DNA of 64,000 bases from NCBI GenBank assembly GCA_001189275.1, contig CP012158.1, positions 992,001 to 1,056,000 of the forward strand, given 5' to 3'. The stretch is from Pyrobaculum sp. WP30 (GTDB lineage Archaea > Thermoproteota > Thermoprotei > Thermoproteales > Thermoproteaceae). Under the pieces are notes generated by a model. That model searched no databases, was not told the origin of the DNA, and saw only the letters and a program-made list of their open reading frames with translations. A program made the position numbers and the translations under genes. Every line of letters begins with the position of its first letter. The first letter of the stretch is position 1. This document shows positions 1-64,000 of the stretch, in pieces.

Positions 1-2
1 AT

Positions 3-950
3 CTAATAATAGCTATAGTGGCTGTGGCGGCGGCCGTGCTCTACGTGGCGAGCTCCGGCGCCCCGCCCTCCCCGACGACCGCCACCCAAGCAACTCCCCC
101 AGCCCAGCAGACGACGGCAACAGCCTCCCCAAAGACCGCGGCTACCCCGCCGGCTACGCTATATATGGCCACCACCACCAGCGTAAAAGACACCGGCCTC
201 CTCGACGTGTTGATACCAGACTTCGAGAGGTGGGCCGCCGCGAGGGGCTACAACGTGGAGGTGAGGTACACTGCGGTGGGCACCGGCCAGGCTCTGCTCA
301 TGGCGTCTAGAGGCGACGTGGACGTGGTAGTGGTCCACGCCCCCTCGCTGGAGAAGCAGTATCTGGAGAACGGCACCCTCAAGTGCAGAGACGTCATCGC
401 CTACAACTTCTTCATAGTGGTAGGCCCCAAGGACGACCCCGCAGGCGTGAGGGGGCTCACGGCAGTGGAGGCCTTTAGGAAGATCGCCCAGGCCAAGGCG
501 CCGTTCGTTTCCCGCGGCGACAAGTCGGGCACCCACGTGATGGAGCTTTCGCTGTGGCGGAAGGCAATAGGGAGAGAGCCAGACCCCAAGACGGATCAGT
601 GGTACATCTCGGCGGGCGCCGGCATGGGCCAGACACTCCTCCTGGCTAACGAGAAGAGGGCATATACCCTCTCCGACACCGGGACTTGGCTTAGGTACAG
701 AGACAAGCTCCCCGAGCTGGACGTGGTGATCTCGGCGTCGCCCGACCTCATCAACATCTACAGCTTCTCCATTGTCAAGCCGTCGGAGGCGGCGAAGCTC
801 ATGGCGCAGTACATGCTGACCAGGGGACAGGCCGTGATGGCCAACTTAACCATCGCCGGCTCGCCGCTGTTCACGCCGATAACCAAGGCAGACCCTAAGG
901 CGATGGAGTGGATAAAACCGGCTATATTCGGCCCCAGCTGTGTCGGGTGA
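3..950 (+). CDS. tupA: Tungstate ABC transporter substrate-binding protein, 5' partial
   Basis: Extracellular tungstate (or molybdate) binding lipoprotein-like component of a Tup-type importer. The frame is open to the left edge and the first codons encode a hydrophobic run (LIIAIVAVAAAVLYV), so the visible start is inside the signal/anchor segment and the true start lies just outside the window. A Thr/Pro/Ala-rich linker follows, then the family's anion-binding opening TTTSVKDTGLLDVL and a second loop with SRGDKSGTH, both typical of TupA. The stop overlaps the permease start by 11 bases, indicating one operon with tupB and tupC. Tungsten supply fits a hyperthermophile with tungsten oxidoreductases. 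WtpA/ModA is the alternative, but the DTGLLD signature favours TupA. Confidence 0.88.
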   Translation, partial: LIIAIVAVAAAVLYVASSGAPPSPTTATQATPPAQQTTATASPKTAATPPATLYMATTTSVKDTGLLDVLIPDFERWAAARGYNVEVRYTAVGTGQALLMASRGDVDVVVVHAPSLEKQYLENGTLKCRDVIAYNFFIVVGPKDDPAGVRGLTAVEAFRKIAQAKAPFVSRGDKSGTHVMELSLWRKAIGREPDPKTDQWYISAGAGMGQTLLLANEKRAYTLSDTGTWLRYRDKLPELDVVISASPDLINIYSFSIVKPSEAAKLMAQYMLTRGQAVMANLTIAGSPLFTPITKADPKAMEWIKPAIFGPSCVG

Positions 951-1587
951 GGAGCTGGTAGGCATAGTGCTCAACACCCTCTACGTCTCCACAATCCCCA
1001 CCCTTTTTTCAGCCGCCGTGGGGACCCCCCTCGCCGTCTATCTACACGTAAGGGGCGGCCGAGCCGCCGCGGCGGCCGAGGCCGTCTTCAACGGCCTCGT
1101 GGGCATGCCCACCGTGTTGCTGGGCCTCCTGCTCTACCTCCTCCTATCCCGGTCGGGCCCCCTCGGCTCTCTACAACTCCTCTACACTCTCAACGCCGTG
1201 GTGATCGGCCACGCAGTTTTGATACTGCCGCTGTATCTCTCCTTCGCATTGACTGCGCTTAAGGGGGTGGAGCCCAAGGTGAGAGAGGTGGTGGAGATGT
1301 TTAGACTAGGCCATTTGGGGGCCTTTAGGCTGTATGTGAAAGAGGCGGCTTGGGGTCTCGCCGCGGCCGCCGTGGCGGCCTACGGCCGGGCGCTGGGGGA
1401 GTTGGGCATCGCCCTTATGCTAGGCGGCGACATTAGGTACAAGACGAGGGTCTTGACGACGGCGGTGGCCCACGAGACTATGCTCGGCAACTGGGACGCC
1501 GCGCTTCAGCTAGGCGCTGTCTTGCTGGCGCTGGCCCTGGCCGTGAGCGCCGTCGTGAACGCCCTGGGGTTTAGATACAGGGGATGA
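940..1587 (+). CDS. tupB: Tungstate ABC transporter permease
   Basis: Inner-membrane permease of the Tup importer, 215 aa with about five to six hydrophobic segments. The cytoplasmic loop motif for contacting the ATPase is visible as EAAWGLAAAAVAAYGRALGE (EAA-x3-G-type). It starts at GTG inside the end of tupA and its stop overlaps the ATPase start as ATGA. Length and the small single-domain architecture match TupB rather than ModB fusions. Function rests on context with tupA and tupC as well as on the EAA loop. Confidence 0.88.
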   Translation: MSGEELVGIVLNTLYVSTIPTLFSAAVGTPLAVYLHVRGGRAAAAAEAVFNGLVGMPTVLLGLLLYLLLSRSGPLGSLQLLYTLNAVVIGHAVLILPLYLSFALTALKGVEPKVREVVEMFRLGHLGAFRLYVKEAAWGLAAAAVAAYGRALGELGIALMLGGDIRYKTRVLTTAVAHETMLGNWDAALQLGAVLLALALAVSAVVNALGFRYRG

Positions 1588-2186
1588 TATCCGCCGCAGG
1601 TCTCGGCAAGAGGTTCGGCGACGGCTGGGTGTTCCGCGGAGTCACTTTCCAACTGCCGGAGAGGGGGCTCGTGGTGGTGCTGGGTCCCAACGGCTCCGGC
1701 AAGACCACCCTGCTGAAGATACTCGCCACCCTTCTTGAGCCCACTGAAGGCGAGGTGGAGATACTGGGGCTCAGCTGGGGCGAGGCCAGGAGGAGGCTGA
1801 GGAGAGAGGTGCTCTACGCCCACCAAGAGCCGGTGGTTCTGTCGGGGACTGTGGAGGACAACCTCTTCTGCCGCGACTACGACGTGGAGGACGCCCTCGG
1901 CCTAAGGCCCGTGTTGAGGAAGAAGGCCAAGTCGCTGTCGGGAGGCTACAGAAAGCTGGTGACGCTGGCGAGAGTGCTGGCCTGCAGGCCCAAGGTCGCC
2001 CTCCTCGACGAGCCCACCGCCTTCCTCGACCCCGAAAAACGGCAGATCGCGGCGGCGCACATAGCCGAGTACAGCAGAAAAAATCTGGTGGTGTGGACCA
2101 GCCACTACCCCTCCGAGCTCCCTCCGGCGGAGAGGCTCTACGAGCTACGGGACGGGGCCTTGAAGGAGCTCTCCAACATTCGGTAG
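1584..2186 (+). CDS. tupC: Tungstate ABC transporter ATPase
   Basis: Cytoplasmic ATP-hydrolysing subunit, 200 aa. Walker A GPNGSGKTT lies at residues 34-42, the Q-loop in AHQEPV, the ABC signature as LSGGYRKLV near residue 118, Walker B VALLDEPTA near 140 and the switch His in WTSHYP. It is short and lacks the C-terminal TOBE domain of ModC/PotA-type subunits, as expected for TupC. The ATG overlaps the tupB stop (ATGA), so translation is probably coupled. The 3' end overlaps, tail to tail, the HEPN gene on the other strand. Confidence 0.9.
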   Translation: MISAAGLGKRFGDGWVFRGVTFQLPERGLVVVLGPNGSGKTTLLKILATLLEPTEGEVEILGLSWGEARRRLRREVLYAHQEPVVLSGTVEDNLFCRDYDVEDALGLRPVLRKKAKSLSGGYRKLVTLARVLACRPKVALLDEPTAFLDPEKRQIAAAHIAEYSRKNLVVWTSHYPSELPPAERLYELRDGALKELSNIR

Positions 2187-2587
2187 ACCGCGTTTATGAC
2201 GAGCTCTGCGCATTTGACACAACGAGCCCCCTCCTCCGAGAAGGCCTTACGCTCGAGACACTCGGCGCACTCCTCCACGTCAGGCGGCGAGGCGCCGATC
2301 GCCCTCTTAAGCAGTGAAGGCAACCGGCCCACCTTCTGCAGATCGCCGTAGGGGCTGTAGCCCAAGATGCCCTTGAGCAGGGCCTCCACAGAGACGTAGG
2401 CGTTGTAGCAAGCCGCCACGCCGTCGCCGCGCTCCAGGTGGTAGAGGGCGTCTCTGAAATGCCTCATGTGCCTCTCCAGCCACTTGGGATGCACAGCGAA
2501 AATATTCTCCCCCCACAAAAACTTTCCGCCGCCGGTGGACGCGGCACGGGGCCAGATAAAAACGGGACCAGATGTCAGTTGCTCCAT
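2138..2587 (-). CDS. HEPN-like protein with inserted CxxC pair
   Basis: Small helical protein of about 149 aa from the ATG at 2587; a longer frame to 2653 exists, but its extra residues look non-coding. The central stretch WLERHMRHFRDALYHLERGD followed by ACYNAYVSVEALLKGILG has the helix pattern of HEPN proteins (nucleotidyltransferase partners and RNases). Two CxxC pairs (CAEC and CVKC, 15 residues apart) sit in the second half and could bind zinc, which is unusual for a minimal HEPN. No nucleotidyltransferase gene is adjacent. Convergent with tupC, with a 49-base overlap. Family assignment is inferred from pattern only. Confidence 0.55.
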   Translation of the reverse strand: MEQLTSGPVFIWPRAASTGGGKFLWGENIFAVHPKWLERHMRHFRDALYHLERGDGVAACYNAYVSVEALLKGILGYSPYGDLQKVGRLPSLLKRAIGASPPDVEECAECLERKAFSEEGARCVKCAELVINAVYRMLESSFKAPSRSS

Positions 2588-2665
2588 ATGCAACAAGCAG
2601 TGAAAACGCCGGCGGGAACCAGCAGAACCGCGGCTACAAACGGCGCTAAGCAAGGGCCATCGTCG

Positions 2666-2678
2666 AAAAGATTTATTA
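2666..2678 (+). promoter_or_regulatory. TATA/BRE element of the carbonic anhydrase gene
   Basis: The run aaaagatttatta is a good archaeal BRE/TATA match centred about 21 bases before GTG 2695, consistent with a leaderless transcript. Confidence 0.55.
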
Positions 2679-2694
2679 TGTAGAGATTAGGTCC

Positions 2695-3198
2695 GTGGTG
2701 TGTCTTGAGAAGTTTGAAGAGGTTAGGAGGGGCGTCGGGGTTCTGACCGCCAGAGACGTGGTGGAGCGGGCGAGGGCCACGGCGGCTCGGCAGGCCCCTA
2801 GATGCGCCGTGTTGACATGTAGCGACTCCAGAGTGGCTCCGGAGCTACTCACGCTGTCGAACCTAGGCGAGATGTTCGTGGTGAGGGTGGCAGGTAACGT
2901 TGTCGACGACCTAGTCCTCTACTCGCTCAAGTTCGCAGTGGAGAACCTGGGGGTGCGGAAGATATATGTGATAGGCCATAAGAGGTGCGGAGCCGTGGCG
3001 GCGGCACTGGAAGGACGGGCCCCACCCCCCATTGCGCAACAGATAAAAGAAGCCGCGGCCAGAGCCGGCTCCGCCAGTCCAGAGGCCGTGGAAATAGAAA
3101 ACGTGAAGATAACATGCGAAAAACTTAAAGGTTTAGGGGCAGAGGTGGTGGGATACTACTACGACCTAGACGCCGTTGAACTTCAGCGGATTTGCTGA
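2695..3198 (+). CDS. Beta-class carbonic anhydrase
   Basis: Interconverts CO2 and bicarbonate in the cytoplasm. The zinc site is complete: Cys42 and the Asp44/Arg46 dyad in CSDSR, then His95 and Cys98 in GHKRCG. At 167 aa it matches the short archaeal 'Cab' type. It begins at GTG 2695 (a second GTG follows at once), preceded by a TATA element at leaderless spacing. Its last 33 bases overlap hemC on the opposite strand. Bicarbonate supply for carboxylases would suit autotrophic growth; that role is inferred. Confidence 0.92.
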
Positions 3199-4098
3199 GG
3201 AGACCCCCAGGCCGCCGCCCCGCGCCGCGGCCACAAGCCCCGCCGCCCTCCTCCCCACCTCCACAGGATCCTCGCCGAAAACCCTCACCACGTGCCTCCT
3301 GCCGCCCGAGGCGTACCCAGCCGTAAACTCCAGCCCAGAAGGCGTCAGCCGCGCCACGCCGCCGACGGCCACGTGGCAACCAGCCCCCACCTCCCTGAGG
3401 AAGGTCCTCTCCGCCAGCGCCTCCACCGCGGCGGCGGGGTCGCTGGCTTTTTTAAGCAGGTCGACGATGTGGCTGTCCTCCTGCCGCGCCACCGCCGCCA
3501 CGATGCCCTGGCCCGGAGGCGGGGGGACCTCCTCCGGCCTAAGCGGCACCACCGACACGGGGGGCTTTTCGCCGTACAGCCTGTAAACCCCCGCCACCGC
3601 CATAACTGCCGCGTCGAACTGCCCCGCCAGCACCTTGCCCACCCTGGTATCCACGTTCCCCCTCAGCGGCCTCACCTCTACGTCTGGGCGCAGGGCCTTT
3701 ATGAACTCGGCCCTCCTCACGCTGGAGGTCCCCACCACCGCCCCCATCGGCAGAGACTCCAGCGTGTAGCCCCGCGCGCTTACCAACGCGTCGAGGGGAG
3801 AAGCCCGCCGCGAGAACCCAGCCAGCACAAGCCCCGGCGACAGCTCAGACGGCAGATCCTTCAAGCTGTGAACCGCGATATCCGCCTCCCCTCTAAGCAC
3901 CGCCAGGTTCACCTCCTTCTCGAAAATCCCCTTCACGCCGATTTGATACAGCGGCTTGTCCTGGATCACGTCGCCCGTCGTCTTCACCACCACGATCTCC
4001 AACTCCACCCCGGGCTCTACTGCCCTCATCTGCGAAAGAAACTCCTCCGTCTGCAACAAGCTCAGCCTGGATCCCCTAGCCGCCACCCTAATCTTCAT
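3166..4098 (-). CDS. hemC: Hydroxymethylbilane synthase (porphobilinogen deaminase)
   Basis: Condenses four porphobilinogens into hydroxymethylbilane in tetrapyrrole synthesis (siroheme, haem and cobalamin branches). The N-terminus [14 protein letters not shown], the substrate-binding LKDLPSEL and TSSVRRAE, and the cofactor-attachment loop [10 protein letters not shown] with its Cys are all present. About 310 aa, normal length. I chose ATG 4098 rather than 4104 because [10 protein letters not shown] is the usual beginning and a TATA-like element lies about 24 bases upstream. Other hem genes are not adjacent, although a NirJ/AhbC-like radical SAM gene lies 3 kb away on the same strand. Confidence 0.93.
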
Positions 4099-4104
4099 AC
4101 CCAC

Positions 4105-4674
4105 TTCCGGCGCCGATTATGCTTACCGCACATACTGCAACCATACAAGCCCCAACCCCCCACAATAAAACACTTTCTCCAAACCAAAACCTCACAGACA
4201 GCCACAACGCCACATGGACGGCTTTCACGCGTCTCTAGGGCCGTAGACCACGGAACTTTAAGCACACGCCGAGCATGAAATTCTCGAGTAGAGAAGACCA
4301 TATTCGGTGCTTAAAAACGTGAAAGACCACGTCGCGAAGATTTTTACATGTTTCAGCGACGCTAGACAACGGAGAATACGCTAGAGATACAGAACGACGC
4401 GGCCCCGCAGTAAACTGTTAGGCACGAGGCTTTGAGCGGCGTGGTTGCTGAGACGAAGATGGTGGGGGGCCTCGTCGCGTTGCCAGTATCGCTACAAGAC
4501 GCGCCAATCATGCAACTCCTTCAGGCTACCAGGTCACATTAAGAGACGCCCGAGGACTGTCGCTTCAGATTTGACGAGGGGGTCACAAGACCTACGTCGC
4601 CTCAGACGGTGCTGGATGTGTATGGATTTCAGGTAGAGACTACCTCTTGTTGACGCTCCGCGCCGCCAGCTTCA
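4105..4674 (+). other. Gene-poor region with decayed coding traces
   Basis: About 570 bases without an intact gene. Apart from the hemC promoter at the left end I see only short open pieces on the plus strand, interrupted by stops. One reads NGEYAR near 4369, similar to the NGEYAK stretch of the secreted protein encoded at 5006-6328. They probably belong to the same relic as 4675-4956. Confidence 0.4.
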
Positions 4675-4956
4675 GTGGCCCCTCTGCTACAGCGGGTAGA
4701 CGCGACGTCAGATGTCTCTCTGCGCTTGTGCGGGCCGCGGTCAGTCGCGCCGGTATGTTGCCGCGCGCCACAAACAGAAGATAAAGTTAAGGCGAAATTC
4801 CGCGGAGTTAAACGTCTCGTGATTGAAGTGAGAAACACAGGCGACGTTCTCCCTTCGTCTAGGGCCATGATGCTAGGTGTCGAATGCTCATCAGTGGAGC
4901 TCCGCGTCGCGCCTGGGAGCTTCGTCTGTCTCGACTTCGTGCTTGTGGCGCAGTGA
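4675..4956 (+). pseudogene. Inverted relic of the neighbouring Ig-like surface protein gene
   Basis: An open frame of 93 codons containing KRLVIEVRNTGDV, identical to a segment of the protein encoded at 5006-6328 on the opposite strand. At DNA level about 40 bases around 4811-4850 match the complement of 5722-5762 almost perfectly. Downstream residues (SVELRVAPGSFVCLDFVL) resemble the 'PG....D' end of the same Ig-like folds. There is no signal peptide or convincing start, and the surrounding frames are broken, so I read it as a truncated inverted duplicate rather than a gene. Confidence 0.55.
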
Positions 4957-5005
4957 GGTGAGAAGTCCCTCAAAACTTTGACGCTGTGCAGTAGCACTAT
5001 TGCGC

Positions 5006-6328
5006 CTAACCTGACTTACCCTTGTCGCTGATCGCTATAATATCTCTGACTTCGATCACTCCAACACGGCGTTTTACTCCCACCTCTGCTATGTTGGGGG
5101 GTCGGCCTATCCTAAACCTGATGCCCCAGACGTATTCATCTTGGGGGATTTGAAACAACACGTCAAATTCCTTGACCTCTCCTGGCTGTACTGCCACAGA
5201 GGGGTTGTAAGGGGCTATAGATGTGCCCATGCCGCGCGCCGGCTTGAGCGTGGTGGCTGGGTCGTACCCTTTGCCCGCGGTGGTGACTAGCTTGAAGCCC
5301 CAGAGGTCGCCTAAGGGCCGCGGCTCTTTGTCTATGTTTCTCGCTGAGATACGTATAGCCACAAACTTCATACGCTCCTCCGCTCCGTAGACCGTGCCGC
5401 CGATCTGTACATAACTCGTCTCTGTGATATTAACCGCGGCGACGTCCCACCCGTCAACCTCCACCCTTTGGCTAAACAACACGGCGGACTCCAGGGCGAA
5501 GAAGTCGCTGAAGTCTACGGCGAATTTAGCGGTGGTAGTGCCCAGCCTCACTTCGACCAGCGTTTTGTTTTGTGAGATGCGCACCGGGGCTGTGGTGAGG
5601 GTCAGCCTTCCCTTTTCGCCTGGGTTCAACACCAGGGAATTCTGTAACGCGGCTTTGGCGTATTCTCCGTTTATGTAGACGGCAATCTGCGGCAGGCATC
5701 CCGAGTCACATATGTAGATAGGCACGTCGCCTGTGTTTCTCACCTCAATCACGAGACGTTTAAACACGAGACCTGGGGTGTACAGCTGTCCGAAGAAGGC
5801 TATATCTCCGCCGTAGTCCACAAGCTCCACCTCGGCGGAGGCCCCCGCTAGTTTCACCTCCCCGCTGTAGACCTCGGCGTTTTGGTGATAGGCCTTAACC
5901 ACGCAGACCACACCCCCCGAGAGAGTTTGGCGGCGGCCCGCCAGCGGAAGCACCACCTTGTTAACCCCCTTCACAAGCGCCGCATCGTCTCTTGCATCTC
6001 CACACGTCAGCCTAAGAACCACGCCATCTGAATCGCTTTCTATCTCGGCCACAAACGTGGGGGTCTCCTCGACGTCAACCACATAGAACCTCCGCACCGC
6101 GACAGTAGGCACCTGGGCAGGACGAGGGGACTGAGTAGCAGTGTGCGCCGTTGTTGTGGTTGTTGTCTGTGGTGAAGAGGTGACAGTGGTTGTCAACTGC
6201 GCTGTAGCCGTGGTGGTGTCAACCGCGGAGTTTTTTGACCAGGCGTAAAACACGTAGCCAAGAACCACTAAGGCAACGCCAAGAAACGCCACCGAAACAG
6301 CAACTGCGAAAAGCCACAATCTATCCAT
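5006..6328 (-). CDS. Membrane-anchored surface protein with Ig-like domains
   Basis: 440 aa. One N-terminal membrane segment (about residues 5-29) is followed by a Thr-rich linker (about 35-70) that would cross the S-layer, so the rest is extracellular. The body has at least three beta-rich modules. The middle one contains RLVIEVRNTGDVPIYIC and a CxxxxC pair; the last has a DUF4352/CARDB-like pattern (FVAIRISARNIDKEP ... PSVAVQPGEVKEFDV), typical of conserved archaeal surface Ig folds. No catalytic motif is visible. Fragments of a duplicated copy lie just downstream in inverted orientation. Ligand and role unknown. Confidence 0.7.
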   Translation of the reverse strand: MDRLWLFAVAVSVAFLGVALVVLGYVFYAWSKNSAVDTTTATAQLTTTVTSSPQTTTTTTAHTATQSPRPAQVPTVAVRRFYVVDVEETPTFVAEIESDSDGVVLRLTCGDARDDAALVKGVNKVVLPLAGRRQTLSGGVVCVVKAYHQNAEVYSGEVKLAGASAEVELVDYGGDIAFFGQLYTPGLVFKRLVIEVRNTGDVPIYICDSGCLPQIAVYINGEYAKAALQNSLVLNPGEKGRLTLTTAPVRISQNKTLVEVRLGTTTAKFAVDFSDFFALESAVLFSQRVEVDGWDVAAVNITETSYVQIGGTVYGAEERMKFVAIRISARNIDKEPRPLGDLWGFKLVTTAGKGYDPATTLKPARGMGTSIAPYNPSVAVQPGEVKEFDVLFQIPQDEYVWGIRFRIGRPPNIAEVGVKRRVGVIEVRDIIAISDKGKSG

Positions 6329-6565
6329 GTGGTATCGACAACTTGTAGATATAACAATTCCTCAGCGACAAGCCAAAAAGCTATAGACACCCCTCCCCGA
6401 GAACCCACACACAAGAAGAGGTTCATATGTCCTTCCTGTGGACGCACAGCACCGCGAAAACACAGCATAAGTTACTAACGCCACGGAAATAGTGCGACAC
6501 ACCTGAGGTCAAGCCCCCACGGGTCGTTGTGTGCAATGTTTTTATATGGGTGTTGGGAGTGTTTT

Positions 6566-6931
6566 GTGGCTGATATCTCCGGCGTTGCTTACGACGCGGT
6601 TAAGATGGCGGTGGAGCACGTCTTGGCTAAAATCCGGGAGGGTAAGAAGCTATCCACCGAAGACATCCTCATCCTCTACCTCGGCACCATAGTGGGCGAC
6701 CTGAAAGAAATAAGAACCGACATCGCAAGACTAGACGATAAAATAGATAAAACAAACCAACGCATAGACGACATCGTCAAAACACTCTCGGCGAGAATAG
6801 ACGAAACAAACAGAAGAATAGACGAGACAAACAAGAGGATAGACGACTTGGCCAAGAGGATAGACGCCGTCCAGACCACCCTCCTAGAGATCCAGAAGCT
6901 GTTGATAGAATTAGTTAAAAGCCGCCAGTAG
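6566..6931 (+). CDS. Coiled-coil protein with RIDxTNx repeats
   Basis: 121 aa from GTG 6566, chosen because tttttatat (6539-6547) sits about 23 bases upstream; the longer frame from 6527 would start before the promoter. Residues 1-45 are a helical head (VAYDAVKMAVEHVLAKIREG, LSTEDILILYLG). The rest is an uninterrupted coiled coil built from seven-residue units such as RIDETNK and RIDDLAK, encoded by near-identical 21-base repeats. No membrane segment or catalytic motif. Such proteins act as spacers or oligomerisers; partner unknown. Confidence 0.7.
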   Translation: MADISGVAYDAVKMAVEHVLAKIREGKKLSTEDILILYLGTIVGDLKEIRTDIARLDDKIDKTNQRIDDIVKTLSARIDETNRRIDETNKRIDDLAKRIDAVQTTLLEIQKLLIELVKSRQ

Positions 6932-7183
6932 TTTTATAATAGCGCATTTATCGGCGTGTTGTAGTGCGCTGAGTGGCGGTTTGAGGACGACTTCTGCGGC
7001 CCAGGTCTCCGTTGTGATTGGTTTTTGTCGTTATTTTGTGTGTGTTGCCATTTTGTCTGCTAGTCTCTGCCCGGTGGGCGCGTGCCGCTCCGTGTATAGG
7101 CCCTCGTGGGTCTGATGAGGTGGCATAGCTTGTCAAATGTAAAAATCTCACTCCTGAGCCGCGTAGCTGTTGTGGGGTGTTTT

Positions 7184-8365
7184 TCACTGTGGTTGATGCG
7201 CCGCGTGGGGAGGGGTTTTGGGTTGTTGGGGTTTGCCGAAGAGGGTGGGTATTGGGCAGAGGGGGTCGTCGCCGAAAGTGTCGCCGGTTAGGTAGTGGGC
7301 TCTGGCTCTGTCGCCGCCTTTGCAGTACTGCTTGTAGGGGCAGGCGGAGCACTTGGGGCCTCTGAGGTACTTCTCGGTGTGTATGAAGGGCTCCAGCTTG
7401 TCTGGGGTCAAGATCTCCTTGAGGGGTTTCTCCCGCACGTTGCCGAGTTTGTAGAAGTCTATGAATTGGCAGGGGTAGACGTCGCCGTTGGGGTATATGG
7501 AGATTATCTTCCTGCCGCATCCGCCGGTCGACTCCACGAATTTTAGGTATTGCTCGTCGCCGTTGCCCAGCGTGAGGGCTAGGTATATCCCGTCAAAGGG
7601 GGCGAGGGTGGTCTCTATCTCCAGCCTGCCGGCGTACTGCCGGGCCTTGGCGATGAGGGTTTCCATGAACTGGCGGTACTGCTCCGGCGTATACCACCAG
7701 TCTGGGGGGAGCTTCTGGGCCCTGCCGGCGGCTGAGAGGTGGTAGAAGGTTATCCTCCTCACGCCGAGCGTAGCGGCGAAGTCCACGTACTGCCCAACCT
7801 CGTGGATGTTCTTGGCGGTGACGGTGAACCTAAGCCCCACGTCCAGCCCCGCTACTAAGGCGTTTTTAATCCCGGCGACCGCCGCGGCGAAGCTCCCCGG
7901 CACCCCCCTAAACGCGTCGTGAAACCTCTCGTCTATGGAGTCTAGGCTGACCCCCACGTAGACGAAGCCCAGCTCCTTAAGTCTCTTTGCCGCCTCAGGC
8001 GTGATGAGAGTCCCGTTGGTGGAAAGCACCAGCTTTATCCCCAGCCCCCCCGCCCTAGCCGCGATTTGGAAAAAGTCAGGTCTCGCCAGAGGCTCGCCGC
8101 CGGTGAAGAGGATAAGCGGCACCCCCACCTCCGCCATCTGATCCACCAGCCTGAGCGCCTCCTCTGTCGACAGCTCCCCAGCCTCCGCAGGCCCGGCGTC
8201 TATGTAGCAGTGGAGACACTTGAGGTTGCACCGCCGCGTGATGTTCCAGCTCACAATAGGCCTAAGCGGGGCCGAGAAGTCGCTCGGCCTCCCCACACCG
8301 AACTTGCCCTTGACCCTAAAAGAGGTGGTGCCCACCCCCGTCACCATGACGCTGATGGGGATCAC
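7184..8365 (-). CDS. Radical SAM/SPASM enzyme, NirJ/AhbC-like
   Basis: Radical SAM core with the cluster-binding CNLKCLHC, the SAM-binding FTGGEPLARPDF and STNGT, and a SPASM-type C-terminus (GGCGRKI ... CQFIDF ... CSACPYKQYCKGG) for extra Fe-S clusters. The N-terminal order (PIVSWNITRRCNLKC, GEPLARPD, VGVSLDS, GLRFTVT) is close to NirJ and AhbC, which act on side chains of didecarboxysiroheme in haem d1 and archaeal haem synthesis. That fits hemC 3 kb away. Start: GTG 8365 lies 26 bases after a TATA (8384-8393); ATG 8347 is the alternative. Other SPASM peptide or cofactor maturases cannot be excluded. Confidence 0.72.
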   Translation of the reverse strand: MIPISVMVTGVGTTSFRVKGKFGVGRPSDFSAPLRPIVSWNITRRCNLKCLHCYIDAGPAEAGELSTEEALRLVDQMAEVGVPLILFTGGEPLARPDFFQIAARAGGLGIKLVLSTNGTLITPEAAKRLKELGFVYVGVSLDSIDERFHDAFRGVPGSFAAAVAGIKNALVAGLDVGLRFTVTAKNIHEVGQYVDFAATLGVRRITFYHLSAAGRAQKLPPDWWYTPEQYRQFMETLIAKARQYAGRLEIETTLAPFDGIYLALTLGNGDEQYLKFVESTGGCGRKIISIYPNGDVYPCQFIDFYKLGNVREKPLKEILTPDKLEPFIHTEKYLRGPKCSACPYKQYCKGGDRARAHYLTGDTFGDDPLCPIPTLFGKPQQPKTPPHAAHQPQ

Positions 8366-8383
8366 AGGATACAAGACAGTCAT

Positions 8384-8769
8384 CTATAAATCTCTTCACA
8401 GATCAGAAGCGGAAGGACACCTCACCGCTCGGCGCATCTATCAATACGCAGGTTTAAATAAGCCGCTACCGGCTACTGCTCCCAGTTTCCCAGCCGTGTT
8501 GAGCTTTTCCACTATGGCGTCAACCGCCACGGCTCCGCTGGAGACACCAGCCTTGGCCTTTATCGAGGCGCAAACCCCATCCGTAAACAAGGTCCTACCT
8601 CGGTTGCATAGACTTGCCGTTGAAGTAGCCACGCTCCACAGACCAGTCGCACCCCCCTCCACATTTATGGCGGCTTTAACGCCGAGTCCTCAATGGCGAA
8701 ACCAGCTGGCTCACCTGCCGCGGGAGTAACTGTCGCCGAGGCTTTTATAAATTCCCGTTTCCTCTGGCC
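8384..8769 (+). other. Intergenic region with two divergent promoters
   Basis: The left end carries the TATA of the radical SAM gene (ctataaatct, 8384-8393, minus strand). The right end has cttttataaattc (8740-8752) upstream of the FAU-1 start. A 73-codon minus-strand frame (8441-8662) lies between, but nothing recognisable is encoded and I do not call it. Confidence 0.5.
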
Positions 8770-10119
8770 GTGTTCAAGATACGAGTTAGGGGGATTTACG
8801 CCACCGCCCTTACCAAGCTGGCGCTGGACTGGGGGTTTAAGGTGGTTCAGGCGACGCCGAAAGTGGCGGCGAGGCTCGGCATAGAGCCGGACTACTCGCC
8901 GCCGGACCTGACCGTGAAGGACCACCAGTCGAGAAGCGGGGTGGTGCTACTCGGCGACTGCCCGGCCGTCGAGGAGTTTCTACGGCGGCTGAGGGACTAC
9001 GCAGAGCCTGTGGTCTTCACCTCGCCAGTGGGGCGGCATGAGGTCTTCGTGGGGCGGGCCGTCGGCGGAAACGCCGTGGAGGGGCCCGGCGGCCTCCTCT
9101 TCGATGTGCCGAGCCGCTACGTGGTGGAGCAGGTCGCCGTGTCGGTCTACACGGTCTTAAAGCCGCCGCTGGGGTCGGCGCGGGGCTTCGCCGCGCCTGA
9201 GATAGTGGTGGAGGGGAAGTACCTAGAGCTGAACACCACCGGCCGGGTCACCTACAGCAGACACATATCCCCCGAGGAGAGGCTGAGGCTTAGGATCCTC
9301 GCCGAGACGAAGCTGAGGAACTACGCCTCTCTAGGCCTCCGCTTTAAGTCGTCGGCGCGCTACGCCGGGGAGGAGGACTTGGCGAGGGAGGCGGAGGAGC
9401 TGTACAGAGAGATGCTCCGCCTGTCTCAAGGCGGGCCCCCCGGCGCGGTGCTCAGACGCGGCAAGTGCCTAGCAGTGGCTCTCTTCGACAAGTACGCAAA
9501 GGAGCGGCTGGACGCCGCGCGCTCCGCCGCCGCGCCCACGGCCAGGGGGCACCACGCCTTGAGGACGCAAGGCCTTGGCAGATGTCTAGACCTGCTGGAC
9601 TACGCAGGCGTCGACGTGTACGACAAGGCTGTTGAGTTCCTCGCTGAGGGGGCCGTGGAGATACTCCACATAAAGCCCTGGGGCGACGTGGTGAAGATGA
9701 GGGGAGAGGTGATGCGGAAGACGCCTCAGATGCTCGTGGTGAGGCGGGTCTTGAAGCCGGGCGGCGTCTTAGACGGACTCGGCGTCAAGATCGAGAAGGG
9801 GTTCTACGCCCTTACCTGCATACCGCGGAGAGGCCACTACGTAGTCCACAGCTACTACGACGCCGGGGGCGGACACGTGGGTACGTACCTAAACATCAAC
9901 ACCGAGCCGGAGTGGGGCCGCCGCGTGGTTTACATCGACCTCCTCGTCGACAGGGTCTACAACGGCGAGGAGAAGGTCCTCGACTTAGAGGAGTTCAGCC
10001 GCTACGCCGACGCCTTCCCAGAGAGGCTGAGAGATCCGCTTGCGCTCGCGCCTGGCGAAAAAATCTACTGCACCCCAGAGGGGGTTACTTCAACTCCTCC
10101 TCAGTCCGCCTCCTCTTAA
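8770..10119 (+). CDS. FAU-1-type RNA-binding ribonuclease, RNase E/G family
   Basis: 449 aa, leaderless from GTG 8770 with a TATA at 8740-8752. The N-terminal half carries the RNase E/G-like fold; the C-terminal part (about 330-440) is a DUF402 domain with KGFYALTCIPRRGHYVVHSY and VVYIDLLVDRVY. This two-part layout is the archaeal FAU-1 family, described in Pyrococcus as an AU-rich-RNA binder and, in Thermococcales, as an rRNA-processing RNase. Length agrees. The 3' end overlaps the ATP-cone gene on the other strand by 35 bases. Confidence 0.87.
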   Translation: MFKIRVRGIYATALTKLALDWGFKVVQATPKVAARLGIEPDYSPPDLTVKDHQSRSGVVLLGDCPAVEEFLRRLRDYAEPVVFTSPVGRHEVFVGRAVGGNAVEGPGGLLFDVPSRYVVEQVAVSVYTVLKPPLGSARGFAAPEIVVEGKYLELNTTGRVTYSRHISPEERLRLRILAETKLRNYASLGLRFKSSARYAGEEDLAREAEELYREMLRLSQGGPPGAVLRRGKCLAVALFDKYAKERLDAARSAAAPTARGHHALRTQGLGRCLDLLDYAGVDVYDKAVEFLAEGAVEILHIKPWGDVVKMRGEVMRKTPQMLVVRRVLKPGGVLDGLGVKIEKGFYALTCIPRRGHYVVHSYYDAGGGHVGTYLNINTEPEWGRRVVYIDLLVDRVYNGEEKVLDLEEFSRYADAFPERLRDPLALAPGEKIYCTPEGVTSTPPQSASS

Positions 10120-10360
10120 CCGCCTGGTCAAAGACGATCCAGTTCCGGTACCACTCTTCGTTCACCTTCTTCAACTCGGCCAGTATGTACCGCGTCAGCT
10201 CCTTCGCCGTCACGTTCTCCCTCTCCATAACCATACACTCCACCTTCTTCGCAATTCTCCTCGCCACGTCCACAGGCGCCCCTGCCTTGAGTATACTTAC
10301 CACAATCTTCTCAGGTATAAACTCCTCCTCTTTACCATCTCTTTTCACCACCTTAACCAT
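10085..10360 (-). CDS. Stand-alone ATP-cone domain protein
   Basis: 91 aa consisting almost entirely of an ATP-cone: VVKRDGKEEEFIPEKIVVSI then RIAKKVECMV and a basic C-terminus. ATP-cones bind (d)ATP and regulate ribonucleotide reductase or, in NrdR, its transcription; here there is no zinc finger or catalytic partner domain. It follows thrB by 20 bases but has its own TATA (aatatttaaaaaag on the minus strand, about 25 bases before ATG 10360), so it can be transcribed separately. The regulatory role is inferred. Confidence 0.78.
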   Translation of the reverse strand: MVKVVKRDGKEEEFIPEKIVVSILKAGAPVDVARRIAKKVECMVMERENVTAKELTRYILAELKKVNEEWYRNWIVFDQAVKRRRTEEELK

Positions 10361-10380
10361 GTATATATTAAGACACTTTT

Positions 10381-11274
10381 TTAAATATTTTCTAACGCGC
10401 CGCCCGCGACGGAGGCCACCTTGACCTCGGCGCGTATCCCCTCCTCGGCATAGGCCTTGGCCATGGCGTTCTTCACGGCGTCGCTGTGTTTCTCATCCAC
10501 CAGCGCAACGACGGAGGGGCCGGCGCCGGAGATGGCGACGGCCAAGGCCCCGGCCTCGGCGGCGTATCTCCTCAACCTGGCGTATCCGTGGACAAAGGGA
10601 GACCGGGCCGGCTCCACCACGTCGTCCCGCATGCCCAGTGCAACCAGCCGGAGGTCGGAGGAGGCTAGCCCCGCCACAAGCGCAGAAACCCGCGAAAGCT
10701 GAGCCACGTAGGTCCTAAACGGCACCTCCCGCGGCAACACGCCACGCATGAGCTTAGTCTTTTCAGGCATAGGCGGCACGTCGGGAACGCCCACCACGAA
10801 GGTAAGCCTCGGCGAGAATTTGACCACCTCAAGAGGCTGGGTAGAGACTATAACCACGGCGCCGCCGAGAGCCGCCGCCGCCACGTTGTCGAAATGCGGC
10901 GACCCGGCCGCCGCCGCCTCGCCGAGACCAGCCGCCTCCACCACAAGCCGCGGATCCACCCTCAGCCCCGCCTCCCGGAGAAAAGCCGCCAACGCCGCCG
11001 CCGAGGACGCCCCACTGCTGCCCAGTCCCCTCGCGATGGGGATTCTGTTATCCACCTCCACCTCCACGCCCCAGCAACGGCCAAGCCGCTCAAACAAGTG
11101 GCTGAAAGCCCTCTTCACCGTGTTGTCCTCCCCCGGGTCAAACCCCCTAAACCTGACGTGCACCCCGCACCCCGACCCCACCTTTACGTACGCCTCGGCG
11201 AAGTAGGCGTCGTGGGCGACGGCGACTACGTCGAAGCCAGAGCCCAGGTTGGCGCTGGTGGAGGGCGCCCTCAT
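10381..11274 (-). CDS. thrB: Homoserine kinase (GHMP family)
   Basis: Phosphorylates homoserine, the step before threonine synthase. The ATP-binding GHMP motif [16 protein letters not shown] is present, the N-terminus [16 protein letters not shown] is the diagnostic homoserine-kinase start, and the C-terminal motif [12 protein letters not shown] completes the site. 297 aa, normal for the family. Its ATG overlaps the upstream cyclase stop (ATGA), so the two are cotranscribed. Confidence 0.93.
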
Positions 11275-11903
11275 ACTAATGCAACAGCCCTCACAGGCGC
11301 CCCGCTGCCACCAGCCACCTTTACGGGAAGGCCTATGAACTGGCCGGAGCGCCCAACCACTGCGGCTAGGTTAGTGAGGTTTTCGTATATCAGAACTTCG
11401 CGGCTGAGCAAAATCTTATGTATCTCAAAAGGCGCGTGGTCGGGGCTCGGCGCGTCGACACCGACGGCGTTTACTCCAAGCTTGGCGAGGTGCTCCGCCA
11501 GCTCCGGCGAGAGGTCGGGATGCTCCAGCCACTTGTCGGTCCCCGCATACGCGTCGTAGCCAGTTCTTATCAGCACGACCCAGCCAGGCCCCAGCTCCAC
11601 GCCCCGCGGAAGCGCCTCCTCAAACTGCTTCAGCCCTATGGAGGCCCTCGGGGGGAGGTGGCTGAGGTCAACGGCGACAAACCTCCCGAAGAACTTAGAG
11701 AGATCTAGCTGGTCCACGGTCTTCGCGCCGGGGACGAAGTGGGCGGGGGAGTCCACATGCGTCGCCACGTGTTCTGGGAAGAACAACACGTTGCTGTAGT
11801 AGCCGTGGACGTCTATCTTGCTCCACTGCAGAACGGCAGGCCGTGGGTAGCCTGGAAACACAGCAGTCCCCGGCCCCACTGCCATGGTTAAGTCGACATA
11901 CAT
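11271..11903 (-). CDS. Cyclase-family metal hydrolase (kynurenine formamidase-like)
   Basis: 210 aa of the cyclase/KynB family. It shows the metal-binding [12 protein letters not shown] (canonical HxGTHxDxPxHF with Ala for Gly) and a second conserved part VVLIRTGYD and [10 protein letters not shown]. Family members hydrolyse N-formylkynurenine or related amides; the substrate here is unknown, and the thrB linkage does not point to one. The promoter TATA (agtatataag on plus, 11921-11930) is about 23 bases before the ATG. Cytoplasmic, no signal. Confidence 0.82.
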
Positions 11904-12018
11904 AGCTACGCGAAGGCCTAAGTATATAAGCCTGTCGCCTCTATATCAGAATACTTAAATAGTTGCACTTTACAAACAACAAATAAAATAGATAATACAC
12001 TGGTATTACTGGATCACT

Positions 12019-12026
12019 GTTATAAA
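12019..12026 (+). promoter_or_regulatory. TATA box of the structured RNA gene
   Basis: ttataaat, centred about 25 bases before position 12048, where the long terminal helix of the RNA begins. No protein start lies at a matching distance downstream. Confidence 0.6.
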
Positions 12027-12047
12027 TGTAGAACTACAGAATGATAA

Positions 12048-12190
12048 CCCACGGCGCTTAGCCGCCCCGGGCCTAACCCCCAAGGGCTCGCACCCTTGGA
12101 GGGAAACGGGGGATAAGCTGGCGGCGCTGGACGGGTCTACCCCGCCTGGCGTTGCCGGCGAAATCGGCGCCGACGGCTGGGCGTCGTGGG
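12048..12190 (+). ncRNA. Structured non-coding RNA candidate, class unknown
   Basis: The two ends pair in 17 consecutive base pairs (12048-12064 with 12174-12190; 14 Watson-Crick and 3 G-U). Inside are a hairpin CCAAGGG/CCCTTGG with loop CTCGCA (12080-12099), a small hairpin CGGG/CCCG (12132-12144) and a hairpin GCCG/CGGC with 7-nt loop GCGAAAT (12154-12168) extended by GGC/GCC. A TATA box lies 25 bases upstream and a T-rich stretch follows at once. It sits alone between a divergent cyclase promoter and the convergent SDR gene. It lacks tRNA, 5S and SRP signatures. The known minimal RNase P RNA of Pyrobaculum is a possibility, but I could not place its conserved regions. Confidence 0.6.
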
Positions 12191-12201
12191 ACTTCTCTTT
12201 T
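12191..12201 (+). terminator. T-rich terminator after the structured RNA
   Basis: acttctctttt directly follows the closing helix. Archaeal polymerase stops at pyrimidine/T-rich tracts such as this one. It lies between the RNA and the convergent SDR stop at 12204. Confidence 0.5.
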
Positions 12202-12203
12202 GT

Positions 12204-12896
12204 CTATGGCGTAATCAACCTCCTCCCCCCGTCTACCGGTATCAACGCCCCCGTCACCCACCTCGCCTCGTCAGTAAGCAACCACAGCACAACGTCGGCG
12301 ACGTGTTCCGGCGGCGCGGCGGGCGCCCCCAGCCTCGCGGCCTCCGCCTCCCTAGACATGGCGCCGGGCGCCACGCCGTTGACCCTAACGCCTCTGTCCA
12401 GAAGCTCTGCGGCTAAGGTCTCCACAAGGGCGGCAGCTGCGGCCTTGCTCACGGTGTAGGCCAAGGCGCCGGGGGACCTCTTGATGGGCCCCCAGATGGA
12501 GGTCACGAACACCACGGCGGACCCCGGCCTCATCAGCTTGAGGAAGGATTTGACGGTCCAGAGATGCGCCATTAGGTTGACCGAAAGCATGGAGTCCAGG
12601 ACCTCCTCCTCTGTTTCCTCAAGCCTCCCAGGCGCCCAGCCGCCCGCTGTGATGGCCAAGCCGTCTACACGGCCAAGCTCCCTCTCCGCGGCCTCCGCAG
12701 CGGCCTCGGCCCCCTCGGGCCTGGAGAGGTCAAACGCACCTGTCCTTATCCCAAGCGCCGCGAGGGGCTCCAGGTGTTCGCGCCGCCTCGCCACTGCGTA
12801 GACTTGGGCCCCTTCCTCCAGCGCGCGGCGCGCTACGGCGGAGCCCAGCCCGGGCCCCGCACCTGCCACCACCACGTTTCTGCCTCTGAGCCTCAT
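12204..12896 (-). CDS. Short-chain dehydrogenase/reductase
   Basis: 230 aa NAD(P)-dependent oxidoreductase of the classical SDR type. The nucleotide motif AGAGPGLGSA lies at residues 11-20, the NAG-like ITAGG near 82-86, and the catalytic Ser133, Tyr147 and Lys151 (YTVSK) are intact. The C-terminus VTGALIPVDGGRRL is the usual 'G....vDGG' end seen in FabG-like enzymes. TATA (cttatatg on minus, near 12920) is about 23 bases before the ATG. Substrate unknown; Arg37-38 after the second strand suggests NADPH preference. Confidence 0.88.
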   Translation of the reverse strand: MRLRGRNVVVAGAGPGLGSAVARRALEEGAQVYAVARRREHLEPLAALGIRTGAFDLSRPEGAEAAAEAAERELGRVDGLAITAGGWAPGRLEETEEEVLDSMLSVNLMAHLWTVKSFLKLMRPGSAVVFVTSIWGPIKRSPGALAYTVSKAAAAALVETLAAELLDRGVRVNGVAPGAMSREAEAARLGAPAAPPEHVADVVLWLLTDEARWVTGALIPVDGGRRLITP

Positions 12897-12924
12897 GTAT
12901 CTATGCTGAATATGTACATATAAG

Positions 12925-14214
12925 CTAGCCGCGGCGGTGTTGTATGAGGTAGAGGACCACCCCGGCTAGTAGCCACAGGCCTAGGGCCCAGAGGTATCTG
13001 TACTTCTCCAGGACGGTGAAGGCTATGCCCACTGGGAGGAGGGACATGGCGACGAGGGCTGAGAGCGGTATCCCAGCGACATACGGCGTTTTGAAGGCGC
13101 TGTAGAGGGTGCCGCCTCTAGCCGCCTTCGCCAGCGCCACGGCCACCAGCAAGTAGTTTAGGAGGGACCCGACGCCATATAAGGCCACGATTATCTCTAT
13201 CTCCCCCGGCAGGATGAGGACCAGCGAGATTAGGTACGCGGCGGTTAGCGAGAGGTAGGGAGTTCTGAACCTGCGGTGTAGCTTGGCGAGGACCCCCGGT
13301 ATGTGCCCCTCCTCCGCCAGCATATACATCATGCGGGAGAAGGAGACGTACCCCGCCAGCGCCGCCACGGCCATCACAAGGAAGAGGTTTAGGGCAACGG
13401 CGTAGAACAAGGCGGGGTGTATCGACGCGGCTAAATACAGCGGGGCCACCGCCGGGTCTTTTATGTCCTCGGGCCGCAGGGCGGACATGGTGGCCGCCAC
13501 GAGCCCGAGGCTGGTGGAGGCGCCTATCGCAATGACTAGGAGTGTGGCCCTCGGCACCTGGACCAGCGGCTCGCGGGCCTCGCCCGCCAGCTGGCCTATG
13601 GCGTCCATGCCAGTGAAGCCGCGGGAGAGGAGCGAAAACGCAAAGATGAGGCTTGCCGCCTTTACCCCGCCCCAGTTGAAGTAGGGAGGCCACGCTGGGT
13701 GGAGGAGAAGGGCCAGCGCTATGATGGTGGGAATTATCGCCAGGTCCAGCGAGGCCATGACCTTGGCCAGCGCGGCAGATTCTTTGATGCCCACGAGGGT
13801 GAGGGCGAAGAGACTTGAGGTTAAGGCCGTTGCGAGGAGGGGCTCCGCTACGTTGAGACCCAGCGTCTCGTTCAAGGTCTTGGCGGCGTCTATGGTGCCG
13901 TATGCCACCATCACGATTTGGTCAAAGGCAATGAGCCACGCGGAGATGTACGCCACTGCGGCGCCGAAGGCGTATTTGACGTATAGGTAGGACCCGCCCG
14001 TCTCGGGGAAGCGGGAACCCATCTCGCCATAGGTGAGGGCGATGGCTGCCATGAGCGCTACTCCATATAAGGTGCCGAAGAAGGCGTACTGCCCGGCGTC
14101 GTACGCGATGAACCCCAGCACGAAGTAGAACGTGCTTTGCGAGTCTGAGTGCACCAGGGCATACATGTCGAATACTCCGAGCCTCCGCCGAAGCCACTCC
14201 CTAGTAAGTGCCAC
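12925..14214 (-). CDS. APC-superfamily amino acid permease
   Basis: 429-aa polytopic membrane protein with about 12 helices. It carries the APC family pattern GSRFPETGGSYLYVKYAFG in helix 2, AFDQIVMVAYGTIDAAK and GEAREPLVQVPRA. It imports or exchanges amino acids or polyamines; specificity cannot be read. A longer frame reaches 14325, but GTG 14214 lies 24-26 bases after a TATA element (14232-14242), so the shorter leaderless form is preferred. The substrate-binding helix begins soon after, which also supports it. Confidence 0.85.
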   Translation of the reverse strand: MALTREWLRRRLGVFDMYALVHSDSQSTFYFVLGFIAYDAGQYAFFGTLYGVALMAAIALTYGEMGSRFPETGGSYLYVKYAFGAAVAYISAWLIAFDQIVMVAYGTIDAAKTLNETLGLNVAEPLLATALTSSLFALTLVGIKESAALAKVMASLDLAIIPTIIALALLLHPAWPPYFNWGGVKAASLIFAFSLLSRGFTGMDAIGQLAGEAREPLVQVPRATLLVIAIGASTSLGLVAATMSALRPEDIKDPAVAPLYLAASIHPALFYAVALNLFLVMAVAALAGYVSFSRMMYMLAEEGHIPGVLAKLHRRFRTPYLSLTAAYLISLVLILPGEIEIIVALYGVGSLLNYLLVAVALAKAARGGTLYSAFKTPYVAGIPLSALVAMSLLPVGIAFTVLEKYRYLWALGLWLLAGVVLYLIQHRRG

Positions 14215-14383
14215 GGCAACAAAGGGAGGCCTATATAAATTATGTACGGAGCCGCCGCGGCGTCTGCCGGCGTGCCATATGAGACGCTGTTCCGAGACGC
14301 AACCGCACAAGTAACGACGCCACATGGACTAGACATAGTTCCTCTCTAAAAGCCGCCTCAGGGATCTGCATTGAGTAAGCAAC

Positions 14384-15442
14384 ATGCATAAATACGGCTA
14401 TGATGACCCAAATGTGTTAGATGTGCTCCTCCTCGCCTTAAACGCCGCAGGCGGTGTATACCTCTTCGTGTTAGCCACCGGCGCCCTCAACAGGCCGCGC
14501 GTCCCGCCGGAGACGCCATCTGTGGATAACTACCTTGTCGTGGTGGTGACGGTGGGCACGGAGTGGGTGCTCCCAGCCCTCCGCGAGACCGTGGCCCAGC
14601 TACAGCGCCTAGGTCTCAGATACGTCGTGTTGTCGTCTAACCCCCTTGACATGTCCAACGTGATGGTGGTGCCCCGGGACCAAGACGGCAACAAATACAG
14701 GGCCGTGAGGTGGTTCGTGCTGAACTACGCGAGGCCCGACACCTGGTACATATTCCTCGACGACGATTCGTACCCCCTCGACGCCAAGTTCCTCCAAGAC
14801 ATCGCCTACTACGGCGCCAGGGGATACGTGGCGGGCAACGGCGTCTTGGTCCCCAGGCCGGGGCGCTCCGCCCTTGCATACGCCCTCGACTGGGTCAGGC
14901 ACTTCGACGACCTCACCCGCTTCCGCTTCGCCCTAGAGGTCCTCCGGAGGCCCATATTCGGCATGCACGGGGAGTTGCTCATCATCCGCGGCGACGTGCT
15001 GAGGGAGTTGTGGCCAGCCATGGGCGACACAGTGACGGAGGACTTCCGGCTCGCCATGGAGCTGGTCAAGCGGCGGTACCGCACCTTCCAGAGCAGGACA
15101 TACGTCTCCATAAAAAGCCCAAACAGCCTACGCGACTTCATCCAACAACGCGCCCGGTGGGCGAACGCCCTGGGAGACGCCGTGAGGTACAGAAACCCGG
15201 CGCCGCCCCTCTCCGCGGCCCTAGCGGCGTTTTTCTCCGCCGCGGTCCCCCTCATAGCCATATACGGCCCCACCTCCGCCACGGCCGTCGCCGCGGTCTA
15301 CGCCGCCGTGTATATCTACGGCAGCCTCAAAGCCAAACGCTACGTAGTAGACGTACTCCTGGCGTCCCCCCTGGAACTCCTCGCAATGCTAGCGGGCTTG
15401 ATAAACCGCACAAAACGCTTCTACGTAATAGACAAGACCTGA
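14384..15442 (+). CDS. Membrane-bound family 2 glycosyltransferase
   Basis: 352 aa processive-type GT2. Residues about 10-30 form one membrane helix and the C-terminus adds about three. The catalytic core has FLDDDSYP (nucleotide sugar/metal), TEDF (catalytic base region) and QQRARW, the QxxRW signature of cellulose/hyaluronan-synthase-like enzymes. Closest in character to beta-mannosyltransferase/Egghead-like and archaeal polysaccharide synthases. No other glycan genes are adjacent. Product unknown. Confidence 0.82.
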   Translation: MHKYGYDDPNVLDVLLLALNAAGGVYLFVLATGALNRPRVPPETPSVDNYLVVVVTVGTEWVLPALRETVAQLQRLGLRYVVLSSNPLDMSNVMVVPRDQDGNKYRAVRWFVLNYARPDTWYIFLDDDSYPLDAKFLQDIAYYGARGYVAGNGVLVPRPGRSALAYALDWVRHFDDLTRFRFALEVLRRPIFGMHGELLIIRGDVLRELWPAMGDTVTEDFRLAMELVKRRYRTFQSRTYVSIKSPNSLRDFIQQRARWANALGDAVRYRNPAPPLSAALAAFFSAAVPLIAIYGPTSATAVAAVYAAVYIYGSLKAKRYVVDVLLASPLELLAMLAGLINRTKRFYVIDKT

Positions 15443-15844
15443 AGCCCGCCGGAGACGCGCCCTGCGCAGGTACAGCTTAAAACCCATCCTCCCACCTTCC
15501 CCATGAACCTCCCCGCCCACAGAGGCCCAAGACCCTGGGCCCGGCGGCTCTCCGCAACCGACAACCTCAAGTGGCTACCTCCCCCACCTCAATCTGCCCG
15601 CCGCCTCCCCACTCACAAGAGACCCACCTAATGAGGTTGTGAAGTTCCACTACTCAAGCGTCCTCGCCCACCAAGAAACGGGGTAGGTGGTCCGTGGCGT
15701 GGTGCATCACGCCAGCCACCTCAACCACAGCCACAGATCTCCACAGGAGCCTGGCATCTTGGCCGCTGGGGCCGGGAAAACACGCGCGACGAGTTGAAGA
15801 CTTTGACTCTAGCTACGTTGACTGGATCAATAACTATGAGATGG
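15443..15844 (+). other. Intergenic region, no gene recognised
   Basis: About 400 bases between the convergent glycosyltransferase and tRNA-His genes. Short open frames exist on both strands, but none has a promoter, recognisable product or conserved motif. Confidence 0.5.
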
Positions 15845-15932
15845 GGCCGCCGCCGGGATTTTTGGGCGGCTTTGCCTGAACCCGGGTCAACGGGACCACA
15901 ACCCGCCATCCTAACCGCTAGACTACGGCGGC
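15845..15932 (-). tRNA. tRNA-His (anticodon GTG) with a T-loop intron
   Basis: Acceptor stem GCCGCCG/CGGCGGC, D-arm GTCT...GGAT, and anticodon stem GCGGG/CCCGT around loop TTGTGGT (anticodon GTG, His). T-stem CCGGG/CCCGG is interrupted after TTC by an insert that must be removed, about 16 nt, to leave a 7-nt T-loop. Introns at this non-canonical place are characteristic of Thermoproteales and would be cut by the bulge-helix-bulge endonuclease. The discriminator is C73, as in archaeal tRNA-His, but the base at -1 is A, so the identity G-1 is not encoded. TATA gcatatataa at 15951-15960. Confidence 0.9.
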
Positions 15933-15950
15933 TGCTTATCCGTAACCCCG

Positions 15951-15960
15951 GCATATATAA
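15951..15960 (-). promoter_or_regulatory. TATA box of tRNA-His
   Basis: Plus-strand gcatatataa; on the minus strand it is centred about 23 bases before the first tRNA base. Confidence 0.6.
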
Positions 15961-16028
15961 ACTTTAACCGCCATAGTAGAAAGCTTACACTACAACAAGA
16001 TATATAAAACGGGTCTGAGGCGGCGTCC

Positions 16029-16118
16029 ATGGAGGAGAAGAAAAATAACGAAAATAATAAGAAGAGGAAAAAACAGGAGGAGACCTACGTAGTGAGGGTG
16101 CGGTACGAGGTGTTTTAA
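16029..16118 (+). CDS. Very small basic protein, unknown
   Basis: 29 codons from ATG 16029, preceded by a strong TATA (gatatataaaac, 15999-16010) at exactly leaderless distance. The first 18 residues are Lys/Glu/Asn-rich (MEEKKNNENNKKRKKQ), the last 11 a short beta-like TYVVRVRYEVF. The composition recalls tiny ribosomal or RNA-binding proteins, but I do not recognise it. The promoter is the main evidence; it runs divergently from tRNA-His. Confidence 0.5.
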   Translation: MEEKKNNENNKKRKKQEETYVVRVRYEVF

Positions 16119-16672
16119 GCCGTCGCGCAACCTCTGCCGCAACAGGTAACTGCATACTGGAAGTTTTCAACGAATTTCAGCGGGTCGGCTCTTTTTCTCA
16201 GCCCCGTCTCGACGAGCGAGGGGAGGAGGCTCTTCTCGTATTCACCGCGTTTTTGCTTAATCGCGTTAATTAAATCGCTACAAGCGGAGGAAGAGGTGAT
16301 CCCCAGAAGCTCGCCTAGCCAAGCCTCTAGGATGGGCAAGCACCACCGCTACTCCGCCGCCAGATCCAAGAGAGATAAATCCAACAAGGCGGTTAGCATC
16401 GAAGAAGAGCCGAGGTCGTAGACCCACGTCACGTAAATGTTCCGCAAACGCGTCAATTACTTGGTGCGGATCTAGCCCCTCAGTGTCTGCCGCCACCACG
16501 GCACAGCCGCACTCCGACACGCCAAACTTGAGGTAGCGCCCAAGCTGGCGTCGCATATATTGACCGCTTGTTCCGAGTGGCGGTCACGCAATCTAAGCCC
16601 GAGGTGATCGAGCAGGACACGGATTAGATTCTTTGCGTAACTGTTGTACCTGGCGAAATATATACGGGTCAT
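16115..16672 (-). pseudogene. Frameshifted gene, possibly TOPRIM/DUF3226-like
   Basis: Three overlapping minus-strand frames read as consecutive parts of one protein: 16672-16550 (MTRIYFARYNSYAKNLIRVL), 16556-16340 (FGVSECGCAVVAADTEGLDP, then RPRLFFDANRLVGFISLG) and 16339-16115 (MPILEAWLGELLGI to the end). Frame changes are needed near 16550-16590 and 16340-16380. The layout of an acidic 'VVAADTEG' strand followed by a 'P.LE..L' motif resembles DUF3226/TOPRIM-like proteins; that family guess is weak. Sequencing error is an alternative to decay. Confidence 0.45.
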
Positions 16673-16782
16673 CCAGCCGACTCCAACAAGCCAGAAAGCA
16701 CAAGTTCGCTGAAGTTATTATATTGAAAATTCGTGCCGCGTAGCGGCTATATAATTTCAACCAAATAGGAACAAGGGATGCG

Positions 16783-17070
16783 TTGTTTTCTAGGCATGTC
16801 GGGAGGACACAACAAAATATTTTTGTGGAGCATGTTGTATCAGAGGTGCGTAGGCGCGGAGTTGTTAAGTTTGTGCGGAAGGTTGGGGCCGTGTTGGCGG
16901 AGCAGGTGGCGCACTACTTCGGGATGCCGGTGGAGGAGGCCCGGCGCCTCCTCGACGAGCTGGTGGAGAAGGGGGAGCTGAGGGCGGTGGAGATAGCTGG
17001 GCTGAAGTTCTACTTCGTAGACCCCAAGGAGGCCGCAGAGGTGATCCTCGGCTCCATCAAGCCGGATTAG
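16783..17070 (+). CDS. Small winged-helix DNA-binding protein
   Basis: Up to 95 aa. The part from about residue 16 on has a helix-turn-helix, FGMPVEEARRLLDELVEKGE, followed by a wing-like strand pair (LRAVEIAGLKFYFV), the pattern of archaeal MarR/ArsR-like minimal regulators. The start is uncertain: TTG 16783 suits TATA 16748-16757, while GTG 16846 suits the TATA-like aaaatattttt at 16814-16824, and GTG 16825 lies between. No linked target operon is obvious. Confidence 0.6.
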   Translation: MFSRHVGRTQQNIFVEHVVSEVRRRGVVKFVRKVGAVLAEQVAHYFGMPVEEARRLLDELVEKGELRAVEIAGLKFYFVDPKEAAEVILGSIKPD

Positions 17071-17133
17071 CCATCTAGGCGCCGCCTCGGGCTCCGCCGG
17101 GGAAGGTTTTATATATCTGCGTCGTTTATTTTT

Positions 17134-17487
17134 ATGAATGTGGCGCATGTTGGGGTGTTGCTAATCGGCGTGGCGCTTATTATAATCGCCGTGTTAGCCG
17201 TCTATGTATACCTTGACACAAGGAAGACGTATCCGCCGGCGGAGCCGCCGCCGTTTTACGCCCACTGCCACGACGGCGTCGTGGTGGTCTCCGCCCGGGT
17301 AGACCTGAGAGACGTAAAGGTGGTGGACGCAGACGGCAGGGTCTACTGCACCTTCACCTCCATCAAGGCCGGGGCCGAGAAGCTTTGTAGGGTGGGAAAC
17401 GCCACGGCGTATCTCGTGGAGGCGGGCGACTTCTCACGCGCCGTGTTCTGCTTCCGCCCCGTGCCGGTGACTCCCGCGAGGGATTAA
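17134..17487 (+). CDS. Membrane-anchored small extracytoplasmic protein
   Basis: 117 aa: one N-terminal membrane helix (about residues 6-28), then a short domain with four Cys (AHCHDG, VYCTF, KLCRV, VFCF) that could form two disulfides outside the cell. TATA ggttttatatat (17104-17115) is 25 bases ahead of the ATG. The fold, beta-rich with VVVVSARVDL, suggests a small Ig-like or sandwich domain. Function unknown. Confidence 0.65.
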   Translation: MNVAHVGVLLIGVALIIIAVLAVYVYLDTRKTYPPAEPPPFYAHCHDGVVVVSARVDLRDVKVVDADGRVYCTFTSIKAGAEKLCRVGNATAYLVEAGDFSRAVFCFRPVPVTPARD

Positions 17488-17515
17488 CTTAAAAGGGTCT
17501 TATTACCCCCCTCCC

Positions 17516-17716
17516 ATGATTAGGGTGGAGAGGCAGGGGCCGATCGTTAGACTCGTCTACGAGGGAGACGGGAGGGAAGCGGTGGCCATCGGCCCCCTCT
17601 CAGACCTCCCCACGGTGCTGGGCCTCTTCGTGGCTCAGATGGCTAGAGAGGGGTTCACCGCCGAGGACATCTGCACCGCGTTGAGGAAGGCCCTGGAGGA
17701 GCTGGGAAAAAAATAG
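17516..17716 (+). CDS. Conserved-looking small cytoplasmic protein
   Basis: 66 aa: a beta start (IRVERQGPIVRLVYEGD), then an amphipathic helical half ending FTAEDICTALRKALEELGKK. TATA aacttaaaag (17487-17496) is about 24 bases upstream. It ends next to the convergent phosphoesterase gene. No motif identifies a function. Confidence 0.6.
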   Translation: MIRVERQGPIVRLVYEGDGREAVAIGPLSDLPTVLGLFVAQMAREGFTAEDICTALRKALEELGKK

Positions 17717-19669
17717 TTATCTTTTCCTAGCCAGAAGCGCCAAGACCACAGCCCCAACCACCGCAATCGCCACCAACGCCACCACTTCAACAGGTAGCCC
17801 AGAGGGGGCCGCAGGCGCCGCGGTGGCCACAGAACTCGTCACAGTCGGCGTGGCGGCCGCCGGCGTAGAAGTAGACACAGCGCCAGTGGGGCTGGGCGTT
17901 GGGGTTGGAGTGGGTGTGGTGGTGGGTGTTGAGGTGGTTGTTGGGGTTGATGTCGGCGTTGAGGTGGTGGCTGTGGGTGTCGGGGTTGGAGTGGGTGTGG
18001 TTGTTTGGGTTGTTGCAGGCGGAGTCGTGGTTGTCGGCGTGGTTGTGGTTGTCGGTGTGGTCGTGGTTGTGGTGGGCGTGGTCTGGGTTGTGGTGGGCTG
18101 TCCTATCTGTATGGTGATGGGGGTTCCGCCTGGTGCTTGTATCGGTACTGTGGTTGGCGTCTTGTATATGAATTTGTAGAGGTAGGCGGGTTGCTCCTCT
18201 AGGTAGGAGGCTAGGAGCCTCGTCCCGTTGACAACGAGGAATGGTATGCCCACGTTGGGGTCTTCTGCTCTGATGGTGACTGTCACAAGGTCGCGGGGCG
18301 TGGGGCTTCTGGGCAGTATCCTCTCGACGGTTATCTTGGGGGCGGGGGCGTATTCGCCGACCACCACCCATATGGGCTGGCCGGAGAGCTTGATGACGTA
18401 GCGGGTGTATTTGCCCAGGGGGTGCTTCTCGGCCTTCACTAGCTCGGCTGTGCCGTTGAGGGCCTTGACGCCGGCGTAGTCGCCGGGGAGGTCGACGGCA
18501 AGGGTCCCCGACACCACGTCGCTGTCTATGTATATCTGGGCCGCCTTGGAGCCCCACGTCACCACGGCGAATTTCTTGTAGGTCCAGACCTCGGGGTCTA
18601 CCTTTACAGTGCCGTTGGGGAACACCACGTAGGTCCTGAAGCCGTGGGAGGTGTCTATGGAGCCTCCCAGGGTTCTGGTGGTTACGAAGTAGGTACCGTT
18701 TATGATTATGGTGGAGTTGCCGCTGTGTACGTGGCCGGCCATGACCAAGGCGACCTTATGCCTTATGGTGAGGTTAAGGAACTTCTCGAAGGCGGGTCTG
18801 TTCTGTAGGTAGCTGGTGTAGACAAGGTAGTAGGGCCTCTTGCCGGTTGGGTCTTTGTTAAGTCTGTCCACGTCCTGGGGGCCGCGGTAGGTCTCCACCA
18901 CGTAGCCGTTTAGTAGATAGAAGGGTGGGTGGTGCACGAGGACTATCTTGACTTTATCTGGGTACTTCTTCAGGGCGGATTCGTAGAACTTGACTTGTTC
19001 GTCTGTGAGGTAGCCGTCGTGGCCGCTGTCTAGGCCTATGATTAGGTAGGGGCCGACCACTCTGTACCAGTAGGGGAGGCCCTGGTACCTCCTGTAGTTG
19101 ACCAGGGAGTCGTCACCCGCGTGTTCATGGTTGCCGGGTATCACAAACACGGGTTTTGTTATGGTGGAGGCGTAGCGGACGAAGAGGATGTGGTGCCAGG
19201 CCTGCCCGCCTACGTCTGCATGGTCACCTGTGAAGAACACCACGTCGAAGGGCATGGCGTTGGCGTAGAGGACGCCGTGGATGAGGCGGTAGAGCGACGC
19301 CATGTCCAGCTCCACGCCCACGTGTACGTCAGTCAGCTGTAGTATCTTAAGAGGACCTGTGACGTTGCCGACCCACACGGCCTTAGGCTCGTATATTTCC
19401 CCGCCGTTTATCACAATATCATATAGCCCAAGCGGCGTGTCGGGGGGGATATTCGCAGTAATCACGTTGCCGGAGGTCGTGAACTTGAGCTGTATTAGAG
19501 GCGTGCCGGGGGCCGCCAGCGCTACGCTGTTAACCGCGGCGGGGGCGTCGAGGGTAATGTTGAAGGAGCTACCCGGCGTGACGTATATGGGGGCGCCCCA
19601 CCTGGGATCTACGATGGAGGCGGCGATCAGTAAAGCGGTGGATAGGAAGAGGGAGAAAAGAGACCTCAT
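17717..19669 (-). CDS. Surface-anchored metallophosphoesterase
   Basis: 650 aa, exported. Signal peptide at residues 1-18, an Ig-like domain, then a calcineurin-type phosphoesterase core with all metal ligands: DVH (114-116), GD (148-149), GNHEH (179-183), HH (246-247) and GHVH (312-315). A further beta domain precedes a long Thr/Pro linker and a final membrane helix with ARKR stop-transfer. So the enzyme stands off the membrane through the S-layer. Probably a nucleotide or phosphodiester scavenger. Its ATG overlaps the stop of the upstream coiled-coil gene, so they form one operon. Confidence 0.85.
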   Translation of the reverse strand: MRSLFSLFLSTALLIAASIVDPRWGAPIYVTPGSSFNITLDAPAAVNSVALAAPGTPLIQLKFTTSGNVITANIPPDTPLGLYDIVINGGEIYEPKAVWVGNVTGPLKILQLTDVHVGVELDMASLYRLIHGVLYANAMPFDVVFFTGDHADVGGQAWHHILFVRYASTITKPVFVIPGNHEHAGDDSLVNYRRYQGLPYWYRVVGPYLIIGLDSGHDGYLTDEQVKFYESALKKYPDKVKIVLVHHPPFYLLNGYVVETYRGPQDVDRLNKDPTGKRPYYLVYTSYLQNRPAFEKFLNLTIRHKVALVMAGHVHSGNSTIIINGTYFVTTRTLGGSIDTSHGFRTYVVFPNGTVKVDPEVWTYKKFAVVTWGSKAAQIYIDSDVVSGTLAVDLPGDYAGVKALNGTAELVKAEKHPLGKYTRYVIKLSGQPIWVVVGEYAPAPKITVERILPRSPTPRDLVTVTIRAEDPNVGIPFLVVNGTRLLASYLEEQPAYLYKFIYKTPTTVPIQAPGGTPITIQIGQPTTTQTTPTTTTTTPTTTTTPTTTTPPATTQTTTPTPTPTPTATTSTPTSTPTTTSTPTTTPTPTPTPSPTGAVSTSTPAAATPTVTSSVATAAPAAPSGLPVEVVALVAIAVVGAVVLALLARKR

Positions 19670-21081
19670 TGTGTTTTTGTCCCCTCCGCGGCTGATGTCT
19701 TGCCTCTGCGCATGGCAAGGACGGCGGCGGCTATGGCGAAGACCAGCGCCACGGCGGTGCCGGCGAAGGCCGTGGTCTTGGCGTTGTTGGCCTCGGCAAC
19801 TGCGGCGTTGAGTTGCTGAGTCAGCTGGTCGATCTTCTTGTTGAGATCCGCCACCTGCCCGCTGAGGCTGTTTACCTGACCAGACACAATGCCCAACTGG
19901 CCGCCGATGCTGTTTACCTGACCAGACACAGTGCCCAACTGGCCGGATACCTGGGAGACGCCGTTCTTAACCGCGGCTAGGTCGCTCTGAAGAGCCGCGA
20001 TGTTGTTTTTGAGAGCCGCTGCATCGCTCTTAACTCCAGCCACGTCGTTTTTAACCGTCTGCACATCTGCGGCGAGCTGGCTCATAGCCTGTGTCTGCTG
20101 AATCATCGTGGTGAGCTCTCTGTAGCTGCCCGTGGCCCAGAGCATTAGGTTTCTGAAGAACCTTGGCCCATCCAGCCGCACCCCGTAGTAGACCGGCGCC
20201 ACGCCCGGCTCGTAGCCGCCGTAGGGGGTTTCGCCGGAGAGTATCAACACGCTTCCGCTTGGCATGAATTCCATTGCCATCAGGGCGAAGACGCCGCGGT
20301 CGCCCGCGGTGTGGGCTTTGCCGTCTCTGCCCTTCTTGTCGGCCGACGTCCTGTGCTCGACAATAACGCCGTTTTGGGTAGTTCTGGCGACGACGTAGAT
20401 GTTGTTGTAGTACTTCTGCACCTCGGGGCTTGTGGCTGGGACCCACCTGCCGTCGGGGAGCACCACTGCAATCACGCCGGGGCCGTGGAAGAGCACGCGC
20501 TGGGCCATGAAGCCGAGGAAGCCCAGCTGAGGCGGCGGGTCGACGACGCCTACTACTCTATAGCCCGCGCCCGCTTTGTATTCCGTGTCCTCCACAGAGA
20601 CGAAGTCCACCCTTATGTGGGCGCCTAGGTACTCGGCGATGTCGTCGCACGCCACCTGGGACTCCTCAGAGCCCTGGGCGGGGTAGTCCGAGTCCGCGGC
20701 GCACCACAGCACCTTCCCACCTGTCTCGAACCACTTCTTCAGCGCCGCCAGCTCAGCCTCTGTCAGAGGCTTAGGCGGCTGGCCCAGTATAATCACTTTG
20801 TACTTAGATAGGTCTATTGTGGAGAAGTCTCCCTTCACCAATACGGCGGCTTTAGTGGCGTTTAGTCTCAAGAGCAGGGGGTCTTTCACCTCGCCGGGCG
20901 GCACCAATACGTGGAGCTTGGCGAAGTCGGATATGGCGTTGGGATTTACGGTGCTGTTTACCCAGAAGTCCAAGCCCTTGGTGGCCTCTCCGTGGACAAC
21001 GTCGACTAGTATTGGGACGTAGAGTTGTTGGGCGGCGGCTAGGGCCGCCACCAGGAGAACCGTTATTATTTCGGTTCGCAT
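19666..21081 (-). CDS. Surface protein with GATase-like domain and coiled coil
   Basis: 471 aa. A signal peptide (residues 1-17) is followed by a domain of about 300 aa with VIILGQPPKPLTEAELAALK and WFETGGKVLW, a ThuA/DUF4350-like flavodoxin-type pattern usually found in surface or membrane complexes. Then comes a long coiled coil made of repeats of the form SGQLGTVSGQVNSIGGQLG, and a C-terminal membrane helix with AMRRGK. Cotranscribed with the downstream phosphoesterase (4-base overlap), so the coiled coil may space or oligomerise that enzyme; this is inferred. A promoter TATA is expected upstream of 21081, in the region shared with the SBP gene. Confidence 0.7.
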   Translation of the reverse strand: MRTEIITVLLVAALAAAQQLYVPILVDVVHGEATKGLDFWVNSTVNPNAISDFAKLHVLVPPGEVKDPLLLRLNATKAAVLVKGDFSTIDLSKYKVIILGQPPKPLTEAELAALKKWFETGGKVLWCAADSDYPAQGSEESQVACDDIAEYLGAHIRVDFVSVEDTEYKAGAGYRVVGVVDPPPQLGFLGFMAQRVLFHGPGVIAVVLPDGRWVPATSPEVQKYYNNIYVVARTTQNGVIVEHRTSADKKGRDGKAHTAGDRGVFALMAMEFMPSGSVLILSGETPYGGYEPGVAPVYYGVRLDGPRFFRNLMLWATGSYRELTTMIQQTQAMSQLAADVQTVKNDVAGVKSDAAALKNNIAALQSDLAAVKNGVSQVSGQLGTVSGQVNSIGGQLGIVSGQVNSLSGQVADLNKKIDQLTQQLNAAVAEANNAKTTAFAGTAVALVFAIAAAVLAMRRGKTSAAEGTKTQ

Positions 21082-21170
21082 AATTGGGACTGTTTAAGGT
21101 TTTAAATGTTTATTGCATAGAACTCCGCCGGCTGTCCGCGAATGTTTTAAATACCCGCATCAACAAAACC

Positions 21171-22745
21171 ATGCGAACAGGACTAGTCCTGGGAATAGCC
21201 GCGCTGATTGCAATCGCGCTCGTGGCGATTTACTTCGCCACACTCCCCCCACCCCCCACGCCCACCACAACCACGCCGACAACCACGACTCCGCCTACAA
21301 CAACCACCACCACACCCACTCCAACACCAACGACCAGCGCTACGCCCACAACCCCGACACCCACAACCACCACCCCAACGCCGACACCAACCCCAACAAC
21401 CACCCCAACACCCACCACCACAGCCACTCCAACCCCAACGACCAGCCCCACGACGACTGCTACGTCGGCTTGTACCACTCTTTCAGTCGTTACCAGACAC
21501 CCCACAGACATACTTGACGCCGCTAGGTCGTTGTTTCTAAAGAGCGAGATTGCGAAGAAGTACGGAATTAAAGACGTGGTGTTTAGGCCGCTACCCGCGG
21601 CACAGTGGAGGGCGCTCATCCAGACTGGGCGGGTGGATGTGGCTTGGGGCGGCGGGCCGACTCTCTTTGACTCGCTCTATAAGGACGGGCTTCTTCTGCC
21701 GCTTGAGGGCCCGGAGGTGAAGGCGGCGCTTGCCCAGATACCCAAGACCATAGCGGGGATGCCCATGACGCGCACGGGCCCCGACGGAAAGGTGTATTGG
21801 GTGGCTTGGGCTGTATCGAGCTTCGGCATAACTATAAACACTAAGGTGTTGAAGCAGTTGGGTCTGCCCGAGCCCAAGACATGGGCCGACTTAGCCTCCT
21901 TTGAGTACGGTAAAGGCGTCATTAAGGGATTCCCTATTACCGGTTTGGCTAATCTCCCGGCTTCTACTAGCAATACTAGGATTGCGGAGATCATCCTCCA
22001 GGCCTACGGCTGGGAGGAGGGGTGGCGCATCATAACCCTCACGGCGGCAAACGGCAGAATCTTTGACGGTAGCGAACGTGTAAGAGACGCGGTGATCGCC
22101 GGCGAGATCGGCGCCGGGTGGACCATCGACTTCTACGGCTACACCGCTCAACTCCAGAACCCGGATACTAAGTACGTCATCCCGCCCGACACCTCTGTCA
22201 ACGGCGACCCAATCGCGGTGGTTAAGAACACCAAGTGCCGGGACGCCGCTGAGGCTTTTGTGGCTTGGGTAATTACGGAGGGCCAGAGGGTTGTATTCAA
22301 ACGCACGATCAACAGGATGCCCGTCAACCCCAATGCCTTCGACACGCCGGAGGGGAGGCAGAGGCCTGACCTAAAGACTATCTACGACTACATGTTGACT
22401 TTGAAAACCATCGACTTCAACGACACGCTTGCCCTCGCCGTGGAGAACGTGGTGATGTACTACTTCCAAGCCGCCATCTACCTCAACGCCGACGTCCTCC
22501 AGCAGACTTGGAGCAAGCTGTTGAGGGCCTACTTCGACGGGAAGATCGACAAGGCCACAGCCGAGGCCCTCGCCAAGAGGCTGGGGGAGCCTGTGACGTT
22601 CATAGACCCGGAGACCGGCCAGTCGGTCAAGTTGACGCTTGAATACGCCATGAAGATCAACGACAAGTTGAATGATAAAATACAGGAGGCGTGGAGAAAG
22701 GCGGCGCGAGAGAAATATCTAGAGGTGGCTGGTCAAATCCCCTAG
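21171..22745 (+). CDS. ABC transporter substrate-binding protein (iron/thiamine type)
   Basis: 524 aa from ATG 21171, 25 bases after TATA gttttaaatac; the longer frame from 21084 would precede the promoter. N-terminal membrane segment, a Thr/Pro-rich linker of about 80 residues, then a type-2 periplasmic-binding fold (VVTRHPTDIL, VDVAWGGGPTLFD, SSFGITINTKVL, GAGWTIDFYG), similar to ferric-iron and thiamine binders. The permease and ATPase genes lie convergently just downstream, so this is the receptor of that system although it is on its own transcript. Ligand not readable. Confidence 0.82.
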   Translation: MRTGLVLGIAALIAIALVAIYFATLPPPPTPTTTTPTTTTPPTTTTTTPTPTPTTSATPTTPTPTTTTPTPTPTPTTTPTPTTTATPTPTTSPTTTATSACTTLSVVTRHPTDILDAARSLFLKSEIAKKYGIKDVVFRPLPAAQWRALIQTGRVDVAWGGGPTLFDSLYKDGLLLPLEGPEVKAALAQIPKTIAGMPMTRTGPDGKVYWVAWAVSSFGITINTKVLKQLGLPEPKTWADLASFEYGKGVIKGFPITGLANLPASTSNTRIAEIILQAYGWEEGWRIITLTAANGRIFDGSERVRDAVIAGEIGAGWTIDFYGYTAQLQNPDTKYVIPPDTSVNGDPIAVVKNTKCRDAAEAFVAWVITEGQRVVFKRTINRMPVNPNAFDTPEGRQRPDLKTIYDYMLTLKTIDFNDTLALAVENVVMYYFQAAIYLNADVLQQTWSKLLRAYFDGKIDKATAEALAKRLGEPVTFIDPETGQSVKLTLEYAMKINDKLNDKIQEAWRKAAREKYLEVAGQIP

Positions 22746-22750
22746 TTTTT

Positions 22751-24559
22751 TCAAAGGACGAATCCGTACCTCGTCTTGAGCACCCTAGTCGTCAGGGTAA
22801 TAGCGGCTACTTGTATCGCCACCAGCAGGAGTCCGAGGGTGGCGGCGTCTTGGACGCCGTAGAGGCCGCTTTCGAAACGTTCCCTCATGAAGGCAGTTAT
22901 GGGCATGGCCGTGTCTTGGCCGACGCCTTTCAACACGCCGAGCGTTATGCTGAGGGAGACCTCGCTGGTGACGTAGACAAAGCCTATCAAGGCGCCGCTG
23001 AGGATGTTGTTCTTAAGCAGGGGAACCAGAATCTTCCTAAGGACCCCGGCGTACCCATCGCCGAGGTTCATGGCCACCTCCTCCATGGAGGGGTGTATCT
23101 GCTGTAGCCCGGCGTATATGCTACGCACTACGAAGGGGAGCTTCCTCACGGAGTATCCCACGACGAGGTACAGCTCGGGTTGTCTCAGAGGATCGAGTAA
23201 GTCGGCTAGGTCGGGGTGGACGCTGCGGAGACCTGTCGCGAACTGTAGAGCTGTCAGGAAGTAGGCGTAGGCCACCACCAGCCCCGGTATGGCGATGGGC
23301 ATCGTGGCGAGGGCGTCGAGGGCGTCGGCCGCGGCGCCTCTCGACCTGGCGGCGGCCACGGCGATGAGCATCCCCACCGCCACCATTATGAGAGTGGCGG
23401 CGACGCCGTAGTATATCGTGTTGACCATGCCCCGCAGGTACAGGTGGTTTTGAAAAACTGCGGCGAGGCGCTCCACGGCGTTTTCTAAAGTTAGGCCCTC
23501 GGGGAGGGGGGCTGTGGTCCACCTATCTGCAAACACCAACGAAAGCGCCCCCGCGAGGGGAACTGCGGCGGCCAGGACCAGGGGGAAGGCGACGGCGTAT
23601 ATCACCACGGCGCCGAGGGGCCCGGGGACGTAGGACTTAGGCCTCAGCTGTCTAATCAACATGGCGTACTGCCTAAGCCCCACGTACCTCCTCACGGCGA
23701 GGAAAGACGCCACAGATATTGTGAGGAGGATGAGGGCGAGGAAAGCCGCTGTGGGGCTTATCTGGCCCCGTAACTGGTCTAGGAACTTGGAGTATATCTG
23801 GTAGGACAGTAGCTTCCTGGCGGCTGGGTCGTCTTGGAAGATTATGGGGGCCGCCACGTCGTCTATGGCGAAGATGAAGACTAGGACGAAGGCGGCGGCG
23901 AGGCCCGGCGTAGATAGGGGCAACACCACGTCTCTGACCGCCTTCCCCTCGTCTGCGCCTAGGTTGTTGGCCACCTCCTCTAGGGTTGGGTCGACGCGGG
24001 TCAGGGCGGCGTAGATGTTGAGGTAGGCTATCGGCAGATACATGAGGCTCTGGACTATGGCCACGGCGGCGAGGCCGGAGATCTCCACCTTAAACGGCAG
24101 GTGTAAAACGTCGTGGAGGATCCAGTTGAGGGTGCCCCACCGGGGGTCGAGTATCTTCCTCACGACATACGCCGTGGCAAACGGCATGACTATGAGGGGT
24201 ATCGTGGCGAGGAGGCCGAGGAGGGTTCTACCCGGGAAGACGTATTTAGCCAAGACGTAGGCCAGCACGAAGCCCAGCGCCACGTCAACGGCGGCCACGG
24301 TGAGGGCCACCCAGAGGCTGTTCAGCACGACGCCCATGTCCGGCCCCCTGATTACGACGGTGGGCGGGTCCGTGGGCCTGATGAAGACGGCGTTGCTGAA
24401 GGCGTCCGGGGAGGGGTTGATGTAGAATGGGTCTGTGATGGATGTGTAGACCTCGCCTATGCCGGCTAGGACCTGCCAGAATATGAAGACCAGGGGCAGG
24501 ACCAGGAACAGTCCAAGGAAGGCGTATCCCAACGCGGTGGACCACTGAAGGAACCTCAT
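22751..24559 (-). CDS. ABC transporter permease, fused two-domain type
   Basis: 602 aa containing two permease halves of about six helices each, as in FbpB/ThiP. Each half has an EAA-type loop (LEEVANNLGADEGKAV and MEEVAMNLGDGYAG, each followed by L-P). ATG 24559 is chosen because it overlaps the ATPase stop as ATGA; ATG 24574 is also in frame. Cotranscribed with the ATPase and ending 5 bases from the convergent binding-protein gene. Confidence 0.87.
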   Translation of the reverse strand: MRFLQWSTALGYAFLGLFLVLPLVFIFWQVLAGIGEVYTSITDPFYINPSPDAFSNAVFIRPTDPPTVVIRGPDMGVVLNSLWVALTVAAVDVALGFVLAYVLAKYVFPGRTLLGLLATIPLIVMPFATAYVVRKILDPRWGTLNWILHDVLHLPFKVEISGLAAVAIVQSLMYLPIAYLNIYAALTRVDPTLEEVANNLGADEGKAVRDVVLPLSTPGLAAAFVLVFIFAIDDVAAPIIFQDDPAARKLLSYQIYSKFLDQLRGQISPTAAFLALILLTISVASFLAVRRYVGLRQYAMLIRQLRPKSYVPGPLGAVVIYAVAFPLVLAAAVPLAGALSLVFADRWTTAPLPEGLTLENAVERLAAVFQNHLYLRGMVNTIYYGVAATLIMVAVGMLIAVAAARSRGAAADALDALATMPIAIPGLVVAYAYFLTALQFATGLRSVHPDLADLLDPLRQPELYLVVGYSVRKLPFVVRSIYAGLQQIHPSMEEVAMNLGDGYAGVLRKILVPLLKNNILSGALIGFVYVTSEVSLSITLGVLKGVGQDTAMPITAFMRERFESGLYGVQDAATLGLLLVAIQVAAITLTTRVLKTRYGFVL

Positions 24560-25599
24560 GGCTTGAAGGCCCAAGCCCTCGCGATCTCTGCGGCCACCTC
24601 CTCGCCCGGCTGGGCCGGCGGCCTCGGCCCCTCGGCCTTAAGCACCTTCCCCGAGCACCTCAGCGTGGTTTGGTGGTACCTGCCGAGGAAGACGACGTCT
24701 TCCACGACGCACTTGACCCCGCCTCCGCCGATGAATATGTCCTCGGGCCGCACCACGACGTCTACCTCCTCCCCTGGCGCCAGCCTGTGGGGGGTCTGGG
24801 CGGCTACGGGGAACCCCACGTCTACTGCGGCGGCCTCGCCTTTCGCCTCCACGACGCGTCCCTTGAGCACGTTGGAGCGCCCTATGAAGGTGGCGACGAA
24901 GAAGTTGGCCGGCTTGTGGTAGATCTCCTCCGGCCTCCCTACCTGTTGCAGTCTGCCTGCGTTCATGACCGCGATTCTGTCGGCGACTGCCATGGCCTCT
25001 TCCTGGTCGTGCGTCACGTAGATCGTGGTGATGGAAAGCCTTTTTGCGATTTTCCTAACCTCCTCCCTCAGCTCCAACCTGAGCTTGGCGTCTAGGTTCG
25101 CAAGCGGCTCGTCGAGTAGGAGGACTTCTGGCTGCACCACGAGGGCCCTGGCGAGGGCAACCCTCTGTTGCTGGCCGCCGGAGAGCTGGAAGGGCTTTCT
25201 CTCTTCGAGACCTGTGAGGTCCACCAGCTCCAGCGCCTCCCTCACCCTCCTCCTTATCTCCTCCTCAGTTAAGTTCGCCTTCTTCCTCCTCAGCCGGAGG
25301 CCGTATGCCACGTTGTCAAAGACGGTCATGTGGGGCCAGAGGGCCCAGGTCTGGGGCACCACCGCCGTGTTCCTCTCCTGCGTCGGTAGCCGGGTGACGT
25401 CGCGGTCGTCGAAGAGGATCCTGCCGGAGGTGGGGTCCTCCAGCCCGGCGACGAGGCGGAGGAGGGTGGTCTTGCCGCATCCCGAGGGCCCTAGGACGGC
25501 CACTATTTCGCCGTCGTTTACCACCAGGTCCACGTCGTCTACGGCGACCACTCTGTTGTCGAAGACCTTCCGTAGCTTCTCCAGCCGGACGACGGTCAC
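24556..25599 (-). CDS. ABC transporter ATPase, FbpC/PotA-like
   Basis: 347 aa. Walker [10 protein letters not shown] near residue 38, Q-loop [10 protein letters not shown], signature [15 protein letters not shown], Walker [13 protein letters not shown] and the H-loop YVTHDQEEA. The C-terminal 110 residues form the regulatory TOBE-like domain of iron, sulfate and polyamine importers. GTG 25599 is leaderless (TATA atttatattc near 25625). Drives the permease encoded just downstream. Confidence 0.9.
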
Positions 25600-25667
25600 T
25601 GGGAAACCTACAGACCGTTATTTATATTCTATCACTACGCGCGGCGGGGCGCGGGCGGCGGGCGGTA

Positions 25668-25678
25668 AAGTATATAAA
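25668..25678 (+). promoter_or_regulatory. TATA box of the aIF2-gamma gene
   Basis: agtatataaac, centred about 24 bases before GTG 25698; a clear archaeal TATA for a leaderless mRNA. Confidence 0.6.
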
Positions 25679-25697
25679 CCGTGCCGTAGGGCGCGTC

Positions 25698-26933
25698 GTG
25701 TCTTTCGTATACCCCGATGCGATAATCTCCACGGCGGGGCACGTGGACCACGGGAAGACCCAGACAACCTACGCGTTGTCGGGGGTGTGGGTTATGAAAC
25801 ACAGCGAGGAGATCAAGAAGGCCATGACCATCAAGCTGGGATACACCCAAATCGGCATCTACGACTGCGGCGAGGAGTACTACTACACAGACGGTATTCT
25901 GCAAAGCGGGAAGTGCCCAGACGGCTCTGAGCCGAAGCTGATAAGGAGGGTTTCCCTGCTGGATGTGCCGGGCCACGAGGTGTTGGTGGCCACCATGGTG
26001 TCCGGCGCCGCCGTGGTGGATGGGGCGATTCTCGTGGTGGACGCCTCCCAGCCCGCCCCCCAGCCGCAGACCGTGGAGCACTTCGCCGTGTTGGACATAA
26101 TCGGCGTGAGGAAGATGGTGGTGGCGCAGAACAAGATAGACCTAGTGACCAAGGATAAGGTCTTGGAGAACTACGAACAGATCAGGGCGTTTCTAAGGGG
26201 TACATGGGCAGAGAACGCGAAGGTCGTCCCCGTCTCCGCCCTGCACAAGGTGAACATAGACGCCTTGGCCACCTACATGGCTAAGGCGATTCCCCCGCGC
26301 GAGGCGGAGCTGGGGAAGCCCGCCAGGTTCTCAGTGCTGAGGAGCTTCAACGTAAACCCGCCGGGGACGCCTCCGGAGAAGCTGAGGGGCGGCGTCTTGG
26401 GGGGCACCCTTCTGCAGGGCGTTATTAAGGTGGGCGACGAGCTGGAGATAAGGCCGGGGCTGAAGGTGGATAAGCCGAAGCCCAGCTACCAGCCCATCTA
26501 CACCAAGGCGCTGAGCATAGAATACAGCGGCTACAAGGTAGACGAGGCCAGGCCCGGCGGGTTGGTGGGCGTGATGACCGGCCTGGACCCCGCGCTGACT
26601 AAGGCCGACGCCCTCTCGGGGGCTGTGGCTGGGAAGCCCGGCACCCTCCCGCCTGTCTGGACCGCCTTAGAGATAGAGACGAGGCCCATACCCAGGGCCT
26701 CAGAGGGGAGGGCGGAGCAGTTTAAACAAGGCGAGGTGGTCCTCGTCGCCGTGGGCCCCGCCACAGTCTTCGGGGTGGTGCAGATAGTCAAGAAAGATGT
26801 GGTAAACGTGGCACTGAAGAAGGCAGTCTGCACGGAGCAAGGCTCCAAGGCCGTTATAATTCGACAGGTGAAAAACAGGTGGATCGTCACCAACTACGGA
26901 ACAGTGAAGGGCGGCGCCGCGGCGTTGGAATAG
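25698..26933 (+). CDS. Translation initiation factor aIF2 subunit gamma
   Basis: GTPase that delivers initiator Met-tRNA to the small ribosomal subunit as part of the alpha-beta-gamma aIF2. G1 loop [11 protein letters not shown] (residues 13-23), G3 DVPGHE, G4 NKID, and the gamma-specific zinc-knuckle region YDCGEEYY with SGKCPDG (reduced to two Cys). C-terminal barrels follow, including the typical [11 protein letters not shown] and [15 protein letters not shown]. 411 aa, normal length. Leaderless GTG start. Confidence 0.95.
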
Positions 26934-27277
26934 ACCCACCCAGCTGACCTCCACAGCAACTACGGCTAACAACCTCCAGGGCCCCTCCGGCGCGGGCACC
27001 TCGGCGTCTGCATCTCCGCGCCGAAAAACCGGCGCAACCTCTGCGGGCCCAACCCACGCCTTAAGGGACTGCATCTGTGGAGGACCCTCAGAGGGGATGC
27101 GGGCTCCGACCTGCCCCCGCCGCGGCTGCTTTTCGTCGTGGAGGAGGCGCTTAGCTACGTTTCAAGTAGGGCCGCGGACGGCTCAGACCGCGGAATAGTT
27201 CTCACCGGTCGATAGGGGGCAAGTCGTCCTCATCGCCGGCCGTATTCACGCATTAATATTTGAACCTTTCTTTCTAC
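26934..27277 (+). other. Intergenic region with a coding remnant
   Basis: Between aIF2-gamma and the Nudix gene one plus-strand frame stays open from about 27000 to the stop near 27215. It reads smoothly in its last part (PPPRLLFVVEEALSYVSSRA) but has no start or promoter. I take it as the tail of a lost gene. The Nudix TATA (attaatattt) lies at 27252-27262. Confidence 0.3.
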
Positions 27278-27751
27278 ATGTGTCTCTCCGACGTGCGGTA
27301 CGGCGGGGGCGCCGACTGGGCCGCCGTGGGTGTGTTGCTGAGAGGGGGGAGGACCCTCCTTATTAGGCGTGTCGAAAGAGAAAGCGACCCGTGGTCGGGG
27401 CAGGTGGCGTTTCCCGGAGGCCGCTGGAGGCCGGGAGAGGACCTTCTAGGCACCGCGGTGAGGGAGGTGGAGGAGGAGGTCGGCGTGAGGCCCACGGCGC
27501 TAGCCGGGACGTTGCCCCCCTTGTCGCCGAGCAACGCGCCTTGGCTCAAAGTCGTCCCCCACGTCTTCACGGAGTGGGAAGGCGACCCGCGGCCCAACCC
27601 CGCCGAAGTGGCGGAGATGCGTTGGGTAAGCCGCGGGGATCTGAAGGAAACGGAGTGGATGGGGAGACCGGCATACGCCGTGGGGAACTGGGTCGTGTGG
27701 GGTCTCACATATAGAATACTAGTCAGAATAAGGGAGTGCGGCCTCCTCTAG
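27278..27751 (+). CDS. Nudix hydrolase, coenzyme A pyrophosphatase-like
   Basis: 157 aa from ATG 27278, placed 22 bases after TATA attaatattt. The Nudix box is complete (GGRWRPGEDLL then REVEEEVG), and just before it SGQVAFPGG matches the extra motif of CoA-type Nudix enzymes (NudL-like), which split CoA or acyl-CoA to phosphopantetheine. Other nucleoside-diphosphate substrates are possible. A run of 12 C residues follows the stop. Confidence 0.82.
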   Translation: MCLSDVRYGGGADWAAVGVLLRGGRTLLIRRVERESDPWSGQVAFPGGRWRPGEDLLGTAVREVEEEVGVRPTALAGTLPPLSPSNAPWLKVVPHVFTEWEGDPRPNPAEVAEMRWVSRGDLKETEWMGRPAYAVGNWVVWGLTYRILVRIRECGLL

Positions 27752-27759
27752 CTGTTTTA

Positions 27760-27771
27760 CCCCCCCCCCCC
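27760..27771 (+). repeat. Homopolymer run of 12 C
   Basis: A pure C12 tract eight bases after the Nudix stop codon. Mononucleotide G/C tracts are known length-variable sites in Pyrobaculum aerophilum, which lacks canonical mismatch repair. Whether this one varies cannot be seen here. Confidence 0.8.
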
Positions 27772-27809
27772 TCCGTCAGCACCGAGGTCGAGGCTTCTCG
27801 TTAAGCCTC

Positions 27810-28022
27810 TTAATTCACCACAGGTATCCTCGCCCGCCTCATCAAGTCTCTGAAGTGGTCCAGATCAAGCCCGCTGATCCACTGCGCCCGCCGGAGATCG
27901 CCGGTCTCTATGTAGTAGATCAACGCAGCCCTCAGCCTCGGCGGGAGCCGCTTTATGAAGTCCCAGTCGGCGTGTCTCCTCCTCAACTCCCTAGCCTCTA
28001 CCTCCTCCCAACTAGACTCCAT
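27810..28022 (-). CDS. Antitoxin-like HTH protein, second copy (downstream of PIN)
   Basis: 70 aa. The N-terminal ARELRRRHADWDFIKRLPP is identical to the upstream copy at 28512-28727; the rest (LRAALIYYIETGD, then RRAQWISGLDLDHF) diverges but keeps a helix-turn-helix pattern like UPF0175 antitoxins. Its start overlaps the end of the PIN gene by 25 bases, so it is translated from the same transcript. Possibly a spare or differently specific antitoxin. Confidence 0.6.
   Translation of the reverse strand: MESSWEEVEARELRRRHADWDFIKRLPPRLRAALIYYIETGDLRRAQWISGLDLDHFRDLMRRARIPVVN
27940..27998 (-). repeat. 59-base direct repeat, copy 2
   Basis: Identical, base for base, to 28642-28700. It encodes the shared N-terminal ARELRRRHADWDFIKRLPP stretch of both antitoxin-like proteins and shows recent duplication or gene conversion. 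Confidence 0.85.
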
Positions 28023-28522
28023 ACGTATTCCCAGTCTCTCCTCCTAAATAAGTGCAACGCCTCTTGCTCGTACCGCCTCAGCTCCTCCGTGATGTCTTGT
28101 ACAAGCCCACGTCTCCAAGCCTCCACAAGCACCTCAAACGCCCTCCACACAACCACGCCGAGGTTAAGCACACGCGGCGCGAAGAAGGCGCCGCCGTTTT
28201 CCGAGAGCACCGTATACCCAAACCTAAGACCTGCGGCCAGACACACAGCCTCTGGGTAGTCAATTGCCTTTAGGGGCTTAGACCGGCTCAGCGCCATGAG
28301 CTCCCTCGCCTTTGTCTCTATGTCAGTCGTCTCGGTAAAGAGGGCGAAGGAGCCGTCTGCAAGTCTCTCAGCAACCCAGTCCACGGCGGGCGGCAACTGG
28401 ATCTCCCGCAACACAGACTCCGGCACGTGCACAACGTCAAACAGCCGCGTCAACAGATCACGCCTTGAGTACCGGCTCCAGTCTATGAGGAAGGAGGAAT
28501 CTGCAATGGCCTCAGGTGACAC
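27998..28522 (-). CDS. PIN-domain protein (DUF3368-like toxin)
   Basis: 174 aa. Acidic residues of a PIN nuclease are visible: Asp8 in IADSSFLIDW, the Glu in VLREIQLPP, the EAVCLAAGL motif and TVLSENGG (Glu in place of the more usual Asp). The GVVVWRAFEVLVEAWRRGLV end matches DUF3368-type PIN toxins that pair with UPF0175 antitoxins. GTG start inside the end of antitoxin copy 1; its own end overlaps antitoxin copy 2. Expected to cut RNA when unrestrained. Confidence 0.75.
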   Translation of the reverse strand: MSPEAIADSSFLIDWSRYSRRDLLTRLFDVVHVPESVLREIQLPPAVDWVAERLADGSFALFTETTDIETKARELMALSRSKPLKAIDYPEAVCLAAGLRFGYTVLSENGGAFFAPRVLNLGVVVWRAFEVLVEAWRRGLVQDITEELRRYEQEALHLFRRRDWEYVWSLVGRR

Positions 28523-28727
28523 TGGGAACCCTCGCCTTTACCCTCAGCTCGTTAAACTCGGCCACAGACATGCCAGCGATGCGAGACGCCACGTAGATAT
28601 CCCCAGTCTCGATGTAATAAAGCAACGCCGCTTTGAGCTTAGGCGGGAGCCGCTTTATGAAGTCCCAGTCGGCGTGTCTCCTCCTCAACTCCCTAGCCTC
28701 CCTAAACGCCTCAAGGATGTCCTCCAC
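28512..28727 (-). CDS. Antitoxin-like HTH protein, first copy (upstream of PIN)
   Basis: 71 aa. Basic N-terminal helix ARELRRRHADWDFIKRLPP, then LLYYIETGDIYVASRIAGMS VAEF, a helix-turn-helix resembling UPF0175 antitoxins. Leaderless GTG 28727 with TATA gtttataact 25 bases ahead, so it heads the operon. The stop overlaps the PIN start by 11 bases, the usual antitoxin-toxin order. Probably also autoregulates; inferred. Confidence 0.68.
   Translation of the reverse strand: MEDILEAFREARELRRRHADWDFIKRLPPKLKAALLYYIETGDIYVASRIAGMSVAEFNELRVKARVPSVT
28642..28700 (-). repeat. 59-base direct repeat, copy 1
   Basis: Identical to 27940-27998; 702 bases apart, flanking the PIN gene. Confidence 0.85.
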
Positions 28728-28754
28728 GGCTAGTACATGGCAGATAGTTATAAA

Positions 28755-29210
28755 CTATTCGTACCTCAACGCGTCTACGATATTGAGCCTTCCGGTCCTG
28801 TAGGCGGGCGCCAATACGCCGAGTATGTTTACGGCAACAACCAGCGCCGCGGAGGCGAGGACGACGCCGGGCGTCGCGAGGAGGCGTAGGTACATGCCGG
28901 GGCCGAGCGGTATCGGGAACATCGACGCAGCCGCCATGACAAGCCCCACTATGAGATAGGTAATGACTCCGCCGACGATGCCGCCCGCAAACGCAGAAGG
29001 CAGCACGATCTGTCCGGTGAGCTCAGCTGCTTGCTTAGCCTGCGCCTGCGGGGTCCCCATCTTCACCGCTTCCTGGTAGGCATACTCCACAAGGGCATCA
29101 AGCACAGACATAACAGACATATACGCCAATACGCCGGCCAACACACCCATTACTAAACCAGTCACAAGACCCACTTGACGCCAGTCGTCAACTTCATATA
29201 ATACACTCAT
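28755..29210 (-). CDS. Small membrane protein with FtsX/MacB-like C-terminus
   Basis: 151 aa, about four membrane helices. The order of helix, extracytoplasmic loop, helices, and the ending AYRTGRLNIVDALRYE recalls the last part of FtsX/MacB permeases (typical end R.....P..ALR.E). The protein is much shorter than a permease and no ABC ATPase is adjacent, so it may be a truncated or stand-alone relative. ATG 29210 is preferred to GTG 29216. Confidence 0.5.
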   Translation of the reverse strand: MSVLYEVDDWRQVGLVTGLVMGVLAGVLAYMSVMSVLDALVEYAYQEAVKMGTPQAQAKQAAELTGQIVLPSAFAGGIVGGVITYLIVGLVMAAASMFPIPLGPGMYLRLLATPGVVLASAALVVAVNILGVLAPAYRTGRLNIVDALRYE

Positions 29211-29275
29211 GGCCACATTTTAATCTTTTCTCAACAGCTTTTAGACACCAGTAGTGGAGGAGTTGTAAGCGTCGT

Positions 29276-29596
29276 TCAGAGGGCGCCCGCGGCCAGCTGG
29301 GCTATGCCGTTGTAGATGACGGCGGCGTGCCAGAGGAGTAGGGCGAGGGCCGTGTAGTCGAGCCATGGGTGCCGCCTCCTTTTCAGCATTAGGTAGAGGA
29401 CGCCGGCGTTTTTCGCCGCGGCGACTAGCCAAATCGCCGAGGGGGTTTGATTGACGAATCTCAACACCACCTCGTATGCGCCGAGGTGGCCCACGGCTAT
29501 GTAGGTCAACAAGGCGTCGAAGTAGATGAGCAACGCCAAGGCTAGATACGCCAGAGGCGCCGCGGCCCGCGGCACGTCCAACTGCTTAAAGGTCAA
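29276..29596 (-). CDS. DUF5658-like integral membrane protein
   Basis: 106 aa or less with three membrane helices. The first helix, YFDALLTYIAVGHLGAYEVV, fits the 'LD..LT..G...GA.E.NP' pattern of DUF5658. The start is TTG 29596 or GTG 29575; both lie downstream of minus-strand TATA-like elements at 29597-29625, which overlap the promoter of the divergent Taw1 gene. Function unknown. Confidence 0.58.
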   Translation of the reverse strand: MTFKQLDVPRAAAPLAYLALALLIYFDALLTYIAVGHLGAYEVVLRFVNQTPSAIWLVAAAKNAGVLYLMLKRRRHPWLDYTALALLLWHAAVIYNGIAQLAAGAL

Positions 29597-29642
29597 TAAA
29601 AAGGTTGCGGCTAAGTTTTTAAAGTTCTGTCGAGGTTTGTCT

Positions 29643-30701
29643 GTGTCTTGCGAGGTGGAGGCGCTTGGGCGCTACCACGTGTGGGAGGGGCCTCGCATCA
29701 AGATTAGGGCATCTGCCAACCGCGCCTTGATAGAGCGGCACTACGGCGTGGCGGGGCACGCCGCGGTGGAGCTGTGTAAGTGGACTAAAGACGCCATAGA
29801 GGGCGGGAAGTCTTGCTACAAGGTGAAGTTCTACAACGCCCCCGCCGGCGGCTCCCACAGATGCGTCGAGATGAGCCCCGTGGGGCTTGTCTGTAGCAAC
29901 CGTTGCGTCTACTGCTGGCGCCCCACGGAAGAGTTCGACGCCTTTATGCTAGATGAACAGTTCTACATGGAGCCGGAGGAGGTGGTTAAGGCTGTTCTTG
30001 AGGAGAGGAGGAGGCTTCTCTCCGGCTACTGGGGCCACCCCGTGGGCCGGAGGAGGGTGAAGGAGGCCTTGGAGCCGACGCACTGGGCCATCTCGCTCTC
30101 CGGCGAACCCACCATGTACCCCAAACTGCCACAGCTCATAAAGCTCATCAAGTCGCTCCCCTCCACCAGGTCTGTCTTCCTTGTGACCAACGGCCAGCAC
30201 CCCGAGATGCTGAGGCGCCTAGTGGAGGAAGACGCCTTGCCCACCCAGCTCTACCTCTCCACCAACGCCCCCAACAAAGAGCTGTACTACAAGATAAACG
30301 TGCCGGTGTACCACAGGGAAGACGCATGGGAGAGGTGGCTGGAGTCGCTTGACATCTTGGCCGCTACGCCGACCCGCGCCGTCCTCCGGATTACGCTGAT
30401 CAGAAGCCTCAACTACGACGACAAGTACATACCGGAGTTCGCCCAGATCGTGAAGCGGGGCAACCCCCACTTCGTGGAAGTCAAAAGCTACATGCACCTC
30501 GGCCACTCCACCTTCCGCCTAAAGAAAGAAGACATGCTCAGCCACGAGGAGGTGAAGCAGTGGGCCGCGAAGCTGTTGGCGGAGCTGGAGAAGATGGGGG
30601 CCCGCTTCAGATATATGGACGACGACGAGCCCAGCCGCATAGCAGTTCTGCAGAACATGGACCGGTACGTGGACCGCTGGATTGTGCCCCCCGGCAACTA
30701 G
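29643..30701 (+). CDS. taw1: tRNA 4-demethylwyosine synthase (radical SAM)
   Basis: 352 aa. Radical SAM enzyme that joins pyruvate-derived carbons to m1G37 of tRNA-Phe in wyosine synthesis. Diagnostic CSNRCVYCWRP cluster motif, ISLSGEPTMYPKLP and the C-terminal VEVKSYMHLGHST. GTG 29643 is 24 bases after TATA aagtttttaaag; the longer frame from 29526 runs into the divergent gene. The upstream Cys in KSCYKVKFY may bind the auxiliary cluster. The stop overlaps the HEPN gene by 4 bases. Confidence 0.92.
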   Translation: MSCEVEALGRYHVWEGPRIKIRASANRALIERHYGVAGHAAVELCKWTKDAIEGGKSCYKVKFYNAPAGGSHRCVEMSPVGLVCSNRCVYCWRPTEEFDAFMLDEQFYMEPEEVVKAVLEERRRLLSGYWGHPVGRRRVKEALEPTHWAISLSGEPTMYPKLPQLIKLIKSLPSTRSVFLVTNGQHPEMLRRLVEEDALPTQLYLSTNAPNKELYYKINVPVYHREDAWERWLESLDILAATPTRAVLRITLIRSLNYDDKYIPEFAQIVKRGNPHFVEVKSYMHLGHSTFRLKKEDMLSHEEVKQWAAKLLAELEKMGARFRYMDDDEPSRIAVLQNMDRYVDRWIVPPGN

Positions 30702-31102
30702 GGGTCTCCAGGCAGGGCCTCCAATATCCTCCGCGCAAGCTCAGCCACCCCTCTGTAGAGCCTCCTCTCGACGATCTCCCTAACTACCTCCTCTTTTACC
30801 ATCATATATTTGTGGACTAAGATATTTCTAAACCTGACCACGTCGGCGTAAATCCGGTAGTCCTCCTCGGTGAACACGCCCTTTTCCTTCAGCTTACGCC
30901 CGGCGTCTATGTAGCCGCTAGGCGAGGTCCCCAGCAACGCGGCGGCGCGTAGCGCCATGTCTATCAACGCCTGGCTCTGCGACTGGAGGAGGTACAGGGC
31001 CCCGAAATACTTCTTGGGGTCTCTCAAATCCTCCGGGCTGTAGGTCTCCAGCTCCGCCGTGTACGAGGCGAGGGCCTGCGCCAGCTCCTTCAGAATTCCC
31101 AT
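30698..31102 (-). CDS. HEPN-domain protein, HepT-like
   Basis: 134 aa from ATG 31102. All-helical, with the Rx4H motif RNILVHKY of HEPN RNases. It starts within the end of the MNT nucleotidyltransferase gene (13-base overlap), the standard MNT/HepT toxin-antitoxin arrangement in which the MNT partner neutralises the HEPN nuclease by nucleotidylation near the Tyr after His. Convergent with taw1. Confidence 0.8.
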   Translation of the reverse strand: MGILKELAQALASYTAELETYSPEDLRDPKKYFGALYLLQSQSQALIDMALRAAALLGTSPSGYIDAGRKLKEKGVFTEEDYRIYADVVRFRNILVHKYMMVKEEVVREIVERRLYRGVAELARRILEALPGDP

Positions 31103-31515
31103 ATCCACCTGGCGAGAGCCTCCCAAACGCCTACCTTCCACCGGCTGATCATGAAGTCGGTGCATACGCCCACGAACCTCGTCATGAGGTCCAGGTATTC
31201 GCCCAAGTCGGCGCGGTAGACCGGTCTCCCCTTGAAAACCTCCAGCGCCAAGGGGCAGGGCATATCGTCGCTGATTACCACCACGTCTACCTCCTCCTCC
31301 CTGACCCCCAGCGCCTCGGCCAAGTCGGCGACTAAATCGCCGTATTTCTCCCCCGGGTCAGGCCACACAGCTACGTCCCAATCCCCCCTGACCATGGGGG
31401 ACAGCCCCGCCCGCGACCCGAACAAAATAGCCACGCGGACGCCGTATCGCCCCCAGGGAAACGCAGAGAGAACAACGTCTACCCCCTGCCGCCGACTAAC
31501 CGATGGAGACTCCAC
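31090..31515 (-). CDS. Minimal nucleotidyltransferase, MntA-like
   Basis: 141 aa. The pol-beta-type signature GSRAG with DWDVAV (two metal-binding Asp) is at about residues 33-47, with the third acid in EVDVVVIS. GTG 31515 is leaderless, with TATA actttaaaaact (31531-31542) shared with the divergent Nudix promoter. Partner of the overlapping HEPN gene. Confidence 0.82.
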   Translation of the reverse strand: MESPSVSRRQGVDVVLSAFPWGRYGVRVAILFGSRAGLSPMVRGDWDVAVWPDPGEKYGDLVADLAEALGVREEEVDVVVISDDMPCPLALEVFKGRPVYRADLGEYLDLMTRFVGVCTDFMISRWKVGVWEALARWIWEF

Positions 31516-31558
31516 AGACTTAGTGGAACAGTTTTTAAAGTAGTTGCTCTGCGCATCT

Positions 31559-31981
31559 ATGTCTTTCGACGAGGTGTCAGCGGGGGCTGTGGTGTTTTAC
31601 AGAGGAGACGCGTTGGAGTATCTGCTGTTGCACTACCCCTCCGGCCACTGGGACTTCCCCAAGGGCAACATAGAGCCTGGCGAGACGCCGGAGAAAGCCG
31701 CGCTTAGGGAAATAAAGGAGGAGACTGGGCTCGAGGTGGAGCTTCTGCCGGGGTTTAGAGAGGAGGTTGAGTACGTCTATACGCGGGAGCGGCGTAGGAT
31801 AAGGAAGAAGGTTATCTTCTTCTTAGCTAAGGCGCCCACTAAAGAGGTGCGGCTCAGCTGGGAGCATAAAGACTACACGTGGCTCCCCTTCAGCCAGGCG
31901 CTTGCTAGACTCACCTACGACTCCTCCAGACGGGTGCTGGCAAAGGCTCATAGATACCTATCTAACCTGCCACAGACATAA
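31559..31981 (+). CDS. Nudix hydrolase, diadenosine tetraphosphatase-like
   Basis: 140 aa from ATG 31559 (TATA tttttaaag upstream). Nudix box GNIEPGETPEKAALREIKEE then TG, preceded by WDFPKGNIE, and the Y-rich C-terminal motif EHKDYTWLPF. These are features of archaeal Ap4A pyrophosphohydrolases, which clear alarmone-like dinucleotides. Start in the longer frame (31544) precedes the expected transcript start. Confidence 0.82.
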   Translation: MSFDEVSAGAVVFYRGDALEYLLLHYPSGHWDFPKGNIEPGETPEKAALREIKEETGLEVELLPGFREEVEYVYTRERRRIRKKVIFFLAKAPTKEVRLSWEHKDYTWLPFSQALARLTYDSSRRVLAKAHRYLSNLPQT

Positions 31982-32022
31982 AACTGCTTCAAAATACGGG
32001 TTAAAGGGCAAAAATAGGGATT

Positions 32023-33366
32023 TCAGGAGGCTAGGACGCGTGTTAAGATGTCGGCTATTGTCTCCGGCATTGGAAGCGACGTGATGGTGGTCTGCGGCAG
32101 TAGTCTGCCGGCCACTGTGAACTGTACCATGTATACTCTGCGGCTAGCCAGATCCGGCACTATGCCCTTCACAGTCCTCTGGCTTAGCCATTGAGACAAG
32201 TCTGCGTCTAGCACAGAGCCAAGGAGATTTGTCGCCCTTAGGACGAAGGCGTGTAGAAGCACATCGCCTCTGTAGTTCGCGTTCTTCAACGCCGTGAGCA
32301 CGTCTCGCGTGGCTTGCGATATGGCGTAGCTGGGCATGTCGCCGCCGAAGGCGATGAACACGGCGTCGGGTCCGTAGGCCGCTATTTCCCGGGCCAAGGA
32401 GTTGGCGTCCCCGCTGTATACAAATATCTTGGTGGAGTTGGCCTTGGAGGCGGCGTAGGCGGCGCCGGAGAGGGCCACGCAGGCCGGGTCCATGCCCGTC
32501 ACTATGGCCACCTTGCCGTAGCCCTGGAACAAGACGGCTCCGGCTACCCTGCCTACGGTGGATCTCAGGAAGAGGGACTCGGCGTCTGTGTACCTCCTCA
32601 CGGCTTCGCCAGTCCGCCTGTCTATGTAGAGCCGGGGCGTCAAGGCGCCGGTGGTGGCGTTAAACTGCGAAATAATTACGTGCGTGGCGTTGAGGGTCAC
32701 CACATACACGGCCCTCCTCTTGACAAAGTCGGCCGTCCTCGTGTCGTTGAGCACAGTCTTGAAGCCGTTGGTGACGGCCCACGCCCTTGAGTGCACCACA
32801 AGCGCCCCGTTGAAGCCGGTCTTGGCCAGGGCGGCTAGGAAGTCCCGCAGGGACTTGTCAGCCACTGCGGCAGGCTCCTCGCCGCCGAAGGCCAAGAAGA
32901 CTGCAGAAGCCCCAGCGGCCGCCTGGGCTGAGGCGTCTGGCGCGGTGGCGTTGTACATCACCAAGTAGCCTCGGGAGTACGGCGGAAGCGAGGCGAGGGC
33001 AGAGGCGGCCAACGCCGAACACAACGTGTTGGGCTGAGTAACAACGGCAACCGTCTGGAACATGCCCAGGAAATGCCTCCCCACGAGAGAGCCCAGCTCC
33101 CTCCGGAGCGCCACGTCGGCTGCAGAGAGCCTCGGACTAGCCGTCACCGTCTGGGTCACAGGCACTGTCTGCGTAACCGTCTGCGTGGCGGTGGTGGCTA
33201 CAGTTTGCGTGACGGTGGTCTGGACGGTGGTGGCTACTGTTTGTGTGGAGGTCTGCACAACGGTGGTAGTGATAGTGGTGGGGGTCGCCAGGAGTCCGCC
33301 GCCTAGCAAAGCCCCTATCGCGATCCCCACTATCAGCCCTATTACTGCCAGTATGCCCGACTTCAT
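32023..33366 (-). CDS. Anchored extracellular binding-like protein, internally duplicated
   Basis: 447 aa. N-terminal membrane helix (about 5-27), then a Thr/Val/Gln-rich linker (about 30-75), then two Rossmann-like halves that repeat each other. FLAFGGEEPAAVADKSLRDF in the first corresponds to FIAFGGDMPSYAISQATRDV in the second, each followed by a 'G..L.H......N....VL.D' stretch. The pattern resembles periplasmic-binding or BMP/ABC-sugar type folds, but no transporter is adjacent. Ligand unknown. Confidence 0.6.
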   Translation of the reverse strand: MKSGILAVIGLIVGIAIGALLGGGLLATPTTITTTVVQTSTQTVATTVQTTVTQTVATTATQTVTQTVPVTQTVTASPRLSAADVALRRELGSLVGRHFLGMFQTVAVVTQPNTLCSALAASALASLPPYSRGYLVMYNATAPDASAQAAAGASAVFLAFGGEEPAAVADKSLRDFLAALAKTGFNGALVVHSRAWAVTNGFKTVLNDTRTADFVKRRAVYVVTLNATHVIISQFNATTGALTPRLYIDRRTGEAVRRYTDAESLFLRSTVGRVAGAVLFQGYGKVAIVTGMDPACVALSGAAYAASKANSTKIFVYSGDANSLAREIAAYGPDAVFIAFGGDMPSYAISQATRDVLTALKNANYRGDVLLHAFVLRATNLLGSVLDADLSQWLSQRTVKGIVPDLASRRVYMVQFTVAGRLLPQTTITSLPMPETIADILTRVLAS

Positions 33367-33422
33367 GGGAGCAGTTTCGAATTCCAGTTAAAAAGCTGTT
33401 TAATAAGAGTTAATGATGCACT

Positions 33423-34055
33423 GTGGGCGAGGAGGTTGCGGTGTTCCGGAGCAAGAAGGAGCTGGAGATCTTCGTCGAGTCTCTGCCCACGTTTAGGAGA
33501 CCTAAGCTCAGGCTGGAGCAGTACCCCACAGACGCGGCCGTGGTGGCGGCGGCGGTGTGGGACGCCCACATGCGCGGCCTTCTAGAAGCGGCGATAGACC
33601 TGGGATGCGGGACGGGGCGCTTCGCTTTGGCCGCCGCGGCGATGGGCGCGCGGCGCGTGCTCTGCGTGGACGTAGATGTGGATGCGCTTGAGGTGGCCAA
33701 GGATGCGGCGGCCGCCCGCGGCCTCCACGCCGTCGACTACCTCGCCGCAGACGCGCCCACCCTTGCGCTGCGCAGGAGATTCGCCGTGGCCTTCCAAAAC
33801 CCGCCCTTCGGAATATGGAGCGGGAGGGGGACAGACGTCGCCTTTCTCGCCGCCGCCGTGAAGCACGCCGACGTGGTCTACACCATCCACAAGCTCCCCA
33901 CGCTTCATTACGTCAAGGAGACAGTGGAGAAGTGGGGCTACAGGCTTGAGGTGGTGGACACCGCAGTCCTAAATATAAAGCCCATGTATAGACACCACCG
34001 GAAGAGGATACACAAGGTGGAGGTCTTCCTGGCGCGCGTCACCAGGCCGAAATAG
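33423..34055 (+). CDS. METTL5-like N6-adenine methyltransferase
   Basis: 210 aa class I SAM methyltransferase. SAM-binding AIDLGCGTGRFA, acidic VDVDVDALE, and the adenine-N6 catalytic motif NPPFG. The N-terminal LEQYPTDAAVVAAAVW and C-terminal HHRKRIHKVEVFLARV match the archaeal/eukaryotic METTL5 family, which methylates an adenosine of small-subunit rRNA. GTG 33423 is leaderless (TATA ctgtttaata near 33398-33407). Confidence 0.85.
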   Translation: MGEEVAVFRSKKELEIFVESLPTFRRPKLRLEQYPTDAAVVAAAVWDAHMRGLLEAAIDLGCGTGRFALAAAAMGARRVLCVDVDVDALEVAKDAAAARGLHAVDYLAADAPTLALRRRFAVAFQNPPFGIWSGRGTDVAFLAAAVKHADVVYTIHKLPTLHYVKETVEKWGYRLEVVDTAVLNIKPMYRHHRKRIHKVEVFLARVTRPK

Positions 34056-34230
34056 CCTTTGCCCTCGCTATGTGCGCCGCGATAGTGGGCGCCCCGTCAG
34101 ATACACGCCGCACCTCGCCGTGAAAACACCTGCCTCCTCGGCTGGCGGAAAGCGCCTCAAGATCCTCCGGCCTGACCAGCTTGCCGTTGGGAGTAAGAGG
34201 CGGCCTCGGGAGTCCAGAGCGATGCGGCAT
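34039..34230 (-). CDS. Small open frame, doubtful
   Basis: 63 codons overlapping the methyltransferase end by 17 bases. Residues RPPLTPNGKLVRPEDLEAL echo the C-terminal 'LP.T..GKi.R..L' of acyl-CoA synthetases, so this might be a relic; the rest is not recognisable. No promoter at leaderless distance. Confidence 0.22.
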   Translation of the reverse strand: MPHRSGLPRPPLTPNGKLVRPEDLEALSASRGGRCFHGEVRRVSDGAPTIAAHIARAKAISAW

Positions 34231-34308
34231 CGGCTGGAGGAGCCGGACCGTGGATGTAGAAACGGGGTGTAAATACCAAACTTTTTAAAGAGCCGAACAT
34301 GCAGAGCT

Positions 34309-35313
34309 ATGGCATATGTGCCCGTCGAGGTCAGGGGGGTTAAAATCCCCAGGAGGATGGCGGCTGGGTTTGTAATTGCCATCCTCCTCTTTCTGGTGGC
34401 GGCGGTGGTCCTCTCCCTCTCTGTCTACAGCCTGCCGGCGGGGGTAGTGGCAGTGGTGGTAGACCCCGTGTCTGGGCAGATAAGCAAGCCCGTCATGGGC
34501 CCCGCCGTGGGCTTCAAGGCGCCCTGGGCCTACATGATAGAAGACACCTACGCCATAGAGGTGATTGAGTTCGTCCAGAAGGAGAAGGCGGCGGGGAGGT
34601 GGGCGTTCTCCGCGCCCGAAGTTTTAACTAAAGACGGCGTGACTGTGACAGTGGAGATGGTGGTTAGGTACAGGATCGTCCCTCAGCGCTTCGACGAGTT
34701 GGTCAAGAAGTTCCCCCAAGTGGACTACGACGACAAAGTTCTCGTTCCTAAAGCGAGGCAGTTAATACGCGACGTAATTTCTAAGGTGTCTCTGGACTAC
34801 TTGATAGAGAACCGCGACCAGATTGCGAAGCAGATAGAGCAACAGTATAGGGAGGCCGTAGAGAACGACCCGGCGCTGGCCGGCCTCGTCGATGTGTTAG
34901 ACGTCAACGTCCTCAACTTCATCCTCCCCGCCCAAGTAACAGACGCCATAAACCGGAAGGTGGCCGCTCAGCAAGACGCCATAAGAGCCCAATTTGAGCG
35001 GCAGAGGGTGGAGGAGCTCGCCAGGGCCAACTACACCAGGACCGTCCTAGCCGCTATGGCTGAGGCCAACGCCACCGTAACCCGCGCCAAGGCCCAAGCC
35101 GCCCAGATAGCGCTTATAGCCAACGCCACGCGGACGGCGATAGAGATGCTCATCAAAGCCGCCGGCGCCAACGCCACGGAGGCCGCCAGACTCGCCGAGC
35201 TCTACATCTACCTAAGCGGCCTCAGAGAGGTGGCCCAGACAGGCAACGTCCAGATACTCGCCATCTCCGGAGGCGCGGGCCAGGCGATCCCCGTCATACC
35301 CATCACTCGATGA
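34309..35313 (+). CDS. SPFH/band-7 (prohibitin-like) membrane protein
   Basis: 334 aa. N-terminal membrane helix (about 17-42), band-7 domain (YSLPAGVVAVVVDPVSGQ, KDGVTVTVEMVVRYRI, VSLDYLIENRDQI), then a long Ala/Arg/Glu coiled coil (about 210-285) for ring assembly. SPFH proteins form membrane scaffolds that often control proteases. TATA acttttta (34280-34287). Its TGA overlaps the ATG of the following membrane-tethered winged-helix gene, so the two are translationally coupled. Confidence 0.85.
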   Translation: MAYVPVEVRGVKIPRRMAAGFVIAILLFLVAAVVLSLSVYSLPAGVVAVVVDPVSGQISKPVMGPAVGFKAPWAYMIEDTYAIEVIEFVQKEKAAGRWAFSAPEVLTKDGVTVTVEMVVRYRIVPQRFDELVKKFPQVDYDDKVLVPKARQLIRDVISKVSLDYLIENRDQIAKQIEQQYREAVENDPALAGLVDVLDVNVLNFILPAQVTDAINRKVAAQQDAIRAQFERQRVEELARANYTRTVLAAMAEANATVTRAKAQAAQIALIANATRTAIEMLIKAAGANATEAARLAELYIYLSGLREVAQTGNVQILAISGGAGQAIPVIPITR

Positions 35314-35648
35314 ACAAGCACTTCACCGCGGTGTTAGTAATCGCGGCATTTACGGCCGTAGTGTCTATCGCCTTCCCCCGCCTCGCCCCCATCGCGGTCC
35401 GCGTCGGCCTAATAGCGCTAATAATCACCGCCGCCCTCTGGATATACGAGTACTTCGCCACCCGGCCGCCGCCCCTCGCCTCCCGAATCTTGGAGCTGGT
35501 CAGGACCCGGGGCCCCCTCTCCACCGGCGACATAATACGGGAGCTAGGCACCGCACCAGAGGAAGTGGAGGAGGCCCTGGACTACCTCGTGAGGAAGGGG
35601 CTGTTAAGAAAATTCGAAAAAGACGGTGTCACGTTTTTCGACCTCTGA
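35310..35648 (+). CDS. Membrane-tethered winged-helix protein
   Basis: 112 aa. Two membrane helices (about 6-25 and 29-48) followed by a winged helix (ILELVRTRGPLSTGDIIREL, VEEALDYLVRKGLLRKFEKD, GVTFFDL). ATGA overlap with the SPFH gene. A DNA-binding fold held at the membrane beside a scaffold protein suggests a signal-sensing regulator; that is inference. A protein-interaction role of the winged helix is the alternative. Confidence 0.7.
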   Translation: MNKHFTAVLVIAAFTAVVSIAFPRLAPIAVRVGLIALIITAALWIYEYFATRPPPLASRILELVRTRGPLSTGDIIRELGTAPEEVEEALDYLVRKGLLRKFEKDGVTFFDL

Positions 35649-35981
35649 CCCCCTAGGCGGTTGCTCCGCGGGGGGCACCCCTGCCTTCATAGGCGACTTG
35701 GGTGGGGGTTATGGGGGCGGCCCGGGTCAGTACCGCGGGCCGTTTGTTGCTGGCCCTCAGCGTCTTGGGCGAAGTCTAGACAGCGTACGCGGCTGGCCGC
35801 TGGAGGCTGATTCCAGCTCTTTGCGAACACCCTCGGCACGAGCCCTTCCCCTTCTCCAGCGTCCTCTTCACGTCTCTCAGACCCCAGAGGGCGCCGAGGG
35901 AAACGCAACGACTTCTGTTACCGTAACAGTGTCATATCTGCGCCGCCTCTAAAGCTTTTAAAGAGGCAATCAGCCGTTGTC
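35649..35981 (+). other. Intergenic region with a broken signal-peptide-like frame
   Basis: From about 35710 a plus frame reads MGAARVSTAGRLLLALSVLG, signal-peptide-like, then stops. The right end has the TATA (aaagcttttaaagag, 35951-35965) of the first PaREP1 gene. Nothing else is recognised. Confidence 0.35.
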
Positions 35982-36530
35982 GTGGCTGTTGAGCCTGTGG
36001 AGAGGCCGCTTCCCAAGCCCTCTGACGAGAGCTATATAGAGGCTAGGCTTCTGGAGGCTCTTGTGGAGGCCCGTCTGGCGCTTCGCTTTCTTGAGGAGGG
36101 CCTTACGAGGAACGCGGCTGGCAAGGCCTTCCAGGCGTGGAGAGCTCTTCTGGCGGCCCTACTGCGCCTAGAGCTGGAGAGGCTTAAGGCGTTGGTCAAG
36201 ACCGAGGAGGAGCGCCGCTGGCTTGAATCTACCGCGGTGCCTAGGGTCCCCACGACCAAGATGGTCGCGCTTTCGCTCATGCTTGAGAAGGCTGGCCATG
36301 AGGGCATATCGCTCTGGACTGACCGCGCGCTCCTCCTTCACGACTATCAATACAACGGGCCGGATCCCGACATGGCTCTTTCGAAGTTCGGGAGTAGGGA
36401 GGAGGCTGTGGAGTACGTCTTGAGACTTGCGGGCGAGGTGGCGAGACGCGTCGAGGCTCTTAGGGGCAGGGTCAAGCGGCCCGACGAGCTGGATAGGGCG
36501 CTCGCGGAGTTAAGGGGTGCCCTGGGGTGA
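35982..36530 (+). CDS. PaREP1 family protein, copy 1
   Basis: 182 aa, all-helical member of the Pyrobaculum repeat family PaREP1, which belongs to the HEPN/KNTase_C clan. Conserved N-terminus VERPLPKPSDES, TRNAAGKAFQAWRALLAALL, VPTTKM and LHDYQYNGPDPDM. This copy alone has Arg four residues before that His (RALLLHDY), a possible HEPN Rx4H catalytic pair. Leaderless GTG 35982. No nucleotidyltransferase partner. Function unknown. Confidence 0.82.
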   Translation: MAVEPVERPLPKPSDESYIEARLLEALVEARLALRFLEEGLTRNAAGKAFQAWRALLAALLRLELERLKALVKTEEERRWLESTAVPRVPTTKMVALSLMLEKAGHEGISLWTDRALLLHDYQYNGPDPDMALSKFGSREEAVEYVLRLAGEVARRVEALRGRVKRPDELDRALAELRGALG

Positions 36531-36861
36531 TAGCGCCGTCGAGGCCGCCGCAGGCCTGAGGATGCGCCGACGTCGGCCGGCCTCTCGCCATCTCACCGCC
36601 TAGAGCGTCTAATGCCTTGCATCGTTGGAGATCTGCCCTTCCCGACTTGAGGGGCCTCAGATGTAGTAGAGAACCGCCAGGAGGGCCGTGAAGATGACGC
36701 CTCTCGCCAGCTCCCGCCGGCCCAACCTCGCTGTGTCTCGACAGCGGGAGTACTTGATGTTTCTCTTGATGTTTGCCGCGAATTCGTAGGTAGTCTCCGC
36801 GGCGGCGTCTGCGTGTGGGCTCGCGCTGTAAAGACTTTTAAAAAGGACTGCAGGTGTTCCC
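36531..36861 (-). other. Intergenic region with a membrane-protein remnant
   Basis: On the minus strand about 36657-36830 is open and coherent, reading TTYEFAANIKRNIKYSR and ending in a hydrophobic GVIFTALLAVLYYI; there is no start codon before it merges with the promoter of the next PaREP1 gene. Probably the end of a lost membrane protein. The TATA of PaREP1 copy 2 (agacttttaaaaagg) is at 36831-36845. Confidence 0.35.
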
Positions 36862-37413
36862 GTGGTTGTTGAGCTTGTGGAGCGTCCTCTGCCCAAGCCC
36901 TCTGACGAGGGCTATATCGAGGCTAGGCTTCTGGAGGCTCTTGCGGAGGCTAGGCTGGCGTTGGAGTATCTGGAGAGGGGCTTCACCCGAAACGCCGCGT
37001 GTAAAGCCTTCCAGGCTTGGAAGGCCCTTTTGGCCGCCCTCCTCCGGCTTGAGCTAGAGAAGCTGAAGGCTCTTGCGAAGACTGAAGAGGAGCGGAAGTG
37101 GCTAGAGTCGAGGGCCGTGCCGCGGGTGCCGACGACGAAGATGAAGGAGCTGTCTCGCCTGTTGGAGGAGGCTGGGCATGAGGGTATTCCTTTTGTGACG
37201 GCTCTCGCTCTCGACCTCCACGACTACCAATACCACGGGCCGGATCCAGACATGGCCCTCTCAAAATACACGACGAGGGAGTCAGCCGCCGCCGACGTCC
37301 TGCTACTCCTCAAAGAACTCGCCAGACGCGTCGAGGCGCTAAGAGGACGCGTCAAATGGACAGAGGAGCTGGAAAGGGCGCTGGAGGAGGTGAGAAGAAC
37401 CTTGGCGCGTTAA
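36862..37413 (+). CDS. PaREP1 family protein, copy 2
   Basis: 183 aa. Same architecture as copy 1 (VERPLPKPSDEG, TRNAACKAFQAWKALLAALL, VPTTKM, LHDYQYHGPDPDM), with Ala-Leu-Asp-Leu in place of the Arg-containing stretch before the His, so the Rx4H pair is absent. GTG 36862, leaderless. The three copies share coding similarity but different flanks, so they spread as genes rather than as a larger repeat. Confidence 0.82.
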   Translation: MVVELVERPLPKPSDEGYIEARLLEALAEARLALEYLERGFTRNAACKAFQAWKALLAALLRLELEKLKALAKTEEERKWLESRAVPRVPTTKMKELSRLLEEAGHEGIPFVTALALDLHDYQYHGPDPDMALSKYTTRESAAADVLLLLKELARRVEALRGRVKWTEELERALEEVRRTLAR

Positions 37414-37790
37414 GAAGGCCTTTTGGCTACGACACATCCGAAACAGATGCTGGCAAGAGGAAACCACATCCCCAAGCTATAATCTGCGGATGGAGAGCCG
37501 CCTCCCGAAAAAGCACAATCTCGGCGAACTGCGTCTTTTCACAGAGAAGCCTGAAGTGGACGCCGAGGGTGTAAAGGCCCCCACACGAGGATACCCCCAG
37601 CTGATGCGAAGACGAGGACGAAAGGCCAGCCACGGCGCCTCCCAGACGTTTTGACTGTTGAGGAGTCCCCGCCACGGGAGGCAAGGCGTGGCGGAAACTT
37701 TCGGCAAATTCCGCCACTCGATTCTCTTTTTCAACACACTCACGGCGACGCCCTGACGTCAGAGATATATACTATGCCTTAAACAAAGCC
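37414..37790 (+). other. Intergenic region, no gene recognised
   Basis: Only overlapping low-quality frames. The right end has TATA agatatatac (37761-37770) for the next gene. Confidence 0.4.
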
Positions 37791-38345
37791 GTGTTGCGCC
37801 TGCTCGAAGACGGGTCGTTCCTCCTCGCGGCGGAGGGAGGAGAGGCAAAGCTGAGGATTAGATCTGTGGCCACTGGCGACGACGTGTTGAAGGCTAAGGC
37901 CGCAGGCGCCGAGGCCCTTGCCGCTAAGCTCTTTCTCCCCGAGGCCGCGGAGGCGGCGGCTAAGGTAGGCATCAAGCTGATCAACATCCAAGACATCGCT
38001 GACCCCCTAGCCCTAGTCATAAAAGAACTGCTGAGGAGGAGGCGGCCCGAGCTATTGACGAGGCTGTTCCAGGAGCTGTTGCCAGACGCCGCGGTGCGCA
38101 ACTACTCCTACGAGGAATACGCCGGCATCTACGACGAGGGCATCCCCTCCACGGCTAGCTTCAGCGTCGAGGCCGTCTTCGCCGGCGACGCGGCGAAGTA
38201 CTTCGAAGACGTCCTAGAGCTCTTCTCCGCCATCGCCTCCAAAACCTCCGACCTGGGGATGTACACCTCGCTAAATTCCACCCTAGACCCCCGCTGGAAA
38301 CAACGCAAAGTAGTACTAAAGCTAAAAACAGACCTACCCAAATAA
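37791..38345 (+). CDS. Hypothetical protein
   Basis: 184 aa, leaderless GTG 37791. The first half alternates strand and helix (LRIRSVATGDDVL, EALAAKLFLPEAAEAAAKVG, IKLINIQD); the middle is basic (LRRRRPELLTRLFQELL); the end is Lys-rich. The early part recalls the C-terminal segment of some PD-(D/E)XK-like proteins, but the catalytic residues are not visible, so I do not name a family. No linked gene suggests a role. Confidence 0.55.
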   Translation: MLRLLEDGSFLLAAEGGEAKLRIRSVATGDDVLKAKAAGAEALAAKLFLPEAAEAAAKVGIKLINIQDIADPLALVIKELLRRRRPELLTRLFQELLPDAAVRNYSYEEYAGIYDEGIPSTASFSVEAVFAGDAAKYFEDVLELFSAIASKTSDLGMYTSLNSTLDPRWKQRKVVLKLKTDLPK

Positions 38346-38383
38346 CCACCAGCAATAAGGCAAGAAACCCTCGCGTCAATTCG

Positions 38384-38464
38384 CCCGGCTATCTCCAGCA
38401 ACTCCGGGGTCAAGGCTTAAGTTGCCTTAATCCTCCAGCCTCTCTCTGATGCTAACCAGACCCA
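38384..38464 (-). pseudogene. Relic of a DUF234 archaeal ATPase C-terminus
   Basis: Roughly 80 bases match 52208-52290 at about three bases in four. Translated they give VGLVSIRERLED, a stop, then GNLSL and (in another frame) PELLEIAGRI, compared with VGLVSLRERPGDYGDLSL and ELLEIAGKV in the broken ATPase gene at 52170-53319. A decayed fragment, not a gene; the rest of 38346-38704 is empty apart from the TATA of PaREP1 copy 3. Confidence 0.5.
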
Positions 38465-38704
38465 CCCCTCCGCCGCCCTTCCCCACAGCCCCTCCTAGCA
38501 CATCTCATCAAGCTAGAAAGTCTACTCGGCAGAGGTCAAGGCATCGGACTCCCGCCCACCAAAACGCGGATAAACGCGGATAAAACAAACCCTTTAACCC
38601 GTCCCAAATACGTAGAGCACCCCATCCACAACAGCACAAACAGCAAGCCCCACCACACATCTACTAGACGCAACGTTTTTATCGTAAACAACCAGCGTTT
38701 TCAT

Positions 38705-39262
38705 ATGGCCGCAGAGCTTGTGGAGAGACCTCTGCCCAAGCCCTCCGACGAGGGCTATGCAGAGGCTAGGCTCCTGGAGGCTCTGGTGGAGGCCCGTCTC
38801 GCCCTCCGCTTCTTGAAAGAGGGTCTCACCCGCAACGCCGCTGGGAAGGCCTTCCAGGCCTGGAAAGCACTTTTAGCCACCTTGTTACGGCTTGAGCTGG
38901 ATAAGCTGAAGGCAATTGTAAAGACAGAGGAGGAGAGGAGGTGGCTTGAAACAACGGCGGTGTTGAGAGTACCAACGACCAAGATGCGCGCCCTAACTAA
39001 CATGCTGGAGGAGCTGGGACACAGCGTCCTGATGGGCACACTGCTAGCCCTCGAGCTACACGACTACCAATACCACGGCCCAGATCCAGACATGGCTAAC
39101 TCCAAATACACCACACGTGAAGAGGCAGTGACAGATATAAGAAGACTCACAGCCGAGGTGGCGAGACATGTGGAGACGCTTAGAGGACGTGTCAAGTGGG
39201 GCGAGGAGCTGGAAAAAGCGCTACAAGAGCTAAAACAAGCACTCTCCACCAACACCCCATAG
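38705..39262 (+). CDS. PaREP1 family protein, copy 3
   Basis: 185 aa. VERPLPKPSDEG, TRNAAGKAFQAWKALLATLL, VPTTKM and LHDYQYHGPDPDM as in copies 1 and 2; no Arg before the His. ATG 38705, about 28 bases after TATA cgtttttatcg (38673-38683). Predicted cytoplasmic helical bundle of the HEPN/KNTase_C clan, function unknown. Confidence 0.82.
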   Translation: MAAELVERPLPKPSDEGYAEARLLEALVEARLALRFLKEGLTRNAAGKAFQAWKALLATLLRLELDKLKAIVKTEEERRWLETTAVLRVPTTKMRALTNMLEELGHSVLMGTLLALELHDYQYHGPDPDMANSKYTTREEAVTDIRRLTAEVARHVETLRGRVKWGEELEKALQELKQALSTNTP

Positions 39263-39743
39263 AAACCCCCTCCAGAGACCGCCATAGACACACCTCCCGC
39301 AGATGCGGACTCCACAGGCGCCACGGCGGCGAGGAGATGATGAAGCCTTCCACGGCAGATGCCCCGTACCCAGAAAGATGCGACAACGCGCCCGGCCGAA
39401 AGCCTCCCACACCCCCACAGACGGCGCCGCTACCTGAGACCTAGAGAAGACGAGTCAGCAGGTCGCGTCCTCCCCAGCACGACGTGCCCCTAGAAACCTG
39501 CCTCGTGGCTACGTTCAACGTGACGTTGGCATAACCCGCCCCCAAACGTCGGCGCCTTTCTTTCCTGCCACCGACGTCTTTCTAGCCCTTGAGCCCCCAC
39601 CAGTCGCTACCCCGCGCCACGTAGCCGTGTGCAAACGCCGCCGCGATTAGTAGCACCGCCAACCACCCCAGCCGCAGTCAACCACTTATTCTTGAAAACC
39701 CCCTTTAAAAAACAGACTCACCAAAATTGAATATCGAGCCGCG
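39263..39743 (-). other. Intergenic region with a possible tiny membrane peptide
   Basis: About 480 bases. On the minus strand 39662-39582 (TTG start) encodes about 26 aa with a hydrophobic run LAVLLIAAAFAHGYVARG. A TATA-like gttttttaaagg lies at 39705-39716, but the spacing to this start is longer than usual. Support is weak; nothing else is seen. Confidence 0.3.
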
Positions 39744-40301
39744 TTAAGCCGACTTAGGGGGCCTCGCCGCCCTTCTGGCCTTCTTCCCCCTCCGGGGCTC
39801 CGCGGCTTTGAAGTATAGGTAGAAGAGGTAGACAAAGGCGCCGAAGACGGCGATTCTGCCGAACCAAGCCGCCATGGCCTCTGCGCCGACGGCTTGGGGC
39901 CTTGCGACCAGGGGAAACACGCCGACGTAAGGCACAGTGAACAACACCTTACCCACAATGTTGCTAGACACCGGCGGCTCCCCCGCCGCCTGGTCCGGCA
40001 TAGGGTTGTTGTCTCCCCAGGTTATCAACCCGCAGTTCCCCTCCTTTTGATACACCCTGTGGATAATCCAGCTGCCGTACCACATGGGGTTCCTAGCCAC
40101 GTACACAACTATGTCGCCCACGTTTACAGACTGGCAAGAAGCGCCTGTCAACACGATGAAATCCCCCACCCGCAACGTCGGCTCCATAGAGTAGGAAGAA
40201 ACCACCGCAATAGGCCACGACACGTGGGCCAACGCCCCATACACCACAAGAACCACCACCAACCCCACAAACCACACCAAATCCCACACCCAACCCCGCA
40301 C
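39744..40301 (-). CDS. Signal peptidase I, archaeal Sec11 type
   Basis: 185 aa from GTG 40301, which is 24 bases after TATA gtttatatt; the much longer frame to 40493 is mostly Gly/Ser/Arg noise. Membrane helix at about 8-30, catalytic Ser38 in SYSMEPT, His81 in IIHRV (the archaeal/eukaryotic His in place of bacterial Lys) and Asp97 in WGDNNPMPDQ. C-terminal membrane helix and basic tail. Removes signal peptides from the many exported proteins encoded in this window. Confidence 0.85.
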   Translation of the reverse strand: MRGWVWDLVWFVGLVVVLVVYGALAHVSWPIAVVSSYSMEPTLRVGDFIVLTGASCQSVNVGDIVVYVARNPMWYGSWIIHRVYQKEGNCGLITWGDNNPMPDQAAGEPPVSSNIVGKVLFTVPYVGVFPLVARPQAVGAEAMAAWFGRIAVFGAFVYLFYLYFKAAEPRRGKKARRAARPPKSA

Positions 40302-40500
40302 ACCCCCCAAACAAACCCCAAATATAAACATTAAAACCAACACAACCCCACGACTCCCCCAGCCGCAACACGTCGAGACGCCCCGCCCACCACCCCAACA
40401 CGCCGCTTCGCAGAGGCCCCGTTGATCCCCACTAGCCACATAACGTCCAACCTCCGCCGAACCCGGGCCTCGCCAACTAGAAGCTCCAGCCAAAGCAACA

Positions 40501-41508
40501 TTAAACCTTTTCCAACGCCCTCCCCACGGCCTCTCTATGTATGGGGGTCTGCCAGGCGACGTTCTTCCCGATGCCGAGTTCGGGGTTTCTCTCGGGGGGC
40601 GGGGCGTCTACCCAGAAGCTGGGCCTTCTGTCGTACATGTTGTATACGATCAAGTTCTTCGCCTCCAGCTCTCTTATCAGCTCCTCCGGCACGTCGCCTG
40701 TCCAAAGCGTCTCCGGGTCCTCCACAGCCTCCTCAAGCCACCTCTTCCACCGCCTAACAAACTCCGCAGTCAACTCCTTCTCCCGCATCAGCCGGAGAAC
40801 CACCTCCTCAACATCCCACCCATTTTCATAAAGCCTTCCCAGCATTCTCGGGTTCCCGCCGGTCCACCCCCACACATCCTCGAAAGGAGGCTTGGACCCT
40901 GGCAGTTTCTCATACAGTTGCTGGAAGCCCTCCCTAGGCATGTTCCACATAGGCCGCAACTCAGCCCAGAGGTGCCTCCCAATCTCCCCCCGCGTCACGC
41001 CTTCGCTTGTGACGGCGATGGCTACGATTTTCTCATAGCTCCTCGGCGGGTACTCGATGAGGTTCAAGAGGCTCTTCACGTATATGCCAGCCTTATCCAG
41101 CCCCACCGCTTGAAACACCTCGTCCACAAGCACCGCCACCTTCTTCTTCCCCCACCGCCCAATCAGCTCCTTAGTCAAGTCCACGGCCAAATAGGCCAGC
41201 TTCAGCTGGGCCAAACCAGAGACGTCGGAGGCGGCGTCAAGAAGCCGCCTGGCCACCTCCGCCACGTCCGTATAAGCCACGAAATCCCTATGCGCCGCAT
41301 CCACATACACGACATCGAAGCCAAACTCGCCCAACGCTTCGGCGGCTTGCCGCAACAACGCGGACTTCCCACAGCCCTCCGGGCCGAACACGACGACGGG
41401 AAACCTCGTGCTTTTCTCAGCCCACTCCGCTATCTGCGCAAGAGCGCGGTCTCTGTTTACAAACTCCGTCTTAACCCCAGGGACAAGCTCAAGCACAATC
41501 CTCCTCAC
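40501..41508 (-). CDS. Archaeal P-loop ATPase (PF01637-like), copy A
   Basis: 335 aa. Walker A GPEGCGKSALL at about residue 42, Walker B VAVLVDEVFQAVG, sensor-like AIAVTSEGVTR, and the family's WTGGNPRMLGRLY. A C-terminal winged region follows. STAND-type archaeal ATPase of unknown role. GTG 41508 suits TATA (cttaagtatg, near 41530). A paralogue lies at 53682-54689 and a 225-base fragment, nearly identical, at 49799-50023. Confidence 0.8.
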   Translation of the reverse strand: MRRIVLELVPGVKTEFVNRDRALAQIAEWAEKSTRFPVVVFGPEGCGKSALLRQAAEALGEFGFDVVYVDAAHRDFVAYTDVAEVARRLLDAASDVSGLAQLKLAYLAVDLTKELIGRWGKKKVAVLVDEVFQAVGLDKAGIYVKSLLNLIEYPPRSYEKIVAIAVTSEGVTRGEIGRHLWAELRPMWNMPREGFQQLYEKLPGSKPPFEDVWGWTGGNPRMLGRLYENGWDVEEVVLRLMREKELTAEFVRRWKRWLEEAVEDPETLWTGDVPEELIRELEAKNLIVYNMYDRRPSFWVDAPPPERNPELGIGKNVAWQTPIHREAVGRALEKV

Positions 41509-41884
41509 GGCATTGCTGATATCTGCATACTTAAGCCTTCCAGCGCCGAGAAACCGCAACGGCAAACGCCACATGGTGTAAACCCCAGAGGTCCCTCGGC
41601 AACGCCGAGGGGCAAAAAGGATGCCAGCCTCGCAAAACTGGAGTCCACTCGGCGTCTAGTACGATTAAAGACCAGCTAGGGTCAAGCAGGCACAAGCTGA
41701 AGAAAGGCCTAGGACCTGATTGAAGGCTACAAACAGCCCTGCGCTAGACCTAAACTTCGGCTCGCCAGGTGCCAAAGCCGCAGAGACAGAAGTCGGAGTC
41801 GCCGTTTAGCGAGTCCAGGTAGTGGTGTGCAACCCGTCGCAAGACCATTGGCTCAAACTTATTTAGGGGCATCAATCCCTGATT
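41509..41884 (+). other. Intergenic region with a GC hairpin
   Basis: Contains a perfect 8-bp hairpin, CCCTCGGC/GCCGAGGG with loop AAC (41593-41611), followed by gcaaaaagg. No gene is recognised. TATA aacttatttagg (41855-41866) belongs to the truncated GT2 gene. Confidence 0.45.
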
Positions 41885-42355
41885 GTGAAGGTTACTGCTG
41901 CCTTAGTGACGTACAGGTGGGCGCGGGCGTTGCCTTACTCGCTAACCAGCGTCGACAGCCAGACGAGAAAACCCGAAGAGGAGGTAATAGCGCTGAAGCC
42001 ATCCGGCGACAGTAGCGAGGAAGTGATGAGAAGCTTCTCCTCGCAACTACCCATAAAGCTCGTCGTTCAGGAGAAGGGGAACTTCACAAACGCAGTGCAG
42101 ATGGCAATAGACAACGCCAAGGGTGTAATACTGTTTCACGACGACGACGCAGTAGCAGAGGAGAGGTGGGGAGAGAAACACGAAAACCTATTCGACTTCC
42201 TGCCCAACGTCGGCGGAATCGGCGGAAAATCGCACAAAGCATATATCAAGAGCGGTGAGGTTGTCAAAACTCATGAGCCCTTTTACGACGAAAAACCGCC
42301 GAGAAACGCATTTTATAGAAAGCCGCTACCGGAATGCGTAAATTACTGCGGATAG
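41885..42355 (+). CDS. Truncated family 2 glycosyltransferase
   Basis: 156 aa, about half the usual GT2 length. Starts well (VKVTAALVTYRWARALPYSL), keeps the nucleotide-sugar loop VILFHDDDAVAEE, and stops at VNYCG before the acceptor half. GTG 41885 is leaderless. The next GT2 begins 8 bases after the stop and does not look like the missing half, since it has its own complete N-terminus. Probably a truncated, inactive copy in a glycan cluster. Confidence 0.62.
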   Translation: MKVTAALVTYRWARALPYSLTSVDSQTRKPEEEVIALKPSGDSSEEVMRSFSSQLPIKLVVQEKGNFTNAVQMAIDNAKGVILFHDDDAVAEERWGEKHENLFDFLPNVGGIGGKSHKAYIKSGEVVKTHEPFYDEKPPRNAFYRKPLPECVNYCG

Positions 42356-42363
42356 GTTGTGAC

Positions 42364-43284
42364 ATGTCTTCGCCGAGCGTTGCAATCCTAGGTAAAAACA
42401 GCAGGTGGATCCTCAAATACAGCCTCCGCGCTGTTCGTTCTGCGTTGCAAGAGGTAGGGAGAGATGTAGAGGTGGTGTATGTCGACGGAGGTTCCACAGA
42501 CGGCTCGAAGGAACTTGTAAGAGAGTTTCTGCCGCAGGCGAGGATAATCGACGCGCCGGGCACCAACATCCCCGAGGCGCGCAACATAGCAGTCAAGGAG
42601 ACCTCAGGAGAGTATTTGGTCTACTGGGATAGCGACATCTTAGCCCCGCCGTCTGCGCTGAAGGCGCTTCTCCAGCAAGACAAGCCGATAGTTGCGCTGA
42701 CACGTCGAGACATCTACGTCGCATCTGAAGAAGATATACAAAACATCATGGCCAACCTAGGCGACGACCCAAGCCCCACGCTCTACCCAGCCCCCTTCGT
42801 GGTCTTCAGCGTGACGCTTTTCCACCGAGACGTATTCAGAAAGGTGGGACTCTTCGACGAGAGGATGACGCAGGCAGAAGACAGAGACATATGCCTAAGG
42901 GCATACTGCAAGGGCTTCCAAAGCTTCTACATCTCCACGGCGGCCTACGACATAAACAGGAAGCGGCTAAGCGACGTGCCTGTAACTACGCCGCTTAGAC
43001 AATACCTCCGGGGCATACACAAAAAAGCTCTCATATACGCCTACACACCGTCACGCCGCCAGAAGATAAACACCGCCATCTTCGCCACAGTCCACGCAAC
43101 GGCTGTACTGGGTATGTTGGCAACTCCGCTCGCCCCCTTGGTCGAACTTCTTCCACTAGTCTACCAAATGATGCGGTACGGAGGTAGAAAGGGTGCTGAA
43201 ATGTATATCAAGGCCTTAACCCTGTACACGTTAACAGCGCTTTTCATGCCTCTAAGACTAAAAGACATCTGCGCATGGATCTAG
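42364..43284 (+). CDS. Family 2 glycosyltransferase
   Basis: 306 aa. GT-A core: SVAILGKNSRWILKYSLRAV, VVYVDGGSTDGSKELV, the metal-binding DSD in VYWDSDILAP and the catalytic QAEDRDICLRAYCKG region. Two C-terminal membrane helices (about 240-295) suggest it works on a lipid-linked glycan at the membrane. I chose ATG 42364. Two bases after its stop comes the frameshifted GT4 gene, so one operon. Confidence 0.82.
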   Translation: MSSPSVAILGKNSRWILKYSLRAVRSALQEVGRDVEVVYVDGGSTDGSKELVREFLPQARIIDAPGTNIPEARNIAVKETSGEYLVYWDSDILAPPSALKALLQQDKPIVALTRRDIYVASEEDIQNIMANLGDDPSPTLYPAPFVVFSVTLFHRDVFRKVGLFDERMTQAEDRDICLRAYCKGFQSFYISTAAYDINRKRLSDVPVTTPLRQYLRGIHKKALIYAYTPSRRQKINTAIFATVHATAVLGMLATPLAPLVELLPLVYQMMRYGGRKGAEMYIKALTLYTLTALFMPLRLKDICAWI

Positions 43285-43285
43285 C

Positions 43286-44462
43286 ATGGCGAAGGTAGCC
43301 TACCTCACGGGCTTTAACCCACGTATATTTCCACGCCCCATATTCTTCGCACGAGCAACTGGGGCGAAGGTTTTTAGTATCAGAACCTTGGCCGGTCACC
43401 TGAGGAATCCCAACAAGCGGCTTGAGGATTTTGCAAAACAGCAACTGATAATAAAACAAAATATATAAATTTTTTGATTTCGATCTATCAAAATACATAA
43501 AAGACTGTTATAGACAAGATAGGACATATATTATTGGCGCATTGATAAAGGAAGCCAGCATTGCGGGATTCTTGAAAAAACTTAGTTATGAATACGGCTT
43601 GGCTGTTATAAAGAACTTGGTAGGCGTGTTGGCGGCCAGACTCGCTGGTATGCGTGTGGTGGTGGATCTCATGGATCTTTGGCACTGCGACAGGGACTAC
43701 CTAGTGTTTAGCCCCCTTGACTTCGCCGCGTTGAGAAAGGCGGAGTGCGTCATTGCGTGGTCCAGGGCTATTGCGGCGCTTCTGAGAAGGGCAGGGCTTA
43801 ACTGCGTGGAGTACCTCCCCTTCGGGGTAGATCTCGACGTGTTCGACCCCTTGAAGGCGGATCCCAGGCTTATCTATGAGCGCTACCCACAGCTGGAGGG
43901 TAAGGTCGTGGTGGGCTACAGCGGCGGCGGGCACGTCTACCACGGCATCCATAAGGTGTTAGGTGCGTATCGCTTGGTGGAGAAGAAGAACAAAGACGTG
44001 GTCCTTGCGATCCAGACATGGGGGCAGAATCAACTAGTCAGAGATATGATTAAGAGGTTCAATATAGAGAGAGCGGTGTTGATAGAGCCCACGAAGCTTT
44101 TCAACGACCCATTGCGGCTCTCCTTCCTGAGAGCCGCCTCGATCCTCGTGCTACCTGTCTCCAAGACGCCAGGCGTATACCTCGCCGAGAGGACCACCAT
44201 GTATCAGTTCATGGCGGCGGGCAACGCCATAGTCGCAGAGTATTCCCCCGGCGTCGCGGGCGTACTAAAAGATGGACACACCGCAACTGTTGCGAAATAC
44301 GGCGACGTCCACAGTTTAGCCGAGAAGATAGAGTTCCTCATCGCCCACAGCGATGTGGCGGAGGAGTTGGGCAGAAACGCCCGTAAAGAAGTGGAGGAGA
44401 AATACAGCTGGAATGCTCTGGCCCCGAAAGCCCGCGAGATAATAAACCGAGTAGCTAGGTAA
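43286..44462 (+). pseudogene. Family 4-type glycosyltransferase with frameshift
   Basis: Two frames make one protein: 43286-43468 (GFNPRIFPRPIFFARATGAK, 'GHLRNPNKR') and the frame continuing to 44462 (DCYRQDRTYIIG, VVVDLMDLWHCDRD, PFGVDLDVFDP, LAERTTMYQFMAAGNAIVAE). Their order matches the intact paralogue at 44646-45794 end to end. The frame change must fall at about 43455-43463, in aaaacaaaatata. The C-terminal GT-B half is intact. It may be a decaying gene, a phase-variable one, one read by programmed frameshifting, or a sequencing error. Confidence 0.7.
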
Positions 44463-44645
44463 GGAGGACCTCCTTCACATACACCGGAGACCCAACTCCC
44501 TGGTGCCGGTCGTCAAGCCGCGCCGCGGGCTCTGCTCGCCAAGGCTTCTAATGACTACGTCAGGCAGATCCCTCCCCCTGTAGCACATACCTGTGCCCGA
44601 CATAGGGTGGCTTATAGGCCCCCTAAAGCCGGCGGGCGAGATGGG

Positions 44646-45794
44646 TCACTGTAACAGCTCCTTTGCCTTCTTCCCAAGCGCCTGCCAGGTATACTGTTGC
44701 TCCAAGCGCTCCCGCGCCTGACGTCCCAGGTATTTCCTCAAGCCGTCGTCGCGCACCAGCTCTATGATGCCCTCCGCAAGTTTCACTGGGCTGTCTATAG
44801 GGATTAGGTAGGCGGTTTCCCCGTGGCGAATCGCTCCGCGGACTCCAGGCGTGTCCTCGGCTAAAATGGCGTTGCTGGAGGACATGTACTGAAACATGGT
44901 GGTCCTCTCGGCGAAATACACCGCGGGGTACCTTGACGCTGTGAGCACGAGGATGTCTGCAGATCGGAACATGGAAAGTCTCAGAGGGTCGTTGGGCTTC
45001 GGGGTTCGTTCCACATAGACGAAGTTCCTCACGCCGACTCTCTTTGCGAGCTCCACAACCTCCCTAGAGGTCTGCAACAGCAGGACCACGTCCCTCCGCT
45101 TCTCCTCCACCATCTTAAACGCGAGAAGTAGCTTTTCAACTCCCAACGCATCCCTCCCACCGACCTTCCACATCCCTCCGCTGTAAACCACCTTGAAGGT
45201 AGAGGGATCAATGCCGTAGCGCTCTAGGAAGATGTGCGGGGGAACCGTCAAGGGGTCGAAGCTCTCTAGGTCGAGCCCATAGGGGAGGTACTCCACGCGC
45301 CGTAGCCCCACGGACCTCAGAAGCGCCGCAATGGACCTAGACCATGCAATCACTAGATCAGCCCCTCTAAGTGCGTGGAAATCAAAGGCGTTGAGCGTAA
45401 ACACGTCGAAATGGCAACTCCACAGATCCATTAGGTCCACGACGACTTTCTTGCCCACGGCCTTTGCGGCGTAGACGCCGTGTGGGTTCATCACAATTAT
45501 GCCCTCGCCTTCAATCTTGGAGAGATACGGCGCATAAAGCAGCTCGTACAGAGAGGCGTCCAGCAACACAGTTCGGTTCTGTCTAGGACAATTGTACACC
45601 ACCCTCAACGGGTCGCCCCTGGACGCCGAAGTGCCTTGTTGCCGCCTCTCTCCGCCCTGAGGTCTTTTTTGGGGGTTCCTTAGATATCCAATAAACGTCC
45701 TTAGGAAATAGGTGGGTATCCCGCAACACTTAAAAAAGAAATAGGGACGTGGGTAGAAGCCGGGGTCTAAAACGGCGATGTAGGAATACCTCAT
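44646..45794 (-). CDS. Family 4-type glycosyltransferase
   Basis: 382 aa, full-length paralogue of the frameshifted gene at 43286-44462. N-terminal acceptor half (PGFYPRPYFFFKCCGIPTYF, KKVVVDLMDLWSCHFD), linker LPYGLDLESFDP, and C-terminal donor half with YFAERTTMFQYMSSSNAILA in place of the usual E...G.P motif. Likely adds a sugar to a lipid- or S-layer-linked glycan in the cytoplasm. Its ATG overlaps the stop of the upstream GT4 gene (ATGA). Ends about 180 bases from the convergent paralogue. Confidence 0.8.
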   Translation of the reverse strand: MRYSYIAVLDPGFYPRPYFFFKCCGIPTYFLRTFIGYLRNPQKRPQGGERRQQGTSASRGDPLRVVYNCPRQNRTVLLDASLYELLYAPYLSKIEGEGIIVMNPHGVYAAKAVGKKVVVDLMDLWSCHFDVFTLNAFDFHALRGADLVIAWSRSIAALLRSVGLRRVEYLPYGLDLESFDPLTVPPHIFLERYGIDPSTFKVVYSGGMWKVGGRDALGVEKLLLAFKMVEEKRRDVVLLLQTSREVVELAKRVGVRNFVYVERTPKPNDPLRLSMFRSADILVLTASRYPAVYFAERTTMFQYMSSSNAILAEDTPGVRGAIRHGETAYLIPIDSPVKLAEGIIELVRDDGLRKYLGRQARERLEQQYTWQALGKKAKELLQ

Positions 45795-46984
45795 AACCCG
45801 CTTAACAACGCGGTGGCCCGCCCGAGAAACTCCTCAAACGTGAACCCGGAGATCCGCGCAAGCGACCTCTGGGAGAAGAGGCTCCAAGCCCTCCCGTCGG
45901 TGAGGAGCTTGGCCACGGCCTCCGCGGCCTCCTCGGCGTTGCTGTAGCCCACGCCAAACTCGCCGAAGCCGGCCAAGTCGCTCCAAGCGCCGCCAGATCT
46001 GTGCACAACCACGGGCAATCCCCGCGCCATGGCCTCCGCAACAGCTATACCCCAGTGCTCGTTGATCGTGGCATGTAGAAAAACCCCACATCTCCTGAGA
46101 GCCTCGTCTATTTCACTCCGCGGCACGCTTCTAAGGAGCTGTACACGCCCGCCGAACCTCCCGGCGAGGTTCTCCACATATTGATAGTACCGAAGGCTAG
46201 AGGGCGTGGATGCGTCGCCTATGATAATTAGCCGGGCGTCCACTACCTCTTTAAATATGAGGGGGGCCACCTCTTCCACCACCCAGTGATACCGCTTCTC
46301 CTGCGAAAAGCGGCCCAGCATCACGACGCAGGTCTCCCTCTCCTCAAAGCTAGGCGGGCTCCCGGCTATAGACGTCGTCGGCGGCAGAGGCGGGTTGAGG
46401 ACCTTCGGCTCTTCTCCAAAGATCTTCTTCACCACGTCGGCGGTCCATCTGGAGTTCGTCAACACGAGAGCCGCCGCAGTGAACGGGTTGTCTCTGGCGA
46501 AGTGTGGATACAGACGGGTGAAGACCTTGGCGTAGAGGTTCATGGGAAATCTGCCGTATCTCTCAGCCGCGTAGGGATCGTCAGTGTAGTAGAAGCCCAC
46601 GTGTCTGTATCTGGGGTTAAATGTGGCGTCCAGCGGGAAGTGTATATACTCGACGACGGGGACTTTGCCGACCAGTCTCCGGTACGTCGGCATGTCTATA
46701 ACCACGAACTTTGGCCTGTACTTCTTCACCGCCTTCTCGGCGGGCCACCAGACGAGAAGCCTCATGTAGAGACCAAACATCCTTAGGCTGAACCCGCCCG
46801 AGACGGCGGGATACTTGGAGAGGTCTATGCCGAACCACTCCCTATATCTAGACCCGTCGAAACGCGTGAGAGAGGTTAAGACTGGGGTAAGTCTCATCTT
46901 CTCCACCGCCGCGGCTATGCCGGCCATGACCAGCTCCCCGCCTCCCGGCCTATCCCAGAAGTGATGAGCAACTACGGCGCTCAC
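45791..46984 (-). CDS. Family 4 glycosyltransferase, Alg11-like
   Basis: 397 aa from GTG 46984, 24 bases after TATA atatttttatg. GT-B fold with HHFWDRPGGGELVMAGIA at the N-terminus, YIHFPLDATFNPRY, LTNSRWTADVVKK, VMLGRFSQEKRYHW, and the donor-site NEHWGIAVAEAMARGLPVV. These are traits of Alg11/Alg2-like mannosyltransferases. First gene of a two-gene operon with the following GT4, and divergent from the mutase-like gene with only 42 bases between the two starts. Confidence 0.85.
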   Translation of the reverse strand: MSAVVAHHFWDRPGGGELVMAGIAAAVEKMRLTPVLTSLTRFDGSRYREWFGIDLSKYPAVSGGFSLRMFGLYMRLLVWWPAEKAVKKYRPKFVVIDMPTYRRLVGKVPVVEYIHFPLDATFNPRYRHVGFYYTDDPYAAERYGRFPMNLYAKVFTRLYPHFARDNPFTAAALVLTNSRWTADVVKKIFGEEPKVLNPPLPPTTSIAGSPPSFEERETCVVMLGRFSQEKRYHWVVEEVAPLIFKEVVDARLIIIGDASTPSSLRYYQYVENLAGRFGGRVQLLRSVPRSEIDEALRRCGVFLHATINEHWGIAVAEAMARGLPVVVHRSGGAWSDLAGFGEFGVGYSNAEEAAEAVAKLLTDGRAWSLFSQRSLARISGFTFEEFLGRATALLSGL

Positions 46985-47026
46985 GAGACGAAATAACAAC
47001 ATAAAAATATGTTGTATCCGCTCGCC
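46985..47026. promoter_or_regulatory. Divergent promoter of the glycan cluster
   Basis: The 42 bases between GTG 46984 (minus) and GTG 47027 (plus) hold overlapping AT-rich TATA elements (aacataaaaatatgttg). The sequence is itself near-palindromic around 46998-47015 (aacataaaaatatgtt), so one element may serve both directions. Confidence 0.5.
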
Positions 47027-48322
47027 GTGAGGGTTGCCGTCCTGGGCTTCGGCTGGGCTGGGGTGTTGGCGGCTGGGTTTCTGCTGGAGAGATACCCCGG
47101 CGCCGAGGTGGTTGCCTTCGAAAAGTCGCGGCGTCTGGGCGGCCTACTATCCACGGCCGAGATAAACAGCTTCACCTTCGACATAGGCGGAAGCCACGTG
47201 ATTTTCTCCAACGACAAAGCCGTGCTGGCCGAGGTGGTGGCGCTCCTCGGCGGCGAGGCGCTGGAGCATCAACGCAAGGCGTACGTGAGACTCGGCGATT
47301 TGTTCGTGCCCTACCCCTTCGAAAACGGGCTCTACGTCCTCCCGCCGGAGGAGAGGGCGCAGCTCATAGGCGACCTCGTGGAGGCCTTGATGAAAATCCC
47401 GCCCGGCTGGAGGCCCAAACACCTACTCGACTGGATAGAAACCACATTTGGAAACGGAATAGCCCGGCGGTACCTAATTCCCTACAACGAAAAGATCTGG
47501 AAGAGACCTCTCGACCAGATCTCGGCCGACTGGGTCTACATGCCGGGCCGCCTGCCCGTGCCAGACGTCAAGACGCTGGTCAAAACAGCCGCCGGCATCC
47601 CGACGGTAGGCTACGCCGAGCAGTCCCGCTTCTACTACCCCCGCAGAGGCGGCATACAGAGGCAGTACCAAGCGGCGCTGGAGAGGGTTAGGGACAGGGT
47701 CGCGGTCCGCGCTGGCGAGGCCGTGAAGGAGGTGGGTAGGAGGGGCGGCAGGCTGGCTGTGAACGGGGTGGAGGTGGACCTAGCCGTGGCCGCCATGCCG
47801 CTTCCAGACCTCATAGCGGCGTTCAGCGACGCGCCTGAGGAGGTAGCCAAGGCGGCGGAGAGGCTTGACTACAACCAGGTGGTTGTGGTGGGGGTGGCCT
47901 TGGACAAGCCCGCCCCCGACCAGCACTGGATCTACGTGCCCGATAGGCGCATTGTCTTCCACCGCTACGCCTGGATCTCCAACTACAGCCCCGCCAACGC
48001 GCCGCCGGGCAGATCCGCCCTCATCGCCGAGATCACTCTGCCCAGAGGTGTAGAGCCCGACTTGGAGAGGCTTAAGGCGGAGGTGGTGGAGGGCCTTTTG
48101 GAGCTGGGGGTGGCGCGGGAGCGGGATGTGTTGCATGTGGAGGCTTGGCTCCACAGATATGGCTACCCCCTCTACACGCTAGACCACGCCCAAAACCGCG
48201 ACGTAGTACTGCGGTGGCTGAGGGAGCAGGGCGTAGCCGCGGTGGGCCGCTGGGGTCAGTGGCACTACTGGAACACAGACAAAGTGTATAAAAACGTGAA
48301 AGAGACCATCGCCGCGTTATGA
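47027..48322 (+). CDS. FAD-dependent UDP-galactopyranose-mutase-like protein
   Basis: 431 aa from GTG 47027. N-terminal dinucleotide fold VAVLGFGWAGVLAAGFLLE, acidic end VVAFEKSRRLGGLLST, and a substrate region (FDIGGSHVIFS, IPYNEKIWKRPLDQIS, RFYYPRRGGIQRQYQAALER) like UDP-galactopyranose mutase and related amine-oxidase-fold enzymes acting in glycan synthesis. The final VGRWGQWHYWNTD is the family's FAD-contacting end. The next GT2 overlaps by ATGA, so it likely supplies or modifies a nucleotide sugar for that enzyme. Confidence 0.75.
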   Translation: MRVAVLGFGWAGVLAAGFLLERYPGAEVVAFEKSRRLGGLLSTAEINSFTFDIGGSHVIFSNDKAVLAEVVALLGGEALEHQRKAYVRLGDLFVPYPFENGLYVLPPEERAQLIGDLVEALMKIPPGWRPKHLLDWIETTFGNGIARRYLIPYNEKIWKRPLDQISADWVYMPGRLPVPDVKTLVKTAAGIPTVGYAEQSRFYYPRRGGIQRQYQAALERVRDRVAVRAGEAVKEVGRRGGRLAVNGVEVDLAVAAMPLPDLIAAFSDAPEEVAKAAERLDYNQVVVVGVALDKPAPDQHWIYVPDRRIVFHRYAWISNYSPANAPPGRSALIAEITLPRGVEPDLERLKAEVVEGLLELGVARERDVLHVEAWLHRYGYPLYTLDHAQNRDVVLRWLREQGVAAVGRWGQWHYWNTDKVYKNVKETIAAL

Positions 48323-49308
48323 AGCTGACGGTGGCGGTGGTTGCCTACGGCCGCTACAAATACCTAGACGAAGCAGCGGCCTCCATCGCAAGGCAGACCA
48401 GGCCCCCGGACGAGGTACTGGTCTTCACAGACAACAGAGAAGCAGTGAAGCCCGTCTTCCAGAAACACGGCGTAGATGCGGAGATCCTCCAAGAGCCAGA
48501 TTTAACCTACTGCGCCACCTACGCCAGAATCGGCGAGGTCGCCTCCGGCGACTACGTCCTGCCGCTGGAAGACGACGACGTCTTCAAGCCAGAGAAGCTT
48601 GAACGTTTAGAGCCGGTTTTAAAGGAGGGCAGGTGGACCTTCGTCAAACACGCCGCAGACTTTATAGACGCCGAGTCAAAACCCACCACATGGATTCAAC
48701 AACCAGAGGAACCTGCCGTCATAACGCGGGAAAACGCATGGCAACTCTACCGCAGATTCCCCTACCATATCTGGCCCTCCACCTTCGCCATAAAGACAGA
48801 CGTCTTGAAGAGACACGGCGAAATCCTCAAACACATGCTTCTTCATGCAGACTTCGCCATATTTACCCTAACGCTAAAAGACGGCGAAGGGTTCTATCTT
48901 CCAGCAAGACTGACCTACTACAGAATAGGCGAAGGAAATTCGCAACTTATAACCTGCAACGAGTTATCTAAAGTGGTCTGTACATGGAATAAATATGCAT
49001 ATGATGATGATCTTTTGCTAAGGTATGCAAGTGTTGAAGAGATAAATAAAATTGTAAGTTATTCATATATTTCTCATCTTGTTAAAATATATATACTTAA
49101 TACTAAGTTTAACTGTGCTTTTAAATATAAAGTTTCATATCTTTCGTTCGTTAAAAAATCATTTACAACAATTACTAAACGCGCATATCCGCTAAGAAAG
49201 GCTTTGCTACTTGCTTGGCTGTCTCCTCTGCTGGGTAGTAAGAGGGTTGCTGAAATTTACTATAGACGCTTGTGCCGAAGCTTCCAAAACCCGCAAGATA
49301 ATAAATAG
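48319..49308 (+). CDS. Family 2 glycosyltransferase, composite composition
   Basis: 329 aa. N-terminal two-thirds: GT2 core (VAVVAYGRYKYLDEAAASIA, LPLEDDDVFKPEKL, WPSTFAIKTDVL). From about 48960 to 49200 the DNA turns strongly AT-rich and codon use changes, and the protein becomes rich in Lys, Ile, Tyr and Ser (SYSYISHLVKIYILNTKF), before returning to normal GC at the end. ATGA overlap with the mutase-like gene. I read it as a mosaic of a native GT2 and foreign sequence. Confidence 0.75.
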   Translation: MKLTVAVVAYGRYKYLDEAAASIARQTRPPDEVLVFTDNREAVKPVFQKHGVDAEILQEPDLTYCATYARIGEVASGDYVLPLEDDDVFKPEKLERLEPVLKEGRWTFVKHAADFIDAESKPTTWIQQPEEPAVITRENAWQLYRRFPYHIWPSTFAIKTDVLKRHGEILKHMLLHADFAIFTLTLKDGEGFYLPARLTYYRIGEGNSQLITCNELSKVVCTWNKYAYDDDLLLRYASVEEINKIVSYSYISHLVKIYILNTKFNCAFKYKVSYLSFVKKSFTTITKRAYPLRKALLLAWLSPLLGSKRVAEIYYRRLCRSFQNPQDNK

Positions 49309-49798
49309 AGAGACACGCCAACGGTGAAATCCCTCGCAACGGCAACCCAGCTTAACTCCGAGACAGCGGCAAAGTATTCAAAGCACTTAATCAGCGAAAC
49401 TACCGACATGTAGGAACATAGCTACAAACGCAGAAAAAGGCCGACACTACGCCCAGTTTGGCTGGGAAGAGGCGTCATGACGGATGGAGGATCTCTTTAC
49501 CGCCATGAGGATAAAGTCGACATAAAAGCTGAAGAGGAGACCTACAACTCGCTCTGCGGCTTGGCTTTATGGAGAAGTGCTGGGATCACCTCTCTAGGTC
49601 CTGTTGTGATTGAGTTAAAAGACGGCGCGGGGCGTGAGGATTTTTGCGTGAGGTTAGCTACGGGGGCTTTCAGCATGGGGGCGTCGGCACCCATATCTAA
49701 CCCTTGTGATGAGGCTCTGCTTTAGGTGTCTGCTAATTTCCTCCTTTTCACGCCTACACTGGTGTCGGCGATGGTTATAATTTTGCGTTACTCTTCAA
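49309..49798 (+). other. Intergenic region with one unsupported frame
   Basis: An 82-codon plus frame (49477-49725) contains a fairly protein-like LGPVVIELKDGAGREDFCVR but has no promoter at a fitting distance and no recognised motif. Otherwise nothing. Confidence 0.3.
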
Positions 49799-50023
49799 GG
49801 GTACTCGATTAGGTTCAAGAGGCTCTTCACGTATATGCCAGCCTTATCCAGCCCCACCGCTTGAAACACTTCGTCCACAAGCACCGCCACCTTCTTCTTC
49901 CCCCACCGCCCAATCAGCTCCTTGGCCAAATCTACGGCCAAATAGGCCAGCTTCAGCTGGGCCAAACCAGAGACGTCGGAGGCGGCGTCAAGAAGCCGCC
50001 TGGCCACCTCCGCCACGTCTGTG
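49799..50023 (-). pseudogene. Fragment duplicated from archaeal ATPase copy A
   Basis: About 225 bases nearly identical to 41048-41272 inside the ATPase gene at 40501-41508 (differences are few, for example ttggccaaatct for ttagtcaagtcc). It keeps the frame of RRLLDAASDVSGLAQLKLAY to LLNLIEYP but has neither Walker A nor the C-terminus. A recent partial duplication about 8.7 kb from its source, same strand. Confidence 0.85.
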
Positions 50024-50273
50024 GGCAGAGGTGAATAATATCCAATCTACCTGCCGTTACAATAATCATGACACCACAAGCTTAAACATGGCGAGAGTTC
50101 GTTAATAGAATTCCACAGCTCAAAACGCCTTGGCGGTAAAGAAAGAGCTTAACATCTCTACACAGCTCTGCGCAGTTCTAAGTAGCGCGAAACCTTCAAC
50201 TTAAGTGCTAGCAAGCATAGGCTCGCTACACAATTTGTCAACGCCGTCTGGCGACCCCCAGCTATGGCCGAGC
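50024..50273 (-). other. Intergenic region, no gene recognised
   Basis: About 250 bases between the ATPase fragment and the AT-rich GT4 gene; no promoter or frame worth noting. Confidence 0.4.
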
Positions 50274-51459
50274 TTATTTCTTGGCTAGAGTAGTTAACAT
50301 GCTCCACTCTGCCTGTGCCACACGATCCCATGTAAATCTTGAGGCAAAGTTCAACGCTTCATTCTCGAGACCTTCCCACAACCCTCCCTTTAATACCTGC
50401 ATAGTAGCCAGCACGAGCCCTCTTATATTTAATGGCTCGACTTTTAACACTGCGGGGGTATCGAAGTTGAACCTTATCGCTGGGATTCCATAAGCCACAA
50501 CCGGCGTTCCACAGTTCAGGGCTTCCAAAACTACGGTAGGAAACGCATCTGCACGCGTGGGATACAACAAGACTTTGGTAGAGGCCAATAGCCTGAATTT
50601 CTCTTCACGCGTCACATTAAATCGAAGCTCAACGCTTAAATCAAGCGCTCTTAAAGTATTCACTACTTTTTCCAAATTCTTATTATCAATAGAACCAGAT
50701 ATAAAAACCCTTAAATATGGCATTATTTCTTTCAAAATTTTTATAGTATTTATAAAGTCGAAAATGCCCTTTTCGGGAACAATTCTGGCAAAAAACCCAA
50801 CATCATATTCTCTATCTAGATTCCTAAATAGACATTTATCAGAAGCATTCCCAGGCTCTACCACTTTAACATTTGCATTGACACCAAGTCTATTAAGTTC
50901 ATATGGAATAGATCGCGAAACAGCAAGAATAGGCGTCTGACCAACAGCATATTTAAACACCTTTAAACGCAGATAGCCCTTTAGTGCTTTTAAGCTAGAG
51001 CGGCCATGCAACCTGAGATTCTCAGCCAACAACTTAAACCCACTACCATCTTCTATCAGTAACGAACCTAGTACTGGAGTCTGCTGGAGAAGTTCTGTCC
51101 ACATAACTTTATATCTCATAGACCCCAGCCTAAACCCAATTGGTAGGTATGTATGTTCATGGGGAAAATACACCAGCTCACATCCAAGTTTTTTCGCTAC
51201 TTCAACAACATAAAAACCATATTTAATGTAATCCAACCTGTTTCCTTCTCCGAACTCTTTTAACTCATAAGCGTTGTTAACTATATGGTAAATATCTTCC
51301 CCTATTTCATATTTTTTATAATTTTTATCATATCTTTTTTCTATCTTTTGGCATAGCAAAAATATATTCTTCTTTTGGAAAATGTTCCAACACACGCAAA
51401 AGCCTATAATTTCCACCAGTTAGATCACTTGCAAGCGAGAAGACCATTATTCGTGACAT
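50274..51459 (-). pseudogene. AT-rich family 4 glycosyltransferase with frameshift
   Basis: Starts at ATG 51459 (TATA gctttaata near 51482). Frame one gives SRIMVFSLASDLTGGNYRLL to MPKDRKKI and then a stop at 51328; frame two picks up as KRYDKNYKKYEIGEDIYHIV and runs to 50274 with a full GT-B donor half (VGFFARIVPEKGIFDFINTI, TRADAFPTVVLEALNCGTPV). The break lies in a run of six A (gatagaaaaaagatatgat); one extra or missing A would join them. AT content and Asn/Lys/Ile use differ sharply from neighbours, indicating transfer. Confidence 0.72.
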
Positions 51460-51719
51460 ACACCAGTCAACGCTGAGAATTATTAAAGCTATAGCATATA
51501 CATAGACTGCGGCACCAAGGCACAGCACCCTTCAGCAGGCCAACTAATATTGTTGCTTCGCCCGTGTTACACACACAACGTTTCAATAGCTTCAAGTATG
51601 TACGGCTCCACAACCGTACACATCGGACATGCTTGCCAGCAGCCGAAGCGCTACGCCGAGCTAGACGGAGTTGGCATAACATGAGACTGATTCTGGAATA
51701 GGGTTTGGTGGGCCGGGGA
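51460..51719 (-). other. Intergenic region, no gene recognised
   Basis: Left part carries the promoter of the frameshifted GT4. No supported gene. Confidence 0.4.
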
Positions 51720-52161
51720 CTATTGTAGAGTGGTACCGGAGAATTTTTCAAATGTGATTTCAAGACCCAGTTGCTTGGCGTTTCTCAGAAAGGTTTTGAG
51801 TTCGTGGTTTATGTAGGGCCTACCGTAGCGTCTTTTTATCTCCTCGTCGTGGGTTTCAGGCGAGATATGTAGATAAACCCTCTCACCGGCTTTCCTCAGA
51901 AGCCCCAAGACCTCTCTCGGCGGGGGCGCGAAAAATTCAAAGATCACCTCCACGTATCTTATTTCGCCTCCCAGCAGTTGCGTCAGCCTTTCTACATAGG
52001 TTTTTCCAAGGGCGAGTAGGGCTAGGGCGAGGCCTCTCGCTCGTTTTGTCAGATCGCTCCAACGCGTTCATAGTCGTCACGTCAGACCACGGCAAATTGC
52101 TTAACGACATAGGGCTAAGGTTGCCCTTACCGCATTGACACGCTACACCTGGTTTTTCCAT
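51720..52161 (-). pseudogene. Relic of a B12-binding-type radical SAM gene
   Basis: Reads NLPWSDVTTMNALERSD in one frame, then, after a frame change near 52050, KRARGLALALLALGKTYVER, IRYVEVIFEFFAPPPREVLG and VYLHISPETHDEEIKRRYGR with PYINHELKTFL. The 'SPETHD.E..R.YGRPY.N.EL' stretch is typical of radical SAM proteins with B12-binding domains. The Fe-S motif CxxxCxxC and the C-terminus are missing. Truncated at both ends. Confidence 0.55.
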
Positions 52162-52169
52162 ATTGTGAT

Positions 52170-53319
52170 CTATTGAGGTGGATTGTCCTGTGTTGATTCG
52201 CCTCTGGAGACCTTCCCGGCTATCTCCAGCAACTCCTTGGGGCCTAAGCTTAGGTCGCCGTAATCTCCCGGCCTCTCCCTTAGGCTAACTAGGCCTACCT
52301 TCTCAGCTACCGTACTCATCCTCTTCACAGCTCCCACCGCCTCATACCTGGTTATTTCACCAACCTTAACCTCAAAGACCCACATCGGCCTCCTCCCCCT
52401 AACTATGACCACGCCTATGTCCTCCTTTGGCGAATAGTATAGAGTTCCCCTGAAGTACCTGGCCAGCATTTCGCCCACGCTGAATTAAACCTCCCTGCCT
52501 ACGGGTAGGTCTGGGATTTCCACATCCCTCTCGCCAACGGCGTATTTGGACTCTGCGTATAGGGCGAGGGACAGCGGTGGGGTATCCACCTTGTAGTAGT
52601 TCTCCCTGGATAACGTGGGTATCTTCTTAACGAGCCCCATTTTAACGAGCTTATTAACCATAGAGGAAACCGTAGCCACCCCTCCCCTCGGCTGTATTAT
52701 GCCTGCAATCTCCGAAGTCCTCCGCACGCCCTCGCTCAGGAGCAGTAGTATCCTGTAGTACGTATGCGTGAGTTCCCTATCCTCCTCCCTAAAGACCTCC
52801 CCCACCAACCCCTTTGATATCAGCGAGAACTCCTTAATCCTACGGGCGAAGTCATCGTAACTGTCGATAAACGGTATGACCCACGGATCCCTTAGGAGCA
52901 CCGAGAGAAGCGGGTCCCCAACTTGGCTCAGCACGTCCTCGTAGGATATGATGCCAACCTCAATGGATGTGAAGAGCCCCAGGGGGGCTATTCAAACATC
53001 CTGTTGACTACGCCGTAGCTCGAACCCACAGCCACCAAGACCCCACTGCCGGCCCAATTGCTATGCTCCGGTACACCTCAGGCAGGCGTTGAAACTCGTC
53101 GATAACCGCCACGCCACCTCTGCGGAGGACAACCCTAACCTCCCTCATCGCCACGTCGACCCTGACCATCCTGTCGTCAAGCGTTATTACATTACCTGAA
53201 TCAGCCATCAAGACATAAAGATCCATACGCAGGTTCCGTTTAACCAAGGTGGTCTTGCCGGTCTTCCTCCTACCGTATATAAGAGTCCAATTCCCTATAG
53301 CCCTAACCGCATCCTCCAC
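52170..53319 (-). pseudogene. Broken archaeal ATPase with DUF234 domain
   Basis: Three successive frames form one protein: 53319-53008 (Walker A YGRRKTGKTTLVKRN, Walker B GGVAVIDEFQRLP), 52934-52485 (LRDPWVIPFIDSYDDFARRI, a winged helix TYYRILLLLSEGVRRTSEIA) and 52478-52170 (DUF234: DIGVVIVRGRRPMWVFEVKV). The bridge at 52935-53007 still reads SYGVVNRMF and APLGLFTSIEVGIISYEDVL in different frames, proving decay. A relic of its C-terminus also lies at 38384-38464. Confidence 0.72.
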
Positions 53320-53339
53320 CTGATATATAGTCTCATCTG

Positions 53340-53359
53340 ACTAGTCCTTTAGGACTAGT
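53340..53359. promoter_or_regulatory. Palindrome, probable operator
   Basis: actagtcct/aggactagt, perfect 9-bp arms around TT. It lies between a minus-strand TATA (tttttaaac, about 53359-53367) and the start of the broken ATPase gene at 53319, where a repressor would block initiation. A small hairpin at the RNA 5' end is the alternative. Confidence 0.5.
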
Positions 53360-53367
53360 TTAAAAAG

Positions 53368-53681
53368 ACTACTTAACTGAGGTTGAGACATTCGGCATAT
53401 ACGCAAATTAACTAGCAAAAACAAAACCTTCCTACTCACCAAACACAAGTCGTGAGAATGCGAAATTATGGGAATATAGGAATTTTGCGAATATACAACC
53501 CTGCGTCCAGCGACGAGGAAATACGCCTACTCAAGACGGCCTTTTAAACGGTTCGGCCGCCTGCGGAGGGATGACCCACGGCGTCGGCTCGGTAGTCCCA
53601 TGTTCCTAACCAATAGGCTGACGAGGGCGCCCCGCCGCCTCAGGGGGAGGATGGATCGCAACCCGGCTACCTGAAGCCTCT
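53368..53681 (+). other. Intergenic region with traces of a small frame
   Basis: A 29-codon plus frame from ATG 53459 (MRNYGNIGILRIYNPASSDE...) is protein-like but has no TATA at the right spacing. After its stop another frame stays open (KRFGRLRRDDPRRRLG) to about 53672. Possibly one frameshifted small gene; weak. Confidence 0.25.
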
Positions 53682-54689
53682 TCACATCTCCTGCAACGCC
53701 CTCCTCAACGCCTCTCTATGCAGTGGGGTGTGCCAAGCCACGCGCCTCCCCACACCGATTTCGGGGTCCTTTTCGGGCGGGGGCTGGTCTATCCAAGCCC
53801 ACTCCTCCCTCCTATACATGTGGTAGATGATTAAATTCCTCTCCTCCAGCTCGTCGATCAACTCCTCCGGCGCGTCGGGACTCCAAAGCGCGTCCGGGTC
53901 CTCCACCGCCGCCTCAAGCCACCTCCTCCACCTAGCCACAAAACCAGCAGAAAACCTCTTCTCGTCGACGAGACGAGAAACCACCCCCTCCACGTTCCAC
54001 AGGGCCTCATACAGCCTAGACAACATCCTCGGATTTCCCCCCGTCAGACGCCAAGCCTCGTCAAACGGCGGCTTTGGGCTTGGGATCTTGTCGTAGAGCT
54101 GTTGAAAACCCTCCTTGGACATGTTCCACATGGGGGCAACCTCAGCCCAGAGATGACGCCCAACCTCCCGCCGCGAAACCCCCTCGCTGGTGGCGACGAG
54201 GACCACCATCCTCTCGTACCTCGACGCTGGGTATTCGATGAGGTTCAGCAACGCCTTGACATACGCCGCCACCGCGTCCAGCCCTATGGCTTGGAAGACG
54301 TCGTCTGCCACCACGGCGATTCTCCCCCGCCTCGCCTTCTGCAGCTTCCGGACGAAGTCAAGCGCGACCCAGGCAACTCTGCCTAGGGCGTTTTCGCCAA
54401 GGGCCCTCTCCACAAACTGCACGAATTCACGCCGAATGTCGGGCACCGCCACCTCAGCCCTAAACTCCCACTCCAGAGGATGAAGATAAAACACATCAAA
54501 CCCCAACTCCTTAAGCATCGCAGAGACTTGCCGGAGAAACGCCGACTTGCCGCAACCCTCCGGACCGAAGATAACCACCGGAAATCTGGTGCCCCTCTCC
54601 GCCCACTCCCCCACCTGCCCAAGCGCCCGCTCTCTATCCGTAAACTCCACCCTGAGACCGGAGACGAGCTCCAGCTCAACCCTCTTCAC
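53682..54689 (-). CDS. Archaeal P-loop ATPase, copy B
   Basis: 335 aa paralogue of copy A (40501-41508). Walker A GPEGCGKSAFL, Walker B IAVVADDVFQAIG (Asp-Asp in place of Asp-Glu), VLVATSEGVSRREVGRHLWA, LTGGNPRMLSRLYEAL and a closely similar C-terminus. GTG 54689 is leaderless (TATA gttataaag, 54711-54719). The loss of the Walker B Glu may slow hydrolysis. Role unknown. Confidence 0.8.
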   Translation of the reverse strand: MKRVELELVSGLRVEFTDRERALGQVGEWAERGTRFPVVIFGPEGCGKSAFLRQVSAMLKELGFDVFYLHPLEWEFRAEVAVPDIRREFVQFVERALGENALGRVAWVALDFVRKLQKARRGRIAVVADDVFQAIGLDAVAAYVKALLNLIEYPASRYERMVVLVATSEGVSRREVGRHLWAEVAPMWNMSKEGFQQLYDKIPSPKPPFDEAWRLTGGNPRMLSRLYEALWNVEGVVSRLVDEKRFSAGFVARWRRWLEAAVEDPDALWSPDAPEELIDELEERNLIIYHMYRREEWAWIDQPPPEKDPEIGVGRRVAWHTPLHREALRRALQEM

Positions 54690-54989
54690 GCCTCTACGCC
54701 GGCCCACCTTTATAACCCTAAAACCCACAAACACCTACAGCCAGCCACGAAACCACCACGCCCCCCAACCCACGAGACGCGCCAAAACCCACAGCCCCAC
54801 TACACAGACGCCACCAACTACGGCGCCTCCACGAGCCACAAAACACAACTAGAGACAACGACTGAAACACAGCGGCGGCGAGACCCACAACACACCACCG
54901 ACGCCACGCCACAACCACAGACGCCGCAACGACCACCCCATATCAGAAATAAAGCCTAAGGGTTAAAGCCGGCAGGTTGTTGTGTTAGG
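54690..54989 (+). other. CA-rich intergenic region
   Basis: The plus strand is unusually rich in C and A (cacaaacacc, ccaccacgcccc) for about 220 bases. No promoter other than that of ATPase copy B and no gene recognised. Confidence 0.4.
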
Positions 54990-57419
54990 CTAAGGCCAGG
55001 TGGCTAGGGTTCTGAAGTTTAGCCCGTATCTATAGCCGTATTGAGATAGGTAATTCCAGCTTACCACCCTGGCCGTGTTGGTCTGCGAATCCAGGAGGGA
55101 TCTGCCGTGGTAGTGGAGGTAGGCCGCGGCTGCTCTGGTGTCGTCGCCTCCTATGCCCCACGCCAGCACCACGGCCTTGCCGCGGTCGACGAGCTTAGCC
55201 ACCACGAAGCAGTTGGATGTGCACAGCAACGCGCCGGTCCGCCCATCTACTATGCCGCCCCGGCTTGTGCTGTAGTAGAAGGGTAGGCCCCCGAACCCCG
55301 GCCTATCTGGCGGGTTGTACAGCCGCGTGAAGCTGTTGGCCAGCGGGCCGCCCACTGAGAAGACATACGGCGGAAGTTTGTCAAATACCGCCTCTGAGTC
55401 TAGAAGCCCTAAGCCGCCGGCGGCCATCGCGGCGCCCACCGCGTCTATAGACGCCGCATTGGCCCCCACCACGGCCGCCGCCGTGTAGACGGCGCCGGGG
55501 CAGACGGAGGCTCCCTCGAAGCCGGAGGGCCATGAAGCCAACACACGGAAGTCTGTCGTGTTTATCACTACGGCGTAGGCCCTAGGCGGCATGCACTCAG
55601 CCAGCCATCTGGCGGCTCTCCTCGTGTCCTCACCGCCGATGCCCCACACCAAAACGTACACCCGCGACCCATTAGGCACCACCGCCACCACAGCCGCCTT
55701 GCTACGCCAGACTTGACCAGTCCTAGCGTCTCTTATCCCTCCAGCCGCCGTGTCGAAGTAAAACGGAAGCCCGCCGGCGCCCGGCCGGTCGGGCGGATTA
55801 AGCGCCCTAGTCAGGGAGTTGGCAAGCGGTCCGCCTACGGAAACTACAACCCCCGGATACTGCACAGCAAATAAGCCGGCGTAGTACGAATACCTTATCT
55901 GGACAAGCCACTTCTCGCTGTCTAGATATACAAAAATCGGGTCAAAGAGTTGGCGTTCCACCGGAACTGGATAAAAGAACAATGTATTGAATAATATACG
56001 CCCAACTGGCAGAGTATACGTCGCCGTAGGCGAGAAGGCGGTCCTTGCATACACCGCGGCCACCGAATCTACAGCGGCGGCTCTGGAGCCAACTACAAAG
56101 GTGGCGTTGGCGCCCACCACGTCGGCCAGCGTAGGCAAGCCAACGACGACTCTGGCATGCGTCGAGTTGCGCCAAAGCACAGAAACCCGCACCCCTGATA
56201 CCCAGGCCGACTGGCCCACGTCGAGGAAGTTCACGTCAGAGGCGAAGCTTGAGGGAGAGGTCGCATTGAATATGTACTGGAAATACACCCACCGCCCGCT
56301 GGGGCCAGGTGTATTGAGCACTTTATGCACCACAACGCCGCACCAATCTAAATACTGCTCGTAGACGCCCGCACATTTATACTCCACCGTGTAGACGCCG
56401 TCTGAAGCTGGAATATAAACGCCGCTCCGCGGCCCCAAGAACCAAACCCCCACGCCAGAACCGACAAAGGAGCCCCACCCCAAGAAGTAGAGATGTGGCA
56501 GAGCCAGCCCGTTAGGCAGTATATAGAGTGTCTTACCAAGCCAAGAGTTGAGATACCGCCACAACCTAATAATGCCGCCCATAACATCCCAGTAGTTGTC
56601 ATATGCAGGCAGATCATTGCCGCCGGCAGACGGCGCGCCTGGGTGATGCAGTCCCAAGTTATGGCCGAACTCGTGGGCAAAAACCAGCACATCCGGCCAC
56701 CGTTGAGTAAAGTTGGCGGAGTAATATATTTGCGACACGGCCAGCCAGATTGTGCCATATGGCGTGTTGAAGCTCCAGAAGCGGATAGTGCCACGTCCAT
56801 CGGCCGAGTCGCACGGTGGTACATCGTTAAGGACAATAACTAGGTATGAATATGAGGGAAGCTTGACCCCTTTACTGTACAAAATGTTTATCACATCTGT
56901 AGCTATCGAAGAGAAGGTGTCACCGGTGTTGCAATAATCGGCCTTAGTCCTCGGTAGAGAAACCCAGCCCCAGTGAATGTAGAAGGGCCGGATAACTACG
57001 GCGCCGCCCGAGGCCGACTCCCAGAAGTGGCGCATTGAAGGAAACGGCCCAAACACCACGTCATGCACGTAAGACATGTTGGAGGGCTCAGCAGACACGC
57101 CAGCAAACTTAGCCGCCACCAACGTCACCAACAGAGAACCGGAGACCGGCAAGCTCGGGATTGTTTGTGCAAGCTCCCGCGGCGCCAAAACCATTGCCTT
57201 CACCCCCAATTCGGTGTAGACAAACTCCGCCTCCACCCTCTCCCCGGTGCCTGCCAGCGGAGGTTCTACTAGCGGGATTAACGTGCCGTTGTCCAGCATG
57301 AGGAGGAAATACGTCACGGACGACCCATTTACAAAAAGAACATCATGCCCAACCACGTAGCCGCTAAGCGCGAAGGCCAGCCAAGCCGCGGCCAATGAAA
57401 GAAGCAACGCCTTATTCAT
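54990..57419 (-). CDS. Secreted metzincin-type metalloprotease with S-layer-like repeats
   Basis: 809 aa. Signal peptide (1-18), a beta-rich propeptide-like part, then a protease domain with zinc motif HEFGHNLGLHH (about 249-259) and a Met-turn-like YWDVMGG about 20 residues later. The C-terminal 280 residues contain two copies of a module beginning SVGGPLAN, with NPPDRPG, GLPFY, GGI.D.RTG and V.AWGIGG.DTRAAA, similar to archaeal S-layer/cell-surface repeats. No membrane anchor of its own. Its ATG overlaps the end of the small anchored-protein gene by 8 bases; the pair is duplicated at 58165-59390. Confidence 0.82.
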   Translation of the reverse strand: MNKALLLSLAAAWLAFALSGYVVGHDVLFVNGSSVTYFLLMLDNGTLIPLVEPPLAGTGERVEAEFVYTELGVKAMVLAPRELAQTIPSLPVSGSLLVTLVAAKFAGVSAEPSNMSYVHDVVFGPFPSMRHFWESASGGAVVIRPFYIHWGWVSLPRTKADYCNTGDTFSSIATDVINILYSKGVKLPSYSYLVIVLNDVPPCDSADGRGTIRFWSFNTPYGTIWLAVSQIYYSANFTQRWPDVLVFAHEFGHNLGLHHPGAPSAGGNDLPAYDNYWDVMGGIIRLWRYLNSWLGKTLYILPNGLALPHLYFLGWGSFVGSGVGVWFLGPRSGVYIPASDGVYTVEYKCAGVYEQYLDWCGVVVHKVLNTPGPSGRWVYFQYIFNATSPSSFASDVNFLDVGQSAWVSGVRVSVLWRNSTHARVVVGLPTLADVVGANATFVVGSRAAAVDSVAAVYARTAFSPTATYTLPVGRILFNTLFFYPVPVERQLFDPIFVYLDSEKWLVQIRYSYYAGLFAVQYPGVVVSVGGPLANSLTRALNPPDRPGAGGLPFYFDTAAGGIRDARTGQVWRSKAAVVAVVPNGSRVYVLVWGIGGEDTRRAARWLAECMPPRAYAVVINTTDFRVLASWPSGFEGASVCPGAVYTAAAVVGANAASIDAVGAAMAAGGLGLLDSEAVFDKLPPYVFSVGGPLANSFTRLYNPPDRPGFGGLPFYYSTSRGGIVDGRTGALLCTSNCFVVAKLVDRGKAVVLAWGIGGDDTRAAAAYLHYHGRSLLDSQTNTARVVSWNYLSQYGYRYGLNFRTLATWP

Positions 57420-57798
57420 ACACCATCAAAGCCTTAAATTTCCTCTCCTGCCACCATCCCGTCACGTAGACGGGTCTCTGGGGATTGCCCACATAGACGG
57501 CGAAGTGGTCCTTAAGCCTTATGTCGGCGTTAGAGAGATCAAGCGGAACATGCGTGCCGTTGCCGAAATCTAGAAAGAACTCCGTACGAGACCCATTCGC
57601 ATAATCTACAACAACGGCTACTATGAAGCCGCGCAGAGTTCTCACTGGAGGAGTGGGAGAAGCCGCGTTGACCCCCTCAGAAGACCCACGCAAAGATGCG
57701 GCCACCCAAGCCGCCGCGGCAACCAAAACAGCCACAACCACCACCGGAAATACCAACCTCATAACACCCAAACCCCGAACATTCATAGACCCTATCAT
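57412..57798 (-). CDS. Small membrane-anchored partner of the protease, copy 1
   Basis: 128 aa from ATG 57798 (TATA ttatatatc about 25 bases upstream; ATG 57807 and 57786 are also in frame). One N-terminal membrane helix, a short linker, then a compact beta domain: LRGFIVAVVVDYANGS, FFLDFGNGTHVPLDL, LKDHFAVYVG, RPVYVTGWW and KALMVYE. The domain looks like a small OB/SH3-type barrel. Overlaps the protease gene by 8 bases and would place a binding domain outside the cell next to it. A chaperone, inhibitor or anchor role is inferred only. Confidence 0.68.
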   Translation of the reverse strand: MIGSMNVRGLGVMRLVFPVVVVAVLVAAAAWVAASLRGSSEGVNAASPTPPVRTLRGFIVAVVVDYANGSRTEFFLDFGNGTHVPLDLSNADIRLKDHFAVYVGNPQRPVYVTGWWQERKFKALMVYE

Positions 57799-57839
57799 AG
57801 TATGCAAATAATATAGATATATAAAAACTTTCCATATGT

Positions 57840-58162
57840 ATGAAGACTGCCGTCGGACTTATCCTCGCCCTCGCCATTACGACATTGTTGATATCAAACC
57901 CCCCGAACCAGTCCACTGTTAACGGGACCACATCCGCCAGACGTGCAGAAGTGGCGTGGCGCGACCTCATAACTGCATTAACCGCCGACCTCGTAACTGG
58001 CGGATATACCGGGTTGTTCCGCGAGCTAGGCGGCGGCACACACGTCAAGCTAGCCCACAAACGCCACGACTAGGTTAAAAGATCACTTCGCAACATATAT
58101 CGGAATTTCGGCAACACCTTATGCGTCTGGAACCGCTCGTCTTGAAGCCTTAGAGATATTAG
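57840..58162 (+). pseudogene. Third, inverted and decayed copy of the small anchored protein
   Basis: From ATG 57840 (TATA atatataaaaac, 57820-57831): a signal-like start, then EVAWRDLITALTADLVTGGY and GGGTHVKL. After a stop at 58071-58073 the homology continues in another frame from 58076 as LKDHFATYIG and ARLEALEI, the counterparts of LKDHFAVYVG and KALMVYE. One indel therefore splits it. It lies between the two protease modules on the opposite strand. Confidence 0.65.
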
Positions 58163-58164
58163 AT

Positions 58165-58978
58165 AATACGCCCGGCAACCTGCAGAGTGCCCACGTCGAA
58201 GAAGTTGACAGACGAGACAAACCACCCCGTGACGTTTAGAACGATGTGGAAAAACACCCGGCAGTCACTTGCCGATCTAGAAAACCTGTGCACAACCACT
58301 CCACACCAGTCAAGAAACTGCTAGTAGACGCCGCATTTATACTCCACCGTACATACGCCGTCTAAGCCAGATACATACACTCCACCCCGCGGCCCGACGA
58401 GCCAGCTCCCAGCGCCAAAGCCCACAAACCGCCCAGCCCCGAAATAATACAGTTAAGGAAGCGGCAAACCCCTCGACAGGCGGCAACTCGTAACCCCAAG
58501 CCACGAGCTAAGCCGTACAGAGGCGCCAGAGACGCTCACAGCATCCCGCACGTCATCATACTCACTAACCAGGTTGCCGGGATGGCCCAAGCTACGGCCG
58601 AACTCGTGAACAAAGACGTCGACGTCCGGCTCCCGAGTCAGCCAATCAGCGTAGTGATAATACTGAGTAACCGCCACACGCAGTGTGCCGTACGCGGCGG
58701 CGTACACGTCAAAACCCACAGTACCCAAGCCAGCAACAAAGCTGTAACACGGGAGCCCTTACCTCCTCTTCTGTGTAGACAAGCTCCGCCTCCACCCTCT
58801 CCCCAGTGCCCACCAGCGGAGGTTCTACTAGCGGGATTAACGTGCCGTTGTCAAGCCTGAGGAGGAACTACGTCACGGATGACCCATTTACAAAAAGCAC
58901 ATCACGCCCAACCACGAAGCCGCTAAGCGCAAAAACCAGCCACCCCAAGGCAAGTAATATAAGCAACGCCTTAGTCAT
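58165..58978 (-). pseudogene. Decayed second copy of the metzincin protease
   Basis: The first 200 bases from ATG 58978 match the protease at 57419 closely (FALSGFVVGRDVLFVNGSSV), but codon 37 or so has become TAG (58868-58870). After a deletion of roughly 400 bases the zinc-site region reappears as VFVHEFGRSLGHPG, with the second and third His lost, then pieces matching 56260-56500. The S-layer repeats are missing. Overlaps the intact small gene by the same 8 bases as the working module. Confidence 0.82.
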
Positions 58979-59390
58979 AAATCTCCAGCGCCTTCAAAAC
59001 CGTGCCGTTCCAAATCCCCCTAACGTAGACAGGCCTGTCTCCCAAATAATACACAATGAAATGATCCCGCAACCTAACTGTGGCATTTGTCAAGTCAAGC
59101 CTAACCATTGTACCGTTGCCAAAGCCAAAAAACCATTCGGTATATCCCCTCGTCATTTGTCCGCTTGTCGGGTCAACAAAATCAACCACTACGGCAGAAA
59201 TGTAGCCTCGCCACGTCACCTCCACGGGTTGCTGGGGAGTCTTGTTGGTTTGTTGTGTTTGCGTGGTGGTGTCGGTAGTCAGCGGGGGTTGTTGCGTGGG
59301 CGGCGTGGATTCACGCGGCGCCGACACAAGCCACACAGCCGCGACCACCAACGCCACCACCACAACCAACACCAAAAACCCGAACTTCAT
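58971..59390 (-). CDS. Small membrane-anchored partner, copy 2
   Basis: 139 aa. N-terminal membrane helix (about 4-23), a longer Thr/Gln/Pro linker (about 27-55), then the same beta domain as copy 1: WRGYISAVVVDFVDP, WFFGFGNGTMVRLDL, LRDHFIVYYLGDRPVYV and LKALEIYD. TATA gtatttaagg (59411-59420) fits ATG 59390. It is intact although the protease gene behind it is dead, so it may have a role of its own or serve the copy-1 protease. Confidence 0.68.
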   Translation of the reverse strand: MKFGFLVLVVVVALVVAAVWLVSAPRESTPPTQQPPLTTDTTTQTQQTNKTPQQPVEVTWRGYISAVVVDFVDPTSGQMTRGYTEWFFGFGNGTMVRLDLTNATVRLRDHFIVYYLGDRPVYVRGIWNGTVLKALEIYD

Positions 59391-59687
59391 AAAAAAGTGA
59401 AAAAATTCACCTTAAATACTTTTTGTTTTTAGAAGTAAATTAGAAAGACCGCCGCCGTTGACTTTCTATTTACACACAGGATCTCTTATGCCAGCCACAG
59501 CCGTAAACGCCGCATCAAAGCTCTGCGGGTATGGCGGGTGGGTTTTCGGCTCTGATGCAACGTCCGCATAGAGCCCGAGAGACGCCGCTACATAGAGTGG
59601 CGAATCCTAGTGGGGTAGGCGCCGAAGGCGTTAGATTTGATAGCCTAAGTCGGACTGTGTATACTTGAGGCTATCTAGCGTGATTTG
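59391..59687 (-). other. Intergenic region with a coding remnant
   Basis: Minus-strand 59606-59469 is open for 46 codons between stops and reads coherently (LYVAASLGLYADVASEPKTH ... TAVAGIRDPVCK) but has no start codon. It is the tail of a lost gene, family unknown. The right end of the small-protein promoter is at 59411-59420. Confidence 0.3.
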
Positions 59688-60734
59688 TCATGGGTGTATG
59701 CTTTTGATTAGCTGTTCGTATTGGTCAACCACTTTGGCGATGTGGTATTGCCAAAGCGCCGCAACAGGGGGCTGGGGGATGTGGTCTGTGGAGATGGCTG
59801 CCGCAGCCTCCTCCGGCGTGGCCACCGCGGCGCCGTAGCCCAGCGCCTCCACCAGCTCCACCGCGGCGCTGTCCTTGCTCCCATGCACCACGGGATAGGC
59901 CCCAAGCGCAACCGCCTCGAGCGTTGCTATGCTGAAGCCCTCCGCAGGCGACATGTTGAGGTAGTAGACGCTACCCGCCACAATCCGCCGCTTCTCCTCC
60001 TCAGACGCGGAGGGGTAGAGGCGAAAAGTGTGGCGGCCCCTCTCGGCCTCCCGCCTCACCTCGTCCAACAGGGGGCCATCGCCCACCACAGCCACCCTCA
60101 GCCTACGCTCCACAAGACGCAACGCCGCAAGGGCCTCCCTAACCCCCTTATACTGCACCAGCCGGCTCACGATGACGACATCGAACTCCTTCCCCGCCAC
60201 CCGGTACTTCAGGTAGTCCTCCAGCCTGAGGCCAAAGGGGATCACGTAGACATCCTCCCTAATCCGCCTCACCCTCTCGGCGGTGAGCCTAGACGGCACA
60301 ACGACAGCACGCGGCCGCAGAACCACCCTCCTCTCAGCCCACCTCACGGCCCCGCCGACAATGGGCCCGAAATACTCCCTCCACTTACGCCCCCAGAACT
60401 CATGCAGAGTAAGAATCGTCTTCTCCCGCGGCAGGAGGAACACCTCGGTATACGGCACCGACGCGTCGACCACCCGACAACCTGCCATCTTTACGACACG
60501 CCTGACGGCCAAGGCGAATTGAAGCGCAGGCCAGAGCCGCCTCCTCCCCACCTCGTCGTAAAGCCGCGGCGGGGGGCCCACCGGCGCCAGTGGAACCTCG
60601 GAGGAGCCCCAGCTGTACGTGACGTACCGCACCTCATAACCCCTCCTCAGAAGCTCAACCGCAAACTCGTAGTACCTCCGCTCAGCACCCCCAAAGGTGT
60701 AGGGCCAAAGATTAGAACACACAAAGCAAATCAC
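59688..60734 (-). CDS. Family 4 glycosyltransferase
   Basis: 348 aa GT-B enzyme: CSNLWPYTFGGAERRYYEFA (acceptor loop), LHEFWGRKWREYFG, VVVPSRLTAERVRRI, VVIVSRLVQYKGVREALAAL, and donor site SPAEGFSIATLEAVALGAYP. GTG 60734 is about 22 bases after TATA gatttaaaaa. Stands apart from the main cluster at 42-51 kb but likely contributes to the same surface glycans. Single transcript. Confidence 0.83.
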   Translation of the reverse strand: MICFVCSNLWPYTFGGAERRYYEFAVELLRRGYEVRYVTYSWGSSEVPLAPVGPPPRLYDEVGRRRLWPALQFALAVRRVVKMAGCRVVDASVPYTEVFLLPREKTILTLHEFWGRKWREYFGPIVGGAVRWAERRVVLRPRAVVVPSRLTAERVRRIREDVYVIPFGLRLEDYLKYRVAGKEFDVVIVSRLVQYKGVREALAALRLVERRLRVAVVGDGPLLDEVRREAERGRHTFRLYPSASEEEKRRIVAGSVYYLNMSPAEGFSIATLEAVALGAYPVVHGSKDSAAVELVEALGYGAAVATPEEAAAAISTDHIPQPPVAALWQYHIAKVVDQYEQLIKSIHP

Positions 60735-60911
60735 AAAGCCTCAAAAGCCCATTTTTAAATCCTATACGCCCAAAACACCAACCCTTCGGCGGCTCCGTCC
60801 GTTGCCGACAAGCGAAGCAGTAAGACATCCTCCCGTTGCCTCGCTTGAGACCTCACAGAAAGACCCCCGAGCCACCCAACTCCAACTAACGAAGAGAAGA
60901 AAAAACTATGT

Positions 60912-62723
60912 TTAAGGCCAGGTGGCCAACACCTCGAATCTATCGTTACCGTCGGGAATCCCGTCGCCGTTGGTATCCACCCACCGCACCACAGCAGCGT
61001 ATTTGCCGTAGCCCTGCCACCAGAAGTTCCTCAGCCACACGCCGCTTGCATACGTCCCCTCGCCGCCGTTGCCCCACGCCAAAACCACAAGCCTATCCGG
61101 CAGGAGAGGATGCGTAGCAGTTACGTTTACTACAGCCACCAGGAACACGTTAGAGCCCGTATATAGCCGACCGGTCCGTGCATCCCTTATCCCGCCTGCA
61201 CCGGTGTCGTAGTAAAACGGCATGCCGTTAGGCGCCACTTTGTTCACTGGGTTAAAGTATCCAGTTACTCGATTAGCCAACGGGCCGCCCATCGAAACGT
61301 GGCACACAGAGAGCCTGTCCCAGTAAATGCCGCTACTTGTCAGAACCGCGCTGTCCAAATAACTCCAAGGTTGCGACGCCCTCCGCTCTACACCCAATTC
61401 GCTTGCCGCCACAAGGGCGCCTATCGTGTCGATGGCCGCAGCCCTCTCGCCTACATTATAAGAAACAGACCCCCTACATATCTCCAGCCGACTAAGGGTA
61501 GCTCTCCAACGCACCACGTATACTCGGAATTTATATACCCCGACATCGTCCCAAATGGAATATCCACCATAATACAACGGATACCACGACTCCACATAGT
61601 AAAGCCTCGGAGCTCCGCACGAGGTAGGCACAGCACTAAACATCGCAAGACGGTGATAATACCACCACCTAGCGAGTGGTACATAAACCGGAATGATATA
61701 TAGGCTATGAGACGGGGTCCTTGAGATCCAAAGATAGGTAGCGTTCACGAAGCGAGTTGGCGAGTTCAACTCCCAGGTGTAGTACCAATCTGGGACAAGC
61801 GCAGACATATTAACTCTAATACCTGTGAGCCAGGACTTCATGAATGCCGGTATCATGAAGGGCAGGAGCGTGTCGGATTCGCCGTCGGGCCACGCATACC
61901 ATGTCCTGTAGGACCATCTGCTCATCAGCAGGGGGCCGTCGTTCACAGAGAGGAAGGGACCTGTACACGCGGGATCAAGTTGCTGAGGATTCAAGGCGCC
62001 GTAGGTTGCGAGAGTAGCTAGGTGGAGGTTACGTAGGTTGTAGTCGCTGTGGAATATCACCACAGCCCTGGGTGCAACGCTACCATACGGCGTTTTTACA
62101 GTGACTACCCCGTAGGCGCCGCCCAAGTTGCCAGCGAGGCAGGGCAAGTCACCTACAAGATAGATATATAGCAACGACCCGTTGCTAATCTTAATTCCCC
62201 ACGTGTTGTACATATAGGCGACAACGTCTGCGAGCAACGCCTGGAGCGGGCTGTTCGTATTGCAGTAGTCGCTCCGCGGAAGTACGCCCCAGGCTTTTGA
62301 CGCAACCTCGTTAAGTATTAACCTTCCTTGGTATTCGGAGTAGAAATAATCTTTTACATATTTGAATGCGTATCTGATGAGGTTGAAGTCTGGCCTCTGC
62401 ATGTATCCAGGTAGGGCGAATCCGACCAAGTACGCATTGACAAGAACTGAGGAGTAGCTACTGAGCAACCCCCCGTAACCTAGCCCTCCATGTGCCGGCT
62501 CTGTGCTGAAGAGAGGCGTGCATTGATCAAGCGGAGCAGTTAGGAACTTGTCGCCCTCCTCCACTACGCACTGCATCTCGGCTCCAAGAATATTGACATG
62601 CGTTCCGTTATGTTGAGGCTGTGTAGTATTTACATACAACAATGTCCATACACCCACGGGTCCAGCTTTTACAAGCACCACAAGTCCCAACAACACGAGC
62701 ACCCACCCCCACATCCTGCTCAT
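60912..62723 (-). CDS. Secreted paralogue of the metzincin without its active site
   Basis: 603 aa. Signal peptide (1-21). The region LPRSDYCNTNSPLQALLADV, then TPYGSVAPRAVVIF, lines up with LPRTKADYCNTGDTFSSIAT and TPYGTIWLAVSQIY of the 809-aa protease, but where that has HEFGHNLGLHH this one reads ATLATYGALNP: no zinc ligands. The C-terminus has one S-layer-type module (SMGGPLANRVTGYFNP, GMPFYYDTGAGGIRDARTG, VVLAWGNGGEGT). TATA gttaaatatt suits ATG 62723. Probably a structural or binding protein derived from the protease scaffold. Confidence 0.75.
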   Translation of the reverse strand: MSRMWGWVLVLLGLVVLVKAGPVGVWTLLYVNTTQPQHNGTHVNILGAEMQCVVEEGDKFLTAPLDQCTPLFSTEPAHGGLGYGGLLSSYSSVLVNAYLVGFALPGYMQRPDFNLIRYAFKYVKDYFYSEYQGRLILNEVASKAWGVLPRSDYCNTNSPLQALLADVVAYMYNTWGIKISNGSLLYIYLVGDLPCLAGNLGGAYGVVTVKTPYGSVAPRAVVIFHSDYNLRNLHLATLATYGALNPQQLDPACTGPFLSVNDGPLLMSRWSYRTWYAWPDGESDTLLPFMIPAFMKSWLTGIRVNMSALVPDWYYTWELNSPTRFVNATYLWISRTPSHSLYIIPVYVPLARWWYYHRLAMFSAVPTSCGAPRLYYVESWYPLYYGGYSIWDDVGVYKFRVYVVRWRATLSRLEICRGSVSYNVGERAAAIDTIGALVAASELGVERRASQPWSYLDSAVLTSSGIYWDRLSVCHVSMGGPLANRVTGYFNPVNKVAPNGMPFYYDTGAGGIRDARTGRLYTGSNVFLVAVVNVTATHPLLPDRLVVLAWGNGGEGTYASGVWLRNFWWQGYGKYAAVVRWVDTNGDGIPDGNDRFEVLATWP

Positions 62724-62824
62724 AAAAAAGGTCTGTATAGCAATATTTAACGTTTTTTCATAGCATCTTCGGCGCAGATGTATTTATGTATCAAGCCGTG
62801 TTCTATATCTCAATCCGTAGAAAG

Positions 62825-62959
62825 ATGAATATGTACTTACTTTCATGGATCCGTATTGATTTAATTTATATATTTCTATTAACTTTAATTTTAAATATAG
62901 CGAAACAAGCAGATACAGCTACTATTATTTTTATTATAAAATTTTTGAAATATGTATAG
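62825..62959 (+). CDS. Tiny AT-rich hydrophobic protein
   Basis: 44 codons in a strongly AT-rich island. Two hydrophobic stretches (DLIYIFLLTLILNIA and TIIFIIKFLKYV). TATA-like ttctatatctc (62801-62811) is about 19-24 bases before ATG 62825. Composition differs from the rest of the window, so it may be acquired or simply chance in AT-rich DNA. Confidence 0.33.
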   Translation: MNMYLLSWIRIDLIYIFLLTLILNIAKQADTATIIFIIKFLKYV

Positions 62960-63754
62960 AAGTGTTAACAACGGCATAAACGCTAATAACGGCAACCACT
63001 AGAAGACGTTTCGGTACGGCGCCTTTCGTGCCGCATGGGTAAGCCCGTACTCCTCGATTCTACATGTGATATAAACGCCAAATACCTAACGAGCCGCCCT
63101 GCCGCATAATAACTACGCCTTGAGGGGGTCAATACATAGAATTCACCGAGTTTTATTGGCTTGCAAGTTGGCGTTCACCAGCCTGTCAAAGTATAAGGTG
63201 GATTGTCTAGATGCGTCTCCCATTTACGACGGTCACGGGGGCCTCCGTGTATATCCCGTAGGCGAGCAGCGGGGGGAGGCCAGGCGGAGTGACGCTATTG
63301 AAGAACTACGAAGTCTCCAAGCGTTATAGCCGTCAACGTGACGTTTGGTTCGTCAAGCACAGAAATACGCTGGTGTTAATCACCTCAAGAGCCATCGACA
63401 GCTACCGGCAACGTTCTATGAGCCCAGCGCCGCCAGCCGCCTGGGCCTCCTCAGACGCAGACCCGCAGTACTGCAACGAGCCCTTGCCCTCAACATGCAG
63501 ACTTTCAACACCGGCCTGGACGTGACAACCCCACGCCCAATCATCACAGCAACCGCGCTGGTCATATTTCTCACATCGCCAAGGACGCGAGCCGCCGCGG
63601 CCGCCAAGACGTCGCACAGCTCTTGGATTGCTTGCTCAACGACAACGTCACGCAACGTGACTATGTAGTAGCTATAGATGTGTCACTCCACATCTCCGCG
63701 GTGGCCGCGGTGACGGTGAGATCTCGGTGCTGAGCTCCTGAGAAATGAGGCTAT
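62960..63754 (+). other. Gene-poor, degenerate region
   Basis: About 800 bases with only short interrupted frames. Pieces such as DVAQLLDCLLNDNVTQRDYV (near 63610-63670) look coding but are cut off on both sides. No promoter-gene pair is convincing. Confidence 0.4.
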
Positions 63755-63999
63755 CTATGGAGTCTGCAGTGGTGCCGCCGCGCGACCAGCACCTGGCTCG
63801 TGGGATATCTCTCGTCTTTTCCACAAATAACCAACGTCAAACACCACGAAGCCCTCTAACTTCTGGGCAGTTTTGAACATGACGAAGGTTCGGTTTAGCT
63901 CGTATAAAATAACGTCAAAGACACATACATCAGACGCCTGTTGACAAGGACAGGCGCAGTGATTGAACCTGTCTCTGCATAGTCCTCTTGAAGTCGGCC
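63755..63999 (-). pseudogene. Open frame running off the right edge, probable gene remnant
   Basis: 81 sense codons open from the edge to TAG 63755-63757, containing DVILYELNRTFVMFKTAQKL and EGFVVFDVGYLWKRREI. It may be the 3' end of a gene beginning outside the window or a fragment. No family recognised. Confidence 0.28.
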
Positions 64000-64000
64000 C

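Follow-up and report, generated by a model that had tools for sequence, protein, structure and literature searches.

The hyperthermophilic Thermoproteaceae have already yielded a minimal RNase P, type T, as well as the permuted circular SRP RNA, and RNase P type T is also present in Caldivirga and Vulcanisaeta. Among candidate RNAs from comparative genomics, Pyrobac-HINT is listed as probably cis-regulatory and without an Rfam number (Weinberg 2010, PMC2864571); the Rfam comparison reported here covers the numbered families. In H/ACA RNAs the ANA box is expected 14-16 nt from the pocket-closing pair (PMC4652768). The locus described here lies at 12047-12190 in the window (the whole stretch of 64,000 nucleotides of Pyrobaculum sp. 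WP30 DNA that was analysed) and is almost certainly a real, conserved structured RNA. The predicted RNA measures about 145 nt (from about 12047 to 12190 or beyond), and its four helices meet in a tight four-way junction. The features of the gene are as follows.

12003-12009, plus strand: conserved TATTAC-like promoter motif, GTATTAC, some 40-45 nt upstream of the 5' end of the RNA, at the same place in most copies
12020-12027, plus strand: TATA box TTATAAAT inside the conserved CACTGTTATAAA; a TATA element is present in all 20 copies
12047-12190, plus strand: structured RNA gene, matched by covariance model R1 at 12046-12193 with 128.8 bits
12048-12064, plus strand: closing helix P1, 5' strand; 17 pairs, two-sided changes in 11 model pairs among 20 copies
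12065-12069 and 12107-12111, plus strand: helix P2 (CCCC/GGGG); 98.8% of cells paired in 20 copies, little variation
12077-12103, plus strand: hairpin P2a, about 10 bp, variable in sequence and length, from single-sequence folds of each copy
12113-12116, plus strand: junction J2/3, AUAA; A[U/C]AA in most copies (alignment A2), lost in G009 and G017b
12117-12159, plus strand: hairpin P3, 19 bp, two-sided changes in 7 pairs
12160-12163, plus strand: junction J3/4, GAAA; NAAA in most copies (alignment A2)
12164-12173, plus strand: mini-hairpin P4, UCG-GCGC-CGA (UCGGCGCCGA), 3 bp, a 10-nt palindrome that is unchanged in 19 of the 20 copies
12174-12190, plus strand: closing helix P1, 3' strand, pairing with 12048-12064 and with the same covariation
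12193-12201, plus strand: T-rich tract TTCTCTTTT, putative terminator; a pyrimidine- or T-rich tract lies just after P1 in most copies

An earlier description of this locus from its letters alone (the sequence-only reading) had proposed a closing helix of 17 unbroken pairs. Read base by base, CCCACGGCGCUUAGCCG at 12048-12064 and CGGCUGGGCGUCGUGGG at 12174-12190 pair exactly as proposed, with 14 Watson-Crick and three G-U pairs (54-184, 58-180 and 59-179, window positions with 12,000 omitted). In a scan of the 64-kb window for helices that run for 17 or more pairs without a break inside 220 nt, P1 is the sole one with no more than three G-U pairs. The fold of 12040-12200 is markedly better than that of dinucleotide shuffles (z = -5.3; 0 of 200 shuffles equally good), and that of its reverse strand is weaker (z = -3.0). 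The scan's only other hit is a helix longer than P1, with 22 pairs of which six are G-U, at 33138-33236; it has an ordinary fold (z = -1.9) and belongs to a Thr-rich repeat within the coding gene at 32023-33366 (minus strand).

The helices differ in how they vary. P2 is near-invariant, and its alignment columns can by themselves neither prove nor disprove the helix. P2a is much extended, to more than 30 bp, in both copies of G003 and of G005 (loci L043, L044, L051 and L052), which suggests homogenisation between the paralogues. Within P3, position 131-145 is a conserved A.C wobble in most copies, a G.U in five and a G-C in one, and the A.C/G.U exchange looks like an isosteric wobble exchange. 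The P3 loop is GCAA in Thermoproteus and takes the form of other tetra- and pentaloops in Pyrobaculum. P4 varies only in G015b, by a compensatory change from U-A to C-G; an alternative pairing of P4 with the 5' strand of P3 is not kept in Thermoproteus and was rejected. In the aligned copies, sequence conservation is concentrated at the junction (AUAA, NAAA) and in P4, and the hairpin loops elsewhere vary. The copy in G009 (L047 1501-1641) has lost the AUAA strand and the usual P2 helix and has kept P1, P3 and P4; it is possibly a decaying or altered form.

The TATA box upstream and the T-rich tract behind the 3' strand, both named in the sequence-only reading, are present, and the gene indeed occupies a slot of its own between a divergent cyclase gene (11271-11903, minus strand) and a convergent short-chain dehydrogenase gene (12204-12896, minus strand). 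A TATA element lies 25-28 nt 5' of P1 in 20 of 20 copies, usually as ACTGTTATAAA with TATTAC upstream; in G009 the script chose another site, and TTAAATTT is present at about -26. The complete promoter (GTATTAC..TTATAAA) occurs a single time in its own genome at up to three mismatches, and the T-rich tract 3' of P1 is a probable terminator. The G+C content is 73% in the RNA, 32% in the leader and 58% in the window. The fixed TATA distance and the T-rich tract, together with neighbours that differ between genomes (see below), argue for an independent transcription unit.

Covariance model R1 was built from 19 copies (alignment A1, generated with MAFFT and independent of the model), and alignment A2 comprises 20 copies fitted to R1. 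Standard pairs make up 98.4% of the pair cells in the 20 copies. Two-sided changes occur at 20 of 40 pairs in A2 (shuffle mean 9.6) and in 67 cells, against 20.2 +/- 3.5 in shuffles, and 0 of 500 shuffles reached the observed value on any of five covariation measures. Sliding the partners by 1-3 columns abolished the covariation signal (slid controls 5-15), and the independent alignment A1 led to the same outcome with 18 pairs and 59 cells carrying two-sided changes. The check for compensating changes in related genomes, which had been suggested for the 17-bp helix, was thus answered by 20 copies in 15 genomes, half of the 40 pairs covarying. G-U and A-C cells at paired positions in the 20 copies stand at 72:9, which identifies the plus strand as the RNA; the reverse strand was discarded for its z of only -3.0 and the wrong G-U asymmetry.

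The distribution of the RNA was assessed by a DNA search of 41 related genomes, which gave strong matches within the genus and the family, and subsequently by a covariance search with R1. The latter found the 20 copies exclusively in Pyrobaculum and Thermoproteus, with two copies in five genomes and never more than two; among them are those at G016:C1:50495-50637, G007:C1:16932-17077 and G004:C1:49224-49370. This range agrees with the guess at Pyrobaculum in the sequence-only reading. The carriers comprise 15 of the 17 genomes of these two genera, including all 11 near-complete assemblies (at most 10 contigs), and of the 163 genera among 398 genomes sampled from the phylum, 2 have the RNA. A pattern scan of 84,980 species, rescored with R1, left only Pyrobaculum, Thermoproteus and one Thermoproteales MAG; carriers named among the matches of the wider scan are P. 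oguniense TE7 (CP003316), Thermoproteus sp. CP80, Thermoproteus sp. UBA157 and a Pyrobaculum MAG. Two viral hits of the pattern scan proved not to be real, and the scans of genome contigs and viruses yielded no genuine match beyond the order. A search of 20 genomes from the neighbouring families f2 and f3, run with laxer filters, was negative. At one carrier locus (L067, G008:C96) the contig stops 15 nt past the RNA, as though the assembly broke there.

Within the two genera the negatives are G006 and G014, each a fragmented assembly. Weak matches in G006, G011 and G014 are at chance level. Assembly breaks at the RNA may account for absences in fragmented assemblies. At the orthologous site in G006, thrB, the permease gene and the glycosyltransferase gene are contiguous and the RNA between them is missing, so the absence from that site is real. 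In G014 (99% complete, 210 contigs) the RNA was not found. With the G006 site empty and G014 negative, the RNA may not be essential.

The main copy in Pyrobaculum adjoins thrB (homoserine kinase), a cyclase gene usually being present as well, and is followed by a gene for a glycosyltransferase. In Thermoproteus the neighbours differ and are ferredoxin-type, metallo-beta-lactamase or permease genes. Second copies adjoin tpi, ATP-cone or DUF2192 genes on either strand and have retained fold and promoter; the one in the same genome as the window (G000:C1:894042-894185, locus L049; matched over 894062-894188 in the DNA search) is 82% identical and lies beside a DUF2192 gene. Two Thermoproteus genomes carry a diverged second copy immediately 5' of tpi, the gene for triosephosphate isomerase, and on its strand (L050 1501-1643, minus strand; L053 1501-1632, plus strand). 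In a tree of the copies, which is drawn from a short alignment and has modest supports, the G003/G005 pair is recent or homogenised (95% identical within the genome), the tpi-side Thermoproteus copy is old and diverged, and the G000b/G008b type groups closer to copies from Thermoproteus than to its own genome's copy at the thrB locus.

The 4227 families of Rfam 15 gave no match in the window at the gathering threshold, and at the RNA a permissive scan of the site and 15 relatives returned only isolated, inconsistent matches at chance level. The Rfam search that had been proposed as a check for this locus therefore leaves the 12047-12190 RNA without a matching family. A hint at RNase P did not hold. 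The CR-I-like GGAGGGAA is present at 12098-12105, but it lies within the variable hairpin P2a and is missing from relatives; no RNase P model scores at the site, and a cmscan of 11900-12300 up to E=10 gave no match to RNase P type T (RF02357). The true type T RNase P RNA is encoded at G000:C1:124896-125103 (192.7 bits), and with a separate gene and CR-I of the RNase P P4 core not conserved here this identity was rejected. The denial of SRP and tRNA signatures stood. The archaeal SRP RNA (RF01857) of the same genome is located at and around 1205553-1205726 (78.5 bits), no SRP match was returned at 12047-12190, and tRNA and tmRNA are ruled out by ARAGORN (0 genes in the window) and by Rfam. Pyrobac-1 (RF01722) was rejected since its two above-cut-off matches in the genome are both elsewhere.

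In typical copies the A[U/C]A that follows P2 is separated from the upper stem by about 9 nt, not 14-16 nt. Inspection by eye revealed no K-turn or K-loop and no tandem G.A in P2a or the apical loops, and the 3' pocket strand varies freely between species, so that guide strands are not conserved. An H/ACA or H/ACA-like guide RNA was rejected on spacing, K-turn/K-loop and guide conservation alike. The hammerhead was discarded as well. GAUAA..GAAA is reminiscent of its core, but the first position of GAAA is not constant, the CU that a hammerhead needs is missing and Rfam returned no hit. The features that define the family at this locus are the covarying fold of four helices, the TATA element at -25 to -28 and the UCGGCGCCGA of P4. 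The initial view, that a structured RNA of no recognised kind is encoded here behind a promoter of its own, is borne out by the covarying fold, the fixed TATA distance and the lack of an Rfam match. A literature search whose scope excludes the Bernick 2012 small-RNA study of Pyrobaculum did not find the RNA. By "new" we mean that it is absent from Rfam 15 and from the literature searched, and the word is claimed for sequence and fold only; should the RNA prove to serve a known machine, the claim of newness weakens.

In our preferred reading, to which we assign a probability of roughly 0.5, the locus would encode a trans-acting ncRNA of about 145 nt that serves as constitutive scaffold or core of an RNP specific to Pyrobaculum and Thermoproteus, with the junction and P4 as docking site. 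The sequence itself shows the transcription signals and one conserved fold, in which P1 (17 bp) closes a tight four-way junction with P2/P2a, P3 (19 bp) and P4 (3 bp). The long arms vary in sequence yet stay paired and would therefore serve as rigid struts; sequence is preserved in the A-rich strands of the junction and in P4, which makes these the likely place for a protein or another RNA to dock. The self-complementary GCGC loop of P4, part of a 10-nt palindrome, could let two copies dimerise. Whether to speak of a new ncRNA class, an RNP core whose near-invariant P4 at the four-way junction recruits a partner or dimerises the RNA, is for us an even bet. Against the RNP core stand the loss of the junction A-strands in G009 and G017b, the missing RNA at the G006 site and the negative result in G014.

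Losses of the RNA in some genomes fit a regulatory sRNA acting in trans, either by sequestering a protein or by pairing with mRNAs under particular conditions, as do the independent promoter, the varied genomic places, the one to two copies and the conserved single-stranded AUAA/NAAA of the junction. Nearly the whole molecule is paired, however, the possible seed loops vary and few conserved residues are left unpaired for antisense contacts, and we regard a regulator as unlikely, if the foremost of the alternatives. Conservation that peaks at the junction and P4, on arms that vary and yet remain paired, is also what a ribozyme or ligand-binding RNA with its active site in the junction would display. 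Such a function is improbable, given that Rfam offers no ribozyme or riboswitch match, that two copies have lost the A-rich junction strands and that neither an expression platform nor a consistent downstream gene accompanies the RNA.

The remaining explanations are less probable again. Self-duplication of a selfish or mobile structured element could explain why five genomes hold second copies at different places, and the affinity of G000b/G008b to Thermoproteus copies over the thrB-locus copy of their own genomes; copy number of at most two, a thrB locus stable across Pyrobaculum, the absence of a transposase among the neighbouring genes examined, the conserved promoter and the strand-specific RNA pairing make it very improbable. 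Slightly less credible still is the view that the RNA is a remnant of a universal RNA, or a helper to one, peculiar to this lineage (an RNase P S-domain in trans, SRP or an H/ACA guide). RNase P and SRP RNA do have odd forms in Thermoproteaceae, and the A[U/C]A after the P2 stem is ANA-box-like; the genes for type T RNase P RNA and for SRP RNA nevertheless lie at other loci, the spacing of about 9 nt, the lack of a K-turn or K-loop and the unconserved pocket strand speak against a guide, and the family of Caldivirga and Vulcanisaeta, with type T RNase P, gave no match to the RNA. The least probable alternative by our estimate is that the element works in cis for a gene next to it, as its 3' end or attenuator, or that the DNA forms a cruciform. 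The RNA is intergenic and lies 5' of thrB in G001 and of tpi in G015b on the same strand, but neighbours and orientation change between genomes, and the G-U:A-C ratio of 72:9 indicates an RNA from one strand, opposite to both neighbours in the window.

Our results add a further conserved RNA gene outside Rfam in model strains with published small-RNA reads, which makes it directly testable, and they raise the questions of which partner protein or process the RNA serves and why it is confined to the Pyrobaculum/Thermoproteus family. Among known systems it resembles RNase P type T (RF02357), which is likewise structured, GC-rich, found in Thermoproteales and similar in size, and shares with archaeal SRP RNA (RF01857) the long helical arms and an own TATA promoter. 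The H/ACA-like sRNAs of Pyrobaculum (PyrR/sR201-210) and Pyrobac-1 are also Pyrobaculum-specific ncRNAs in which a stem-loop is followed by an ANA-like triplet; they measure about 60 nt and occupy other loci, compared with about 145 nt here. The lineage-specific candidate RNAs of Weinberg 2010 (PMC2864571) likewise combine a covarying fold with a narrow clade and no assigned function. The 12047-12190 RNA differs from such comparative-genomics candidates in lying outside the families of Rfam 15 and in having a four-way-junction fold of its own.
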